A stretch of DNA of 51,124 nt. Origin: Armatimonadota bacterium. Its GTDB lineage: Bacteria; Armatimonadota; Hebobacteria; GCA-020354555; CP070648. Position 1 is the first letter of the stretch. Every line of letters starts with the position of its first letter. The position numbers and the translations under genes are program-made. Shown here piece by piece: positions 1-51,124 of the stretch. The stretch covers positions 4,723,889 through 4,775,012 of the forward strand of contig CP070648.1 of assembly GCA_020354555.1 (NCBI GenBank), read 5' to 3'. The notes beneath the pieces are model-generated. The model was not told the DNA's origin. It did no database searches and was given only the letters and a program-made list of their open reading frames with translations.

Positions 1-678
1 GGCGGCGTGGAGGTCCATCAGCCCGCGCAGGGTCGAGAGGAAGTGGTGGCTGTGGATCGCGCGCTCGTAGGGTTTGACGTGCTGGGCGATTTCCTGCGCG
101 AGCGCGAGAAACCGGTCATCGTTTGCGGCGCGCGACAGTAGGACGAGACCGTCGAGGCAGTGCGAGTAGTTGGAGAAGACGGAAATGGCCGGCGATGGCG
201 CGCGGTCCACCGCACCCGCAGGAGAGAGCCAGTGGGGCGCGGTCATGAGGTAATACTCGCCGAGGCGAACCGCCGCGTCGAGTGTGCGGTCGTCGCCGAA
301 TACGGCGTGATGCTCCAACAGGCCGCGCAGGAGGAACGCGGTACCGGACATCTGCCACCAGTTCAGCGTGGATATCGCCTGGTCGCCACCGAAGTGGCCG
401 TCGGGTTTCTGGTGGCGAACGATGATCTCAGCGACCTCGTCCAGTTTCGGGTGCGGCCCGAAGGTCGGGGCCAGCGCGCTCAGCGCGCCCAGCCAGCGGC
501 CGGAGACATCGCCCCACCAATCCATCGTCCAGCGCGGCTCTCCGGGAACACGCTCGCCGGGGACTTGCGTCACATCGCTGGTGACCCAGGGGACGGAATA
601 CGGTTCATCCCAGAGCAATCGGTCCCGGCACATGGCCATGCGAGCGGCCAGTTCGCCTTTTGGCGTGATGCGAAGCAC
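1..678 (-). CDS. GH127-like (DUF1680-type) glycoside hydrolase, N-terminal part, cut by window edge
   Basis: The minus strand is open from a GTG at 678 to the window edge, giving 226 codons with no stop, so the C-terminal part lies outside. An AGGA stands a few bases before the GTG. Residues 54-65 read WWGDVSGRWLGA, and 88-99 carry a RHQKPDGHFGGD-like segment, followed by repeated helical pairs with the look of an alpha/alpha barrel. This resembles the N-terminal half of beta-L-arabinofuranosidase-like GH127/DUF1680 proteins, which cleave plant or microbial glycans. The catalytic Cys/Glu region would lie in the missing part, so activity cannot be judged. It follows the MoxR gene on the same strand after about 50 bases. 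The family call is from sequence feel only. Confidence 0.65.
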   Translation of the reverse strand, partial: MLRITPKGELAARMAMCRDRLLWDEPYSVPWVTSDVTQVPGERVPGEPRWTMDWWGDVSGRWLGALSALAPTFGPHPKLDEVAEIIVRHQKPDGHFGGDQAISTLNWWQMSGTAFLLRGLLEHHAVFGDDRTLDAAVRLGEYYLMTAPHWLSPAGAVDRAPSPAISVFSNYSHCLDGLVLLSRAANDDRFLALAQEIAQHVKPYERAIHSHHFLSTLRGLMDLHAA

Positions 679-729
679 AGCGGTTCCTGTTCTTGGCGGC
701 GTTCGGGCGGGCCGGTACAAGCCGCCCGC

Positions 730-1734
730 TCAGTCCACCGGAACTGACGAGAGTATCTCGGCGATGACGTCGGCGGCAGTTGTGCCGGCGATGCGCGCTT
801 CGGGGCGGACGATGATGCGGTGGCCGAGGACCGCCGGTGCGAGTCGTTTCAGGTGGTCGGGCAGCACGTAGTCCAGGCCCAAGACGGCGGCGAGGGCCTG
901 CGCCGTGCGGAAGAGGTAGAGCGACCCGCGCGGGCTGGCGCCGAGGTAAACCTGGGGGTGATTGCGCGTCCCGGCCACGAGGTCGAGGATATACTCCTGC
1001 GCGCGCTCTTCGACGCGCACCTCGCGCACGGCGTGCTGCATGGCGACGACGGTGGCGGCATCGGTTACCGCCTCGATGCGCCGGATCGGGTGTTCCCGCT
1101 GCTGCTCGAGCACGACCGAGCGCTCTACCTCGCGTTCGGGATAGCCGATGCGCAGCCGCATCATGAAGCGGTCGAGCTGCAATTCGGGGAGCGGGTACGT
1201 GCCCTCGTATTCGATGGGGTTCTCCGTCGCCATCACGACAAACGGCTGCGGCAGCCTGTGGGGCACGCCGTCCACGGTGACCTGCCCCTCCTCCATGCAT
1301 TCCAGGAGCGCTGACTGCGTTTTCGGGCTGGCGCGGTTGATCTCGTCGGCGAGCACGACGTTGGCGAACACCGGCCCGGCGACGAAGCGGAACTCCTGGC
1401 GCCCCTGGTCGTAGATGGAAACGCCGGTGACGTCGGAGGGTAGCAGGTCGGGAGTGAACTGGATGCGCTTGTACGTGCATCCCAGCGACGCCGCGAACGC
1501 CCGCGCGAGCATTGTCTTGCCCACGCCGGGCACGTCCTCGAACAGCACGTGGCCCGCGCACAACAGCGCGACGAGCGCATCCTCGATGACCTCGCGCTTG
1601 CCGAAGATGACGCGGGAGACGTTGTCAACGATGCGCGTGGCCGCAGCGGCGACCTGCGCAATCGTCATGCCGGGCGCCGCGGCCTCGACGGGATCCGCCT
1701 TTTGGCCCGGCTCCTCTGCGTTCTCTGACTGCAT
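730..1734 (-). CDS. MoxR-family AAA+ ATPase
   Basis: A 334-residue MoxR-type AAA+ ATPase. These act as chaperones that help insert cofactors or mature partner proteins, often next to VWA-domain proteins; no VWA gene is visible here. Walker A is EDVPGVGKT at about 66-74, Walker B with DEINR at about 130-134, and the family segment ATENPIEYEGTYPLPE lies at about 169-184, followed by the LDRF sensor region. An upstream in-frame GTG at 1908 would add 58 residues of low-complexity sequence and run into the ribosome site of the divergent gene, so I prefer the ATG at 1734. No good Shine-Dalgarno is seen at either start. The N-terminal 25 residues are acidic and probably unstructured. Confidence 0.9.
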   Translation of the reverse strand: MQSENAEEPGQKADPVEAAAPGMTIAQVAAAATRIVDNVSRVIFGKREVIEDALVALLCAGHVLFEDVPGVGKTMLARAFAASLGCTYKRIQFTPDLLPSDVTGVSIYDQGRQEFRFVAGPVFANVVLADEINRASPKTQSALLECMEEGQVTVDGVPHRLPQPFVVMATENPIEYEGTYPLPELQLDRFMMRLRIGYPEREVERSVVLEQQREHPIRRIEAVTDAATVVAMQHAVREVRVEERAQEYILDLVAGTRNHPQVYLGASPRGSLYLFRTAQALAAVLGLDYVLPDHLKRLAPAVLGHRIIVRPEARIAGTTAADVIAEILSSVPVD

Positions 1735-1919
1735 GGGGGAAGAGTTCGGCGGACGAGCGGGGCGCCCCTGCTCCGTCGGGCTGCGCGTGCGGATTCCGGT
1801 CTGCGCGAGGCCCGCGGCGTCGCAGGAAAACCAGTGCAATCGAGTCGAAAGAGCACCCGGCTGGGGGAGTGGGGTAGCCGGGACACGGGAGAGCTGCGTC
1901 GTCGCCACGGGAGGCTTTC

Positions 1920-3224
1920 ATGACCAACACCGCACAATCAAGTAATCGTTTGCTCGCCGGCGCGGCGCGGGTGGATGTCACCCCGCCGCTGGGGACGTGG
2001 CTGGCGGGGTATGCCGCGCCGGACCGTTTCGCTGATGCGGTTGATGATCCGCTCCATGCCACCGCGCTCGCTCTGGAGCAGGGCGATCAACGGGCCGCGT
2101 TGGTGGTGCTGGATTGGGTCATCGTCGAGGAAAAAGAGCGTTTCGCCATCGCGTCGGCGGTCGAGAAGCGGGCGGGCATACCTGCCGCTCACCTCGTCAT
2201 TCACGCGATCCAGACGCACTCGGCGCCACAAACGCAGTCCGTCTGGGGATTCCGCGAGCAGGACACGGCGTACACCGATTCGGTCCTGCCGCGGATCGTG
2301 GACTGCGTCTGCGAGGCGTGGTCGCAGCGCACGCCGGCGCGGTGCGGCGTCGGAGTCGGCCGGTGCGACGCCGGCGTCAACCGGCGCCAGATACTGGAGA
2401 ACGGGGAGGTCGTTCTGGGCGTCAACCCGTTCGGCGCGTACGATCCCGAGGTAACGCTGCTGAGATTCGATACCGCGGACGGTCACCTCGCGACGGTGGT
2501 GAACTACGGCGCGCACCCGACGACGCGCGGGGGGCAGCATCGCGCGGTATCGCGCGACTGGCCCGGGGTGGCGATTGACTTCGTCGCGGCGCGCACCGGC
2601 GGCAGCGTCATGTTCCTCAACGGCGTCGTCGGCGATGTCGCGCCGCGGAACACGCTGCCCGGTCCGCCGGGGTCGGTCGAGGTCGGCCAGGTGCTTGGGC
2701 GCGAGGCGGCGCGGGCGTTCGCAGCGATCGAATGTCGCGACAACGCGGAGTTGCACGTGCTGGCGGAGGAAGTGGCGTTGCCCCTCGCGCCGCTGGAGTC
2801 GCGCGAGCTGGCCGAGGAGCGGCTGAAGTCACTGCCTGAGGAGTCACAGGACTGGTTCGTGGTGGCATCGCGACAGCACTACCGGGCGGTTGTGGATGAG
2901 TGGGAGCGGGGCGAGGTGAAGACGCACCGGCCCTTCCTGTGGACGCTGCTGCGCATCGGCGACGCGGCGATCATACCGTTTCCCGGGGAACTCTTCGCCG
3001 AGATCGGGCTGCGGCTGAAGCAGTACTCGCCGTTCCCGCATACCGTCGTGGCGAGCACGACGAACGGGTCGCTCGGCTACCTGGTGACCCGCGAGGCGCG
3101 TGCCCGCGGCGGATTCGAGGTGATGGTCGCCGACACGATATACGGCGCGTACGTGCTCGACCACAGGATTGACGATTTCCTCGTCACGAAGGGGTTGGAG
3201 CTGCTGCGCAAGTTGCAGGGGTGA
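1920..3224 (+). CDS. Neutral/alkaline ceramidase-like hydrolase
   Basis: A 434-residue protein opening with AGAARVDVTPPLGTWLAGY, the typical N-terminus of the neutral/alkaline non-lysosomal ceramidase superfamily. Family members are zinc amidases; His segments fitting the zinc site are VIHAIQTHSAP (about residue 93-103) and NYGAHPTT. The region NGVVGDVAPR matches the conserved Gly-Asp stretch after the metal site. Full ceramidases are longer (about 650 residues), so this is the single-domain form common in environmental bacteria, and its substrate need not be ceramide. There is no signal peptide. GGAGG sits 5 bases before the ATG. It is divergent from moxR and convergent with DUF72. Confidence 0.8.
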   Translation: MTNTAQSSNRLLAGAARVDVTPPLGTWLAGYAAPDRFADAVDDPLHATALALEQGDQRAALVVLDWVIVEEKERFAIASAVEKRAGIPAAHLVIHAIQTHSAPQTQSVWGFREQDTAYTDSVLPRIVDCVCEAWSQRTPARCGVGVGRCDAGVNRRQILENGEVVLGVNPFGAYDPEVTLLRFDTADGHLATVVNYGAHPTTRGGQHRAVSRDWPGVAIDFVAARTGGSVMFLNGVVGDVAPRNTLPGPPGSVEVGQVLGREAARAFAAIECRDNAELHVLAEEVALPLAPLESRELAEERLKSLPEESQDWFVVASRQHYRAVVDEWERGEVKTHRPFLWTLLRIGDAAIIPFPGELFAEIGLRLKQYSPFPHTVVASTTNGSLGYLVTREARARGGFEVMVADTIYGAYVLDHRIDDFLVTKGLELLRKLQG

Positions 3225-3262
3225 CCAGGGTGGAGTCTCCGGGCGGGGGGCAAATCGCGGCC

Positions 3263-4195
3263 TCAGGATGCGCCGCGCCCGGGATGCGGCGCGCGGGAGC
3301 AGAAGGAGTCGCGGCCTTCGGCGGTCGGCGGGACGGCATCCAGGCGTTCCGCGAGCCGTCGCGCGTCGAACGGCGCGTGCCCCTCGCCGTCGTTGTCGAA
3401 GAAGAAGTAGACCTCGCGGCGGCGACGGGCGGTGGCGCGGTCGGTAGCCCGCACCGGGTCGTCCCACGCCTTGCCCGCCATCCACGCCCGCGCCCGCTCC
3501 GCCCACCAGTCGAGCTGCGCGTCGGTGTAGCGGCTGATGTATGTCTTGTCGTGGCCGTGCAGGCGGCAGTAGACGATGTCGGACGTGATCTCCTCGGCAT
3601 ACGGCCAGTTGCCGGCGGAGTCGGTGAGGACGAAGCCCACGCCGCGCTCGGCCAGCATGTCGAACATCTCGCGCCGAATCATCTTGCGGCTGCGCACTTC
3701 CATGGCGTGGGCGAGCGGCCCTTCGTGGGCGCTTTCCACACACGGCGCCTTGACTTTGTCGTCGTGGTGGCGCGCAAGGCGCTGGGCGGCATCGCTGTCC
3801 CGGGGCAGCCAATCGAGGAACCGCTGAAACACATCGGGCTGCCATTCCATGCCCGGCGGCAGTTGCCACAGAATGGGCCCGAGGGTGTCGCGTAACTCGA
3901 GGACGCCGCTGGCGAAGAAGTTGGCGAGCGGCACGCGATCCTGCAGCCGGGTGATGTGCGTGATGAAGCGGTTGCCTTTGACGGCCCAGCGAAACGCCCG
4001 GGCGCCCCGCGTCTCGCGATAGCGCGCCCAAGTTTCCGCCGCCACCGTCCCGTAGAAGCTGGCGTTCAACTCGACGGCGTTGTACTGGCTGATGGCGAAG
4101 TCGCGCCAGCGCGCTTTGGGCAGTTCCGTGGGATAGAACACCCCCTGCCAGTGGCTGTAGGAGAACCCGCTGATTCCGACCCAGGCTGCGGTCAT
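3263..4195 (-). CDS. DUF72 family protein
   Basis: A 310-residue protein with the DUF72 pattern: start GISGFSYSHWQGVFYP, the TIM-barrel segment FRWAVKGNRFITH, LGPILWQLPP near the middle, and a late YCRLHGHD plus YFFFDNDGEGHAPF block. The biochemical role of the family is not established. I take the ATG at 4195, directly before the conserved part; the longer frame to 4246 adds arginine-rich codons with no support. It converges on the ceramidase-like gene and is divergent from the arsenic operon, so it does not share that operator. The C-terminal 15 residues are Arg/Pro-rich and may be ragged. Confidence 0.85.
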   Translation of the reverse strand: MTAAWVGISGFSYSHWQGVFYPTELPKARWRDFAISQYNAVELNASFYGTVAAETWARYRETRGARAFRWAVKGNRFITHITRLQDRVPLANFFASGVLELRDTLGPILWQLPPGMEWQPDVFQRFLDWLPRDSDAAQRLARHHDDKVKAPCVESAHEGPLAHAMEVRSRKMIRREMFDMLAERGVGFVLTDSAGNWPYAEEITSDIVYCRLHGHDKTYISRYTDAQLDWWAERARAWMAGKAWDDPVRATDRATARRRREVYFFFDNDGEGHAPFDARRLAERLDAVPPTAEGRDSFCSRAPHPGRGAS

Positions 4196-4322
4196 GGTGT
4201 GTGCTTCGTGAGCGGACACCGCGCTCCTGCCGCGGCGGCGCCGCAAAGCCTCGCGGCCCGCAGCGCGGCGGCGCCCGAGGACTCACGGCGCGTTTCATCG
4301 CACCGCCGGGCCCCGCGCTGCC

Positions 4323-4352
4323 TTGACAACTCGAGGACTTGCCCGCTATGAT
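4323..4352 (+). promoter_or_regulatory. Sigma70-type promoter of arsR-acr3-arsM
   Basis: TTGACA at 4323-4328 and TATGAT at 4347-4352 are separated by 18 bases. This is the closest match to the housekeeping consensus in the window. The predicted transcript start falls near 4359, only about 17 bases before the arsR ATG. Confidence 0.75.
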
Positions 4353-4377
4353 ATATGCGGATTGGCGCATATATCAT
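4348..4377 (+). promoter_or_regulatory. ArsR operator, perfect 12-bp inverted repeat
   Basis: ATGATATATGCG at 4348-4359 is repeated perfectly inverted as CGCATATATCAT at 4366-4377 with a 6-base spacer. The left arm covers most of the -10 hexamer and the right arm ends on the first two bases of the arsR start codon. ArsR dimers bind such dyads and release them on binding arsenite, so occupancy here would block both polymerase and the start of the transcript. The assignment to ArsR is inferred from position. Confidence 0.8.
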
Positions 4378-4768
4378 GCGGAGCCTGAATCGCATATTGC
4401 GCGCGCTGGCGGATCCGACGCGGGTGCGCATACTGGCGCTGCTGGACGGGCGCGACGAGCTGTGCGTGTGCGAGATCGTGGACGCGCTGCGGCTGCCGCA
4501 GTACGCGGTCTCGCGCCACCTGCGCGCGCTCCGCGCGGTGGGCCTGGTGTCCGCGCGGCGGCAGGGGCGCTGGATGCACTATCGCCTGCACCGCGACATG
4601 CGCGCCGCCGACCGCGCGCTTGCGGCGGCGGTGTGCGCGCGCGCGCAGGCGGAGTCCGCGGTGCGTGCAGATGTGCGCCGGCTGACCAAGTGCTTGCGCC
4701 CGCGCCGCGGGCGCACCTGCCGCATCGTCAGCGAACGCGAGCCGAAGGAGACATCCCATCGTGGCTGA
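4376..4768 (+). CDS. arsR: ArsR/SmtB-family arsenic-responsive repressor
   Basis: A 130-residue winged-helix repressor. The arsenite site is visible as ELCVCEI with Cys30 and Cys32 in the classic ELCVC position at the head of the recognition region, followed by the helix-turn-helix [18 protein letters not shown]. Two more Cys lie near the C-terminus. I start at ATG 4376 because [15 protein letters not shown] is the usual family opening; ATG 4355 lies upstream of or at the predicted transcript start and inside the operator. With that promoter the mRNA leader is about 17 bases and has no Shine-Dalgarno, so translation may be nearly leaderless. Its end overlaps the acr3 start by 8 bases. Confidence 0.93.
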
Positions 4769-5825
4769 ACAGACGGGGCCGCCCAAGCTCGGCTTCCTAG
4801 ATCGTTATCTGACCCTCTGGATATTCCTCGGGATGGCGGTCGGCGTGGGCCTGGGATACGTAGCGCCGGGCGTTGTGGGCCTGATCACGCGCTTCCAGGT
4901 CGGTACGACCTCAATCCCCATCGCCGTGGGGCTGATCCTGATGATGTACCCGCCGCTGGCGAAGGTGCGCTACGAGGAGCTGGGGGCCGTGTTCCGCAAC
5001 CGGCGAGTGCTGGTGCTCGCGCTCATCATGAACTGGATCGTCGGGCCCATCGTGATGTTCGTGCTGGCGATCTTGCTGCTGCGCGGCATGCCTGAGTACA
5101 TGGTTGGGGTGATCCTGGTCGGCCTGGCGCGGTGCATTGCGATGGTGCTGGTGTGGAACGACCTGGCGAAGGGCGACACGGAGTACGTCGCCGGGCTAGT
5201 GGCATTCAACGCGCTGTTCCAGGTACTCACGTACTCGGTGTACGCATACATCTTCATCACCGTGCTGCCGCCGTTGCTCGGGCTGAGCGGCGCGGTGGTG
5301 CGGGTCTCGATGGGGGAGATCGCACGCAGCGTCTTCATCTACCTCGGCATTCCCTTCCTCGGCGGCGTGATCACGCGGTTCAGCCTGATTCGCCTGAAGG
5401 ACAAGCAGTGGTATCACGAGCGTTTCATCCCGCGCATCAGCCCCATCACCCTCATCGCGCTCCTATTCACGATTCTCGTCATGTTCTCGCTTAAGGGCGA
5501 GTATATCGTGCGCCTGCCGCTGGACGTCATTCGGGTGGCGATACCGCTGTTAATATACTTCGTGGTGATGTGGCTGGCGACGTTCTTCCTGGCCATGCGC
5601 ATGGGGGCGGACTATCCCAAGACCGCGACGCTGGCGTTCACCGCCGCGAGCAATGATTTCGAGCTTGCCATCGCGGTCGCGGTGGCCGTCTTCGGCATTG
5701 AGTCCGGGCAGGCGTTCGCCACCGTCATCGGCCCGCTGGTCGAGGTGCCGGTGCTGGTCAGCCTGGTCAATGTGTCGCTGGCTTTTCGACGGCGGTATTT
5801 CGCCGCGGCGGCGCGACGGATCTGA
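4761..5825 (+). CDS. acr3: ACR3-family arsenite efflux permease
   Basis: A 354-residue, roughly ten-helix membrane protein of the ACR3/bile-acid transporter superfamily, exporting arsenite from the cytoplasm. The ACR3 signature [16 protein letters not shown] contains the conserved Cys needed for transport, and the late helix has the [19 protein letters not shown] block. It begins with GTG at 4761 after AAGGAG, overlapping the end of arsR, so the two are translationally coupled. It is under the arsR operator. The length is normal for the family. Confidence 0.93.
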
Positions 5826-5991
5826 AGGGCGCGGCGAGTTGAGGTAGTGGATGCACAGCGCGACGCTCCCGAGATGCCAGGGGGTGTGACTGCCCGAGGC
5901 GAAGACGACCGGATAAGGATTGAGCAACGTCTGAGGGCATACCGCAGGCCGCCCTTTGGGCGATAGGCGGCGCTCGCGGAAGGAGTGATGC

Positions 5992-6789
5992 GTGAGCAAG
6001 CGCGACAGCCGGAAGAAGGAATGGGTGCGAGAGCGTTACGGCGCCATCGCGGCGGGGAAGAGTTGTTGTAGCGCATCATCGTGCTGTGACGCGGCAGCGG
6101 CCACGGCGGCCAAGCTCGGTTACGGCGTGAACGAACTGGCCGAGGCCCCGCAAGGGGCGAACCTCGGCCTCGGCAGCGGCAACCCGCTGGCGCTGGACAC
6201 CGTCGCGCCGGGCGAGATCGTTCTCGACCTCGGTTCCGGCGCGGGATTCGACGCGTTCCTCGCCGCTGCGCGCGTGGGCCCGACCGGCCGCGTGATCGGG
6301 GTGGACATGACTCCCGAGATGATCGAGAAGGCGCGCGCCAACGCCGAGCGAGCCGGCTGCGACAACGTCGAGTTCCGCCTCGGCGACATCGAGGCGTTGC
6401 CGGTCGAGGACGACTCGATTGACCTCGTTATCAGCAACTGCGTCCTGAACCTGGTGCCGAACAAGGCACAAGCCTTCCGCGAGATCGCGCGCGTGCTCAA
6501 GCCGGGCGGGCGCGCGGCGATCGCGGACATCGTGCTCGACAAGCCGCTACCGGAGGCGCTGCAGGACGATCCCGAATTGTACTGCTCGTGCGTCGGCGGT
6601 GCCATCCCGCGCGCCGAGTATCTCGAGGGGCTGGAGGCGGCGGGGTTGGTGGAGGTTCGGGTGGTCTCCGAGGCCGATGCGGCCGCATTGCTGGCGGATG
6701 ACTGCTGTGAGTGCGGCACCGCGGCGAGCGACTTCACCGGCGTGGCGACGAGCATCCACGTGACGGGTCGCAAGCCGAAGCGGGACTGA
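5992..6789 (+). CDS. arsM: Arsenite S-adenosylmethionine methyltransferase
   Basis: A 265-residue class I methyltransferase that methylates trivalent arsenic. The segment YGVNELAEAPQGANLGLG precedes the SAM site LDLGSGAGFD (about 79-88). Cys149 (SNCVLNL) and Cys199 (LYCSCVGG) match the two Cys that bind arsenite in ArsM enzymes; further Cys pairs occur at 25-26 and 31-32 and as a DDCCEC run near the C-terminus, which is typical of the family. Start is GTG at 5992 after AAGGAG. It follows acr3 by 166 bases; the gap holds no other gene I can support, and operon membership is likely. Together with acr3 it offers both export and volatilisation of arsenic. Confidence 0.93.
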   Translation: MSKRDSRKKEWVRERYGAIAAGKSCCSASSCCDAAAATAAKLGYGVNELAEAPQGANLGLGSGNPLALDTVAPGEIVLDLGSGAGFDAFLAAARVGPTGRVIGVDMTPEMIEKARANAERAGCDNVEFRLGDIEALPVEDDSIDLVISNCVLNLVPNKAQAFREIARVLKPGGRAAIADIVLDKPLPEALQDDPELYCSCVGGAIPRAEYLEGLEAAGLVEVRVVSEADAAALLADDCCECGTAASDFTGVATSIHVTGRKPKRD

Positions 6790-6847
6790 CTTGCGCATGC
6801 AATCTGTTGGGGGGTACGGCTGACTGACGTGCGGCGCCGGCGGGCCC

Positions 6848-8095
6848 TCAGTACGCCCGCCGTATCGCCTCTTCCCACAACGCGAGCTTGATTTGCTTTG
6901 CCGCTTCCGCGGCGAGTTCATCGAGGCTCGCATTGTGGAACTCCGAGTCGCCGGGGAGCACGGTGACGACAGGTTCCCCGCGCGCGAGGACGGCCGCTCG
7001 CGCACCTCCGTTGACGACGCGCACCTCGTACATCTGGAGATTGGCGAGGATCAGTCGGCGCAGGTCGGTTGCCGCCTTCTCGGCACGCTGCTGAGGCGAG
7101 CGCCCGTCGGCCTCGACGGCCGGCTCGAAGATGACGCGGTCGTCGAGCTTGACGCGCCCGATGGTCCGGCCGTTCTCCTCCAGCGACTCCGCCTTGGTCT
7201 GCAGGGTGCTCAGCACAAGCCGCGGGTTGAGGTCAACGTCCATGTCCGTGAGCTGGTGAAGCACCGCGCGCGCGCGCCGCTGAGGGTCGGGGTGAGTTTG
7301 GAAGATGCCCAGCTCCACGTACGGGCGCGTGAGCTCCATGTGCGCCAGCCCTTGGATCACGGTGAGCATCGCAATGGGGTAATAGCCGGCCTCGTGGAGA
7401 TAGACGACGGCATTGGTGTCGGCTTGGGTTTCCGCCTCCCGGCTGTAGCCGCTGAGGATTCCGGTCTTGAGCAGGCTGCCGACGAGCACGACGTCGCCGG
7501 GGTCCACATTATCGCCGGCCAGGACCGCGGCAATGACCGCCAAGGCCAGCTTGCTATTCATCTTCGCCTCGCGGCGGGCGAGATCCAGTCCGTGCTTGAG
7601 GCAGACGTGAGCCATCTCGTGGGCGATGACCGCCGCCAGTTCGTCCTCAGACTCGACGGCCTCGAGCAGCGGCTTGGTGATGTACATGAACCCGCCGGGC
7701 AGGGCGAAGGCGTTGATGCCGCCCTTCTCGAGGATCTTCGGCTGGTACTCCATCGCGGGTCGTTCGGTGTGCACCGCGAGGCGCTGGATGATCTTGACGA
7801 CGCGCTCGAGCGCCGCCGGATCATCGAGCACCTTGAATTCCTTCTCGATCTCCTCCGCAGCGCGCGCGCCGACCTCGAGTTCGGCCGGAGTGGCCTTGCC
7901 GCCGTCCGCGGCGGGCGGCGGAGCGTCCGGGGTCGCGACTGCCGTCTCCGCCGCGGGTTGCTGCGCTGGCGCGGGGGCAGGTGTCTCGCTGTCAGCGACG
8001 GCGAGAATGGAGAACGCGGCGAGGGCTACGAGGAGCATGGCCGCCGCGCCGTACTGGATTGGTCGAGATTTCCTCACGCTGCGGCTCACTTCCAC
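6848..8095 (-). CDS. M48-family zinc metallopeptidase with N-terminal membrane anchor
   Basis: A 415-residue protein with an N-terminal hydrophobic segment (about 15-34), an Ala/Pro-rich linker to about 68, and an M48 peptidase domain. The zinc site is HEMAH at about 159-163 and the third ligand is probably Glu222 in EAETQAD. A QTHPDPQRRA segment typical of M48 follows. This is the periplasmic Ste24/HtpX-like group linked to outer-membrane or envelope protein quality control. The first start is GTG 8095; GTG 8089 is also possible and neither has a clear ribosome site. The C-terminal 130 residues carry no domain I recognise. It converges on arsM. Confidence 0.88.
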   Translation of the reverse strand: MEVSRSVRKSRPIQYGAAAMLLVALAAFSILAVADSETPAPAPAQQPAAETAVATPDAPPPAADGGKATPAELEVGARAAEEIEKEFKVLDDPAALERVVKIIQRLAVHTERPAMEYQPKILEKGGINAFALPGGFMYITKPLLEAVESEDELAAVIAHEMAHVCLKHGLDLARREAKMNSKLALAVIAAVLAGDNVDPGDVVLVGSLLKTGILSGYSREAETQADTNAVVYLHEAGYYPIAMLTVIQGLAHMELTRPYVELGIFQTHPDPQRRARAVLHQLTDMDVDLNPRLVLSTLQTKAESLEENGRTIGRVKLDDRVIFEPAVEADGRSPQQRAEKAATDLRRLILANLQMYEVRVVNGGARAAVLARGEPVVTVLPGDSEFHNASLDELAAEAAKQIKLALWEEAIRRAY

Positions 8096-8332
8096 TTATC
8101 GAGGACCCGGGCACGTCCCGCGCGGCACCGGGACCTCGTCCCGAACAGAATTGCCGATCACCGTGTGACCGGTTTGATGGTCGCCGACGCGACAAAACCC
8201 GATTAGAGTATACCACAAAGTATGGAACCTAAACAGAGGCATGGGACGATGCAGCAGCACACTCACATGGCTATCGCAATCATAGATCGGCAGACCAGCG
8301 GCCGTACCCACGCCGAAGGCTGGCGGAGCCGT

Positions 8333-8386
8333 GGAGTTTCGGGCAGCATGGCGGCGACGCGGGCGAAGCCGCCGCACCGAAACTCC
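8333..8386 (+). repeat. Nested inverted repeat in leader of the unknown gene
   Basis: GGAGTTTCGG at 8333-8342 is perfectly inverted at 8377-8386. Inside lies a second stem, GGCGGC at 8350-8355 with GCCGCC at 8368-8373. As RNA this would give a long two-part hairpin. Confidence 0.7.
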
Positions 8387-8393
8387 TCCGGAG

Positions 8394-8448
8394 TGGGGTT
8401 TTGCCGCGACGTGCGCGGCCTCCCGCCCCGCAATGCCGCAAGACCCCA
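8394..8448 (+). repeat. Second inverted repeat in the same leader, with an alternative stem
   Basis: TGGGGTTTTGCCGC at 8394-8407 pairs with GCCGCAAGACCCCA at 8435-8448 apart from one mismatch and one G-T pair. The GCCGCG at 8403-8408 can instead pair locally with CGCGGC at 8414-8419, so two exclusive folds are possible. It ends 7 bases before the AAAGGA ribosome site of the following gene. Confidence 0.6.
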
Positions 8449-8472
8449 TCAGCGAAAGGATATGTGCGCGCA

Positions 8473-9090
8473 ATGGATGAGTGGAATGAGCAGGTTCAGC
8501 TCGCTCTGCTCCGCGCTGAGGCTCGCCGACGATATCAGGTACTGATCAACTTCATCAAGGAACAAGTCGAACCAGGATTCGAGTACGCGAACGAACTAGT
8601 GCGGGTCGTGCTCTCTGAGCGCGGATGCTACTACGAATTTGTGGATCTCCCCGAGGAGTTCTCCGGGGCGCTGGGCAGCGGTTTTACGCATGAATTCGTG
8701 GGCACCGCCGACGCGGTGGCGTTGGCGCACCAAGTCCACGATCTGACCCGGGCGTGTACGGAAGAGAACACGCGCGAGTTCAGCATGCTCGTCGTGTACG
8801 AGAGGCAGGGCATCTTCCGGCGCGACGGCACCTACATCTACCATTGCGCCCATCATGGTGAAGCCGACGTCGGGCCGCTGACCGTCGGCTATCACCGGGA
8901 AAACCAGCTGCCGCTGTTCCTCAAGCTCCGGGCGGATTCCGACATCGTGACCCCGATCTTCGGCGTGCCGCGCGGGGTTCTGTTCGTCGTCGCCAACCTT
9001 TCCGATCAGCATCTGGTGGTCACCATCCCACAGGTTGGCGACGGCCTGGCCGACCTCGCCCAGGCGCCGACGAGCGAGATGATACACTGA
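8473..9090 (+). CDS. Hypothetical protein, family not recognised
   Basis: A 205-residue soluble protein with no signal peptide or membrane segment. The first 45 residues look helical and charged; the rest alternates strands and has a HCAHHGEADVGP segment and a C-terminal stretch rich in Val/Ile. I do not recognise it. Codon use and composition match the neighbouring genes, and the frame stays open over the whole length, which supports it being real. ATG 8473 lies 12 bases after AAAGGA; GTG 8464, in frame, is closer and is an alternative start. It stands alone between an M48 peptidase and DUF1080 on the other strand, behind the structured leader at 8333-8448. Confidence 0.7.
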   Translation: MDEWNEQVQLALLRAEARRRYQVLINFIKEQVEPGFEYANELVRVVLSERGCYYEFVDLPEEFSGALGSGFTHEFVGTADAVALAHQVHDLTRACTEENTREFSMLVVYERQGIFRRDGTYIYHCAHHGEADVGPLTVGYHRENQLPLFLKLRADSDIVTPIFGVPRGVLFVVANLSDQHLVVTIPQVGDGLADLAQAPTSEMIH

Positions 9091-9214
9091 CACCGTGGGC
9101 GGCTCCACTGCGCTCCATGGCCGGTGCGATGGTGCTCGCCGTTCTCCGCGGGGACGCGCCGACATCGGCTCGTGGTTGCCCGGATGAACGGTGACCGCGA
9201 TCCGGCCGCCGCCT

Positions 9215-10387
9215 CTATTCCGTCACCTCCCGGATGAAGAGGTCTTTCCAGCGCACCTTGGCGCCGCCGCCGCTGTGCAGTTGAAGCGCGATGACGCCGT
9301 CGGTGAACTGAGGGTCAGGGTCGGTGTAGTCCACGGCCTGGAAGCCGTTGAGATGGGTGACGATGCGGTTCCCCTTGCAGGTCACCCACAACTCGTTCCA
9401 ATCGCCGAAGCGCATGAGCGTGCGCGCATCCTCGTTGGGCTGCGCCAGCCACTGGCGTCCGCCGCTCTCGTACAGGCCCGCGTTCAGGTTGCGCGGCGTG
9501 GGGTCAATCTCGGCTTGAATCCCGCGGATGTCCGTGCCGTTCAGAGTCGAGTGGAAGAACAGCCCGCTGTTGCCCTCGGCGTCGCACTTGAACTTGACGC
9601 GGACCTGAAAATCGCGATAGGTCTTCTCCGTCGCCAGGTATCCGTATCCCCCTGCGCCGCTTTCGCCGACGATCATGCCGTCCTCGACACTCCACTTTTC
9701 GTCGCCGTGGATCTTCCAGCCCGTGAAATCCTCGCGGTTGAACAGCGCCTTCCAGCCGGGGCCGTAGCCAAGATCCTGGATGCGGATGTCCTTCCACCGC
9801 ACGCGCACCGGTATGATGCCGCTGTGCACCTGAAGCGCGATGATGCCGAGCACGTTCTGGCCGTCGTCGAACTCGACCATCTTGACCCCGTTGAGTTCGG
9901 TCGTGATGTGGTCGTCGACGGCGGTGATGCGGTAGTTGTTCCACTCGCCTTCCCTCAGCACGTCGGCCAGTTCCGGCGGCGGCTGTGCCAGCCAGCCGCG
10001 TCCCATCGCCTCGCCCCACACGCCGCCGGTGTCGTCGCCCCGCTTCGGGCTCACCTCCGCCTGGTAGCCTTTCATGCGCGGGGTGTCGCGATCTTCGCCC
10101 TCCATCACCACGTGCGAGCGGAACTGAACGCCCGAATTGCCGGGCGCCTCAGTCCTGAACTTCAGCTCAAGGATGAAATCGCGGTATTCCTTGTCCGTGA
10201 CCAACCACCCATAGCGGCCGTCGCCGGTTTCGCCGACGATCTCGCCGTTCTGGACACTCCACTTGCCACCCAGGACTTCGTGCCAGCCGGACAGGTCCTT
10301 GCCGTTGAACAGAGGTTGCCACTCCGCCGCCGTCGCTGGCATTGCGCAGAGCATAATGGCGATCAGTAGTGCCCCGATCCTCACCAT
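9215..10387 (-). CDS. Secreted tandem DUF1080 (3-keto-disaccharide hydrolase-like) protein
   Basis: A 390-residue exported protein: signal peptide about 1-21 (cleavage near TATA-AEW), then two copies of the DUF1080 concanavalin-like domain, roughly 23-198 and 205-390. Each copy has the same order: LFNGKDLSGW or LFNREDFTGW, KWSVQNGEIVG or KWSVEDGMIVG, YRDF, GNSGVQFRS or GNSGLFFHS, GWLAQP or QWLAQP, WNNYRI or WNELWV, and a final IALQVHSG or IALQLHSG with RWKD. DUF1080 enzymes act on 3-keto-glycosides or bind glycans. Start is ATG 10387 with GGGAGG just upstream; the frame extends upstream but has no signal there. Divergent from the sialidase-like gene. Confidence 0.88.
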   Translation of the reverse strand: MVRIGALLIAIMLCAMPATAAEWQPLFNGKDLSGWHEVLGGKWSVQNGEIVGETGDGRYGWLVTDKEYRDFILELKFRTEAPGNSGVQFRSHVVMEGEDRDTPRMKGYQAEVSPKRGDDTGGVWGEAMGRGWLAQPPPELADVLREGEWNNYRITAVDDHITTELNGVKMVEFDDGQNVLGIIALQVHSGIIPVRVRWKDIRIQDLGYGPGWKALFNREDFTGWKIHGDEKWSVEDGMIVGESGAGGYGYLATEKTYRDFQVRVKFKCDAEGNSGLFFHSTLNGTDIRGIQAEIDPTPRNLNAGLYESGGRQWLAQPNEDARTLMRFGDWNELWVTCKGNRIVTHLNGFQAVDYTDPDPQFTDGVIALQLHSGGGAKVRWKDLFIREVTE

Positions 10388-10648
10388 AGCCTCCCGTGAA
10401 CAGTGGTTCGTTTCATGCGCAGCTTTCGGCGACTCTCGCGTCTCGTCCTGCATGCGCGCTGCCGCATTGGCAGGCAGCGCGGTAGTTGCCGATCCTGCTT
10501 CCGCCATGTCGGCCGCGCCGGGAGGAATGCGCGGCATGCCGTAGAAGCGTACCGTCGGCCACCGCCACGGTGGACCGATGCGCGAGATGGTGCGCGACAC
10601 GGCGGAATCCGCGCCACAACACACTGCTATGGATAGGAGCGTGCGGTA

Positions 10649-11617
10649 ATGCGCAGAGTGATGACGGTCGCGGTGTTGGCTGCGCTGATGCTCGGCCTTG
10701 GTGCGGCGAATGCGGAGGTCGTCCTGGATCCCGGCGCCGTCACAGGCGTCGAGCGGTTCACCCACGTCAGGGCGGTCGTCGCGGACGACCAGTCAGTCAT
10801 GGCCTGGCTCTCCGCCGAGCCGCTGCAAGGCGGCCAGGTCTTCGCGGCAGGGTCAACGGACGAGGGCGCCTGGAGCGAGCCCGTGCAAGTCAGCGGCGGC
10901 TATCCGGACTGGGTGGCCTCCGACGGCGGCGCGGGGGAGTTCTCGCTCGTCCGGGCGTCCAACGGCGCGTACTGGCTGGTGTGGAGCGCGGACACGGGGT
11001 GGCGAGCGCAAGTCGGCGGCGCCCACGGCAACTCCGATTCCGAGTTGACGTACGCCATCACGAGCCCCGACATCTGGGTGTCGCAGTCACCGGATGGGCG
11101 TGCCTGGAGCATCCCCGAGCCCGTGGCCATCGCCCCGACTCCGGACCGCAACCCGGGGATCATCGAGATGCCCGACGGACGCGTTGGCGTCATTTGGATC
11201 TCTGCGCGGGACGGGAACGCCGACTTGTCTCTGGCCTTCGCCGACGACGCCGGCACGTGGGGGGAGGCCGTGCAGATCACCACAGATCCTGCCCGTGACA
11301 GTCAGTACGAGTTGGTTCACGTCGGGCCCAAGTTCGTCATCGACACCCGCGGCCGGCTGACCCTCGCATGGGTCTCCGAACTCAGCGGGCAGCCGCAGGT
11401 CTACAGCGCGGTGTCCGCTGACGGGCGCACGTGGTCGCGGCCCGTGCGCGTCAGCGGCGGTCCTGGCGACAAGGGTTTCCTGACGATCGAGGAAGCCGGC
11501 GGAGGCTACAACTTGTACTGGAGCACAGCGACAGATGAGGGCGAGCAGCGCTGGGCATCGCGCTCTGCGGACTTCGTGACGTGGGGCGAGCCACGACTCG
11601 CTCCGGTGGGGAAGTAA
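10649..11617 (+). CDS. Exported sialidase-like beta-propeller protein
   Basis: A 322-residue protein with a signal peptide (about 1-22). It shows several Asp-box-like elements, for example SPDGRAWSIPEP and SADGRTWSRPVR, spaced as in BNR/sialidase propellers, and Trp-rich strand ends (GAWSEPV, GTWGEAV, VTWGEPR). No complete arginine triad of true sialidases can be placed, so substrate is unknown. TAGGAG lies 9 bases before the ATG. The TAA at 11615 is followed directly by the murG start. The neighbouring DUF1080 protein suggests glycan work outside the cell. Confidence 0.7.
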   Translation: MRRVMTVAVLAALMLGLGAANAEVVLDPGAVTGVERFTHVRAVVADDQSVMAWLSAEPLQGGQVFAAGSTDEGAWSEPVQVSGGYPDWVASDGGAGEFSLVRASNGAYWLVWSADTGWRAQVGGAHGNSDSELTYAITSPDIWVSQSPDGRAWSIPEPVAIAPTPDRNPGIIEMPDGRVGVIWISARDGNADLSLAFADDAGTWGEAVQITTDPARDSQYELVHVGPKFVIDTRGRLTLAWVSELSGQPQVYSAVSADGRTWSRPVRVSGGPGDKGFLTIEEAGGGYNLYWSTATDEGEQRWASRSADFVTWGEPRLAPVGK

Positions 11618-12787
11618 TTGGGCTCTCCGACGCCTGACGCCGACGAGCTGCGGGTCGTGATCGCCGCGGGTGGCACGGGCGGGCACATCTATCCCGCGAT
11701 CGCGATCGCTCAGAGCCTGACGGCTCGCAACCCCGGCGCGCGCATCCTCTTCATCGGCACCCGCGAGCGTATGGAATCGCGGATCGTGCCCGCCGCCGGA
11801 TATGACTTCGCGACCATCGCGGTGCGCGGGTTGCGCGGCAAGCAGCCGCTGCTGCGCCGCGCGCGCAGCCTGTGGGGCTTGCTGAGCGGACGCAGCCTGC
11901 GCCACAGCCGGCGCATTCTGCGCCTGCAGCGGCCGCACGTGGTGGTGGGCATGGGCGGTTACGTCAGCGGGCCGGTGCTCCTCGCCGCGCGCCAACTGCG
12001 CATTCCGCGGATCACCGTCGAGCAGAACCAGCAGCCCGGTTTCACGAGCCGGGTCACCGCCCGCATGTCGCAGGCGCTGTGCGTCGTGTCGCAGCAATCG
12101 GCCGGGTACTGTCGGGAGCTATTCGGAGAGCGCCTCCGCATCGAAGTCACCGGCAGCCCGATCCGACGCGAGATCGTCGACACTGCGCGCGATGATGCCC
12201 TATCCGCCCTTGGGTTGTCGCCGGATCGTCTGACCATACTCGTCACGGGCGGCAGCATCGGCTCGCCCGCGATCAACGCCGCGTTCTCCGACGCGGTGCA
12301 GCACCTGGCGCGGGATGAATCAATCGCGCGCCGCATTCAGGTGCTGCACCTCACCGGCAGCAGAGACCCTATCGACCCCGACCGGGAGGTGCTCGCGGCG
12401 GCGGGCCTCCCCTATCAGGCGCGCGAGTATCTCGACGAGATGCACCTTGCCCTTGCGGCGGCCGATATCATCGTCACCCGAGGCGGGGGCATGGCGCTGG
12501 CGGAGATTGCCGCGCGCGGCATTCCCGCAATCGTCATCCCGTGGTCGGGGGCCGCCGGCAACGAGCAGGAGCAGAACGCGCGGCCGCTGGCGGAGGCGGG
12601 CGCGGCGATCATGATCCACGACGCCGACCTCACGTCCGGCATACTCGCCAAGATGCTGCGTGAGGTGATTGAGGACGACGAGCGGCGAGAGGCAATGGCG
12701 CGCCGCAGCAAAGCCCTCGGCCGTCCCGATGCCGCGGACCGCGTGGCGGCGATAGTGGAAGAGTTGGCGAGGACAAGAACAGAGTAG
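11618..12787 (+). CDS. murG: MurG-like UDP-N-acetylglucosamine glycosyltransferase
   Basis: A 389-residue GT28 enzyme, the cytoplasmic-face transferase that adds GlcNAc to lipid I to make lipid II. Visible motifs are GGTGGHIYPA near the N-terminus, GMGGYVSGPVLLAA, EQNQQPG, TGGSIGS in the linker, and the C-terminal TRGGGMALAEIAARGIPAIVIP donor-binding block with GNEQEQNA. The TTG at 11618 comes directly after the stop of the sialidase-like gene with GGTGGGGA upstream, so coupling is likely. MurG is normally in a dcw cluster; here it is isolated from other mur/fts genes, so a paralogue elsewhere or a related glycosyltransferase cannot be excluded. Confidence 0.85.
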   Translation: MGSPTPDADELRVVIAAGGTGGHIYPAIAIAQSLTARNPGARILFIGTRERMESRIVPAAGYDFATIAVRGLRGKQPLLRRARSLWGLLSGRSLRHSRRILRLQRPHVVVGMGGYVSGPVLLAARQLRIPRITVEQNQQPGFTSRVTARMSQALCVVSQQSAGYCRELFGERLRIEVTGSPIRREIVDTARDDALSALGLSPDRLTILVTGGSIGSPAINAAFSDAVQHLARDESIARRIQVLHLTGSRDPIDPDREVLAAAGLPYQAREYLDEMHLALAAADIIVTRGGGMALAEIAARGIPAIVIPWSGAAGNEQEQNARPLAEAGAAIMIHDADLTSGILAKMLREVIEDDERREAMARRSKALGRPDAADRVAAIVEELARTRTE

Positions 12788-12838
12788 GTGGGAAGGATGA
12801 GCGGCGTCCCGACGCCCGACTGCGAGCTGTTGCTGTTG

Positions 12839-13540
12839 CTACTCCCCGGCTAACGAGAACTCAGCATCCCCCGACTCCGGCGCATCGCCCAGCCGCCGCG
12901 CGCCTTTGAGGCGCTTCACGTAATACGGGTCGTAGACGCTCGTCGTGACGACCCTTCCGGCACCGCTCGAGGCGTGGATGAACTCGCCGTTGCCGATGTA
13001 CATCCCGACGTGCGAGATACCCCTGCGGCTCGTCTTGAAGAAGAGCAGGTCGCCTGGTTCGAGTTCCGCGAAGCGCACCGCGCGGCCGAGCCCAAAGAGT
13101 TGCGCGGCGCTGTGGGGGGCGCGGATGCCATGCGCCCGGAGCACGCGCGCGATGAGCCCCGAGCAGTCCATGCCACGGCTGCTCATACCGGCCCAGCGAT
13201 AGCGCACCCCGCTGTATCGCTGCGCCGTACCCACGAGCCGGCTGCCGGATGCTGGGGACGGTTCCTCACTGCTCTCCACAGCGGGCGAGTCGCTGGTGAG
13301 TTCTATGGAGACGTCAAACGCCTTGATGCAACTATCGAGGACGCTCGCGGTGACGGGAGCGGCTTGCGGCAGCGGCGTTACGCGAGCGAGGAACTGCATG
13401 CTGTTGAGAACAGCCTGACCTGCGTCAATCTGGGCGGGGGGGTCGGGGGGCTGGGTTGCTGCTGGCGGCGGAATGCACGCCAGCATCAGGAAAAACGCAC
13501 ATGACGCGGTCAGGAATGGAAACCTGCAATGCGGCAGCAA
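12839..13540 (-). CDS. Exported NlpC/P60 peptidoglycan endopeptidase
   Basis: A 233-residue protein with a hydrophobic N-terminus (possible weak lipobox around Cys22), a Pro/Ser-rich linker, and an NlpC/P60 domain from about 100. Catalytic Cys126 is in MDCSGL, His177 in ISHVGMYIG, and the third polar residue is likely His189 in FIHASS. These enzymes cut between D-Glu and diaminopimelate in stem peptides. The first start is TTG 13540, with no strong ribosome site; the start is uncertain by some codons. The promoter at 13634-13662 reads into it. It converges on murG. Confidence 0.87.
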   Translation of the reverse strand: MLPHCRFPFLTASCAFFLMLACIPPPAATQPPDPPAQIDAGQAVLNSMQFLARVTPLPQAAPVTASVLDSCIKAFDVSIELTSDSPAVESSEEPSPASGSRLVGTAQRYSGVRYRWAGMSSRGMDCSGLIARVLRAHGIRAPHSAAQLFGLGRAVRFAELEPGDLLFFKTSRRGISHVGMYIGNGEFIHASSGAGRVVTTSVYDPYYVKRLKGARRLGDAPESGDAEFSLAGE

Positions 13541-13633
13541 CAGAATCGCACCTCACCGGGTAGTCCTCCACGCGGCGCACGGCACTGACGCTAGTTGAAT
13601 GAGCCGGTCCGCCTCCCCCCAGCGGGATGCGGT

Positions 13634-13662
13634 ATGTTAGCATGAATCCGCGGCGCTGTAAA
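13634..13662 (-). promoter_or_regulatory. Predicted promoter of the NlpC/P60 gene
   Basis: On the minus strand TTTACA (13662-13657) and TAACAT (13639-13634) are 17 bases apart, about 90 bases before the predicted start codon. Confidence 0.55.
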
Positions 13663-13729
13663 CCCCTGAGACAGGTTTTTTCACAAGATATAGCCCCTGG
13701 CGGCGGGCTGAACCTCTACATATAGTGCG

Positions 13730-13752
13730 CTCGCCTCGCGCTCGCAGGCGAG
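13730..13752. repeat. Short hairpin downstream of the NuoN-like gene
   Basis: CTCGCCT at 13730-13736 pairs with AGGCGAG at 13746-13752 with a 9-base loop. It lies in the gap between the end of the NuoN-like gene and the NlpC promoter. It has no T-run, so a terminator role is only possible. Confidence 0.35.
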
Positions 13753-13811
13753 AGCGGAGCGGGTCCCAGGGCGCTGCGGACGGCCAGCCGCAGGCCTCTC
13801 GCCGCCGGCAA

Positions 13812-14468
13812 CTAGCGGCCGCCGGTGAACGCCGCAGCGATGGCATAGCCGATATACGGCGCGAGCCCGAGGCACAACAACGCGGCGATCAGGACATCCA
13901 CGAGGGTTCGCAGCCGCAAGCTCACGGCGACGGGAGCTTTCGTGACCGGGCCTGTAATCAGGGGCAGGACGATGCCGGCATACGCCCACAGGCTCACGGC
14001 GCCGAGAGCCGCGGCGCCGACGGTGGCGAGGAAGAGAACTCCGGGAGCCCGCAGTCCCGCATGTATCACGGCGATCTTCGCCGGCAGCCCAGCCAGCGGC
14101 GGCAGCCCCACCAGCGACATGCACGCGAGCGCAAAGCAGAACACAGCCCAGGCCGATGGGGCGGCGTCATCCGGCAGCGGAAGCGAATCGCCTGCCTCGG
14201 CACTCAGCGCGCGTGCGGCGATCCACATCAACCCAACGCCGGCCCCGGCGGCGATGGCCTGGAATACCGCGGCGGTATGGCCGTCGCCCTGTCCGCTGAT
14301 AAGGCTCGCGGCGAACCCAAGCAAGACGTAGCCGCCCTGAAGAATCGCGGAGTAGATTACGACTGCTCGCAGCCGCGCGGCGAACAGCCCGGCCGCACCC
14401 GTCGCCATCGCCGCCACGGCGCCCGCCAGAACGAAGTACCCGAGTATCTGTGTCGCCAGCATCGGCAC
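13812..14468 (-). CDS. Half-length NuoN-like membrane protein
   Basis: A 218-residue protein of about six transmembrane helices matching only the C-terminal half of the proton-channel (NuoN/NuoM/MrpD) fold: YSAILQGGYVLLGFA corresponds to the YSSIAHxGY helix, and LVGLPPLAGLPAKI to the late GIPPLAGFxxK helix. The N-terminal half with the TM5 glutamate and TM7 lysine is absent, and no reading frame upstream supplies it because the NuoM-like gene ends 4 bases before. It starts with GTG 14468, or ATG 14462. The role is unknown; a structural partner of the upstream gene is the simplest idea. Confidence 0.75.
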   Translation of the reverse strand: MPMLATQILGYFVLAGAVAAMATGAAGLFAARLRAVVIYSAILQGGYVLLGFAASLISGQGDGHTAAVFQAIAAGAGVGLMWIAARALSAEAGDSLPLPDDAAPSAWAVFCFALACMSLVGLPPLAGLPAKIAVIHAGLRAPGVLFLATVGAAALGAVSLWAYAGIVLPLITGPVTKAPVAVSLRLRTLVDVLIAALLCLGLAPYIGYAIAAAFTGGR

Positions 14469-14471
14469 CAG

Positions 14472-15938
14472 CTACCCTCCCGTCAGCGCCCGCGCGATAT
14501 CAAGTAGATAAGGCCACCACAGACCCGGCGCGAGGCCGAGCGTCAGAGACACAACGACGACCGCGCCCAGCCACCACCAGTGCCAGGCGCTTCCGTCCGG
14601 GCGCGAGGTCGGCGCCCCTCGCCGCCAGCCGCTCAACGCCGCTCTGACCGCATAGACTGCGATCAGTGTCGGGGCGATGAGCGCTGCCAGGAGCGGGGCG
14701 ACGGATCCAGCTTGCCACGCGGCGGTGGCAACGGCGCGCAGTCCCGAGAAGCCGGCGAGCGGCGGCAAGCCCGACAGTGTCCATGCTCCGGCGATGGTCG
14801 CGGCCAAACGGACCGGGGCTGTCCCGGAGGTGCGGCGCAGCTCGCTCCAGGTACGCGCGGAGTTCCCGCCCATGGCCCCGGCGGCGAGCAGCGGCGCAGC
14901 AAGAGCAAGTGGCGCCACGAGCGCCAGACTCCCGGCGAGCGCGCCCGGGCGTCCTTGCATCGCGAGCCCAAGGCCGAACGCGACCTGGCCCGCGGCGGCG
15001 ATGAAGACATGGCTCGCGGCAGTGCAGATGTCATCCGCGAGCACCGCCCGTGCGCCCGCGTACGCGACGGTGAGGAGCCCCAGCGCTATTGGCACCCACG
15101 CGACGGCGGCGGCGGCATAAGTCGGAAGGATGTAGAATACCAGGCGCACCGAGGCGTACGCCGCGATCACGATGGCCGAGCCCAGCAGCGCGAGATTCCA
15201 CCGGCCATAGGCGCCCCGGCACAGGTCGAGCGCCCAGAAATGCACCGGCACGAGCGACAGCCGGACGCCGAGGCCGAGGGCGAGCATGACACCGACCCAC
15301 TTGACCGAGGACAGGCGATGCACCAGTAGGCCCGACCCCACCGTGTAGATGTGCGTGTCGCGGGTCAGGTTGGCGACCCACACGATCGCAACGAGCAGGC
15401 ACACACCCCCCGCGCAGTTCCAGGTCAGGAAGCGCCGACCGACGGGATTCGGGGGAGCGAGCGCAGCCCACAGCGCCACTACGGAAAGCTCCCAGAACAT
15501 GTAGAGCAGGACGAGGTCGGCGGCAAGCACGACGCCGGTGAAGGCGCCGGCCGTCGCGGCAAACGCGGCCCAGCGGACGTGATTTTGCTGTCCCCCGGCG
15601 GCTGCCCACAGCGCACAGATCAGGAGCCCCGCCAGCGTCGCCAGCAAGGCGTAGAGACCGAGAGCATCAAGCCGCAGCCGAAACTGGAAGAAGTCCGGTG
15701 TCCAGAGGTAGTCGGCGAAGGCGTCGCCCCCGCGCGCGATGATTCCGCCCATCGCGGCGCTCACGGCGAGGGACAGCCCGATCGCGCTGATCGCAGTCAC
15801 GGCCGGAGCGGCGACGGCGGACTGCCGTTCATGGGCGGGTATGAATCGCAGGACGCGCGGGAAGGCCGCAATCACGGCGGCCGCAATGAACGGGAACAAG
15901 AGCAACCAGTTGAGAAGTATGCTCTCCGGGGCGTTCAA
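14472..15938 (-). CDS. NuoM/NuoN-like proton-channel family protein lacking canonical lysines
   Basis: A 488-residue, about 14-helix protein of the complex I/Mrp antiporter channel family. Glu150 in MFWELSVV matches the essential TM5 glutamate. The TM7 lysine motif (usually VKxPxxPFHxW) reads GVRLSLVPVHFW, so Lys is replaced by Arg226, and neither the TM8 nor the GFxxK lysine is seen (LSGLPPLAGFSGLR). No other nuo, mrp, hydrogenase or DabA genes are present. The start is TTG 15938 with poor ribosome-site support. It is followed after a few bases by the NuoN-like half protein, a two-gene unit. Whether it moves ions is open. Confidence 0.8.
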   Translation of the reverse strand: MNAPESILLNWLLLFPFIAAAVIAAFPRVLRFIPAHERQSAVAAPAVTAISAIGLSLAVSAAMGGIIARGGDAFADYLWTPDFFQFRLRLDALGLYALLATLAGLLICALWAAAGGQQNHVRWAAFAATAGAFTGVVLAADLVLLYMFWELSVVALWAALAPPNPVGRRFLTWNCAGGVCLLVAIVWVANLTRDTHIYTVGSGLLVHRLSSVKWVGVMLALGLGVRLSLVPVHFWALDLCRGAYGRWNLALLGSAIVIAAYASVRLVFYILPTYAAAAVAWVPIALGLLTVAYAGARAVLADDICTAASHVFIAAAGQVAFGLGLAMQGRPGALAGSLALVAPLALAAPLLAAGAMGGNSARTWSELRRTSGTAPVRLAATIAGAWTLSGLPPLAGFSGLRAVATAAWQAGSVAPLLAALIAPTLIAVYAVRAALSGWRRGAPTSRPDGSAWHWWWLGAVVVVSLTLGLAPGLWWPYLLDIARALTGG

Positions 15939-16073
15939 TGAGCCGCCCCTGTGGAGTCTTGGGTATGACCCGGTGGCGCCGTGCGCCGCGCCGTCGAGAG
16001 TCCTGCCGAAAGGGGCTGTTGAGCAGCATGCCCGGGTTTGAGAGCCCTGCGGTAACGCAATGACCCCATCAGG

Positions 16074-17165
16074 CTAGCGGAGAGGGAAGTTGCCATTGGC
16101 GGTCTCGACTGTCGCCTCCACGCGGTCCAGCTCCTCGCCGTGCTGGTCAACCGCCGTAACTTCGATGGTATGCTTGCCGTCACGTTCCAGCCGCGTGTCC
16201 CAGAGATACGTGAAGTGGCTCATGTTGGACACGGCTTTGCGCACGCCGTCAATGGTCAAACGGATGAAGAGTGCCGGCCCCTGGTACTCGACGGTCAGGA
16301 CTTGCTCGCCTGACAATTTCTCCTCAGCGGACAGGTAGAGGAAGAGTTGCGGTACGGGGGACTCGAACTCAGAGTCTTGCGCCGTGCTCGAGGTGTCGGT
16401 TTCCGGGGGCATGACCCCCTGCGCCGGCGCCGCGCCGTCCCCGCCTTCGGACGCAGCGCTTGAGCTGCCCGTCCCAGGCGCAGGCGCGCGATCCGCCGGG
16501 GCCGCCGGCGCGGTCTCCCATCCGAGCGGGGGCAGGCACCACGCGACGGCCACCTGCTCCGGCACCTCTCCCGTGTAGGCGGCATGCTGAAGCAAGGTCG
16601 CCAACGCCCCCATGAACTGCGCGGGGGTCAGGCGCACGCCCTCGATCCACACGCCGGAGGGCAGATGGCCGGTGCCCTCGGCGATGTCAGCCGTGGGGCG
16701 CGCCTGGGCGAGTAGATCGGCCGCCGAAATCACTTGTTCTTGCCGGACGTCGCTGGTCTGGTCGGTGCGCTCCAGCGGCCCGATCGTCTGCGGCGGCAGC
16801 GGCGCGGATTCCGGGGTCATCCCGTCTTCATAGCCGTTGCCCAGGAATCGCGCAAGGAGGACAAAGACACGGGCGGCCGAGAGTGGTTCGCGCCTGCCGT
16901 CGCTCAGCGTCACGGCTGCGCCGGTCGGGATGCGCCCGTCTCTCGCCAGGCCGCGTGCGACGACGTCGGCGACGCGCAGGACTTCATTTGCCTCAATGAC
17001 GACGGTCTGGAATGGCTCGACATCCATTGGCACGGCAGGCTGCGTGCTGCGTGGGGCCTGCGCGGCTATGCGGTATGCCGTCAGGACGCTCAGCGCGAGG
17101 ACGAGGACTGTCACGGCAGGCACGCGGGGGCGGGTTACCAGCTTCAACGGGTCGCGGACTCTCAT
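16074..17165 (-). CDS. Membrane-anchored protein with two PMBR-like repeats and an Ig-like domain
   Basis: A 363-residue protein with one N-terminal membrane segment (about 17-35). Two stretches, about 58-112 and 146-195, share the pattern of pseudomurein-binding repeats: hydrophobic-ADLL start, G-R/H-x-P in the middle (DGRIPTG, TGHLPSG), then LTPAQF-LATLL. A Ser/Ala/Gly-rich linker leads to a C-terminal Ig-like domain (about 275-360) with YLWDTRLERDGKHTIEVTAVD, as in Big_7 domains. Function is unknown; cell-wall attachment is an inference. Its ATG overlaps the alr stop as ATGA, so it is coupled to alr. Confidence 0.65.
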   Translation of the reverse strand: MRVRDPLKLVTRPRVPAVTVLVLALSVLTAYRIAAQAPRSTQPAVPMDVEPFQTVVIEANEVLRVADVVARGLARDGRIPTGAAVTLSDGRREPLSAARVFVLLARFLGNGYEDGMTPESAPLPPQTIGPLERTDQTSDVRQEQVISAADLLAQARPTADIAEGTGHLPSGVWIEGVRLTPAQFMGALATLLQHAAYTGEVPEQVAVAWCLPPLGWETAPAAPADRAPAPGTGSSSAASEGGDGAAPAQGVMPPETDTSSTAQDSEFESPVPQLFLYLSAEEKLSGEQVLTVEYQGPALFIRLTIDGVRKAVSNMSHFTYLWDTRLERDGKHTIEVTAVDQHGEELDRVEATVETANGNFPLR

Positions 17166-18325
17166 GACTGCTCACCTGCGGCGGGATCTTCCATGCGTTC
17201 AATTCGCGGCAGCCGCTTGCCCAACCTTGCCACGATCTCGTGCACGACGGTGCGTTGTGCGTCGGCCAGGTCGTTCGCCGTGATCTGCTCGCCCATTTGC
17301 TCTCCGATCAACACGACTTCGTCGCCGGCTTTCGCTTCCATGTCTCCCAGATCTACAAGCATCTGATCCATGCAGACCGCGCCCACAACGGGACAGCGGC
17401 GCCCGCCGATGAGCACGCGTCCGACGTTCGACAGCGCGCGCGGGAACCCGTCGGCATAGCCGACCGGGACGGTGGCGACACGCGTCGGCCGCTCCGTGAC
17501 GTAGAGCCCGTTGTAGCTCAGAGGGTGTCCGGTGGGCACACGCTTGACGCAGACGATCCTGCTTTTCCAGGTGAGCGCCGCCGCGAGCCGCATCTCCGTC
17601 AGCTCGCGGCAAAGGGGGTTGAGCCCGTAGATCAGGAGCCCCGCCCGCACCATGTCAAGACGCATCTCCGGGAAGCAGACGGTCGCGGCGCTGTTGGCGA
17701 GGTGGCGAAGCGGCGGACGTATCCCGTGCGCGTCGAGTTCGGCCACCACCTCCTGGAACCGCTGCGCTTGACCGAGGGCGTAAGCCGTGTCGTCGTGGTC
17801 GGCGGTCGCGAGATGCGAATAGACGCCTTCGATGCGCAGGCCCGGCAACGCCGACACCAATTGGGCGAATGAGAGCACCTCGTGCGGCCACACCCCAAGG
17901 CGGCCCATCCCCGTGTCAACCTTGATGTGCGCGCTGATTTCGCGGCCGGCTGCCACGGCTGCCTGCGACAGCGCCGTGGCCATTTCCTCGCTGGTCAGGG
18001 TCTGCGCCAGGTCCTGCTCGACGACCTCCGCCGCCTGGTGCGGCAAACCACAGCTGAGGATGAGGATCGGGGCGGTCAGGCCGGCGGCGCGCAGTTCAGC
18101 TCCCTCCTGCACGTTGGCCACGCCGAGCCAGGACGCCCCGCCGGCGATGGCCGCGCGCGCCGCTGCGACAGCGCCGTGGCCGTAGCCGTCGGCTTTGAGT
18201 ATCGCCATGACCCGCACGTTGGCGCCGACGAAATCGCACACGGCGCTCGTGTTGCGCCTTATGGCCGAGGCGTCAACCTCAATCCAGGCGTTCCAGGAGT
18301 TCTTCACAGCGGGCACAAGCGCCAC
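17162..18325 (-). CDS. alr: Alanine racemase
   Basis: A 387-residue PLP enzyme converting L- to D-alanine for peptidoglycan. Lys44 in AILKADGYGHG is the PLP lysine; the C-terminal catalytic region has VPVGYADGFPR and the CMDQMLVDLG block. Fold: TIM barrel about 10-245, beta domain after. Start GTG 18325 has AAAGGGA upstream; an in-frame GTG six codons later is possible. It shares a 4-base ATGA overlap with the downstream PMBR-like protein. Clear family member of normal length. Confidence 0.95.
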   Translation of the reverse strand: MALVPAVKNSWNAWIEVDASAIRRNTSAVCDFVGANVRVMAILKADGYGHGAVAAARAAIAGGASWLGVANVQEGAELRAAGLTAPILILSCGLPHQAAEVVEQDLAQTLTSEEMATALSQAAVAAGREISAHIKVDTGMGRLGVWPHEVLSFAQLVSALPGLRIEGVYSHLATADHDDTAYALGQAQRFQEVVAELDAHGIRPPLRHLANSAATVCFPEMRLDMVRAGLLIYGLNPLCRELTEMRLAAALTWKSRIVCVKRVPTGHPLSYNGLYVTERPTRVATVPVGYADGFPRALSNVGRVLIGGRRCPVVGAVCMDQMLVDLGDMEAKAGDEVVLIGEQMGEQITANDLADAQRTVVHEIVARLGKRLPRIERMEDPAAGEQS

Positions 18326-18599
18326 GACGGCATCCCTTTCGCGTATCGGGGATGTTCGACGAGCGTACGTCCCATTCCTCCGCCCAACCAGGGACGGAGA
18401 GGATTGATCTCCTGCATCCCGAACCTATCTATGGTCGGCGCGGCGGGGCCTGCGCCCTGCTCAGCGCCGATCGCGCGTATGAGATGGGGTTCGCGTGTTG
18501 CCGCAAGGCAGGCAGACAGGAACCGTGCCCACGTACCCCATTCCGGAAGAGCGCCGGATGCATCCTGCGCGCGCCGAAGCTCATTAGAGGAGTCGTTGA

Positions 18600-20132
18600 G
18601 TGATCAAGCGCGTTCTACCGACGCTGGCGATATGCTCGATTGCCGCGTTGCTCGTCGTCGGCTGCGGCGGCAGTTCAGGCCCCGGCATCGGCTCCATACA
18701 GGGCTACGTCTTCGGCCAGGTCGTGGCTGACACAGGCGGCTCCGCGCCCGCGATCGCCATCGGGCGCGCCGCGACGCCTCCTGCCGGATACGAGCCGGTT
18801 CAGGGGGCCGTAGTCATGGTGACCGGCAGTTCCACCATCGCCACCACCGACGCCCAGGGCTACTTCCGGATTGACGACGTCCTGTCCGGCGTGCAGACGG
18901 TCAGCGTGACCAAGTCGGGCTACCTCACCGGGATTGCGCAGGTGACGGTCCTGCGAGGGCAACTGGTGACGGTCGGGGACACGCTGCTCAACCCGTCGGA
19001 GCGCAAGTGGACGATCCTTGTCTTTCTCAACGCCGACAACGATCTCGACCCGTACGGCGTGCTCGACGTCAACGAGATGGAGACGGTGGGTTCGTCGCCG
19101 GAGGTGGACATTCTGGTACAGATGGACCGGTACAGCACGAGTCCGGACTGGACCGGATGCCGGCGCATGCGCATCATGCGCGACAACAATCCGGCGACGA
19201 TCACTTCGCCGGTGCTGCAGGACCTCGGCGAGGTGGACATGGGGGATTGGCGGGTGCTGCGGGACTTCGTCGTCTGGGGGACGACCAACTACCCCGCGGA
19301 GCACTACCTGGTGATGGTATGGAATCACGGGGACGGGTGGCGGACCACCCAGGCGGCGGCACTCAAGCAGGTCAGCCCCGCGACGCGGAGCATTTCCTCG
19401 GACTGGACGAGCAACACGCAGATCAAGATCACCGACCTCCCCCGCGCCTTCGACGTGCACCCGCGAGTTGACATCGTCAGCTTCGACGCGTGTCTGATGC
19501 AGATGGCCGAGGTCGCGTATGAGCTGCGCCACTACGGCGGTCTCGTCGTCGGCTCGGAGGAAATCGTCCCCGACCAAGGCTATCCGTACCAGACGTACCT
19601 GAGCGCCCTGGTCGCCTCGCCGACCATGATGCCGGAGCAACTGGCCGAGGAGATGGTCACGCAGACCCTGGACTTCTACAACTCGCAGCCGGATTCTTAC
19701 AACTACCGATGGCTGACGCAGTCAGCCGTGGCGCTGGCGCAAATGGACGGCGTCGCGGTGGCGCTCGATGGCTTTGCGCGCGCGCTGTCCGCGGCGATGC
19801 CGGCCTACACCGTGGAGATCACGTCGGCCCGCACGCAGGCGCAGAGCTACTCCGGCAACCGCGACCACAAGGACCTCTACGATTTCGCGCGGCTCGTCAA
19901 CGAGCTCGTGCCCAAGGACGACGTCAGGCTGGCGGCGCAGGCGCTGATGATCGCGCTCGACGACGCGGTGCGCTCGGAGGCGCACGGCGACGCGCGCCCC
20001 AACTCCCACGGCCTCGCGATCTTCGTGCCGAACCGCTTCGACTATAACGGAATCTACAAGACCTCGTATCAGACGCTCGAGCTGTCCCTCAATACCGCGT
20101 GGGATGAATGGCTCGCGGTAAGCCCGCCGTAG
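18600..20132 (+). CDS. Clostripain-like (C11) cysteine peptidase lipoprotein
   Basis: A 510-residue protein with lipobox LVVGC (Cys22), so probably anchored to a membrane outside the cytoplasm. Residues about 33-130 form a carboxypeptidase-regulatory-like beta domain (GAVVMVTGSSTIATTDAQGYFRIDDV). The C11 peptidase domain follows, with His243 in VWNHGDGW and Cys298 in VSFDACLMQM as the catalytic dyad. Family members are arginine-type endopeptidases or self-processing. GTG 18600 has AGAGGAG about 8 bases upstream. The 274 bases before it hold no gene I can support. Confidence 0.88.
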   Translation: MIKRVLPTLAICSIAALLVVGCGGSSGPGIGSIQGYVFGQVVADTGGSAPAIAIGRAATPPAGYEPVQGAVVMVTGSSTIATTDAQGYFRIDDVLSGVQTVSVTKSGYLTGIAQVTVLRGQLVTVGDTLLNPSERKWTILVFLNADNDLDPYGVLDVNEMETVGSSPEVDILVQMDRYSTSPDWTGCRRMRIMRDNNPATITSPVLQDLGEVDMGDWRVLRDFVVWGTTNYPAEHYLVMVWNHGDGWRTTQAAALKQVSPATRSISSDWTSNTQIKITDLPRAFDVHPRVDIVSFDACLMQMAEVAYELRHYGGLVVGSEEIVPDQGYPYQTYLSALVASPTMMPEQLAEEMVTQTLDFYNSQPDSYNYRWLTQSAVALAQMDGVAVALDGFARALSAAMPAYTVEITSARTQAQSYSGNRDHKDLYDFARLVNELVPKDDVRLAAQALMIALDDAVRSEAHGDARPNSHGLAIFVPNRFDYNGIYKTSYQTLELSLNTAWDEWLAVSPP

Positions 20133-20199
20133 GCCAGGCGCTCGGAGGCGCACGCCGGGCCCGAGACCGCCTTCTGCCCCCTTGCGCAGCCCGCGCCTG

Positions 20200-21651
20200 T
20201 CAGAGTCGAGCGGCCACGTCCTCCCACGGCTCCAGGTCGCGCGCGTCGGTCGCAACCAGCCAGTCGAGCAGCCGCGAGCGCATTTCATCGGCCACCGCAC
20301 GATACTCCACGTCGCCGACGAGGTTACGCAATTCCTCGGGGTCATCCTCGAGGTCGTACAACTCCTGCGCGCCGCCCGCCCTCGGGTCGTGGACATACTT
20401 CCACCGCCCCGCGCGCACCATGCACGCCGACCCCAGCTCGCTGAAGGCGGCGCCGTCACCGCACGTTGCATCTCCGCGAGCGAGAGGCATGAGGTCTTTC
20501 CCGAAGGTTCCGTCGGGTGGCTCAACGCCCGCTAGTGCGAGGATTGTGCGATAGGGGTCAATGATCTCGGCGGGCGTCGAGCATACCGCGCCCAGAGCGG
20601 GGCCGCGATAGTCGGCTGCCAGCAGCGGTATGCGCGCCGACCCCTCGTAGAACACACTCTTGTTGACGAGCCGGTGGTCGCCGAGCATTTCGCCGTGGTC
20701 GCTGGTATAGATGACGACGGTGTTGTCGAGCACGCCGGATTCCCTGAGCGCGGCAAGGATGCGGCCGCACCAGTCGTCAATGTTGCTGACCAGCCCGTAG
20801 TACTGAGCGGCCATCGGTTTGACGTCGGACTCCTCGAGCGCGGGCATGCCGCCGCGCTCCGAGCGCTCCCGCTGCCTGGCGGGCTTGCCCTGCAGCGTGT
20901 CGCTCCACGCAATCGGCAGGGGCATGTCGGCGGGGTCGTACATCTCGCCGTACTCGCCCGGCGCATCCCAGGGGTCATGTGGTCCGGGGAAGGAGACCCA
21001 GAGGAAGAACGGCTGCGGCGGGGCGGACGCGAGCCACTCGATGGCTTTGCGCCCGGTGAAGCTATCGCACTGCTCGTCGCGCGGCAGGGGAGACGGCTTC
21101 GCGAAATACACGGGCTGCCGCTTTCGCTCCCGGTAGTCATCGCGGTGCACGTCAAGCAGGCCGAGTTCCTTGAGCTGTGCCGTCCAATCGCAATCCGCGC
21201 GCATGGAACCGAACTTGCCCATGACCTGGACCAGGTGGTCGAACCCGAACTCGCGCTTGAGGAAACCGGCGGCCTTTCGCATGTCGTAACCGGCGGGCTG
21301 CGGCAGCAGGTGGTGCTTGCCGACGAATGCGGACGTATAACCGGCATGTTGCAGCGCCAGGCCTACCGACCGACGGCGCTCCTCGGGGTTTATGACGCAG
21401 GCGAGGTTGCCGATCATGCCGTGGTTGTGGTTGTATCGCCCGGTGGCGAGTGACGCGCGCGCCGGCATGCACAGCGGCGAGGTCGTGTAGGCCCGAGTGA
21501 AGCGGCAGCCCTGGGCGGCGACGGCGTCGAGCGCGGGCGTCCGCACCACCGGATGCCCCTCGCAGCTCAGCGCGTCGCCCCGGTGCTGGTCGCTCATGAG
21601 CAGGATGATGTTGGGCAGCTTCGGTTGGCGAGCGGTCGAATCGGCGGCCAA
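20200..21651 (-). CDS. Cys-type sulfatase
   Basis: A 483-residue type I sulfatase. Metal-binding starts with LMSDQHRGD at about 19-25. The modified residue is Cys61 in CMPARASLATG (C-x-P-x-R), converted to formylglycine. Later metal/substrate blocks are FPGPHDPWD and YTSDHGEMLGDH. The C-terminal subdomain ends with WKYVHDP and the LYDLEDDPEELRNL signature. I start at TTG 21651, which has GGGAGG six bases upstream and places the fold right at the N-terminus; the long upstream extension of the frame runs through the divergent gene and is not real. No signal peptide is seen, so it may be cytoplasmic. The maturase is the divergent neighbour. Confidence 0.92.
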   Translation of the reverse strand: MAADSTARQPKLPNIILLMSDQHRGDALSCEGHPVVRTPALDAVAAQGCRFTRAYTTSPLCMPARASLATGRYNHNHGMIGNLACVINPEERRRSVGLALQHAGYTSAFVGKHHLLPQPAGYDMRKAAGFLKREFGFDHLVQVMGKFGSMRADCDWTAQLKELGLLDVHRDDYRERKRQPVYFAKPSPLPRDEQCDSFTGRKAIEWLASAPPQPFFLWVSFPGPHDPWDAPGEYGEMYDPADMPLPIAWSDTLQGKPARQRERSERGGMPALEESDVKPMAAQYYGLVSNIDDWCGRILAALRESGVLDNTVVIYTSDHGEMLGDHRLVNKSVFYEGSARIPLLAADYRGPALGAVCSTPAEIIDPYRTILALAGVEPPDGTFGKDLMPLARGDATCGDGAAFSELGSACMVRAGRWKYVHDPRAGGAQELYDLEDDPEELRNLVGDVEYRAVADEMRSRLLDWLVATDARDLEPWEDVAARL

Positions 21652-21809
21652 TGTGTACCTCCCGTATCGCCGGTAAGGCGTTATGGATGGATGCGGGACA
21701 CGACTTCCTGCCTTCGACGGGGGACGCTTCCTGTTCCTGCAATGGAGGTTGGGCCGGAGCTGCGCCGAAAAGTGATGGCGAGCAATCGTGGTTCGAAAGC
21801 CCGCGTGTG

Positions 21810-22928
21810 ATGAGCCGCCCGCGAAACTTCCAGCTCTTGATAAAGCCCGTGTCCGCGGACTGCAACCTAGGGTGCCGGTACTGTTTCTACCGGCGCGTCG
21901 CCGGCATGTACCCGGACAGCGGCGCGCATCGCATGCCTGCCGAAGTGTTGGAACGCATGATCGGCCACTACCTCGGGGCCACGCGCTATTCGCCGGCGGT
22001 GTTCGCGTGGCAGGGCGGAGAGCCGCTGCTCGCGGGGCTGGACTTCTACGTTGACGCATTCGGCCTCATGACGCGCCATGGGCGCGGCGGCCAGGATGTC
22101 TCGAATGCGGTACAGACCAACGGCGTGTTGATTGACCGGGAATGGGCGCGGTTGTTCGCCGCGTACAGCGTGCTCGTCGGGGTCAGCCTCGATGGGCCGC
22201 GCGAGATCCACGACCACTATCGGACGGGCCCGGGCGGTGGCACCTTCGACGCGGTCATGGTGGGGATACGCCATCTGCGAGAGGCGCGGGCGGAATTCAA
22301 CATACTCACCATGATCACACCGCACAGTGCGCCGCGCGGCGCGGAGATCTACCGCTTCCTGCGCGGCGAGGGGTTCAGGCATCTGCAGTTTATCCCATGT
22401 GTGGAAGCGGATCCGCGCACCGGCGAGCCGGCGGCGTACACGGTGTCACCCCTAGCGTTCGGCGACTTCATGTCAGCGGTATTCGATGCGTGGCGCACGG
22501 ACGGCAGCGATGAAGTATCGGTGCGGTTGTTCGACGCCATGATGGAGCGCGAGGTGCGGGGCCGCAGCAGCCTGTGCGAGTTGGACGGCCCGTGCAGCGG
22601 ATACGTCGTCGTCGAGCACAATGGCGACGTCTATCCCTGCGACTTCTTCGTCCGGCCGGAGTGGCGCATGGGTAACCTGATGCGCGATGACTTCGACGCG
22701 CTGTTCGCGAGCGCGCAGTGGCGGGATTTCGGCGCGCAGCGGGAGGCGAACGCCGGGGCATGCGTTGGATGCGAGTGGCTCGACCTGTGCCGGGGCGGCT
22801 GCAACAAGGATCGGCTGTTGGCCGGCGGAGTGGAGCATAGAACGTACCTGTGCGAGGGATACCGGCGGTTCTTCGCCCACGCGGGCGAGGAACTGCGCCG
22901 GCTGGCACGCGAACGCTGTCCGACCTGA
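21810..22928 (+). CDS. Anaerobic sulfatase-maturating enzyme, radical SAM with SPASM
   Basis: A 372-residue radical SAM enzyme. Cys18, Cys22 and Cys25 (CNLGCRYC, C-x3-C-x2-C) bind the SAM cluster. The C-terminal SPASM region has Cys in LCELDGPCSGY, VYPCDFF, and CVGCEWLDLCRGGCNKDR for two auxiliary clusters. The segment AWQGGEPLLAG is typical of anSME. It oxidises the active-site Cys of sulfatases to formylglycine without oxygen, matching the Cys-type sulfatase that starts 159 bases away on the other strand; the two probably share a divergent promoter region. Start is ATG 21810 (or GTG 21807); no clear ribosome site. Confidence 0.92.
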   Translation: MSRPRNFQLLIKPVSADCNLGCRYCFYRRVAGMYPDSGAHRMPAEVLERMIGHYLGATRYSPAVFAWQGGEPLLAGLDFYVDAFGLMTRHGRGGQDVSNAVQTNGVLIDREWARLFAAYSVLVGVSLDGPREIHDHYRTGPGGGTFDAVMVGIRHLREARAEFNILTMITPHSAPRGAEIYRFLRGEGFRHLQFIPCVEADPRTGEPAAYTVSPLAFGDFMSAVFDAWRTDGSDEVSVRLFDAMMEREVRGRSSLCELDGPCSGYVVVEHNGDVYPCDFFVRPEWRMGNLMRDDFDALFASAQWRDFGAQREANAGACVGCEWLDLCRGGCNKDRLLAGGVEHRTYLCEGYRRFFAHAGEELRRLARERCPT

Positions 22929-23001
22929 CTTCGGCCCTCCCGACGGCTCTCTGCTGCTGCGACGTGCAAGTCGTGCGCACGGCGGCAACGGCTGTTTGGC
23001 G

Positions 23002-23030
23002 TTGTGCGGGAAGGTCAACTCTGCTACAAT
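23002..23030 (+). promoter_or_regulatory. Predicted promoter of the amidase-murI unit
   Basis: TTGTGC at 23002-23007 and TACAAT at 23025-23030 are 17 bases apart, 51 bases before the amidase ATG. Confidence 0.6.
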
Positions 23031-23081
23031 AGCTGGCGTTGTTGAACGGCCGACCTGGCGCCAGGCGGCCCGGCGTCAATA

Positions 23082-24935
23082 ATGAGAGTAACCGTCGCAG
23101 TCATCTTTGCAGCACTCGTCGTCGCAGTGGTTGGTGCGCCTATCGCCCGCGCGGACACGTTCGTCGCCGGCGGGTACTCCTTTCCCAGCCCCGCTCCGTT
23201 TCAAGTCATAACGGACAAAGACGAGATCTGCGCGCCCGCAGCCAGCGCCCTGCGGCGGCTGGGGGTGCAAGTATCCAGCAGTGACAAGCGCATCGAGTTG
23301 CGCGCGCCCAACGGCTCGTCAGTGCTCGCCACCTTCGGCAGCGACCGTGCGATGGTGGGCCAGGTGGAGCGCGTTTTGCCGGTCGCGCCATCCCTCCGCG
23401 GGGACAACGCCTTTCTGCCGGTGCGCGCTGTCGCGTGGCATCTCGGCATCGCGTATCGGTGGGATGAAGCGTCGCGCACCATCTTCCTGCACCCGCGCGT
23501 CACCGATATCACTTTCGCCCGCCTGCCCGACAAAGTGCGGGTCAGGATCAGCGGTACCGGCCAGTTATCATATTCGGTCGGCATGCTCCGCCAGCCGGCG
23601 CGCCTGTACGTGGACATCTCCAACGCCGACCTGTTCGCCGCCGAGCAGCAGATTGCGGTCAGCGAAGGCGATCTGATTGGCGTGCGCGCGAGCCAGCACT
23701 CGCTCAACCCGGACCTGGTGCGCGTGGTGCTGGATGTCAAGCGCGAGGATGTGCAGTACATTGACAGCGCGGCCGACGGAGGGCGCTCGATCATCTTGGA
23801 CCTTCCGGCGCCGCTGATCCCGCCGAGCGGGGCGGGGGGCGTGATCCTGGTGCGCTCGGTGCGGCTGGAGCGCCGCTACGATTCGGTGTGCGCGCTGGTG
23901 GTCGAGGCGGACGGAGCCCCGGTGGCGAGCCTGAGCACGCGGCGCAATCCGCCGCAGGTAATCGTCGAGCTGTCAAACGTGCGCCTCTCCGCCGAGGAAG
24001 TCGAGGGCACGCACTCCGCGGTCGAATCCGCGACGGCGGAGCAGACCGGCGAGAGCGAGGCGCGGGTAGTGCTCAATCTCAAGGAGCCGCTACCGGCGGC
24101 GCTGGTGCGACGGCCGACGGGCGTGTGCGTGCTGACGGGCAAGGTGCCGCTGACTGACGTGACGGTGGTTCTGGACGCCGGGCACGGCGGGCGCCAACCC
24201 GGTGCGATCGGTCCCAGCGGACTGGAGGAGAAGGCGGTCAATCTGGCCGTCGCGCTGGCGGCGGAGAAAGCTCTCAAGGAACTCGGCGCGCAGGTCATTC
24301 TGACGCGCAGGGATGATTCCAGCCTGGTGCCGGTGGCATCCCGCGAAGACCTGCGTCGGGAACTCGCGATGCGCGCCGAGGTCGCCAATACCCGCCGGGC
24401 TGATGTCTTCGTCTCGCTTCACTGCAACGCATGTCCCAAGGGCGTCCGGCGCGTCGGCACGGAGACGTATTATTGCACGGCGCGCAGTCTCGGGTTGGCG
24501 AAGGTGATGCAGCAGGAACTGGTGCGGGAACTCAAGCTCAACGACGGCGGCACGCGCTCGGCGAACTTCGTGGTCATTCGGGAGGCCAAGATGCCCGCGG
24601 TGCTGCTGGAGATGGCGTACCTCAATGACCGCCACGAGGAGGCCCTGCTGGGCAGCCCGGCGTTCCGCGAGCGTGCGGCAAGAGCCGTTGCCAGCGGCCT
24701 GCGGCGCTTTGCCGATGAGGGCGGACTGCTCGAATACTACGCCGAGCTGGAGTCGGCCAAATGGGCGCAGGCCTTCGTCGAGCGAGACCGGTCAGAGCCG
24801 GGAGAAGTGGCAAGCGAGATCAGTGAGGACAAGCCCGGCGTCGGCGGGGCGGCGAACGATCTCCAGCCCGAGGGCGATGACGCCGTGACGCCCGCGGGCC
24901 CTGCGGGCTTGCCGCTGCAGAAAGCACCGCGATGA
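23082..24935 (+). CDS. Exported N-acetylmuramoyl-L-alanine amidase with AMIN domains
   Basis: A 617-residue exported peptidoglycan amidase. Signal peptide about 1-25, then a copper-amine-oxidase-N-like domain (about 28-135; FLPVRAVAWHLGIAYRWDE), two AMIN-type beta domains (about 140-230 and 250-345), and an Amidase_3 catalytic domain from about 360. Zinc and catalytic residues are visible in VVLDAGHGG, EEKAVNL, SLHCNA and VLLEMAYLND. The last 65 residues are a charged tail. The enzyme splits the lactyl bond between MurNAc and L-Ala in septal or turnover cleavage. Its TGA overlaps the murI ATG. Ribosome site is weak; the start is chosen by the signal peptide. Confidence 0.93.
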   Translation: MRVTVAVIFAALVVAVVGAPIARADTFVAGGYSFPSPAPFQVITDKDEICAPAASALRRLGVQVSSSDKRIELRAPNGSSVLATFGSDRAMVGQVERVLPVAPSLRGDNAFLPVRAVAWHLGIAYRWDEASRTIFLHPRVTDITFARLPDKVRVRISGTGQLSYSVGMLRQPARLYVDISNADLFAAEQQIAVSEGDLIGVRASQHSLNPDLVRVVLDVKREDVQYIDSAADGGRSIILDLPAPLIPPSGAGGVILVRSVRLERRYDSVCALVVEADGAPVASLSTRRNPPQVIVELSNVRLSAEEVEGTHSAVESATAEQTGESEARVVLNLKEPLPAALVRRPTGVCVLTGKVPLTDVTVVLDAGHGGRQPGAIGPSGLEEKAVNLAVALAAEKALKELGAQVILTRRDDSSLVPVASREDLRRELAMRAEVANTRRADVFVSLHCNACPKGVRRVGTETYYCTARSLGLAKVMQQELVRELKLNDGGTRSANFVVIREAKMPAVLLEMAYLNDRHEEALLGSPAFRERAARAVASGLRRFADEGGLLEYYAELESAKWAQAFVERDRSEPGEVASEISEDKPGVGGAANDLQPEGDDAVTPAGPAGLPLQKAPR

Positions 24936-25726
24936 TCGGAGTTTTCGATTCCGGCCTCGGCGGACTCACCGTCGTGCGGCGCATCTTCGAGGTCCTGCCC
25001 GATTACCGCGTCACGTATTTCGGTGACACGGCGCGGGTGCCATACGGCGGCAAGTCGGCGGAGACCGTCACTCGCTACGCTCTCGAGGACGCCGATCTCC
25101 TGCTCGGGCAGGGCGCGAAGCTGATCGTGGTCGCGTGCAACACGGCGTCGGCGGTCGCGCTCGATGCCCTGCGGGAGCGGTTCGAGGCCCCGGTCGTCGG
25201 TGTCATCGAGCCGGCGGTGCGCGCGGCGGTCGCGGCGAGCGAGAGCGGACGCATCGGCGTCATCGGTACGCGAGCCACCATCGCCAGCGGCATCTACGAG
25301 CGCATGGTCACGGAAATGCGTTCGGACGCCGTCGTCATCGCCGAGCCGGCGCCTCTGCTCGTGCCGCTGGTGGAGGAAGACTGGCTTGATCAGCTCGAGA
25401 CGCCGTCCATCCTTCGCACATACCTCACCCCACTGCTCGAGCGGCGGGTGGACACGATCATCCTCGCCTGCACTCACTACCCCATCTTGCGCGACATGAT
25501 CGCGCGCCTGGTCGGTGATGGCGTGACGCTGGTTGATCCCGCCCAGGAGACGGCGGCGGAGACCGCGGCGTTGATCGCCCGCGACGAGGCGCTGCGCGAG
25601 TTGCTCGAGCGCTCGCAGGATCACCTGTTTCTCGTCTCCGACATCACCCCCCACTTCGCGGCGGTCAGTGAGAGGTTCCTCGGGCGCAGCATCGAAGGGC
25701 ATATCCGCAAGATCGAGCTGCCGTAG
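24932..25726 (+). CDS. murI: Glutamate racemase
   Basis: A 264-residue cofactor-independent racemase making D-glutamate for peptidoglycan. The opening GVFDSGLGGLTV, the first catalytic Cys69 in VVACNTASA and the second Cys180 in ILACTHYP are all present, with YFGDTARVPYG between. ATG overlaps the stop of the amidase by four bases. The order murI-rph-rdgB downstream is a conserved arrangement in several bacterial phyla. Confidence 0.96.
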   Translation: MIGVFDSGLGGLTVVRRIFEVLPDYRVTYFGDTARVPYGGKSAETVTRYALEDADLLLGQGAKLIVVACNTASAVALDALRERFEAPVVGVIEPAVRAAVAASESGRIGVIGTRATIASGIYERMVTEMRSDAVVIAEPAPLLVPLVEEDWLDQLETPSILRTYLTPLLERRVDTIILACTHYPILRDMIARLVGDGVTLVDPAQETAAETAALIARDEALRELLERSQDHLFLVSDITPHFAAVSERFLGRSIEGHIRKIELP

Positions 25727-25806
25727 CGACGACCCTGCAACCGCGGAGAGAACAGAGCGGACGCCGCAGAGCGAGGGCGGGGCTCATCCCCGCTCGGCGC
25801 GCTTCT

Positions 25807-25850
25807 AGGGCAGGAGCTTCAGTCGCCTCCGGAGACTCGCCTCCTGCCCT
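25807..25850. repeat. Strong hairpin between murI and rph
   Basis: AGGGCAGGAG at 25807-25816 pairs perfectly with CTCCTGCCCT at 25841-25850; inside, AGTC at 25821-25824 pairs with GACT at 25834-25837. No T-run follows, so it is not a standard terminator. It may be a dispersed palindromic repeat or an RNA processing site between two same-strand genes. Confidence 0.65.
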
Positions 25851-25956
25851 GGCGGCCGTGAGACGGCGTGTTGTCACCGCGGGTCGGCGTGCGAGCCGTA
25901 TGCGATGAGTGCAGCGCGCTGACGACGTTTGCCCCAATGGGAAGAAGGAGTCGCTG

Positions 25957-26673
<717 letters not shown>

Positions 26674-26765
26674 AAGCGACGGTGCGCCATCGCTCGTAAC
26701 GCACGGCTCGGGCGTGTCGGGGCGGTCTCTTGCAGGCCATTGCATGATTGCTTCGACGGGACCGA

Positions 26766-26815
26766 GATTCTTCGCTTCGCGCCTCGCGTACGCTCGGCGC
26801 TGTGCTCTGAATGAC
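26766..26815. repeat. Palindromic repeat-like element in rph-rdgB gap
   Basis: ATTC at 26767-26770 and GAAT at 26809-26812 flank a core with GCGC arms around the palindrome GCGTACGC (26786-26793). The ends, GATTCTTCGCTTCGC and CTGAATGAC, look like dispersed palindromic repeats known from other GC-rich genomes. It is the only feature seen in the 222-base gap 26674-26895. Confidence 0.4.
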
Positions 26816-26895
26816 GTTCTGCGGGTTGGCGCAACGCGAGGCAGTGAATTACGCAGCAGTGTTCAGGGGGCCGTCCCTACGGTTGCTTTCCGGCC

Positions 26896-27540
26896 ATGCC
26901 TCAGATCGGCCCGATAGTCCTGGCAACGCGCAACGCGCACAAGCTGCGGGAGGTGCGACAGATCCTTGCAGCGGGCGGGTGGAGTGTTGATCTACGCGGG
27001 CTCGATGAATTTCCCGACGCACCCGACACCCCCGAGACCGGCACCACGTTCGCCGAGAACGCTGTTGCGAAGGCCCAAGCGGCAGCGTTCGCGACCGGGT
27101 TGATCGCGTTGGCCGATGACTCCGGCCTGGAGGTAGATGCGCTGGGCGGGCGACCGGGGATTGAATCCAATCGTTTTGCCGGGCCGGACGCGGATGACGC
27201 CGCGCGAATCGCGAAACTGCTGGGGCTGATGCAGGACGTGCCTGACGCGCAACGGGCGGCGCGATTCCGGTGCGCGGCAGCCGTTGCGACCCCGGGGGGA
27301 GAGGTGACGGTGGTCGAGGGTGTGTGCGAGGGCGCGATTAGTGATTCGCCGCGAGGCGATAGCGGCTTCGGCTACGATCCCGTGTTCGTACCGCTCGGCC
27401 ACAACCGCACGTTTGCGGAGATGAGCGCGGAGGAGAAGAACCGGCTCAGCCACCGCGGGCGGGCGTTCCGCGCCGCGGCGACAATGCTCACGCAAATGGC
27501 GCAAGGCACCGGCGATCCCGCGCAGGCTGCATCGCCGTGA
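26896..27540 (+). CDS. rdgB: RdgB/HAM1-family non-canonical purine NTP pyrophosphatase
   Basis: A 214-residue enzyme that hydrolyses XTP, dITP and ITP to monophosphates, cleaning the nucleotide pool. Visible motifs: LATRNAHKLREVRQIL at the start, TFAENAVAKAQAAA, ADDSGLEVDALGGRPGIES, GDSGFGYDPVF and FAEMSAEEKNRLSHRGRA. In the usual G-V-x-S segment it has GIESNRFAG, a mild variation. No clear ribosome site precedes the ATG. Context after murI and rph is conserved. Confidence 0.95.
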   Translation: MPQIGPIVLATRNAHKLREVRQILAAGGWSVDLRGLDEFPDAPDTPETGTTFAENAVAKAQAAAFATGLIALADDSGLEVDALGGRPGIESNRFAGPDADDAARIAKLLGLMQDVPDAQRAARFRCAAAVATPGGEVTVVEGVCEGAISDSPRGDSGFGYDPVFVPLGHNRTFAEMSAEEKNRLSHRGRAFRAAATMLTQMAQGTGDPAQAASP

Positions 27541-27606
27541 CAGCCTCCTGACAACCCGTGCCGGGACTACGATGACAACCGTCGCTGAGCAGCACGAGGC
27601 AGAGAT

Positions 27607-28524
27607 GTGAGTATATCGCGCCGAGACTTCCTGAGGTACTGCGGGGTATCCGCGGCTGCACTCGCAGCACACATGCCGACTTCGGCCGACGCAGGACCGG
27701 ATCCGATCGGAGGGCAAACCATGACGGGAAGAGACCTGAGAGCGCTCCTGAAGAAAGAGGCGGCGCGCAAGCTGGCATGGGAGATGGACTGGGAGAAGAC
27801 GTGCGACCAGTTCCTCGCGGGTGACCCGGAGGCCGAGGTCAAAGGCGTCGGCGTCGCCTGGCACAGCACGTCGGATGTCCTCAGGCAAGCCGCCGCGCGC
27901 GGGGCCAACATGCTCGTGACGCACGAGCCCCTCTATGCCTCCGCGGCTGATCCCTCAAAGGGCTTGAACGAAGACCATCCCTGGGTTGCCAAGCACCGGT
28001 GGCTGGCGGAGACGGGCATGGTCGTGTACCGCTGCCACGACTTCTGGGACGACTATCCCGAGATCGGCATTCATGGGGCATGGGCCAAGTGGCTCGGCTT
28101 CGAAGGCACGCCGGTCGCGGCCCAGCGCTTCTACGAGGTGCACGAGACGGGTGGCCTCAAGTTGAAGGCGCTGGCCTCGCGCGTCCTGGAGAAGACCAAA
28201 GAGTTGGGACAGACCACGCTGGGGATGATCGGCGACCCTGACCGCGCGACGCACCGCGTGGCGCTGGGCACGGGCGCAATCACCAACTACACCGTGATGG
28301 CCGGGATGGGCGCCGATGTGCTGCTGCTGACCGACGACGGGACTCGTCTCTGGGAATCGGCGCAGTGGGCGGAGGACGCCGGTGTGAGCGTGCTTGTGGT
28401 GAATCACGCCACGGCGGAGGAACCTGGAATGCGGACTCTGGCGGGGTACCTGGGCGGCCTCGTCAAGCCGGTGCCCGTCTTCCACCTGCCCGTCGGCTGT
28501 CTCTACCAGGGCATCTGCTCGTAG
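27607..28524 (+). CDS. NIF3/DUF34-like metal-binding protein with Tat-type signal
   Basis: A 305-residue protein. The N-terminus has SRRDFLR followed by a hydrophobic Ala-rich stretch, a twin-arginine signal, with cleavage probably near residue 30. The remainder has NIF3-family features: GVAWHSTSDVLRQAAARGANMLVTHEPLY with metal-binding His residues near the N-side, LGTGAITNYTVMAGMGADVLLLTDD, and a C-terminal VVNHATAEEPGMRTLAGYL block. NIF3 proteins are normally cytosolic with unclear function, so export is unusual. Start GTG 27607 is preceded by a GAGG-like site; ATG 27605 would end at once. Follows rdgB by 66 bases, same strand. Confidence 0.78.
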   Translation: MSISRRDFLRYCGVSAAALAAHMPTSADAGPDPIGGQTMTGRDLRALLKKEAARKLAWEMDWEKTCDQFLAGDPEAEVKGVGVAWHSTSDVLRQAAARGANMLVTHEPLYASAADPSKGLNEDHPWVAKHRWLAETGMVVYRCHDFWDDYPEIGIHGAWAKWLGFEGTPVAAQRFYEVHETGGLKLKALASRVLEKTKELGQTTLGMIGDPDRATHRVALGTGAITNYTVMAGMGADVLLLTDDGTRLWESAQWAEDAGVSVLVVNHATAEEPGMRTLAGYLGGLVKPVPVFHLPVGCLYQGICS

Positions 28525-28608
28525 GCCAGGCCGCGGGGGCTGCCGGTGCAGACTGCCTCGCCGCGGTGCCTGGCGAGCCCCGGCTCAGTGCCGCAGGTTC
28601 TTGCGTCG

Positions 28609-29271
28609 TTACCCTTGCCCCAACGCCACGGGGCACAGCCGGGCGATTTCGGCAGCATCGGCGAGGCCGATGTTGGCGCACACTGCAATGTCGAACGCGC
28701 CGCCCAGGCCGAGCCGGATGTCGCCTGCCTCGCGATCATCCTGCGCGTACGCGGCAATGAGGCCAAATCCGCTCTCGGCCAGCAGACCCGTGAACTCCGC
28801 GCTTTTGTAATGCCGGACGTGGTGCGCGTGGTTGCTCGGGTCGAAAGGCAGTACGTCTTCATTCGGAGTCGAAACCATGAGCGTGCCGCCCGGGACGAGC
28901 AACTGCCCGAGTTTCGCCAGAAAGGCGCGGTCCTCCGCGACGTGTTCGAGTGCCTCGAAACTGACGATAACGTCGAAGCGCTGTCCGCCGAGGTCGAGCT
29001 TCAGCAGATCCGCGCACATCAGAGTGACCCCGGGATGAGGGTAATGCCGCAGCCCGTACGCTACGGCATCGAGCGAGATGTCCACCCCGACGACGTGGGT
29101 CGGTTGCGCCATCTCCGCCATCATCCACGAGCCGTAGCCTATCCCGCAGGCGGCGTCGAGCACCCACGCACCCTCGGATATGAAGCTTGCCGCAAGCCGG
29201 TAGCGCTCGCGGTGGTCGCGCCGGATCCCGTCAAGGGTCGGGCTGACCTCGCGCTCATCCTCGATAGCCAT
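28609..29271 (-). CDS. SAM-dependent methyltransferase
   Basis: A 220-residue class I methyltransferase of the UbiE/Methyltransf_11 type. The SAM site is VLDAACGIGYGS (about 37-48), with the acidic VVGVDIS after it, CADLLKLDL, and the FEALEHVAEDRAFLAKLGQLLVPGGTLMVSTPN stretch. The substrate is not predictable; methyl transfer to sugar or lipid acceptors is common for this type. AGAGGA is close upstream of ATG 29271. It converges on the NIF3-like gene; the C-terminal 40 residues carry no known motif. Confidence 0.88.
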   Translation of the reverse strand: MAIEDEREVSPTLDGIRRDHRERYRLAASFISEGAWVLDAACGIGYGSWMMAEMAQPTHVVGVDISLDAVAYGLRHYPHPGVTLMCADLLKLDLGGQRFDVIVSFEALEHVAEDRAFLAKLGQLLVPGGTLMVSTPNEDVLPFDPSNHAHHVRHYKSAEFTGLLAESGFGLIAAYAQDDREAGDIRLGLGGAFDIAVCANIGLADAAEIARLCPVALGQG

Positions 29272-29321
29272 GATTCCTCTCCGAACAGGCCTCGTCCGGG
29301 AGAGTCCGCAGGCAGTACCGG

Positions 29322-29350
29322 TGCTACGGGAATACCCGAGACTCTATACT
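29322..29350 (+). promoter_or_regulatory. Weak promoter candidate upstream of the rhomboid gene
   Basis: TATACT at 29345-29350 with a poor -35 (TGCTAC, 29322-29327) 17 bases upstream. Confidence 0.3.
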
Positions 29351-29461
29351 AGGGTCTTCGGAACCGGCGGGGAATAACTTGAGGGGTGGATGCGCTGCGC
29401 GGCGCCGTCTCGGAAGCTGTGCCGCGCCGGATGCGCGACCACTTCCTGTGGCAAATCGAGC

Positions 29462-30679
29462 ATGTTCTTCCTCCTGCCATATGCGACGGAGAGGCCCCGG
29501 CGGCGTACGCCGTTCGCGACGTACGGGCTGCTCGTCGCCAACTGCGTCGTGTTCCTGTTCTACCAGTTGCCGTACTGGGCGGACGGGCACCACGGGGCGG
29601 GGCCGTTCGGGTTCGTGCCTTCCGCCCCGGAGACGCGGGCGTTGGTGGTCTCGATGTTCTCGCACGGCGGGCTGGGGCACCTGTTCTGGAACATGTTGTT
29701 CCTGTGGCTGTTCGGCTCGATCGTCGAGGACGTGTTGGGGCCGGTGATGTTCCTCGGCTTCTACTTGGGCGGGCAGATGGGCGCGACGCTGCTGGACGTG
29801 AGCATCGCCAAGGCGTTCGCCCCGGCTTCGCTTATCGTCCCGCGCGTGGGGGCGTCGGGGGCAATCGCCGGCATCCTCGGTCTCTCGGCGGTGTGTTTCT
29901 CCGGCGTACGCATCAAGGTCGCGTACTTCTTCGGCATCATTTTTCTGTGGCGCGTCGGCGTGTGGCGTATTCCGGCATGGTTCTTCCTGGGGCTGTGGAT
30001 TGCGGTGCAGTTCGTGGGCGGGTTCTTCTCGACGTCGTTGAGCGCGGCCACCGGCCAGGCGGTCGGGGGGGTCGCGTACTGGGCGCACATCGGCGGGGTC
30101 GCGGCGGGCATGGTCGGCGCCGTCTTGCTCGCACTGCCCGGCAAGATCCGCAGGCACGACCTGCTGCAGCGCACGCCGGTCGGTGAAGACGGCGGCTCGC
30201 GGCGCTACGCCGACCTGCACGATCTGGTTCGCCGCGCGCCCGAGGATGCCGAGGCGTGGCTCGCCCTCGCCCACAGCAAGGAATCGTACGGCGCGACCAC
30301 GGAAGCCGCCGAGGCCTATGCGCGGGCGGCCACGCTGTTCCTGGAACACCGCGAGCCGGAGCGGGCAGCCCGCGCTTACAAAGCCGTGCTTGCCTACGAT
30401 CCAACGTTCGTGTTGTCCGCCCCGGCGCAGTTCGATATCGCCCTCGGGTTCGCGCGCAGCGGGGATTACAGGGACGCACTCACGGCGCTCGACAAGCTGC
30501 TGCAAGCCTACCCGTCGAGCCAGGAGGCGGAGGTCGCGTTCCTGCGCGCGGGGGAATTGGCCGAGCGCATCGGCGAGCCAGATGCGGCGCTCGAGTACTT
30601 TCAGGAACTGACCAGACGGTATCCGCACAGCGTGTGGGCGGACCACGCGCGGCACCGGATTCGCGCCCTGCGGGGGTGA
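29462..30679 (+). CDS. Rhomboid protease with C-terminal TPR region
   Basis: A 405-residue protein. Residues about 15-235 are a rhomboid intramembrane serine protease: HGGLGHLFWNMLFLWLFG helix, catalytic Ser132 in GASGAIAG, and His209 in YWAHIGG. From about 240 to 405 there are tetratricopeptide-type repeats (AEAWLALAHSKESYG, AARAYKAVLAYDP, AALEYFQELTRRYP) on the cytoplasmic side, probably a partner-binding tail. I choose ATG 29462 because MFFLLPYATERPRRRTP is the family-like start. ATG 29390 has a better ribosome site (GAGGGG) and would add 24 Cys-rich residues, so it remains possible. Confidence 0.87.
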   Translation: MFFLLPYATERPRRRTPFATYGLLVANCVVFLFYQLPYWADGHHGAGPFGFVPSAPETRALVVSMFSHGGLGHLFWNMLFLWLFGSIVEDVLGPVMFLGFYLGGQMGATLLDVSIAKAFAPASLIVPRVGASGAIAGILGLSAVCFSGVRIKVAYFFGIIFLWRVGVWRIPAWFFLGLWIAVQFVGGFFSTSLSAATGQAVGGVAYWAHIGGVAAGMVGAVLLALPGKIRRHDLLQRTPVGEDGGSRRYADLHDLVRRAPEDAEAWLALAHSKESYGATTEAAEAYARAATLFLEHREPERAARAYKAVLAYDPTFVLSAPAQFDIALGFARSGDYRDALTALDKLLQAYPSSQEAEVAFLRAGELAERIGEPDAALEYFQELTRRYPHSVWADHARHRIRALRG

Positions 30680-30757
30680 CTCACGCCGCTGATGCCCGGC
30701 AGTACCGGCGGATCGGCGTCGCGCCACGCGGCCTGACGGCGTCTCTCCGAACGGTGC

Positions 30758-33049
30758 TCACAGCAACGGGTGCTCGTGCATCGCCCGCAGGCGGCGCCAG
30801 CGGCGTTCGACCTCGGCCTCGAACCTCTCCAGCGTCTCCTTGTGCTCGGGCTGCACGAGGTGGCGGGTCTTGCCCATCATGCCGAGCCATTCGGAAGCCG
30901 GGATGCGCTTGTCGTCCGCTTCGGGATCATAGTTGATCTTCGTACTGCCTCGCTCGATCTCATAGACCGGGAAGAAGCAGCAGTCCACCGCCGCGTGAAT
31001 GACCTTAGTGCCCAACCGCTCCGGGTAGCGCCAACTCAACGGGCACGCGCTGAGGAACTTGCCGTACACGAAGCCCTCGTTCCTCGCGTACCATTGCGCC
31101 TTTGCGCCCTTCTCGGTCAGATCGCGGCCGAGGCCTTCGACGCTGGTAAAGACATACGGCACGTGGCAGCCCGCCATGATCTGCGCGGTGTCCTTGTGCT
31201 GGAACCCCTTGCCGACCTCGTATGGGCCGACGCGGCTGGTGGATGTGGCATGGCCGAGGGGCGTCGCGTAGCTCAACTGGTTGCCGGTGTTCATATATCC
31301 CTCGTTGTCGTACTCCAAGATGATGAGCGGGTGGCCGCGCAGGGCAGTGCCGATGGTCGGCCCCATGCCGATGTCCATGCCGCCGTCGCCGCTGACCATG
31401 ACAAATGTGATATCGAGGTCTTCCGGCAGTTCGCCTCGGCGCTTGCGTTCGCGGAACATCTCGACGACGCCGGACAGCGTCGCGGCGCCGTTCTGGAACA
31501 GGTTGTGGATGTAGGTCACGCGGTGGGCGCTGAACGGGTAGCCGGTGGTGACGACCATCGCGCAGCCGGTCTGGAAGAGCACGACGATATGACCGGTGAT
31601 GCCCTTGAAGAACTGGTTGAGGCTGGGGAAGATGCCGCAGCCGGGGCAGGCGCCGTGGCCGGGGGCGATGCGCTTGGGCATTTCGGTGAGCTGGCGCCAG
31701 GTGCCGACGGAGGACTTAACCTCTCCGCTCTCCTCATCGCGGCGCACCTTGATGTTGGGCAGCTTCGTGCCCTCGATGTCAATCGGCCCGCGCTGGCGCA
31801 TCTCGTAGCCGGCTTTGCCGGGCGTCGCGCCGTGGTAGTCGAAGGCCCTTCCGAGACCCCCGGATTGCGCGGCCTCCAGCGCCTCGCGCAGCATGTGCTC
31901 GGCGTCGTCCATGTAGAAGTCCTTGCCGCCCATGCCGTACACGCGCGCGAGACACGTGGCCCGGTTGCCGGGATCGTCCTTCAGCGCCGCCTTCACCTCA
32001 AGCGCCAGGTTGCCGCCGCCGGCGCCGAACGAGTCCGCGCGGTCCGCAATGAGCACCGACTTCACGCCGCGCAGAGCGTCGCGGATCTCCTGCCCCGGGA
32101 ACGGGCGGAACACGTTCAGGCTGACCACGCCGACCTTCGTGCCCGCCTCGCGGAGTCTGTCCGCCGCGTCCTTTGCGGTCTCCGCGGCGGAGTTGAGGAT
32201 GACGAGCACTGCTTCGGCGTCGTCGGCGCGGTACACATCAACGACGGGGTAATGCCTGCCGCTCAGGTCACCGTATTCCGCGAACACACCTGGCAGCGCC
32301 GCCCGCGCCGCTTCCATCGCCAGGTGGAGCTGATACTTGTTGTTGATCAGGTCGGGATCGTTCATGTACGGCCCGATGGTCACCGGGCGCTCGGGGTCAA
32401 GGGCGGTGATCGGAGTCTGCGGCTCGCCAAGCCAGTCGCGCACGACCTGCGGATTCTCGAAGTGCCGGACGCGGCGCTTCTGGTGGCTGGTGAAGAAGCC
32501 GTCGTAGGCGACCATTACCGGCAAGCGCACGTCGGGCAGTTCGCCGAGCTTGGCGGCGATGATGTTCATGTCATACACCGCCTGCGGCTCGCGGGCGAGC
32601 AGCATGATCCAGCCGGCGTTGATGGCCATCATGATATCGGAGTGATCGCCCAGGATGTCGAGCGGCCCGCTCACCGCACGCGTGACGATGTTGAGCACCA
32701 TGGGGTAGCGCGTGCCCGACTGCACGGGCAACTGCTCCATGGAGTAGATGAGGCCTTGCGACGATGTCACATTGAGCACGCGACCACCGCCGACCGCCGC
32801 GCCGTAGCATATGCCGGCAGCGCCGTGCTCGCCGTCGGCCGGGATCATCTTGATCTGGTGCTCGCCGTTGGCGAACATCTCATCGAGGTACTCGGCGACC
32901 TCGGTCGAGGGCGTGATGGGGTAATAGCCCATGACGTGGAAGTTGATGTGCTTGGCCGCAAGCGCCGCCATCTCGTTGCCGGTGCACAGGTCAATGATCT
33001 GGGACGCGGTTTCGGCGGCATCGCGTTTGCGGTCGGTTGTGACGGACAT
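30758..33049 (-). CDS. 2-oxoacid:ferredoxin oxidoreductase, fused alpha-beta subunits
   Basis: A 763-residue fusion. Residues about 20-400 are the alpha (pyrimidine/TPP-partner and transketolase C-like) part with MGYYPITPSTEVAEYL and GEHGAAGICYGA; about 440-763 are the beta part with the cluster motif APGHGACPGCG, QTGCAMV and the TPP-binding VSGDGGMDIGMG followed by DNEGYMNTGNQLS. The enzyme oxidatively decarboxylates a 2-oxoacid to acyl-CoA with ferredoxin, or the reverse. Pyruvate is the likely substrate, but specificity cannot be read safely. Start ATG 33049 has AAGGAG nine bases upstream. It is downstream of the gamma-delta gene, separated by the palindromic element at 33082-33196. Confidence 0.9.
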   Translation of the reverse strand: MSVTTDRKRDAAETASQIIDLCTGNEMAALAAKHINFHVMGYYPITPSTEVAEYLDEMFANGEHQIKMIPADGEHGAAGICYGAAVGGGRVLNVTSSQGLIYSMEQLPVQSGTRYPMVLNIVTRAVSGPLDILGDHSDIMMAINAGWIMLLAREPQAVYDMNIIAAKLGELPDVRLPVMVAYDGFFTSHQKRRVRHFENPQVVRDWLGEPQTPITALDPERPVTIGPYMNDPDLINNKYQLHLAMEAARAALPGVFAEYGDLSGRHYPVVDVYRADDAEAVLVILNSAAETAKDAADRLREAGTKVGVVSLNVFRPFPGQEIRDALRGVKSVLIADRADSFGAGGGNLALEVKAALKDDPGNRATCLARVYGMGGKDFYMDDAEHMLREALEAAQSGGLGRAFDYHGATPGKAGYEMRQRGPIDIEGTKLPNIKVRRDEESGEVKSSVGTWRQLTEMPKRIAPGHGACPGCGIFPSLNQFFKGITGHIVVLFQTGCAMVVTTGYPFSAHRVTYIHNLFQNGAATLSGVVEMFRERKRRGELPEDLDITFVMVSGDGGMDIGMGPTIGTALRGHPLIILEYDNEGYMNTGNQLSYATPLGHATSTSRVGPYEVGKGFQHKDTAQIMAGCHVPYVFTSVEGLGRDLTEKGAKAQWYARNEGFVYGKFLSACPLSWRYPERLGTKVIHAAVDCCFFPVYEIERGSTKINYDPEADDKRIPASEWLGMMGKTRHLVQPEHKETLERFEAEVERRWRRLRAMHEHPLL

Positions 33050-33081
33050 CGTTCTCGCTCCTTGTCCGGTTCCCCGCTTCA

Positions 33082-33196
33082 GGGGACAGTCACCTATTTC
33101 GTTGACAGGGCGCCCAGCTGTCCGGGCGAATCACCTTTCTCGCAACGTGTCTGCGGCGAGAGTAGCCGCAGGATCGCGAAATGGGTGACAGTCCCT
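33082..33196. repeat. Palindromic REP/MITE-like element between the oxidoreductase genes
   Basis: GGGGACAGTCACCTATTTCG at 33082-33101 is repeated inverted with three mismatches at 33177-33196. Inside are two perfect small hairpins, GACAG/CTGTC (33104-33108 with 33118-33122) and CTGCGGC/GCCGCAG (33151-33157 with 33165-33171). The GGGGACAGTC ends resemble widespread bacterial palindromic repeats mobilised by Y1 transposases. It fills the gap between the gamma-delta and alpha-beta genes. Confidence 0.7.
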
Positions 33197-33200
33197 GCCG

Positions 33201-34289
33201 CTATCCAATCCGGCGGTACGCCGTGTCCTCGTCCGGTTCGGTGGGGATGCCGACTTTCTCGCGCACGACCGAAGCGAGGTGCTCGGGCGGGCCGACGAGC
33301 TCCACCTCGCTGGTACACACGAGTTCGGGCAGGTCATCCATTTGCGTCAGCGCCTCGACCGGGCAGATCTCGACGCAGCGCATGCACCCCTTGCAGTAGC
33401 GATAGTCCGGCCCCTTCATGACCATCGCGGGCTTGCCGCGTTTATCCTCGCCCTTGTGGAAGATGAACACGTTGTCGGGGCACGTCATCTCGCACCGGCC
33501 GCAGTCGATGCAGCGGTCGCGGTGGTACTGCGGGATGTATCCCTGGCGCGATGAACCGAGGTTCCGACGCACCGTATTGCCGCCGTTGGTGACGGCGCCG
33601 CCGATCGGCGCATTTTCGTAGCCGAGGTCGGGCGTGTATCGCTCGCGCGATGCCGGCTCGAAACCGCCGGTATCCTCGAACTCAACCAGCACCAGCTCGT
33701 CGTGGCCGCGGTCGAAGGTGCGAATGTTCGGCTCGACCATGGCCGGGTAGCGTGCCTGAAAGGTCTCGGCGATGGTGTCGCGCACGGCTTGGGGGTCTAT
33801 GAAACCCGATGCCTTGGTGACCGCGCCGAGCATCGCCGTGTTGACGCGCGTCTTCTCTTCATTGGCGATGCGCAGCGCGTCCACCACGCCCATGTGGAGC
33901 ACCGGCGCCTTGAGGAGCTGCCGCATCAGGACGGGATCGCGCGCGGTGTTGGCGATGATGACGGTGTCTTCTTTCACCCCGCGCAGGAGGCCGGGCAGCG
34001 CGAAGAGCCCGTCGTGGAACAGCGCCAGCAGGTGCGGCTCCTCGACCGGGCTGTTGGTGCGCAGCTCGCAGTCGGGCGCGCATACGCGAACGTACGCCTT
34101 GACCGGCGAGCCCTTCTTCTCGGCCCCGTACGAGGAGAAATTCGCGCCGTTGAACCCCTGACGCAGGACGAGCGCCTCCGCCAGCATCTGCCCCGCCAGG
34201 TTGGCGCCGAGCGCCCCGATGGACTCGAAGCGCATCTCGAAATAGCCGAATTCATTGGTGCGCGGAAGGCTTGCCGTTGAATCGCTCAT
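33201..34289 (-). CDS. 2-oxoacid:ferredoxin oxidoreductase, fused gamma-delta subunits
   Basis: A 362-residue fusion. Residues about 18-205 are the gamma part (FESIGALGANLAGQMLAEAL, GFNGANFSSYGAEKKGSPV, VVDALRIA). Residues about 255-335 are a delta ferredoxin part with two 4Fe-4S motifs, CIDCGRCEMTCPDN and CKGCMRCVEICPVE. It supplies the CoA-binding and electron-transfer parts to the alpha-beta protein encoded just downstream. GGAG lies upstream of ATG 34289. The two-polypeptide form of a four-part enzyme is found in several lineages. The last 40 residues after the ferredoxin are an unassigned tail. Confidence 0.9.
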   Translation of the reverse strand: MSDSTASLPRTNEFGYFEMRFESIGALGANLAGQMLAEALVLRQGFNGANFSSYGAEKKGSPVKAYVRVCAPDCELRTNSPVEEPHLLALFHDGLFALPGLLRGVKEDTVIIANTARDPVLMRQLLKAPVLHMGVVDALRIANEEKTRVNTAMLGAVTKASGFIDPQAVRDTIAETFQARYPAMVEPNIRTFDRGHDELVLVEFEDTGGFEPASRERYTPDLGYENAPIGGAVTNGGNTVRRNLGSSRQGYIPQYHRDRCIDCGRCEMTCPDNVFIFHKGEDKRGKPAMVMKGPDYRYCKGCMRCVEICPVEALTQMDDLPELVCTSEVELVGPPEHLASVVREKVGIPTEPDEDTAYRRIG

Positions 34290-34650
34290 GACTTCACTCC
34301 TTCGGCGCGGCGCTCACGCCCCGCAGGGATCTGTCGCGTTACGCCCGCCATCGGCAGAGCCGAGAATCCGTTGGCATGGGGCGCGTGAGTGCGAGCACCG
34401 CGTCTCTATCGAGTCCGGTAGCACCCGAACTGCGTCTCCCACGACCGCTTGTCTTCCGGGTCAGCGCCGGCTTCTCCTACGCGGCGATGGCGGGCAAAGA
34501 CCACATCGGACGGTCAAGCCCTTCCGCGCCGAAAGGTGGGCGCGCTGAGCAGTGCGAAGATAGGATATGATCGGTGTAAACCTCGGCGGGTGCGAGTCGC
34601 TGCATCCTGCCGGGGGCATTATAGTAAACGAAGGCATTGAGGAGGAGGAC
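34290..34650. other. Divergent intergenic region, no gene seen
   Basis: This 361-base region lies between the gamma-delta oxidoreductase gene and the first YdjC gene. It must hold promoters for both. A TATAGT at 34620-34625 could be a -10 but lacks a matching -35. No stable inverted repeat was found. Confidence 0.4.
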
Positions 34651-35622
34651 ATGAAGCGAGGTGTGCTGATCGCAGTTGTGGCGGTCGCAGTGCTGTGCAC
34701 GGCAGCGCAGATCGCCCTCGCGGAGACGTGGGCGGAGAAGCTCGGCTGGAAGCCGGGCGACAGAGTGCTCATGATCCACGCCGACGACGTAGGGATGTGC
34801 CGCGAGACGGTGCTCGGCGCGACCGATGCGTACGAGAATGGCGTGGTCAGTTCCATGAGCATCATGATGCCGTGCTCGTGGGTGGGGCTGATCGCGGATT
34901 ATCTGAAAGAGCACCCGGACACCGATGCGGGCCTGCATTTGCAGATGAACTCGGAATGGGACCACTACCGGTTCGGGCCGGTTGCGGGCAAGTCGGCGGT
35001 GCCGAGTCTAGTGGACGAGTGGGGCTGTCTGTGGGACAACGTGGATCAGGTGCGCAAGACCGCGACCACCGAGGACGTGGAGACGGAGATCCGTGCCCAG
35101 ATCGCGCGCGCCCGGGCCTTTGGTATCGAGCCGACGCACATTGACACGCACATGGGCGCGCTCTTCTGCCGCCCCGACATTGCGATGGCATACATCAAGG
35201 TCGGCATTGAAGAGGGCCTGCCGGTGATGGCGATCGACCTGTCGAAGGAGCGCCTCGAGGAAGAGGCGCCGGGCATGGCCGACGCGTTCAAGCAGTTGAT
35301 CCGGACCGTCTGGGACTCCGGTCTGCCGGTGATCGACAGCCTCGTTCCCGCGGAGTACGGCATGGCGCCTGAGAAGAAGAAGGACGATTACATCAGGCTG
35401 CTGCGCGAGCTGCCGCCGGGTGTGAACGAGATGATCGTCCACTGCGCCAAGGACAGCGCGAACTTCCGCGCCATCACCGACGCCGCCCCGCGGTGGATCG
35501 CGGACGGCGAGGTGATGCTCGATTCGGACCTCAAGAAGGTCATCGAGGAAGAGGGCATCATCCTGACGAGTTGGCGCGAGCTGAAGGCGCGGCGCGCGGC
35601 GCTGGGCGAGGCGGAGAAGTAG
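34651..35622 (+). CDS. Exported YdjC/ChbG-like polysaccharide deacetylase, copy 1
   Basis: A 323-residue protein with a signal peptide (about 1-24) and a YdjC-type TIM-barrel deacetylase domain. Metal-binding residues are in IHADDVGMC (about 42-50) and THIDTHMGALF; HCAKDS near the C-terminus completes the site. YdjC enzymes remove acetyl groups from N-acetylated oligosaccharides such as chitobiose; export makes an extracellular or periplasmic glycan the likely target. ATG 34651 has GAGGAGGAGG just upstream, one of the strongest ribosome sites here. Followed after about 100 bases by a close paralogue. Confidence 0.88.
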   Translation: MKRGVLIAVVAVAVLCTAAQIALAETWAEKLGWKPGDRVLMIHADDVGMCRETVLGATDAYENGVVSSMSIMMPCSWVGLIADYLKEHPDTDAGLHLQMNSEWDHYRFGPVAGKSAVPSLVDEWGCLWDNVDQVRKTATTEDVETEIRAQIARARAFGIEPTHIDTHMGALFCRPDIAMAYIKVGIEEGLPVMAIDLSKERLEEEAPGMADAFKQLIRTVWDSGLPVIDSLVPAEYGMAPEKKKDDYIRLLRELPPGVNEMIVHCAKDSANFRAITDAAPRWIADGEVMLDSDLKKVIEEEGIILTSWRELKARRAALGEAEK

Positions 35623-35721
35623 CCGCGAGCGGCGGCGAGCGGTAGGCTGAGGGCATCCTGTCCGGTCGGGGATTCGTGCTTTCTGCCGCCGGTCGCTCGC
35701 CGCGTTATCGCAGGCACGGCC

Positions 35722-36684
35722 GTGATGGCCTACTTCACAGTCGCACTCGTCGCGCTGGCCGCGCTGTCACTCGCGGCGGGGGCGGCGTCGAGCCAGACGT
35801 GGGCACAGAAGCTCGGGTGGGGGGCGAATGACCGCGTGCTCATCGTCCACGCGGACGACGTCGGCATGTGTCATTCAACCAACCTTGGCGCGACGGCTGC
35901 CTACGAATGCGGCATCGTCAGCTCGATGAGCGTCATGATGCCGTGCCCGCACGTCGGCGAGATCGCCGACTACCTCAGGGAGCATCCCGAGACCGACGCG
36001 GGGCTGCACCTCACCCTAACCTCGGAATGGCCGCGCTACCGCTGGGGGCCGGTGGCGGGCGCCGCCAACGTGCCCGGACTCACGGACGAGCGCGGCCGTT
36101 TGTGGCAGGACGGCGACCTCGTGCTGAGACACGCGCCCCCGGATGAGGTCGAGATCGAGATCCGCGCGCAACTCGATCGCGCGCTCGAGTGCGGGATCAG
36201 CCCGACGCACATGGACTCGCACATGGCCGTTCTCTTTCTGTCGCGGGAGTACTTCACGCGCTATGTCAAGGTCGCCGCCGAGCACGGCCTCCCCATCCTG
36301 GCCGTTGACATGGCGCCGGAGCGTTACCCCGATCACGCACCGTACCCGGCGCAGCACCTGAAGGCCGTCATGCGGACGGTGTGGAACGCGGGGCTGCCCG
36401 TCATTGATGATGTCAGAGCCGAAACGTACGGCTGGCCGGTCGAGGAGAGACGCGCCGAGTACATCAAGCTGCTGCGCGGCCTTGCGCCGGGGATCACGGA
36501 GGTCATCGTTCACTGCGCCGCCGACACGACTGAAATGCGCACCATCTCGGATGACGCGTCACGGTGGATCGCCGACGGACGGATCATGCTCGATCCGGGG
36601 CTGCGAAACATCATCGAGGACGAGGGGATCATCCTCACGACGTGGCGCGAACTGAAGGTCCGGCGCGACGCCGCAGCCAGCTAG
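35722..36684 (+). CDS. Exported YdjC/ChbG-like polysaccharide deacetylase, copy 2
   Basis: A 320-residue paralogue of the preceding gene with the same layout: signal peptide (about 1-24), VHADDVGMC, THMDSHMAVLF and VHCAADT metal or active-site segments, and the same end (IIEDEGIILTTWRELK). The two clearly arose by tandem duplication and share most motifs while differing in their mid-regions, suggesting different substrates. Starts at GTG 35722 or ATG 35725; the ribosome site is weak. It converges on the transaldolase across a GC-rich hairpin. Confidence 0.88.
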   Translation: MMAYFTVALVALAALSLAAGAASSQTWAQKLGWGANDRVLIVHADDVGMCHSTNLGATAAYECGIVSSMSVMMPCPHVGEIADYLREHPETDAGLHLTLTSEWPRYRWGPVAGAANVPGLTDERGRLWQDGDLVLRHAPPDEVEIEIRAQLDRALECGISPTHMDSHMAVLFLSREYFTRYVKVAAEHGLPILAVDMAPERYPDHAPYPAQHLKAVMRTVWNAGLPVIDDVRAETYGWPVEERRAEYIKLLRGLAPGITEVIVHCAADTTEMRTISDDASRWIADGRIMLDPGLRNIIEDEGIILTTWRELKVRRDAAAS

Positions 36685-36703
36685 AGATACGACGTTCTGC
36701 GAT

Positions 36704-36724
36704 CACGCCCGCGGCCCGGGCGTG
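36704..36724. terminator. Candidate bidirectional hairpin between convergent genes
   Basis: CACGCCCG at 36704-36711 pairs with CGGGCGTG at 36717-36724 with a 5-base loop. It sits exactly in the 65-base gap between the converging YdjC copy 2 and transaldolase genes. T-runs are lacking, so the call rests on position and stem strength. Confidence 0.45.
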
Positions 36725-36749
36725 CCGGTGCCGCGACCGCCGTCCCGGC

Positions 36750-37988
36750 TCATCCGATGAGCGAGCGGATGCGGTCGTCGAGCTTCTGCTGATCGGCGGT
36801 GAATGACAGCAGCCCGCTGCGGGTCATGAGGTCGTCGAGCGCGACCCGGCCTCGCCAGCGGCTGAGTTCGGGGATCTTCCCCTTGGCCGCGACCGCCGCC
36901 TCTTCGTCGCGCGTGAAGCGGTGGAAGAGCCGCGCGCCATGGTCATCCGAAGCGCGGACGAGGTCCTCGGGCGTCAGCTTGAGCAGATTCGCTCGCAGCA
37001 AGTCATCGGCGGTGGCGCGCGTCGCCTCGTCCACTTCCCACAGCACGTCGAGCCCGATGTCCTCCGCGTTCACGCCGTCATTCAGCAGGATCTCCGGATC
37101 GCGTTCGAGCTGCGAGCGGATGCCTTCCGGCGAAGCGCCGCCGGCGAGGAACTCCTCGGCCACCTTCGGCGGCACGGTCTGAACATCCACTCCCGCAAGA
37201 TCAGCCATTTGCGATGGCGCGCGCATACTCGCCGCGATCTGGCGAGTTGCAGCGGCAGGGCGAGCGTCCCGAGCCTGCCGTACGGCTCGCGCGGAGGCGA
37301 GCGTTACCTTCTCGCCGATATCGCGGCCGTCGCCCAATCCGTTGTCGCCGACCACCGCGTTGAGGCGGCCCAGAAACACGTTGACGAACCGCGGCCGCGC
37401 CAGCAGCGCGGCCAGGTAGTTCTGCCGCGCCGAGAAGCCCAGCGTGAAGTTGACCGCCACCCCTTCGCTTTCCAGCCGCGCGGCGGCACAGTAGCCCGCA
37501 GGGGTCAGCGGGACCTTGATGAGGAAGTAATCAGGGCAGACGGAATGATACCGCCGCCCGAACAGCACGCTCTCGTCAACCTGGTGCGCGAGCGAGGGAT
37601 GGAGTTCCACGCTGACGCGCACCCCGAACGTCGCGATCAGCGCCAACGCGACCCTGCAGTTGGCGATGAAGCCGACTTCCATGACCAGCTCGTGGCGCTC
37701 CACCGAACCCTCCGCGCTCCGCAAGCGCTCCGCGGCGGCACGGATCACGTCGTCGAGGGCTCCGGTCTGGATCACCTGGTTGACCAGCGTATTATTCGTC
37801 GTCAAACCCGAGAACTCGGACCGCCACAAGCGCCGCGCCGCATCGAGGTCACCGGTATCGAGCCACAGCTCCGTGCCGGCGGCGATGATTGCGGCGAGCC
37901 GGGCGTCCGACTGCGCTTCGACAGCGCCCGGACCACCCCAGTCCTGCAATGCGATTTCGTGTGACAATGTCGCGATCTTCGGCGTCAT
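36750..37988 (-). CDS. Transaldolase-family protein with C-terminal extension
   Basis: A 412-residue protein whose first 260 residues follow the transaldolase barrel: LWLDTGDLDAARRLW, GLTTNNTLV, the Schiff-base Lys158 in YFLIKVPLT, VNFTLGFSARQ and RQIAASMR. Transaldolase moves a dihydroxyacetone unit in the pentose phosphate pathway. The remaining 150 residues are helical and end in QQKLDDRIRSLIG; length exceeds the small and classical types, resembling long bacterial forms. ATG 37988 has GGAGGA close upstream, better than GTG 38000. Divergent from the TPR protein. Confidence 0.85.
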   Translation of the reverse strand: MTPKIATLSHEIALQDWGGPGAVEAQSDARLAAIIAAGTELWLDTGDLDAARRLWRSEFSGLTTNNTLVNQVIQTGALDDVIRAAAERLRSAEGSVERHELVMEVGFIANCRVALALIATFGVRVSVELHPSLAHQVDESVLFGRRYHSVCPDYFLIKVPLTPAGYCAAARLESEGVAVNFTLGFSARQNYLAALLARPRFVNVFLGRLNAVVGDNGLGDGRDIGEKVTLASARAVRQARDARPAAATRQIAASMRAPSQMADLAGVDVQTVPPKVAEEFLAGGASPEGIRSQLERDPEILLNDGVNAEDIGLDVLWEVDEATRATADDLLRANLLKLTPEDLVRASDDHGARLFHRFTRDEEAAVAAKGKIPELSRWRGRVALDDLMTRSGLLSFTADQQKLDDRIRSLIG

Positions 37989-38423
37989 GCATTCCTCCAC
38001 CTACGGGCGTTCTCGTGTTGCTGCAACCCTCTGGGCGTGATGCAAGTGGGCCATATCGGTGCGCCGCAGGCGAATGACGCCAGAGACGCACCGGTTCCGG
38101 AGCGCTACGCGGCGCGGCCACAGCTAGTCGTCCTCGAGGATCCGGCTCCGAGAGAGTCTCGGCGACTTCTGCAGTAACCGAGACTTGCCAGATGTCGTGC
38201 TCATGTTTTGCATGAGCGATCATACGGGAATTCGCACTGCGGGTCGGCGTGTCCTCTCGGTCGGTCTCGCCGCGGCCTTTAGACGCGCGACTCGCCGCTG
38301 ATGTGCCGCAGTGCCCGCCGCTCCCGCCAGGCGCACGTGCAGCGCAGGAGGGCGCGTGTGCGCGCAGGCAGAATAGGGTATGCAGCACAGGTGGGGGTGA
38401 TACATGAGCAGGGAGATCAGAGC
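37989..38423. other. Divergent intergenic region with two palindromes
   Basis: 435 bases without a gene between transaldolase and the TPR protein. It holds AGTCTCGG (38155-38162) perfectly inverted at 38178-38185, and GCTCATG (38199-38205) inverted at 38211-38217 with a 5-base loop. These could be operators for either gene. I see no reading frame with coding character. Confidence 0.55.
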
Positions 38424-39746
38424 GTGACCGATGACGTGCAGGCCACCCGCGATCAAGGGATTGAGGCTTTTCGGCAGGGGCGGGTAGATGACGCAATACG
38501 GCTCCTCAGTCAGGCCGTGTCGGACGACCCGCGAGATCACCGGGCCTACGCGGTGTTGGGCGCGGCGCACGTTCAGCGCAAGGAATACGAACAAGCCATC
38601 GCGGCGTTCGAGAACGCCCGCACCATACGGCCCGACGCGGCCCACATCCACTACAATCTGGGGCTGGCCTATCAGCGGGCGGGGAGGGCGGACGACGCCG
38701 TACCGGCATTCCAGGCGGCGCTCGAAGTTGACCCCACGTACGAGAAGGCGAAAGACGCTCTGAACCGGGCGCAGGCCGCTGCCCGGCCCCCCGGGCAGCC
38801 GTCCGGGCCGCCCCTGGCTCCGCCGGCGCCCGACGAGGCTTCGCCGGGCCCTGCGAGAATGCCCACCGTTCCACCCGCCGCGGAGGCTGCCCCGAGTCCG
38901 CCAGCGGCGGGGCAGGATGACTCGCCGACGGAGGAGAAGACGCCGTCCGCGCCGGAGCCGGAGCCGCCGACTCCCGCCGACGCCCGGCCCGGCCCTCCCA
39001 AGATGCCGAGCGTGCCGCCCGCGGCACCTGCTGCATCCGGGCCGCCGAAAGCACCGTGGGATACCGACAGCTCCACCGGCCCGGCCAAACCGGCAGACGA
39101 CACGTTCCAATTGCGTCGTCTCGGCGGCGGTCAGGAACCTGCGAAGCCAGCACCAGGCCAGAAGCAGGCGTCCGGGGAGGCCGCGTCCGGCGGGCCGCCG
39201 CGCGCGCCGTGGGAGATGGAGGGGAACCAGGTACAGCGCCTCCAGCGCCCTGTTGATCGCCGGCCAAAGGAGGCGCCGCCGCCGCGCCGTCCGGAGGCGA
39301 CACAGACACGCCGGCCCGGCTATGTCCCGCCGCGCACCAAGAAACCGACGCAGAGCCAATACGCGGCCGCGGGCGCGCTCGGCGGCGCGATCTACGGCGC
39401 GATCTTCATGGTCGTGCTCGTGGTGGTTGACCGCATCCTGGGCTCTCAATGGGGCGTCCTGGCCAAGGCGGGCAAGCCCGGATTGATTCCGCTCATCATC
39501 GGCGCCGCAATCACCGGCGCGTTGTTCGGCGCGATCATCGGCGTTCCGACGGCGGTCAGCGCAAACACGGCGCCGGGCATCTACACCGGCGTCGGCCTGT
39601 GGGTGTTCGTCGCCATCATCATCCATCTGCGCGCGGGCACCACCGGACTTCCGCTGCTCCTGGGCCTGGGGGTGGGCGCGGTGTACGGCCTGCTCATGGG
39701 TTGGATCGTCGCCAGCCAGACCAATTCGTCCATCAAGCGCGAGTAG
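38424..39746 (+). CDS. TPR protein with proline-rich linker and C-terminal membrane domain
   Basis: A 440-residue protein. Residues about 8-110 hold three tetratricopeptide repeats (AYAVLGAAHVQRKEYEQA, IHYNLGLAYQRAGRADDA). A Pro/Ala-rich linker (about 115-310) contains internal repeats GPARMPTVPP / GPPKMPSVPP and GPPKAPWD / GPPRAPWE. The C-terminal 120 residues have about four hydrophobic helices with small-residue motifs (GGAIYGAIF, GALFGAIIG). This looks like a membrane-anchored scaffold; function unknown. GTG 38424 after GGGAG fits the start of the first repeat; the longer frame upstream is arginine-rich noise. Confidence 0.75.
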   Translation: MTDDVQATRDQGIEAFRQGRVDDAIRLLSQAVSDDPRDHRAYAVLGAAHVQRKEYEQAIAAFENARTIRPDAAHIHYNLGLAYQRAGRADDAVPAFQAALEVDPTYEKAKDALNRAQAAARPPGQPSGPPLAPPAPDEASPGPARMPTVPPAAEAAPSPPAAGQDDSPTEEKTPSAPEPEPPTPADARPGPPKMPSVPPAAPAASGPPKAPWDTDSSTGPAKPADDTFQLRRLGGGQEPAKPAPGQKQASGEAASGGPPRAPWEMEGNQVQRLQRPVDRRPKEAPPPRRPEATQTRRPGYVPPRTKKPTQSQYAAAGALGGAIYGAIFMVVLVVVDRILGSQWGVLAKAGKPGLIPLIIGAAITGALFGAIIGVPTAVSANTAPGIYTGVGLWVFVAIIIHLRAGTTGLPLLLGLGVGAVYGLLMGWIVASQTNSSIKRE

Positions 39747-39790
39747 CGCGCCGGGTCGCCACCACGGCGACCGCCGGAGGAGGAAGGCTC

Positions 39791-40516
39791 ATGTCTAATA
39801 TGGCGCGCCTAGCGCTGCTGTGCGTTGTCATCGGCCTCATGCTGCCCGCCGACGCGCTTGCGGAGGCGCGGACGTATGTCTGCCACCGCGCCCGCGGCGG
39901 GATTGCGATAGATGGTAGGCTCGACGATGCCGGGTGGCGCGGGATACCGTGGACCGCCGGCTTCCGCCGCTTTCGCGCGCCGGAAGAGACGACCCCCCAG
40001 CGCACGTTCGTCAAAGCCGCATGGGATGATCACGCCCTGTATGTCGCTTTGCGCGTGTATGACACCGACCCCTGGGCGACGAAGACGACCCGCGACGACA
40101 GCCTGTGGGAAGAGGAAGTCGTCGAGGTTTACATTGACGAGAATGGCGACCGGCTGAACTACCGCGAGTTCGAGATCAATCCGCTCGGCACCGTGATTGA
40201 CCTGCTGATCCCGCAGGCGGGACATCAGGTCGGCTGGGAGGCATGCGCACGCTGGAACGGGCAGGGCTGGCGCACGGCGGTGGGGATGTACGACGCCGCG
40301 ACGCGGCCGCACTGGGTGGCGGAGATGGCGTTCCCGTGGGGCATGTTCGACGAAGCGGCGCACTTGCCGCCGCACGTCGGGGATATGTGGCGGATACAGT
40401 TCTACCGCATTGAGCGCCCGCGGCCGGGCGAGGAACTGGTCGCCACCTCCTGGTCACCGACGCCCGACTTCCACGTGCCCGAGCACTTCGGGCGGCTTGC
40501 CTTTACGGAGCGATGA
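39791..40516 (+). CDS. Exported CBM9-like carbohydrate-binding protein
   Basis: A 241-residue protein: signal peptide about 1-22, then one CBM9-like beta-sandwich domain with IAIDGRLDDAGWRGIPWT, FVKAAWDDHALYVALRVYD, WEEEVVEVYIDENGD, YREFEINPLGTVIDL, WVAEMAFPW and MWRIQFYRIERP, ending FGRLAFTER. Such single-domain proteins bind sugars or heme-like ligands in the envelope. GGAGGAGGAAG precedes ATG 39791. It follows the TPR protein by 44 bases and may be cotranscribed. Confidence 0.87.
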   Translation: MSNMARLALLCVVIGLMLPADALAEARTYVCHRARGGIAIDGRLDDAGWRGIPWTAGFRRFRAPEETTPQRTFVKAAWDDHALYVALRVYDTDPWATKTTRDDSLWEEEVVEVYIDENGDRLNYREFEINPLGTVIDLLIPQAGHQVGWEACARWNGQGWRTAVGMYDAATRPHWVAEMAFPWGMFDEAAHLPPHVGDMWRIQFYRIERPRPGEELVATSWSPTPDFHVPEHFGRLAFTER

Positions 40517-40637
40517 CGGGCTTCATCCGCAGCTTCGCGGATGGTCGGGAGCAACGGGCTGCTGCCGGCCGCGAATTCGCATGGAAGGCGCGTCCCCCCG
40601 GTTTGCGCGATGCCCGATCCGCTGCCGATCAGGTCTT

Positions 40638-41441
40638 TCAGATGAAATCGTCGCGGGGGGCAGTTTGGGGGAGGTCGGGGGTGACGGGCAGGCGGCGCTT
40701 GAACTCGGAACCGCGCATGAGTTCGATGACGCGGGTGACGGCCGCCCGCGGGAAGCCCTCCGCGATGACCTGGCGCTCGCTCATCTCGAGATCCACAAGG
40801 CGATAGAGGATGCGGTCGGCGTCCTCGTACGACACGCCCATTTCCCCCTCGTCGGTCTGCCCGCGCCACAGGTCCGCGGACGGCGGTTTGTCAATGATGC
40901 GCTGCGGCAGGCCGAGGTGGCCCGCCATCTGCCGCACCTGCGTCTTGTAGAGGCATCCCAGCGGCCACAGCGCCGCGCCCATGTCGCCCCAGAGGGTGAA
41001 GTACCCGAGCAGCCATTCAGTGCGATTGCTGGTCCCGACCACCAGGCCGCCGATCGCCGCCGACTGGTCGTAGAGAATCGTCATCCGCTCGCGCGCCATC
41101 TTGTTGCCGCGCCGGACCCTGTCGGCATCGGCGAAGCGCTCGAAGTATGCGTCTATCTGCTGCGTGATGTCTAACTCGATGCGCTCGGCCCCGGCAAGTG
41201 CGATGACCGCGTCAATATCCTGGCGCGCGTCCGCCGACAGCCCGCCGTAGGGCAGGATGACACAGGTGAGGCGCCCCTTGCCCAGCGCTTGTGAAGCGAG
41301 CAGCGCGGCGGTGGAGGAATCGAGCCCTCCCGACAGCCCGATCACCGCACGGTCGCATCGGGCCTGCTCGAAAAAGCCGGCGATGAAGTCAACGAGAACT
41401 CCCCGCACCTGCTCGCAGTCCACGGACAATTCACCCGACAT
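40638..41441 (-). CDS. nadE: NH3-dependent NAD+ synthetase
   Basis: A 267-residue ATP-pyrophosphatase that amidates nicotinate adenine dinucleotide with ammonia in the last step of NAD synthesis. Motifs: PP-loop GLSGGLDSSTAALL, GTSNRTEWLLGYFTLWGD, PLGCLYKTQVRQMA and PPSADLWRGQTDEGEMG. There is no N-terminal glutaminase domain, so it uses free ammonia. I use ATG 41441 with GGAG upstream rather than the longer frame. Converges on the CBM9-like gene and follows the zinc-binding membrane gene. Confidence 0.94.
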   Translation of the reverse strand: MSGELSVDCEQVRGVLVDFIAGFFEQARCDRAVIGLSGGLDSSTAALLASQALGKGRLTCVILPYGGLSADARQDIDAVIALAGAERIELDITQQIDAYFERFADADRVRRGNKMARERMTILYDQSAAIGGLVVGTSNRTEWLLGYFTLWGDMGAALWPLGCLYKTQVRQMAGHLGLPQRIIDKPPSADLWRGQTDEGEMGVSYEDADRILYRLVDLEMSERQVIAEGFPRAAVTRVIELMRGSEFKRRLPVTPDLPQTAPRDDFI

Positions 41442-41525
41442 AGTGCGCTCTCCGCGGCGGGTGTTGTTGCCGGTGGGCAGTCTCGCCACCACGCCGGGCG
41501 AGGCTCTGCGCGACCGACAAGGAGT

Positions 41526-42068
41526 TCACCCGCGCCATACCCAGTATATTGCGGCGCCAGCGGCGAGGAGCCCGGCGAGGCCCCAATCGCCGACGCCGAC
41601 GCTGTTCGCCGCGCGCACGAACGACAGGGAGGCCGGCGCGCCGGCCTCCGCGAGCAAGCGCGCATGCCCCGCCACCGCGCCGCTGAAGGCGCCGAGGGCG
41701 GCGGCGATACCTGCGGCGGCCTGGACGCTCGGGGCGAGTATGCGACGGACCATCGTGCGCGCCACATGCCCGACGAGCAGACCGAGAAGTATTCCAGTCA
41801 GCCAGTTGAGCCAGCCGAAATACCCCAGCGCCGATCCGGCGGCGAGCGCGGTTGCCACGGCCGCGGCGCCGGCGGCGAAGCGCCTGCGGCGCGACACGGG
41901 CTGAATCTCAATCCCGTACATGCACTCGATGCACCGCGTGCCGACCGGGCCGTGATTGACACACTCCGGGCACAGCGGCTTGCCGCATGCGCCGCACCGG
42001 ACGAAGGCCGCGCGCCCGGGATGATAGTGACAGGTTGTCTCGGTGCTGTCGTCGCCGTCGCTGGACAT
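41526..42068 (-). CDS. Small membrane protein with B-box-like zinc-binding head
   Basis: A 180-residue protein. Residues about 13-49 have Cys13, a His pair, Cys25, Cys28, Cys33, Cys36, His39, Cys46 and Cys49, a B-box/zinc-ribbon arrangement (CHYHPG, CGACGKPLCPECV). An Arg-rich stretch (about 57-62) then leads to three or four membrane helices. The family is common in uncultured bacteria, often fused to or near rhomboid domains, and its role is unknown. ATG 42068 has no clear ribosome site. Lies between ftsH and nadE on the same strand. Confidence 0.75.
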   Translation of the reverse strand: MSSDGDDSTETTCHYHPGRAAFVRCGACGKPLCPECVNHGPVGTRCIECMYGIEIQPVSRRRRFAAGAAAVATALAAGSALGYFGWLNWLTGILLGLLVGHVARTMVRRILAPSVQAAAGIAAALGAFSGAVAGHARLLAEAGAPASLSFVRAANSVGVGDWGLAGLLAAGAAIYWVWRG

Positions 42069-42213
42069 GGGTGCGTCTATGTTCGGCGGCGGCGGACGGC
42101 GAACCTTTTGAGGGACACGCCCGGCACGCGCGGCCAGGACGTGTCCGCCCGCGGCGAAGACCGCGCGCCCGGATGCATGGGACGATGCGCCCGGCCCTTG
42201 CCCCAAAGGCAGA

Positions 42214-42236
42214 GCGCCAGGCTTACAGCCTGGCGC
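42214..42236. terminator. Perfect 10-bp hairpin downstream of ftsH
   Basis: GCGCCAGGCT at 42214-42223 and AGCCTGGCGC at 42227-42236 form a stem with a 3-base loop, in the gap after the ftsH stop. It could end ftsH transcription or be a palindromic repeat. No T-run follows on the minus strand. Confidence 0.5.
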
Positions 42237-42272
42237 CCCTGCGACCCAAGCGCCGGTAGGATTGTCAGGAAA

Positions 42273-44192
<1,920 letters not shown>

Positions 44193-44278
44193 GAATCAGC
44201 CTCCAGCACAAGCCCGCTGCTTGCGCCGTTCTATTACTTTCCCCATTTCTCCCTTGCGGACACAACGAATTCACTAGG

Positions 44279-44307
44279 ATTATAGCACAGTGCTGGGCGC
44301 CAAACAA
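44279..44307 (-). promoter_or_regulatory. Promoter of ftsH with extended -10
   Basis: On the minus strand TTGTTT (44307-44302) and TATAAT (44284-44279) are 17 bases apart, and a TGC precedes the -10. The ftsH start is about 80 bases downstream. Confidence 0.75.
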
Positions 44308-44479
44308 CGCAGGTGCTTGCTCGACGATGGGGTTTTGTCGCGCTGCAGCCACAGTGATAACCGGCCGAGACGGGTCCGTTTGCCGGGGGCGCACGGCCAA
44401 ATGCCGATGCGGGGCGTTGTCGCGGCCGCTCTGTTGATGAGGCCGCACAGCGGTCTCGAGCGCGCGGGACGCACCGTCG

Positions 44480-45316
44480 CTACGGCTGATCCGGGCCGAC
44501 TTCTCCCAACGGCTCGTTCATGCTGCCGGTGCGATAGCCGCGCAGGTCAGCCGCGACGTAAGTGTAGCCTAGCTCGCGCAGGCGCGCGTCAATGCGGTCG
44601 CGCAGCGCCGGGTCGAGCAGGCGGCTGATGTCCTCCGCGGCCACCTCGATGCGCGCCACATCGCCGTGATGCCGCACCCGCACCTGCTTGAAGCCGAGGG
44701 CGCGCAGGGATGATTCCGCGGCATCCACACGGCGGAGTTCGTCCGGCGTTATCCGCTGCCCGTAGGGGAAGCGCGAGGCGAGGCACGCGAATGACGGCTT
44801 GTCCCACGTCGGCAAGCCCATGTCGCGCGACAGGGCGCGGATCTCGGTCTTGGTCAGGCCGGCTTCCTGCAACGGGCTGCGGACGCCCAGCTCGCGCGCC
44901 GCCTTCATCCCCGGTCGCCAGTCGCCGAGGTCGTCGTGGTTCGAGCCGTCACACACCCATTCCAGCCCGCGCCGCCGGGCCACGTCGAGCAGTTTGCCGA
45001 AAAGCTCCTGCTTGCAGTGGTAGCAGCGGTCGGGCGGGTTGGCGGCGAACTGCTCGATGCCGAGCTCCGAGGTCGTCAGCAGTTCATGAGGGACGTCGAG
45101 GTCGGCCGCCAGCGCGGAGGCATCCTCAATCTCGCTCTGAGGATACGTCTCGGAGCACGCGGTGGCCGCCAGCAGTCGGTCGCGCGGGAGTTCCTGCGAC
45201 GCTACCTTGAGCAGCAGGCTGCTGTCAACGCCGCCCGAGAAGGCGACGAGCGCGCTCCCCATCTCGCGCAGGATCTGGCGCAGTCGTTCCAGCTTCGCGT
45301 GGGTTTCGTTCGTCAC
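44480..45316 (-). CDS. larE: LarE-like ATP-dependent sacrificial sulfur transferase
   Basis: A 278-residue PP-loop protein. The ATP motif is AFSGGVDSS (about 25-33). Three Cys stand out: Cys98 and Cys101 in DRCYHCKQ and Cys178 in [11 protein letters not shown], the last matching the sacrificial sulfur Cys of LarE. In some LarE proteins three Cys bind a 4Fe-4S cluster used as a reusable sulfur source; this set may fit, but I have not aligned it. LarE normally adds sulfur to the nickel-pincer precursor with LarB and LarC, which are not here. GTG 45316 has GAGG upstream; GTG 45358 overlaps the thi4 stop and is an alternative. Confidence 0.85.
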
Positions 45317-45354
45317 GGCGCGGACCTCGTTCCTCGCCCCACGGGCGTGGTCGG

Positions 45355-46164
45355 TCACTTTGCCGGCGCCGCGCTGGCGAGGGACGAGGCGGCGATCTTC
45401 GCTGCTCGCTTGCCCGACAACAGCATGGCGCCGAAGGTCGGGCCCATGCGCGGCAGACCGTACACGGTTGACACGGCCATGCCGCAGACGATCAAGCCCG
45501 GATGCGCCTCGCCGGTGTGTTCGACGATCAGGTCCTCGCTGCGCTCCACCCACATCGCGCCGAAGCCGACGGTCTTGAGCAATCCTCGCTCCTCGAGCTT
45601 GCGGGCGACCTGGGCGTCGTGCCCGGTGGCGTCGATGACGACTTTCGCTTCGAGGGCGATGGGGTCAACGCAGGTTATCTCGCGCGGCATCGCGGCAACC
45701 GGGGTCCAGTTGACCACCGCGCCGGCCACGCGGTTGCCTTCGCGCAGCACGATGTCGTCGAACACGGTGAGGCTGGCGATCTTGACGCCCGCGTCGCACG
45801 CGGCGGCGATCAGCTTGGAGCACGCATGGGGGCCGTCGGCGACATAGAGCCCGGGGAACGCCTCCTCGTACGGCACGCCCAATTCGTCGAGGGCGAGGTG
45901 CCCCGGCGCGCGCACCGTCAGCTTGTTCATGAGGTAGCCGCCGATCCAGAAGCCGCCGCCGAGGTAGTTGTTGCGCTCGATGATGAAGGTGCGGTAACCC
46001 TGGGCGGCCAGCTCGCGGCCCGCCATCAGCCCGGAAGGACCGCCGCCGACGATGATGACGTCGCTCTCGACGTATTCCATGAACTGGTGGGCGAACCGGC
46101 CGACGATGGCGCGGGTGACCTCCTTCTCGCCCACTGCTGCGAACTTCGGTGATTCCTCAGCCAT
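45355..46164 (-). CDS. thi4: Thi4-like thiazole synthase
   Basis: A 269-residue FAD/NAD-binding Thi4 protein, which makes the thiamin thiazole precursor from NAD and glycine (an archaeal relative is a ribose-1,5-bisphosphate isomerase, so that is the alternative). Visible: nucleotide site VGGGPSG (about 39-45), [23 protein letters not shown], the TGHDAQV segment (about 180-186) and the C-terminal [24 protein letters not shown]. The suicidal Cys of yeast Thi4 follows the TGHD segment; here no Cys lies there, so it is probably of the catalytic type that uses external sulfide. AGGAGG precedes ATG 46164. Coupled to larE downstream. Confidence 0.87.
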
Positions 46165-46199
46165 CTACACATCCTCCTGCGCCGGCAGCGCCGACGCCT

Positions 46200-46272
46200 T
46201 GATTCGCCTGGGCCACGTGACCCGCCTGCGGCGCGTGAGCGGCCTGCAGCGGGTCAACTCGCCTGCGGCGAG
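46200..46272. repeat. Degenerate 18-bp tandem repeat, four copies, between thiS and thi4
   Basis: On the plus strand four units start at 46200, 46218, 46236 and 46254, each with TGA or TCA, then a CG-rich tetramer, CCTG and a CG-rich tail. The fourth unit has one extra base. It lies in the 239-base gap between thiS and thi4. The last unit contains ACTCGCC (46257-46263) inverted as GGCGAGT (46267-46273), so the RNA would form a short hairpin, and parts of others are also self-complementary. Confidence 0.6.
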
Positions 46273-46403
46273 TAAACATCGGGCAGCGCCGTGCGTCCGG
46301 CGCCGCCCTGAAGTGAGTTCAACCATATGATATGTTACCCACCGCAGCCGGGTTGTCCTGCCGCGGCATGGCCGCGTGCGCGACACAGAGCGCGACAGCG
46401 TCG

Positions 46404-46625
46404 TCAGGCGCGGTCGCCGCCCACAACGTAGACGAACTCGACGACATCGCCCGCGTGCAGGGGCGTGGCACCGTAGCGCGTGGGATCAATGATGCGGCGG
46501 TTGATTTCCACGGTCACCACGTCGGGGCGAATGCGTTGCTGCTCGAGCCAAGCGGCTACGGTAGTGCCGTCCTCGACCGATTCCTGTTTGCCGTTGACTG
46601 AGAGCGTGACGACCAACCGACTCAC
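46404..46625 (-). CDS. thiS: ThiS/MoaD-like sulfur carrier with masked Gly-Gly end
   Basis: A 73-residue ubiquitin-fold sulfur carrier: VTLSVNGKQESVEDGTTVAA start, VVTVEINRRII middle and AGDVVEFVYVVGG end. Gly69-Gly70 is the site that E1-like enzymes adenylate and load with sulfur. In this protein the Gly-Gly is followed by Asp71-Arg72-Ala73, so it must be trimmed first. The JAMM peptidase gene overlaps it upstream (GTGA), making it the likely trimming enzyme. The GTG 46625 has GAGAG too close upstream; TTG 46616 is possible. No thiF/moeB or thiG is in the window. Confidence 0.88.
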   Translation of the reverse strand: MSRLVVTLSVNGKQESVEDGTTVAAWLEQQRIRPDVVTVEINRRIIDPTRYGATPLHAGDVVEFVYVVGGDRA

Positions 46626-47032
46626 CTCTCATTGCGAACGACGCGGAATTTCTGCTCCGAGACCGTGCCGTTGTGGATGCGGAAGATACGCATCACCGGC
46701 CGCTTAAGATTGACGAGGGAGATGATGACGTAATCGAGGTCCGGGTAGAAGGCGAGTTCGCGGTCGCGTTCGCTGGGGTACGCCTCGCTGGCAACGTGGG
46801 AGTGATAGATCGCCAACAGCGATAGCCCTTCCCTGCGCGCGTCGCGGACGACCCGCAACTGGTCGCGCGGATCCATGAAATAGCTGTAACCGCTGTGGTC
46901 GGTGTTGATCATCGGGTACACCTTGAGCACCAGACCATCACTACCGGCCAGGATGCCGCACGCCTCCATGGGGAACTCATGGCGCACGTGCTGCTGCAGC
47001 CGCTCCATATGGCGTTTCGGTATGAGCAGCAT
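46622..47032 (-). CDS. JAMM/M67 metallopeptidase
   Basis: A 136-residue JAMM (JAB1/MPN) domain protein. The zinc motif is H77-S-H79-x7-S87-x2-D90 (YHSHVASEAYPSERD), with Glu23 in FPMEACGILAG as the catalytic acid. Bacterial members next to ThiS/MoaD-like proteins remove residues after the Gly-Gly or release conjugated cargo, as in QbsD/QbsE and Mec+/CysO. The overlap with thiS supports that role. ATG 47032 has AAAGG close upstream; the longer reading frame adds 29 unsupported residues. Confidence 0.9.
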   Translation of the reverse strand: MLLIPKRHMERLQQHVRHEFPMEACGILAGSDGLVLKVYPMINTDHSGYSYFMDPRDQLRVVRDARREGLSLLAIYHSHVASEAYPSERDRELAFYPDLDYVIISLVNLKRPVMRIFRIHNGTVSEQKFRVVRNER

Positions 47033-47187
47033 CGCCTTTCGACCTGACTTGTGTGCGCCCCCGCCGCGCGCCGCCACGCACAACCCGCGGCCGCTGCGGC
47101 CAATCACGCGGCGTCGCACCCGGCAGCCCCGCGACGAGGACGTTCACCGCGGCCGTCCCGGCGCCCGATAGAGCAAGCGTTGGAATC

Positions 47188-47216
47188 ATGTTGCCGCAAA
47201 CGCCGAGCCCTGTCAA
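47188..47216 (-). promoter_or_regulatory. Candidate promoter of the JAMM-thiS-thi4-larE locus
   Basis: On the minus strand TTGACA (47216-47211) is followed after 17 bases by CAACAT (47193-47188), a poor -10. The JAMM start lies about 155 bases downstream. Confidence 0.45.
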
Positions 47217-47257
47217 TCCCGGCCGCGACCGCGGTGTGCCCGGCGCGGGGCGGTACG

Positions 47258-48571
47258 TCAGGGAATAGTGCGCTCCGCGGAGGTATCGTTGATGACCAGC
47301 CCGGTGACCGCCTTGGGGTAGAAGTACGTCGACTTGCCGGGCATGCGCAGCCCGGCCGATGCCACGCGCTTCACCTGCTCGACCGTGGTCGGACGCAAGA
47401 GCAGAGCGCATTCGGCTTGTCCCTCATTGACGCGCCGCACGGCCTCCGCTTCGTCCATCGCGTAGTCCACGTACTCGCCGCACCCGTCAGCCCCGAGTAT
47501 TGGGTCTATGAGCAACCGGTGAATGAGGACGGTGCCCAGCTCGTTGATGCCTCCCGGGCCAGGATCGTTGGGCAAGGACTCGGGCTTGGCGACAAGCAAC
47601 CGGCATCCCTGCGACTTGGTGTAGATCCCGAAGCGCGCGCGGCCGTCGGCATGTTCGAGGGACGCGATGAGGGACCGCGCCGCAGCGAGCGGATGTGCGT
47701 CGCATTCGACCGCGAGCGTCTCGAAGTGGCGCGCCAACAGCTCGTCGAGACGGGCCCGCTGCTCGGACGTGCGCAGTCGCAGCACGCGGTGGGTGGGCAG
47801 GATCATCATCCCCGGTTGCTCGGCAGGGCACAGCAGGACCAACACGTGGTTGAACGCGGCCTCGGCCGGCGCCGCGGGATGCGCGCGTTGCAGTTCCCGG
47901 CTCACCGCGAGGGCCGTCTCGTACCGGTGGTGTCCGTCGGCGATGAAGATCGGCCCCTGCGCGATCAGCTCGCAATAGCGATCCGTCAGCCGGTCTTGCC
48001 GGCGACGCCAGAGGCGATGGCGCTCGTCTCCCAACGCCGCCTCGGACGCCGGCTGCTCGGCCATCATCTCGGCGATGACCTCCACTATCCGTCCGTCCGC
48101 GTCGTCGTGAAGCGCGAAGACGGGGCTGATCTGTGCGCGGCACGCGAGCATCAGCCGCCGCCGATCCTCCCGCGGTGCGCGCAGCGTACCCTCGTGCGGG
48201 AGGACGATGCGCTCCTCAAAAGGCGTCAGGCGCACGGCGCAGATCACGCCGAGGCGCGTCCGGCTCTCGCCGTCAAGCATGAACGTATGCGTGCACGGGT
48301 AGAGTCCCGGCGCGTCATCGTCTGCCAGCACGCCCTGTTGCCGCCATTGCTGCAGCGCGGCCGCCGCCCGCGAGTAGCGGCCGGCGTCATCGGCAGCTCC
48401 GGCCGTGGTGAACCCGAGTTCGAGGCGAACGACATTATGTGGATCGCGATCCAGCAGGCGCTGCTCGTCGTCAGGAGCAATGATGTCGTAGGGCGGTGCC
48501 AGGACGTCGCTGAGGTCGCGGCGCTGGTACCTCAAACCGACGAACGGCCGTACAATCGGGGGCGGGGTCAC
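47258..48571 (-). CDS. DUF1015 family protein
   Basis: A 437-residue DUF1015 protein. Diagnostic stretches are VLAPPYDII at the N-terminus, NVVRLELG, GPIFIADGHHRYETAL near the middle, and RMPGKSTYFYPKAVTGLVI close to the C-terminus. The family has no established reaction; links to serine kinase-like SerK proteins have been described for some members. GTG 48571 is used because the conserved part begins nearby; the ribosome site is poor. It precedes the JAMM-thiS locus on the same strand, separated by 225 bases that contain the candidate promoter for that locus. Confidence 0.87.
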   Translation of the reverse strand: MTPPPIVRPFVGLRYQRRDLSDVLAPPYDIIAPDDEQRLLDRDPHNVVRLELGFTTAGAADDAGRYSRAAAALQQWRQQGVLADDDAPGLYPCTHTFMLDGESRTRLGVICAVRLTPFEERIVLPHEGTLRAPREDRRRLMLACRAQISPVFALHDDADGRIVEVIAEMMAEQPASEAALGDERHRLWRRRQDRLTDRYCELIAQGPIFIADGHHRYETALAVSRELQRAHPAAPAEAAFNHVLVLLCPAEQPGMMILPTHRVLRLRTSEQRARLDELLARHFETLAVECDAHPLAAARSLIASLEHADGRARFGIYTKSQGCRLLVAKPESLPNDPGPGGINELGTVLIHRLLIDPILGADGCGEYVDYAMDEAEAVRRVNEGQAECALLLRPTTVEQVKRVASAGLRMPGKSTYFYPKAVTGLVINDTSAERTIP

Positions 48572-48732
48572 AATGAGCTAGCCTTTCCGAGCAATGTGAA
48601 AAGCGCGCCGACCAGGCCGGGCCATGACACGCGCGGGTGACCACGACGGGGCATCCCGAAGCGCCGTGCTGCAGGTGGGTACGGGACCGCCGCGGCGCCG
48701 CTCGGCGGCGGCAGTCGGCGCGAACACGGCCA

Positions 48733-48761
48733 ATTATAGCTGCAGCGTGCCGGCTCGGCAA
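48733..48761 (-). promoter_or_regulatory. Promoter of the DUF1015 gene
   Basis: On the minus strand TTGCCG (48761-48756) and a consensus TATAAT (48738-48733) are 17 bases apart. The start codon is 162 bases downstream, leaving a long leader without a clear structure. Confidence 0.7.
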
Positions 48762-48803
48762 GAGACGCCGTGATGAGGGGCAGAGGTATCGGTGCGGCCC
48801 GGG

Positions 48804-49952
48804 TCAGGCGGGCGGGCGCATCTGGGCGTGCCACCAGGGCGGCGAGGCGAACAATGCGAGCGCCTCGCCCATGGTCAAGCTGCGGCCTGCGGCCCGCGTC
48901 AACGCGGAACGGCTGATATCGCCGATGAATACCGTCTCCTCGTTCTGCATGCCGCCCGGGCCAGGCACGGGCGCGGCGCAATGCAGCGTGGCCCGGGTAA
49001 GCTCGTCATCCGTCGCGAAGGCGACCTCCGCCGCCCTCAAGCACTTCTGAAGCACGATGTAGCGCGTGTCGGGGCTGGCGACCGCGTCTTCCACCATGAT
49101 CGACAGGGTCGCCGCGCCGTCCCGCGGATCTACCGTCACGGCGTCCACCGTTGTCATCAAGCCCTCCGCCTCTGCTGCGCTCCGCAGCGACTCCAGCAGC
49201 ACGCGCTCCTTATCGGAAGGGCTGACCGCGACGTCCGCGGCCGGAGTCGCCGACGATGCGTCTTTGCCTGGAGCGTAGATGACCGGTTCCCGCGCCTCGT
49301 CGCGCGGCGCCGAGCGCCTGTCGCGTCCGTCCTCGGCTCGACGCGTGGGAGCGGGAGCGACATCACGGCTCGGCGGCCGCGCGCCCGGAGCCACGACGCG
49401 CGGCAACACTTCGTCAAGTATGCTAGCGCGCGTGGCGCCCTTCTCCCTGCTCAGCGCTACCAGCGTGGCCACCAGGATACAGCCCAGGGCCAAGCCCAGG
49501 AGCAGGCCGATCGGGGGTCGGGGGAAGGCGCGCGCGAATACTGCGCGCCACGAGGGGGTCTTGCGAGTGGCATCGTCGCTGAGCGATGACAGTCGGTGCT
49601 CGACCTGCGCGATCTTGTTGCTGTCCGAGGTGCTCGTCGGGTCGAGTTGCAGCGCGAGCCGGTACCAGCCAAGGGCATCGGTATAGGCGCCCTGATCGCG
49701 AGCGATATCGCCGAGCAAGGAATGGGCCGAGGCGTCGTTGGGATACCGACGCAGAACCTCGACACACTTGGTCGTCGCGGACTCATACTGGCGGCGCAAG
49801 CGCAGCAGATTCGCTTCCGCCAGCAGGGCGTGAGTCTCGCCTTCGAGGGGCTCCGGCGTCTGGCGTGACCGCGCCTCCGCGACGGGCGCGCCGCACTCCG
49901 GACAGACAGTCGCGTCCTCGGCAAGCCCGCTCCCGCACTGCGGGCAGTTCAT
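48804..49952 (-). CDS. Zinc-ribbon, TPR and membrane-anchored protein
   Basis: A 382-residue protein. A zinc ribbon with two CPxCG pairs (CPQCGSG and CPECGAP) occupies about 1-25. TPR-like helices follow (about 38-110; AHSLLGDIARDQGAYTDA), then one membrane helix (about 147-165), a charged disordered stretch to about 240, and a C-terminal domain of about 130 residues that I do not recognise. The layout suggests a cytoplasmic sensing head and an outer domain. GGGAGG lies nine bases before ATG 49952. No operon partner is evident. Confidence 0.72.
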   Translation of the reverse strand: MNCPQCGSGLAEDATVCPECGAPVAEARSRQTPEPLEGETHALLAEANLLRLRRQYESATTKCVEVLRRYPNDASAHSLLGDIARDQGAYTDALGWYRLALQLDPTSTSDSNKIAQVEHRLSSLSDDATRKTPSWRAVFARAFPRPPIGLLLGLALGCILVATLVALSREKGATRASILDEVLPRVVAPGARPPSRDVAPAPTRRAEDGRDRRSAPRDEAREPVIYAPGKDASSATPAADVAVSPSDKERVLLESLRSAAEAEGLMTTVDAVTVDPRDGAATLSIMVEDAVASPDTRYIVLQKCLRAAEVAFATDDELTRATLHCAAPVPGPGGMQNEETVFIGDISRSALTRAAGRSLTMGEALALFASPPWWHAQMRPPA

Positions 49953-50417
49953 CGGCTGCCACCTCCCATTCGGATGACGAAAGCATGAGTTCGCGGCGAC
50001 CGCCGGCGCAGCTCGTCACGGGATGAATATGATAAGCTGCCTTGCGTCGGCGGCTCGCCGCAATCGATACCGCTAACCTCATACCCGCCGATCAAACGCC
50101 CTAATCCTGGATTCCGCCTGCAATATTGGGCGGCTGGGCGACAAATCAGCCTCCCGGAATCGGGAAAGACAATGATAAGGGAGCGCGGAGTGGCGCGCCG
50201 TGCGCCGATATGGAGCAGTGGGAGAGGATTTGTGTCGCGCGGGTGACAAGGATTGGCGCACGACACCGTATAATGTCGTCATGGCAAGGAGGGTGCGCCC
50301 CGGCGTCGTGTTTGCGTTGGCGGGTCCTGTCCCACGGACGGTGTGAGCGTCGCACTGCGCCTCGTGCCGTGCTCCCCGACGGTGGCGGTCGCCCCTACGC
50401 GTAGCTGACGCGCGGTT
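49953..50417. other. Intergenic region with a TATAAT and dyad, no gene seen
   Basis: 465 bases between divergent genes. It contains a TATAAT at 50269-50274 on the plus strand with no good -35, and GTGTCG (50232-50237) inverted as CGACAC (50261-50266) just before it, a possible operator. A perfect palindrome CTACGCGTAG lies at 50395-50404. A 21-codon frame from 50281 is not supported. Confidence 0.45.
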
Positions 50418-51124
50418 ATGTTCAAGGCCATCACGAGCTTAATAGAGGATAAGGGAGAAGCGCTGGCTTCGGAATGGTTGGCGGAGCTGGAGCGGCGGGG
50501 CAACATCCTCGCCGCCTCGGGCAACCGCCGCCAGTTGTGGGACGACGCCAAGACGTGGGTGACGCTGCTACTGCGCGCGATGCGTGCGGAGGACATTGCG
50601 CCCCTGCAACGTGCGTATCCCCTGACCGCCGAACGTCTCGCCGCCGGTCGGTTCCCGGCGGCTGACGCTATCGAGGCGATTCTGAGTTTCAAGGCGATCT
50701 TGTGGCGTGAAGTCCTCGCCCTCCCCGATGCCGGGAGCCAGTCGGTGCTGTCGGCACTGCATCTACTCGGGGAATGGTTCGACTCCCTCGTCATCAGTAC
50801 GGTGGAGAACTACATGAGCCCCGAGGGAGGTGACGGGTCGCGCAGCGTGGAGGTGGACCGCGCGAAACACCTCAGTCGGCGGGCGGAGGAGGAATCCGCC
50901 GTTTCCAAACTCGTGCAGGAGATAGCGTCGGAGCGGGATACTCGGCGCCTACTTGAACTCGTCGCGCGGTCCGCGGCCCATCTCGCGGGAGCGAAGAAGG
51001 CCGCGGTCATCGTGCGCCGCGGCGAGTCACTCGCCTACGGCGCGGCGTATCGCATGCCGCTGTCCTACCTGAACAGCTTCGTCAGACGCACCGGCACGCC
51101 GTTGTCAGGAGCGCTGGAGCCCGA
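50418..51124 (+). CDS. RsbRD-like sensor plus GAF domain protein, cut by window edge
   Basis: Open from ATG 50418 to the window end, 235 codons without a stop. Residues about 5-135 match the RsbRD N-terminal helical sensor (LIEDKGEALASEWLAELERRG, AADAIEAILSFKAILWREVL). A helical linker (about 140-175) leads into a GAF domain (ERDTRRLLELVARSAAHLAGAKKAAVIVRRG). The output domain, such as a kinase, phosphatase or cyclase, lies outside. An in-frame stop at 50406 makes 50418 the earliest start; there is no ribosome site. A cytoplasmic stress or signal sensor is likely. Confidence 0.72.
   Translation, partial: MFKAITSLIEDKGEALASEWLAELERRGNILAASGNRRQLWDDAKTWVTLLLRAMRAEDIAPLQRAYPLTAERLAAGRFPAADAIEAILSFKAILWREVLALPDAGSQSVLSALHLLGEWFDSLVISTVENYMSPEGGDGSRSVEVDRAKHLSRRAEEESAVSKLVQEIASERDTRRLLELVARSAAHLAGAKKAAVIVRRGESLAYGAAYRMPLSYLNSFVRRTGTPLSGALEP

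Follow-up and report, generated by a model that had tools for sequence, protein, structure and literature searches.

A ThiS-type sulfur carrier ending in Gly-Gly-Asp-Arg-Ala beside a JAMM protease gene in an Armatimonadota genome: probable maturation by trimming and a possible LarE partner

The window analysed here, a whole stretch of 51,124 nucleotides of an Armatimonadota contig (CP070648.1), carries on its minus strand, in this order, a DUF1015 gene (48571..47258), a JAMM metalloprotease gene, the gene of a small ThiS-type carrier, a gap of 239 bases, the genes of the thiazole synthase Thi4 and of the sulfur insertase LarE, and an FtsH-like gene (Table 1). Among the homologue loci examined in the phylum, none with this same gene order was found.

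Table 1. Features around the carrier gene (positions in the window)
Feature	Position	Strand	Basis
JAMM/Prok-JAB metalloprotease, 136 aa from ATG at 47032	46622..47032	(-)	PF14464, motifs, tree
Putative ThiS-family sulfur carrier precursor, 73 aa, ending GG-DRA	46404..46625	(-)	TIGR01683, PF02597, predicted fold
Gly69-Gly70 codons of carrier	46416-46421	(-)	sequence
Asp-Arg-Ala tail codons of carrier	46407-46415	(-)	sequence
Carrier stop codon TGA	46404-46406	(-)	sequence
GC-rich stem-loop, then T-rich stretch, between carrier and Thi4	46281..46308	(-)	sequence
Thi4 thiazole synthase, Cys165 at sacrificial position (ITCVDP)	45355..46164	(-)	TIGR00292 243 bits
LarE sulfur insertase, PP-loop, CXXC-C type	44480..45316	(-)	TIGR00268 344 bits

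Read from 46625 to 46404, the carrier gene runs GTG AGT CGG ... GTG GGC GGC GAC CGC GCC TGA, and its product ends in EFVYVVGGDRA directly before the stop. A preliminary description of this DNA had reported a carrier ending in GG-DRA with the Gly-Gly internal, and translation bears out both points; the position given there, 46404-46414, corresponds to the tail plus stop but falls one base short (46404-46415). TIGR01683 identifies the product as a ThiS (63.1 bits, cut-off 37.5), and PF02597 matches as well (44.4 bits, cut-off 22.5). No variation occurs at Asn11, Gly12, Gly69 or Gly70 among the aligned sequences, and the fold predicted by AlphaFold2 from the single sequence (mean pLDDT 78 for the model used, 47-55 for the remaining four) matches the ThiS structures 3cwi, 2cu3 and 1zud as well as TtuB 5gha. 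The carrier thus combines the beta-grasp fold and the profile of ThiS proteins with a Gly-Gly that is not free, three residues coming after it. With DRA in place it should resist activation, so that a trimming enzyme would be needed in any case.

The preliminary description had also raised a sequencing error at the gene end. No single substitution in the GAC codon yields a stop; on the other hand, if one T were missing before GAC, the gene would read GGC GGC TGA and the carrier would end at GG. The site is not a homopolymer, the genome was assembled into one contig of 4.88 Mb, and the collections searched contain no close homologue of the carrier for checking the tail. We consider a one-base deletion in the assembly unlikely.

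The JAMM reading frame is open to 47119, upstream of its ATG. Its product scores 84.3 bits against PF14464 and contains the motifs EACGILAG and HSHVASEAYPSERD, which provide a complete catalytic signature (the Glu in EACG and HSH-x7-S-x2-D), that is, the Glu and the HxH-x7-S-x2-D zinc motif of JAMM/MPN+ metalloproteases. The nearest solved structure by sequence is 2kks (E 2.5e-28). In the tree, this JAMM clusters with HcyD-type proteins and not with those linked to E1-rhodanese (96/84 for the joint clade, in which branches are long). The JAMM stop and the carrier start share 4 bp (GTGA), so that both proteins are probably translated together.

The preliminary description had named this adjacent JAMM protein as the candidate for trimming and proposed aligning homologues as a check of the tail. 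With a profile of the carrier and its relatives, 52 ThiS-type homologues were collected from 50 of the 291 genomes of the phylum, and C-termini and neighbours were read for each. All four JAMM-adjacent carriers, namely that of the window and those of G235, G234 and G041, run past GG (DRA, GAK, GAL and GAR), versus 5 of the 48 others, the remaining 43 stopping at GG or GGG (Fisher p = 4.7e-4, for an effective sample that is smaller, three of the four lying in mutually homologous operons). These three relatives belong to HcyS methionine operons; the one in G041 comprises MetY, carrier, E1, JAMM, sulfite reductase and sulfate assimilation genes (the last two named by eye). The five tailed carriers without an adjacent JAMM gene end in GGGRE (L185) or GGGSLAGGGR (L166) or have long extensions or fusions (L063, L172 and L179).

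Reading of the JAMM-homologue loci gave, by our count, 36 distinct loci in which a carrier of any type adjoins a JAMM gene. The carrier does not end at GG in 34 of them: 25 are fused ahead of another domain, mostly E1-rhodanese, with an internal GG (AGA in one), and nine of the 11 stand-alone carriers have one to eight residues past GG. The other two, L184 (G029) and L303 (G074), stop exactly at GG. Compared with the 48 non-adjacent ThiS-type carriers, non-terminal GG is in excess both for all JAMM-adjacent carriers (p = 8e-16) and for the stand-alone ones (p = 7e-6), in tests whose carrier types differ in part and whose genomes are related, so that they describe a strong trend, not independent events. 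Across this phylum, then, Gly-Gly tends to be non-terminal where a JAMM gene adjoins the carrier, and the simplest reading would be that the neighbouring JAMM proteins uncover the GG of carriers synthesised in a blocked form.

Two groups of carriers count against such a maturation step: the five tailed ThiS-type carriers without an adjacent JAMM gene and the two JAMM-adjacent ones without a tail. The latter are of the kind that the preliminary description had regarded as refuting, homologues ending at GG beside a JAMM gene; both are MoaD-type, and no ThiS-type case was found. The rule is therefore not absolute, and the protease may have another job, such as the release of amino-acid adducts, which is what Mec does. 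Alternatively, the tail could be neutral or stem from an error in the assembly, the carrier working untrimmed or being cut by general peptidases, as might be argued from the ThiS ending in GGGRE, which lies among apparent thiamine genes with no JAMM next to it (L185), and from the single missing T considered above. Since tails go so strongly with JAMM adjacency, we find this quite improbable.

We therefore favour maturation of the carrier by the adjacent JAMM protein, a step that we regard as probable on the basis of sequence comparison. The 46404..46625 gene would encode the precursor of a ThiS-type sulfur carrier, from which JAMM would cut off Asp-Arg-Ala after Gly70; the freed Gly-Gly carboxylate would be adenylated by the E1 encoded elsewhere in the genome (C1:4546901) and converted to a thiocarboxylate, whose sulfide would finally pass to a sulfur-inserting enzyme.

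Trimming of carrier tails by JAMM proteins is already known, for HcyS-Ala by HcyD and for QbsE by QbsD, so that the novelty lies in the setting, not in the principle. In Wolinella, HcyD reportedly takes off the alanine at the end of HcyS, in a study cited by PMC5764234 and PMC6225789; in Pseudomonas, QbsD is said to remove a dipeptide following GG in QbsE during thioquinolobactin synthesis. CysO, in contrast to the window carrier, has GG at its very end, and it is CysO-Cys that Mec cleaves. As for TtuB, we know of no requirement for JAMM maturation. Iyer and co-workers (2006) had suggested that cleavage by JAB proteases might liberate the C-terminal end of ThiS/MoaD fusions; they had also listed a neighbourhood of carrier, JAB, E1, sulfite reductase and O-acetylhomoserine sulfhydrylase (PMC1779556), which is exactly what the G041 operon looks like. 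The window pair shares with the HcyS system a ThiS-like carrier with residues past GG encoded next to a JAMM gene, an E1, and a JAMM protein of the HcyD group that would expose GG. Unlike HcyS operons, it has no MetY in the genome and neither sulfite reductase nor E1 beside it; its neighbours are DUF1015, Thi4 and LarE, the last two downstream, and its tail is DRA instead of GA followed by K, L or R. It likewise differs from QbsE/QbsD and from PdtH/PdtG of the PDTC cluster (PMC1779556) in that no siderophore genes or E1-rhodanese partner lie beside it. Maturation here is thus likely a further case of a known step, and the preliminary description's candidate holds up through the complete signature, the gene overlap and the tails that track JAMM adjacency, though the step is not new in kind. 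What seems unusual is the setting and the possible partnership with LarE.

With CysO/Mec/CysM the window has in common that the carrier gene adjoins the JAMM gene, and the main action of JAMM could come once sulfur has been transferred, namely hydrolysis of an adduct of carrier and amino acid, tail removal being incidental or a second activity. Several JAMM-carrier loci of the class adjoin PLP enzymes (threonine-synthase-like in L304 and, by eye, in L040), a PALP enzyme fragment flanks the JAMM gene of G010 and a cysteine-synthase-like gene that of G047 (L187), PALP-family genes exist in the window's own genome, outside the window, and two JAMM-adjacent carriers are tail-free. Yet no cysteine synthase or other PLP partner gene lies at the window pair, its JAMM goes with the HcyD type, and DRA would have to be removed regardless. 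We hold this role as the main one to be rather unlikely.

The genome contains three ThiS/MoaD-family genes and a single convincing E1-type gene, the MoeB/UbaA-like one that we propose for adenylation, which lies outside the window. Among the E1s compared it is closest (62% identical) to that of the sister genome G001, which adjoins a JAMM gene and a MoaD-type carrier ending in GG-RAVDTTWR; in this lineage, a comparable role seems to fall to a ThiS-type carrier that has a JAMM of its own. A second carrier of the window's genome (G000 C1:1044616-1044825; L001, L065 6536..6835) is of MoaD type and likewise has residues after GG (AGG-AV); neither a JAMM nor an E1 gene was seen in its vicinity. The weak match L028, from a scan of the genome contigs, was off-target and is not a carrier gene.

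ThiG, the usual client of ThiS, is absent from the genome, where only weak and partial TIM-barrel matches appear, which rules out the classical ThiS/ThiG thiazole route for the carrier. MetY is absent as well (no full-length PF01053 match; the best partial one reaches 37 bits) and a DUF39 homocysteine enzyme is present, which rules out the HcyS/MetY methionine route. The carrier therefore serves neither pathway, and maturation of a pro-carrier by JAMM, known from two pathways, would here extend to a genome without the end enzyme of the methionine one. One could regard the pair as a relict or relocated HcyS-HcyD module, now decaying after loss of MetY and other neighbours, since its nearest JAMM-carrier neighbours in the phylum are HcyS operons and MetY is missing. 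However, no damage is seen in the JAMM catalytic residues, the core residues of the carrier or the gene overlap, and with the DUF39 enzyme already there nothing obvious but another function would have kept the pair; we find such decay very improbable.

Downstream of the gap, Thi4 has a cysteine, Cys165, opposite the Met/His of multiple-turnover enzymes (7rk0, 6hk1), which rules out a sulfide-using His-type Thi4. LarE displays SGGVDS and the CXXC-C cysteines Cys98, Cys101 and Cys178, the features that define the [4Fe-4S] type (PMC9283937); a LarE of the sacrificial-cysteine type is thereby ruled out, and the protein is expected from its motifs to bind [4Fe-4S]. Each of the 92 LarE matches that were read across the phylum has CxxC. 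As LarC is present in the genome, synthesis of the nickel-pincer cofactor is plausible.

The stem-loop with its T-rich tail upstream of Thi4 is kept in G001 (L113), though the flanking genes differ, and may be terminator-, attenuator- or leader-like. Terminator-like matches in the region are not commoner than in shuffles (3 versus 2.6), and no riboswitch was detected upstream of Thi4 with Rfam. As this element stands between carrier and Thi4 and is common to G001, JAMM-carrier and Thi4-LarE may be separate transcripts. The window has about 80 additional bases after its stem-loop, consisting of repeats of CGCCTGCGGCG-like units. G001 has kept the Thi4-LarE pair without a window-type carrier or JAMM, and the two genes are also near each other in G039, G026, G281 and G282; the pair therefore appears independent of the carrier. 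This, with the leader-like stem-loop here, means that co-function of the carrier with Thi4-LarE is not required. Proximity of Thi4 and LarE, in L113 (G001), L121 (G039), L199 (G281) and L209 (G282), spans several families of the phylum and links thiazole and nickel-pincer cofactor synthesis.

Could the carrier feed Thi4, as sulfide or by turning the spent active-site dehydroalanine back to cysteine? The two genes are consecutive on one strand, Thi4 has a sacrificial Cys, and ThiG is absent. However, none of 30 Thi4 loci with 1.5 kb flanks, and none of 19 with larger flanks, has a window-type carrier or JAMM; three of these 19 have a MoaD-type carrier, kilobases away. Thi4 here apparently has its own leader. 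In Haloferax volcanii, moreover, Thi4 needs its Cys, yet deletion of the only E1 (ubaA) left thiamine-free growth unaffected (PMC4215014). Thi4 is consequently a weaker candidate and an unlikely recipient.

We tentatively prefer the downstream [4Fe-4S]-type LarE as the most likely recipient, by analogy with TtuB feeding TtuA. The thiocarboxylate of TtuB is the source of sulfide for TtuA (PMC9283937, PMC6225789), and this supply of a PP-loop [4Fe-4S] enzyme by a carrier is our model for LarE, with the difference that the partner would be LarE. The LarE of Thermotoga maritima has a [4Fe-4S] cluster and the CXXC-C pattern, and its proposed mechanism resembles that of TtuA; it works with IscS as sulfur supply in vitro (PMC9283937), which counts against the need for a carrier. 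In G010, of the same class as the window's genome, JAMM, a carrier ending in GG-TRGPAPI, a small NIL-like protein, E1 and LarE are encoded in a row, the E1 and LarE genes overlapping by 4 bp. Carrier machinery also lies near LarE in G253 (an E1, L232) and G022 (a GG-IIN carrier, L237). Altogether, four of about 90 LarE loci in the phylum have such a neighbourhood, which is no more than suggestive of LarE as recipient. Because of the PALP fragment beside its JAMM gene, the G010 carrier may mainly serve an amino-acid synthase, and a cysteine-synthase-type PLP enzyme is for the window carrier a conceivable though doubtful recipient. We found no thiocarboxylate donor for LarE or Thi4 in the open literature searched. 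If LarE is indeed the recipient, a candidate physiological sulfur donor could be named for [4Fe-4S] LarE. That the JAMM-matured carrier is a donor dedicated to LarE in nickel-pincer synthesis, and perhaps also makes the cysteine-type Thi4, a suicide enzyme, reusable, is a possibility that we put forward with low confidence.

Other arrangements were met in the phylum. HcyD-group JAMM genes lie beside an apparent ATP sulfurylase (by eye), with no carrier nearby, in L060 (G223) and L188 (G023). In L063 (3803..4318, G036), a ThiS-like domain runs past GGG into a second small domain, HicB-like by eye. MoaD-like carriers fused ahead of E1-rhodanese with a JAMM gene next door occur in L043, L045, L047, L054, L290 and about 19 other loci, and their internal GG would need cutting. 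A carrier-E1 fusion in L302 (G095) has Ala-Gly-Ala in place of GG and still lies beside a JAMM gene.
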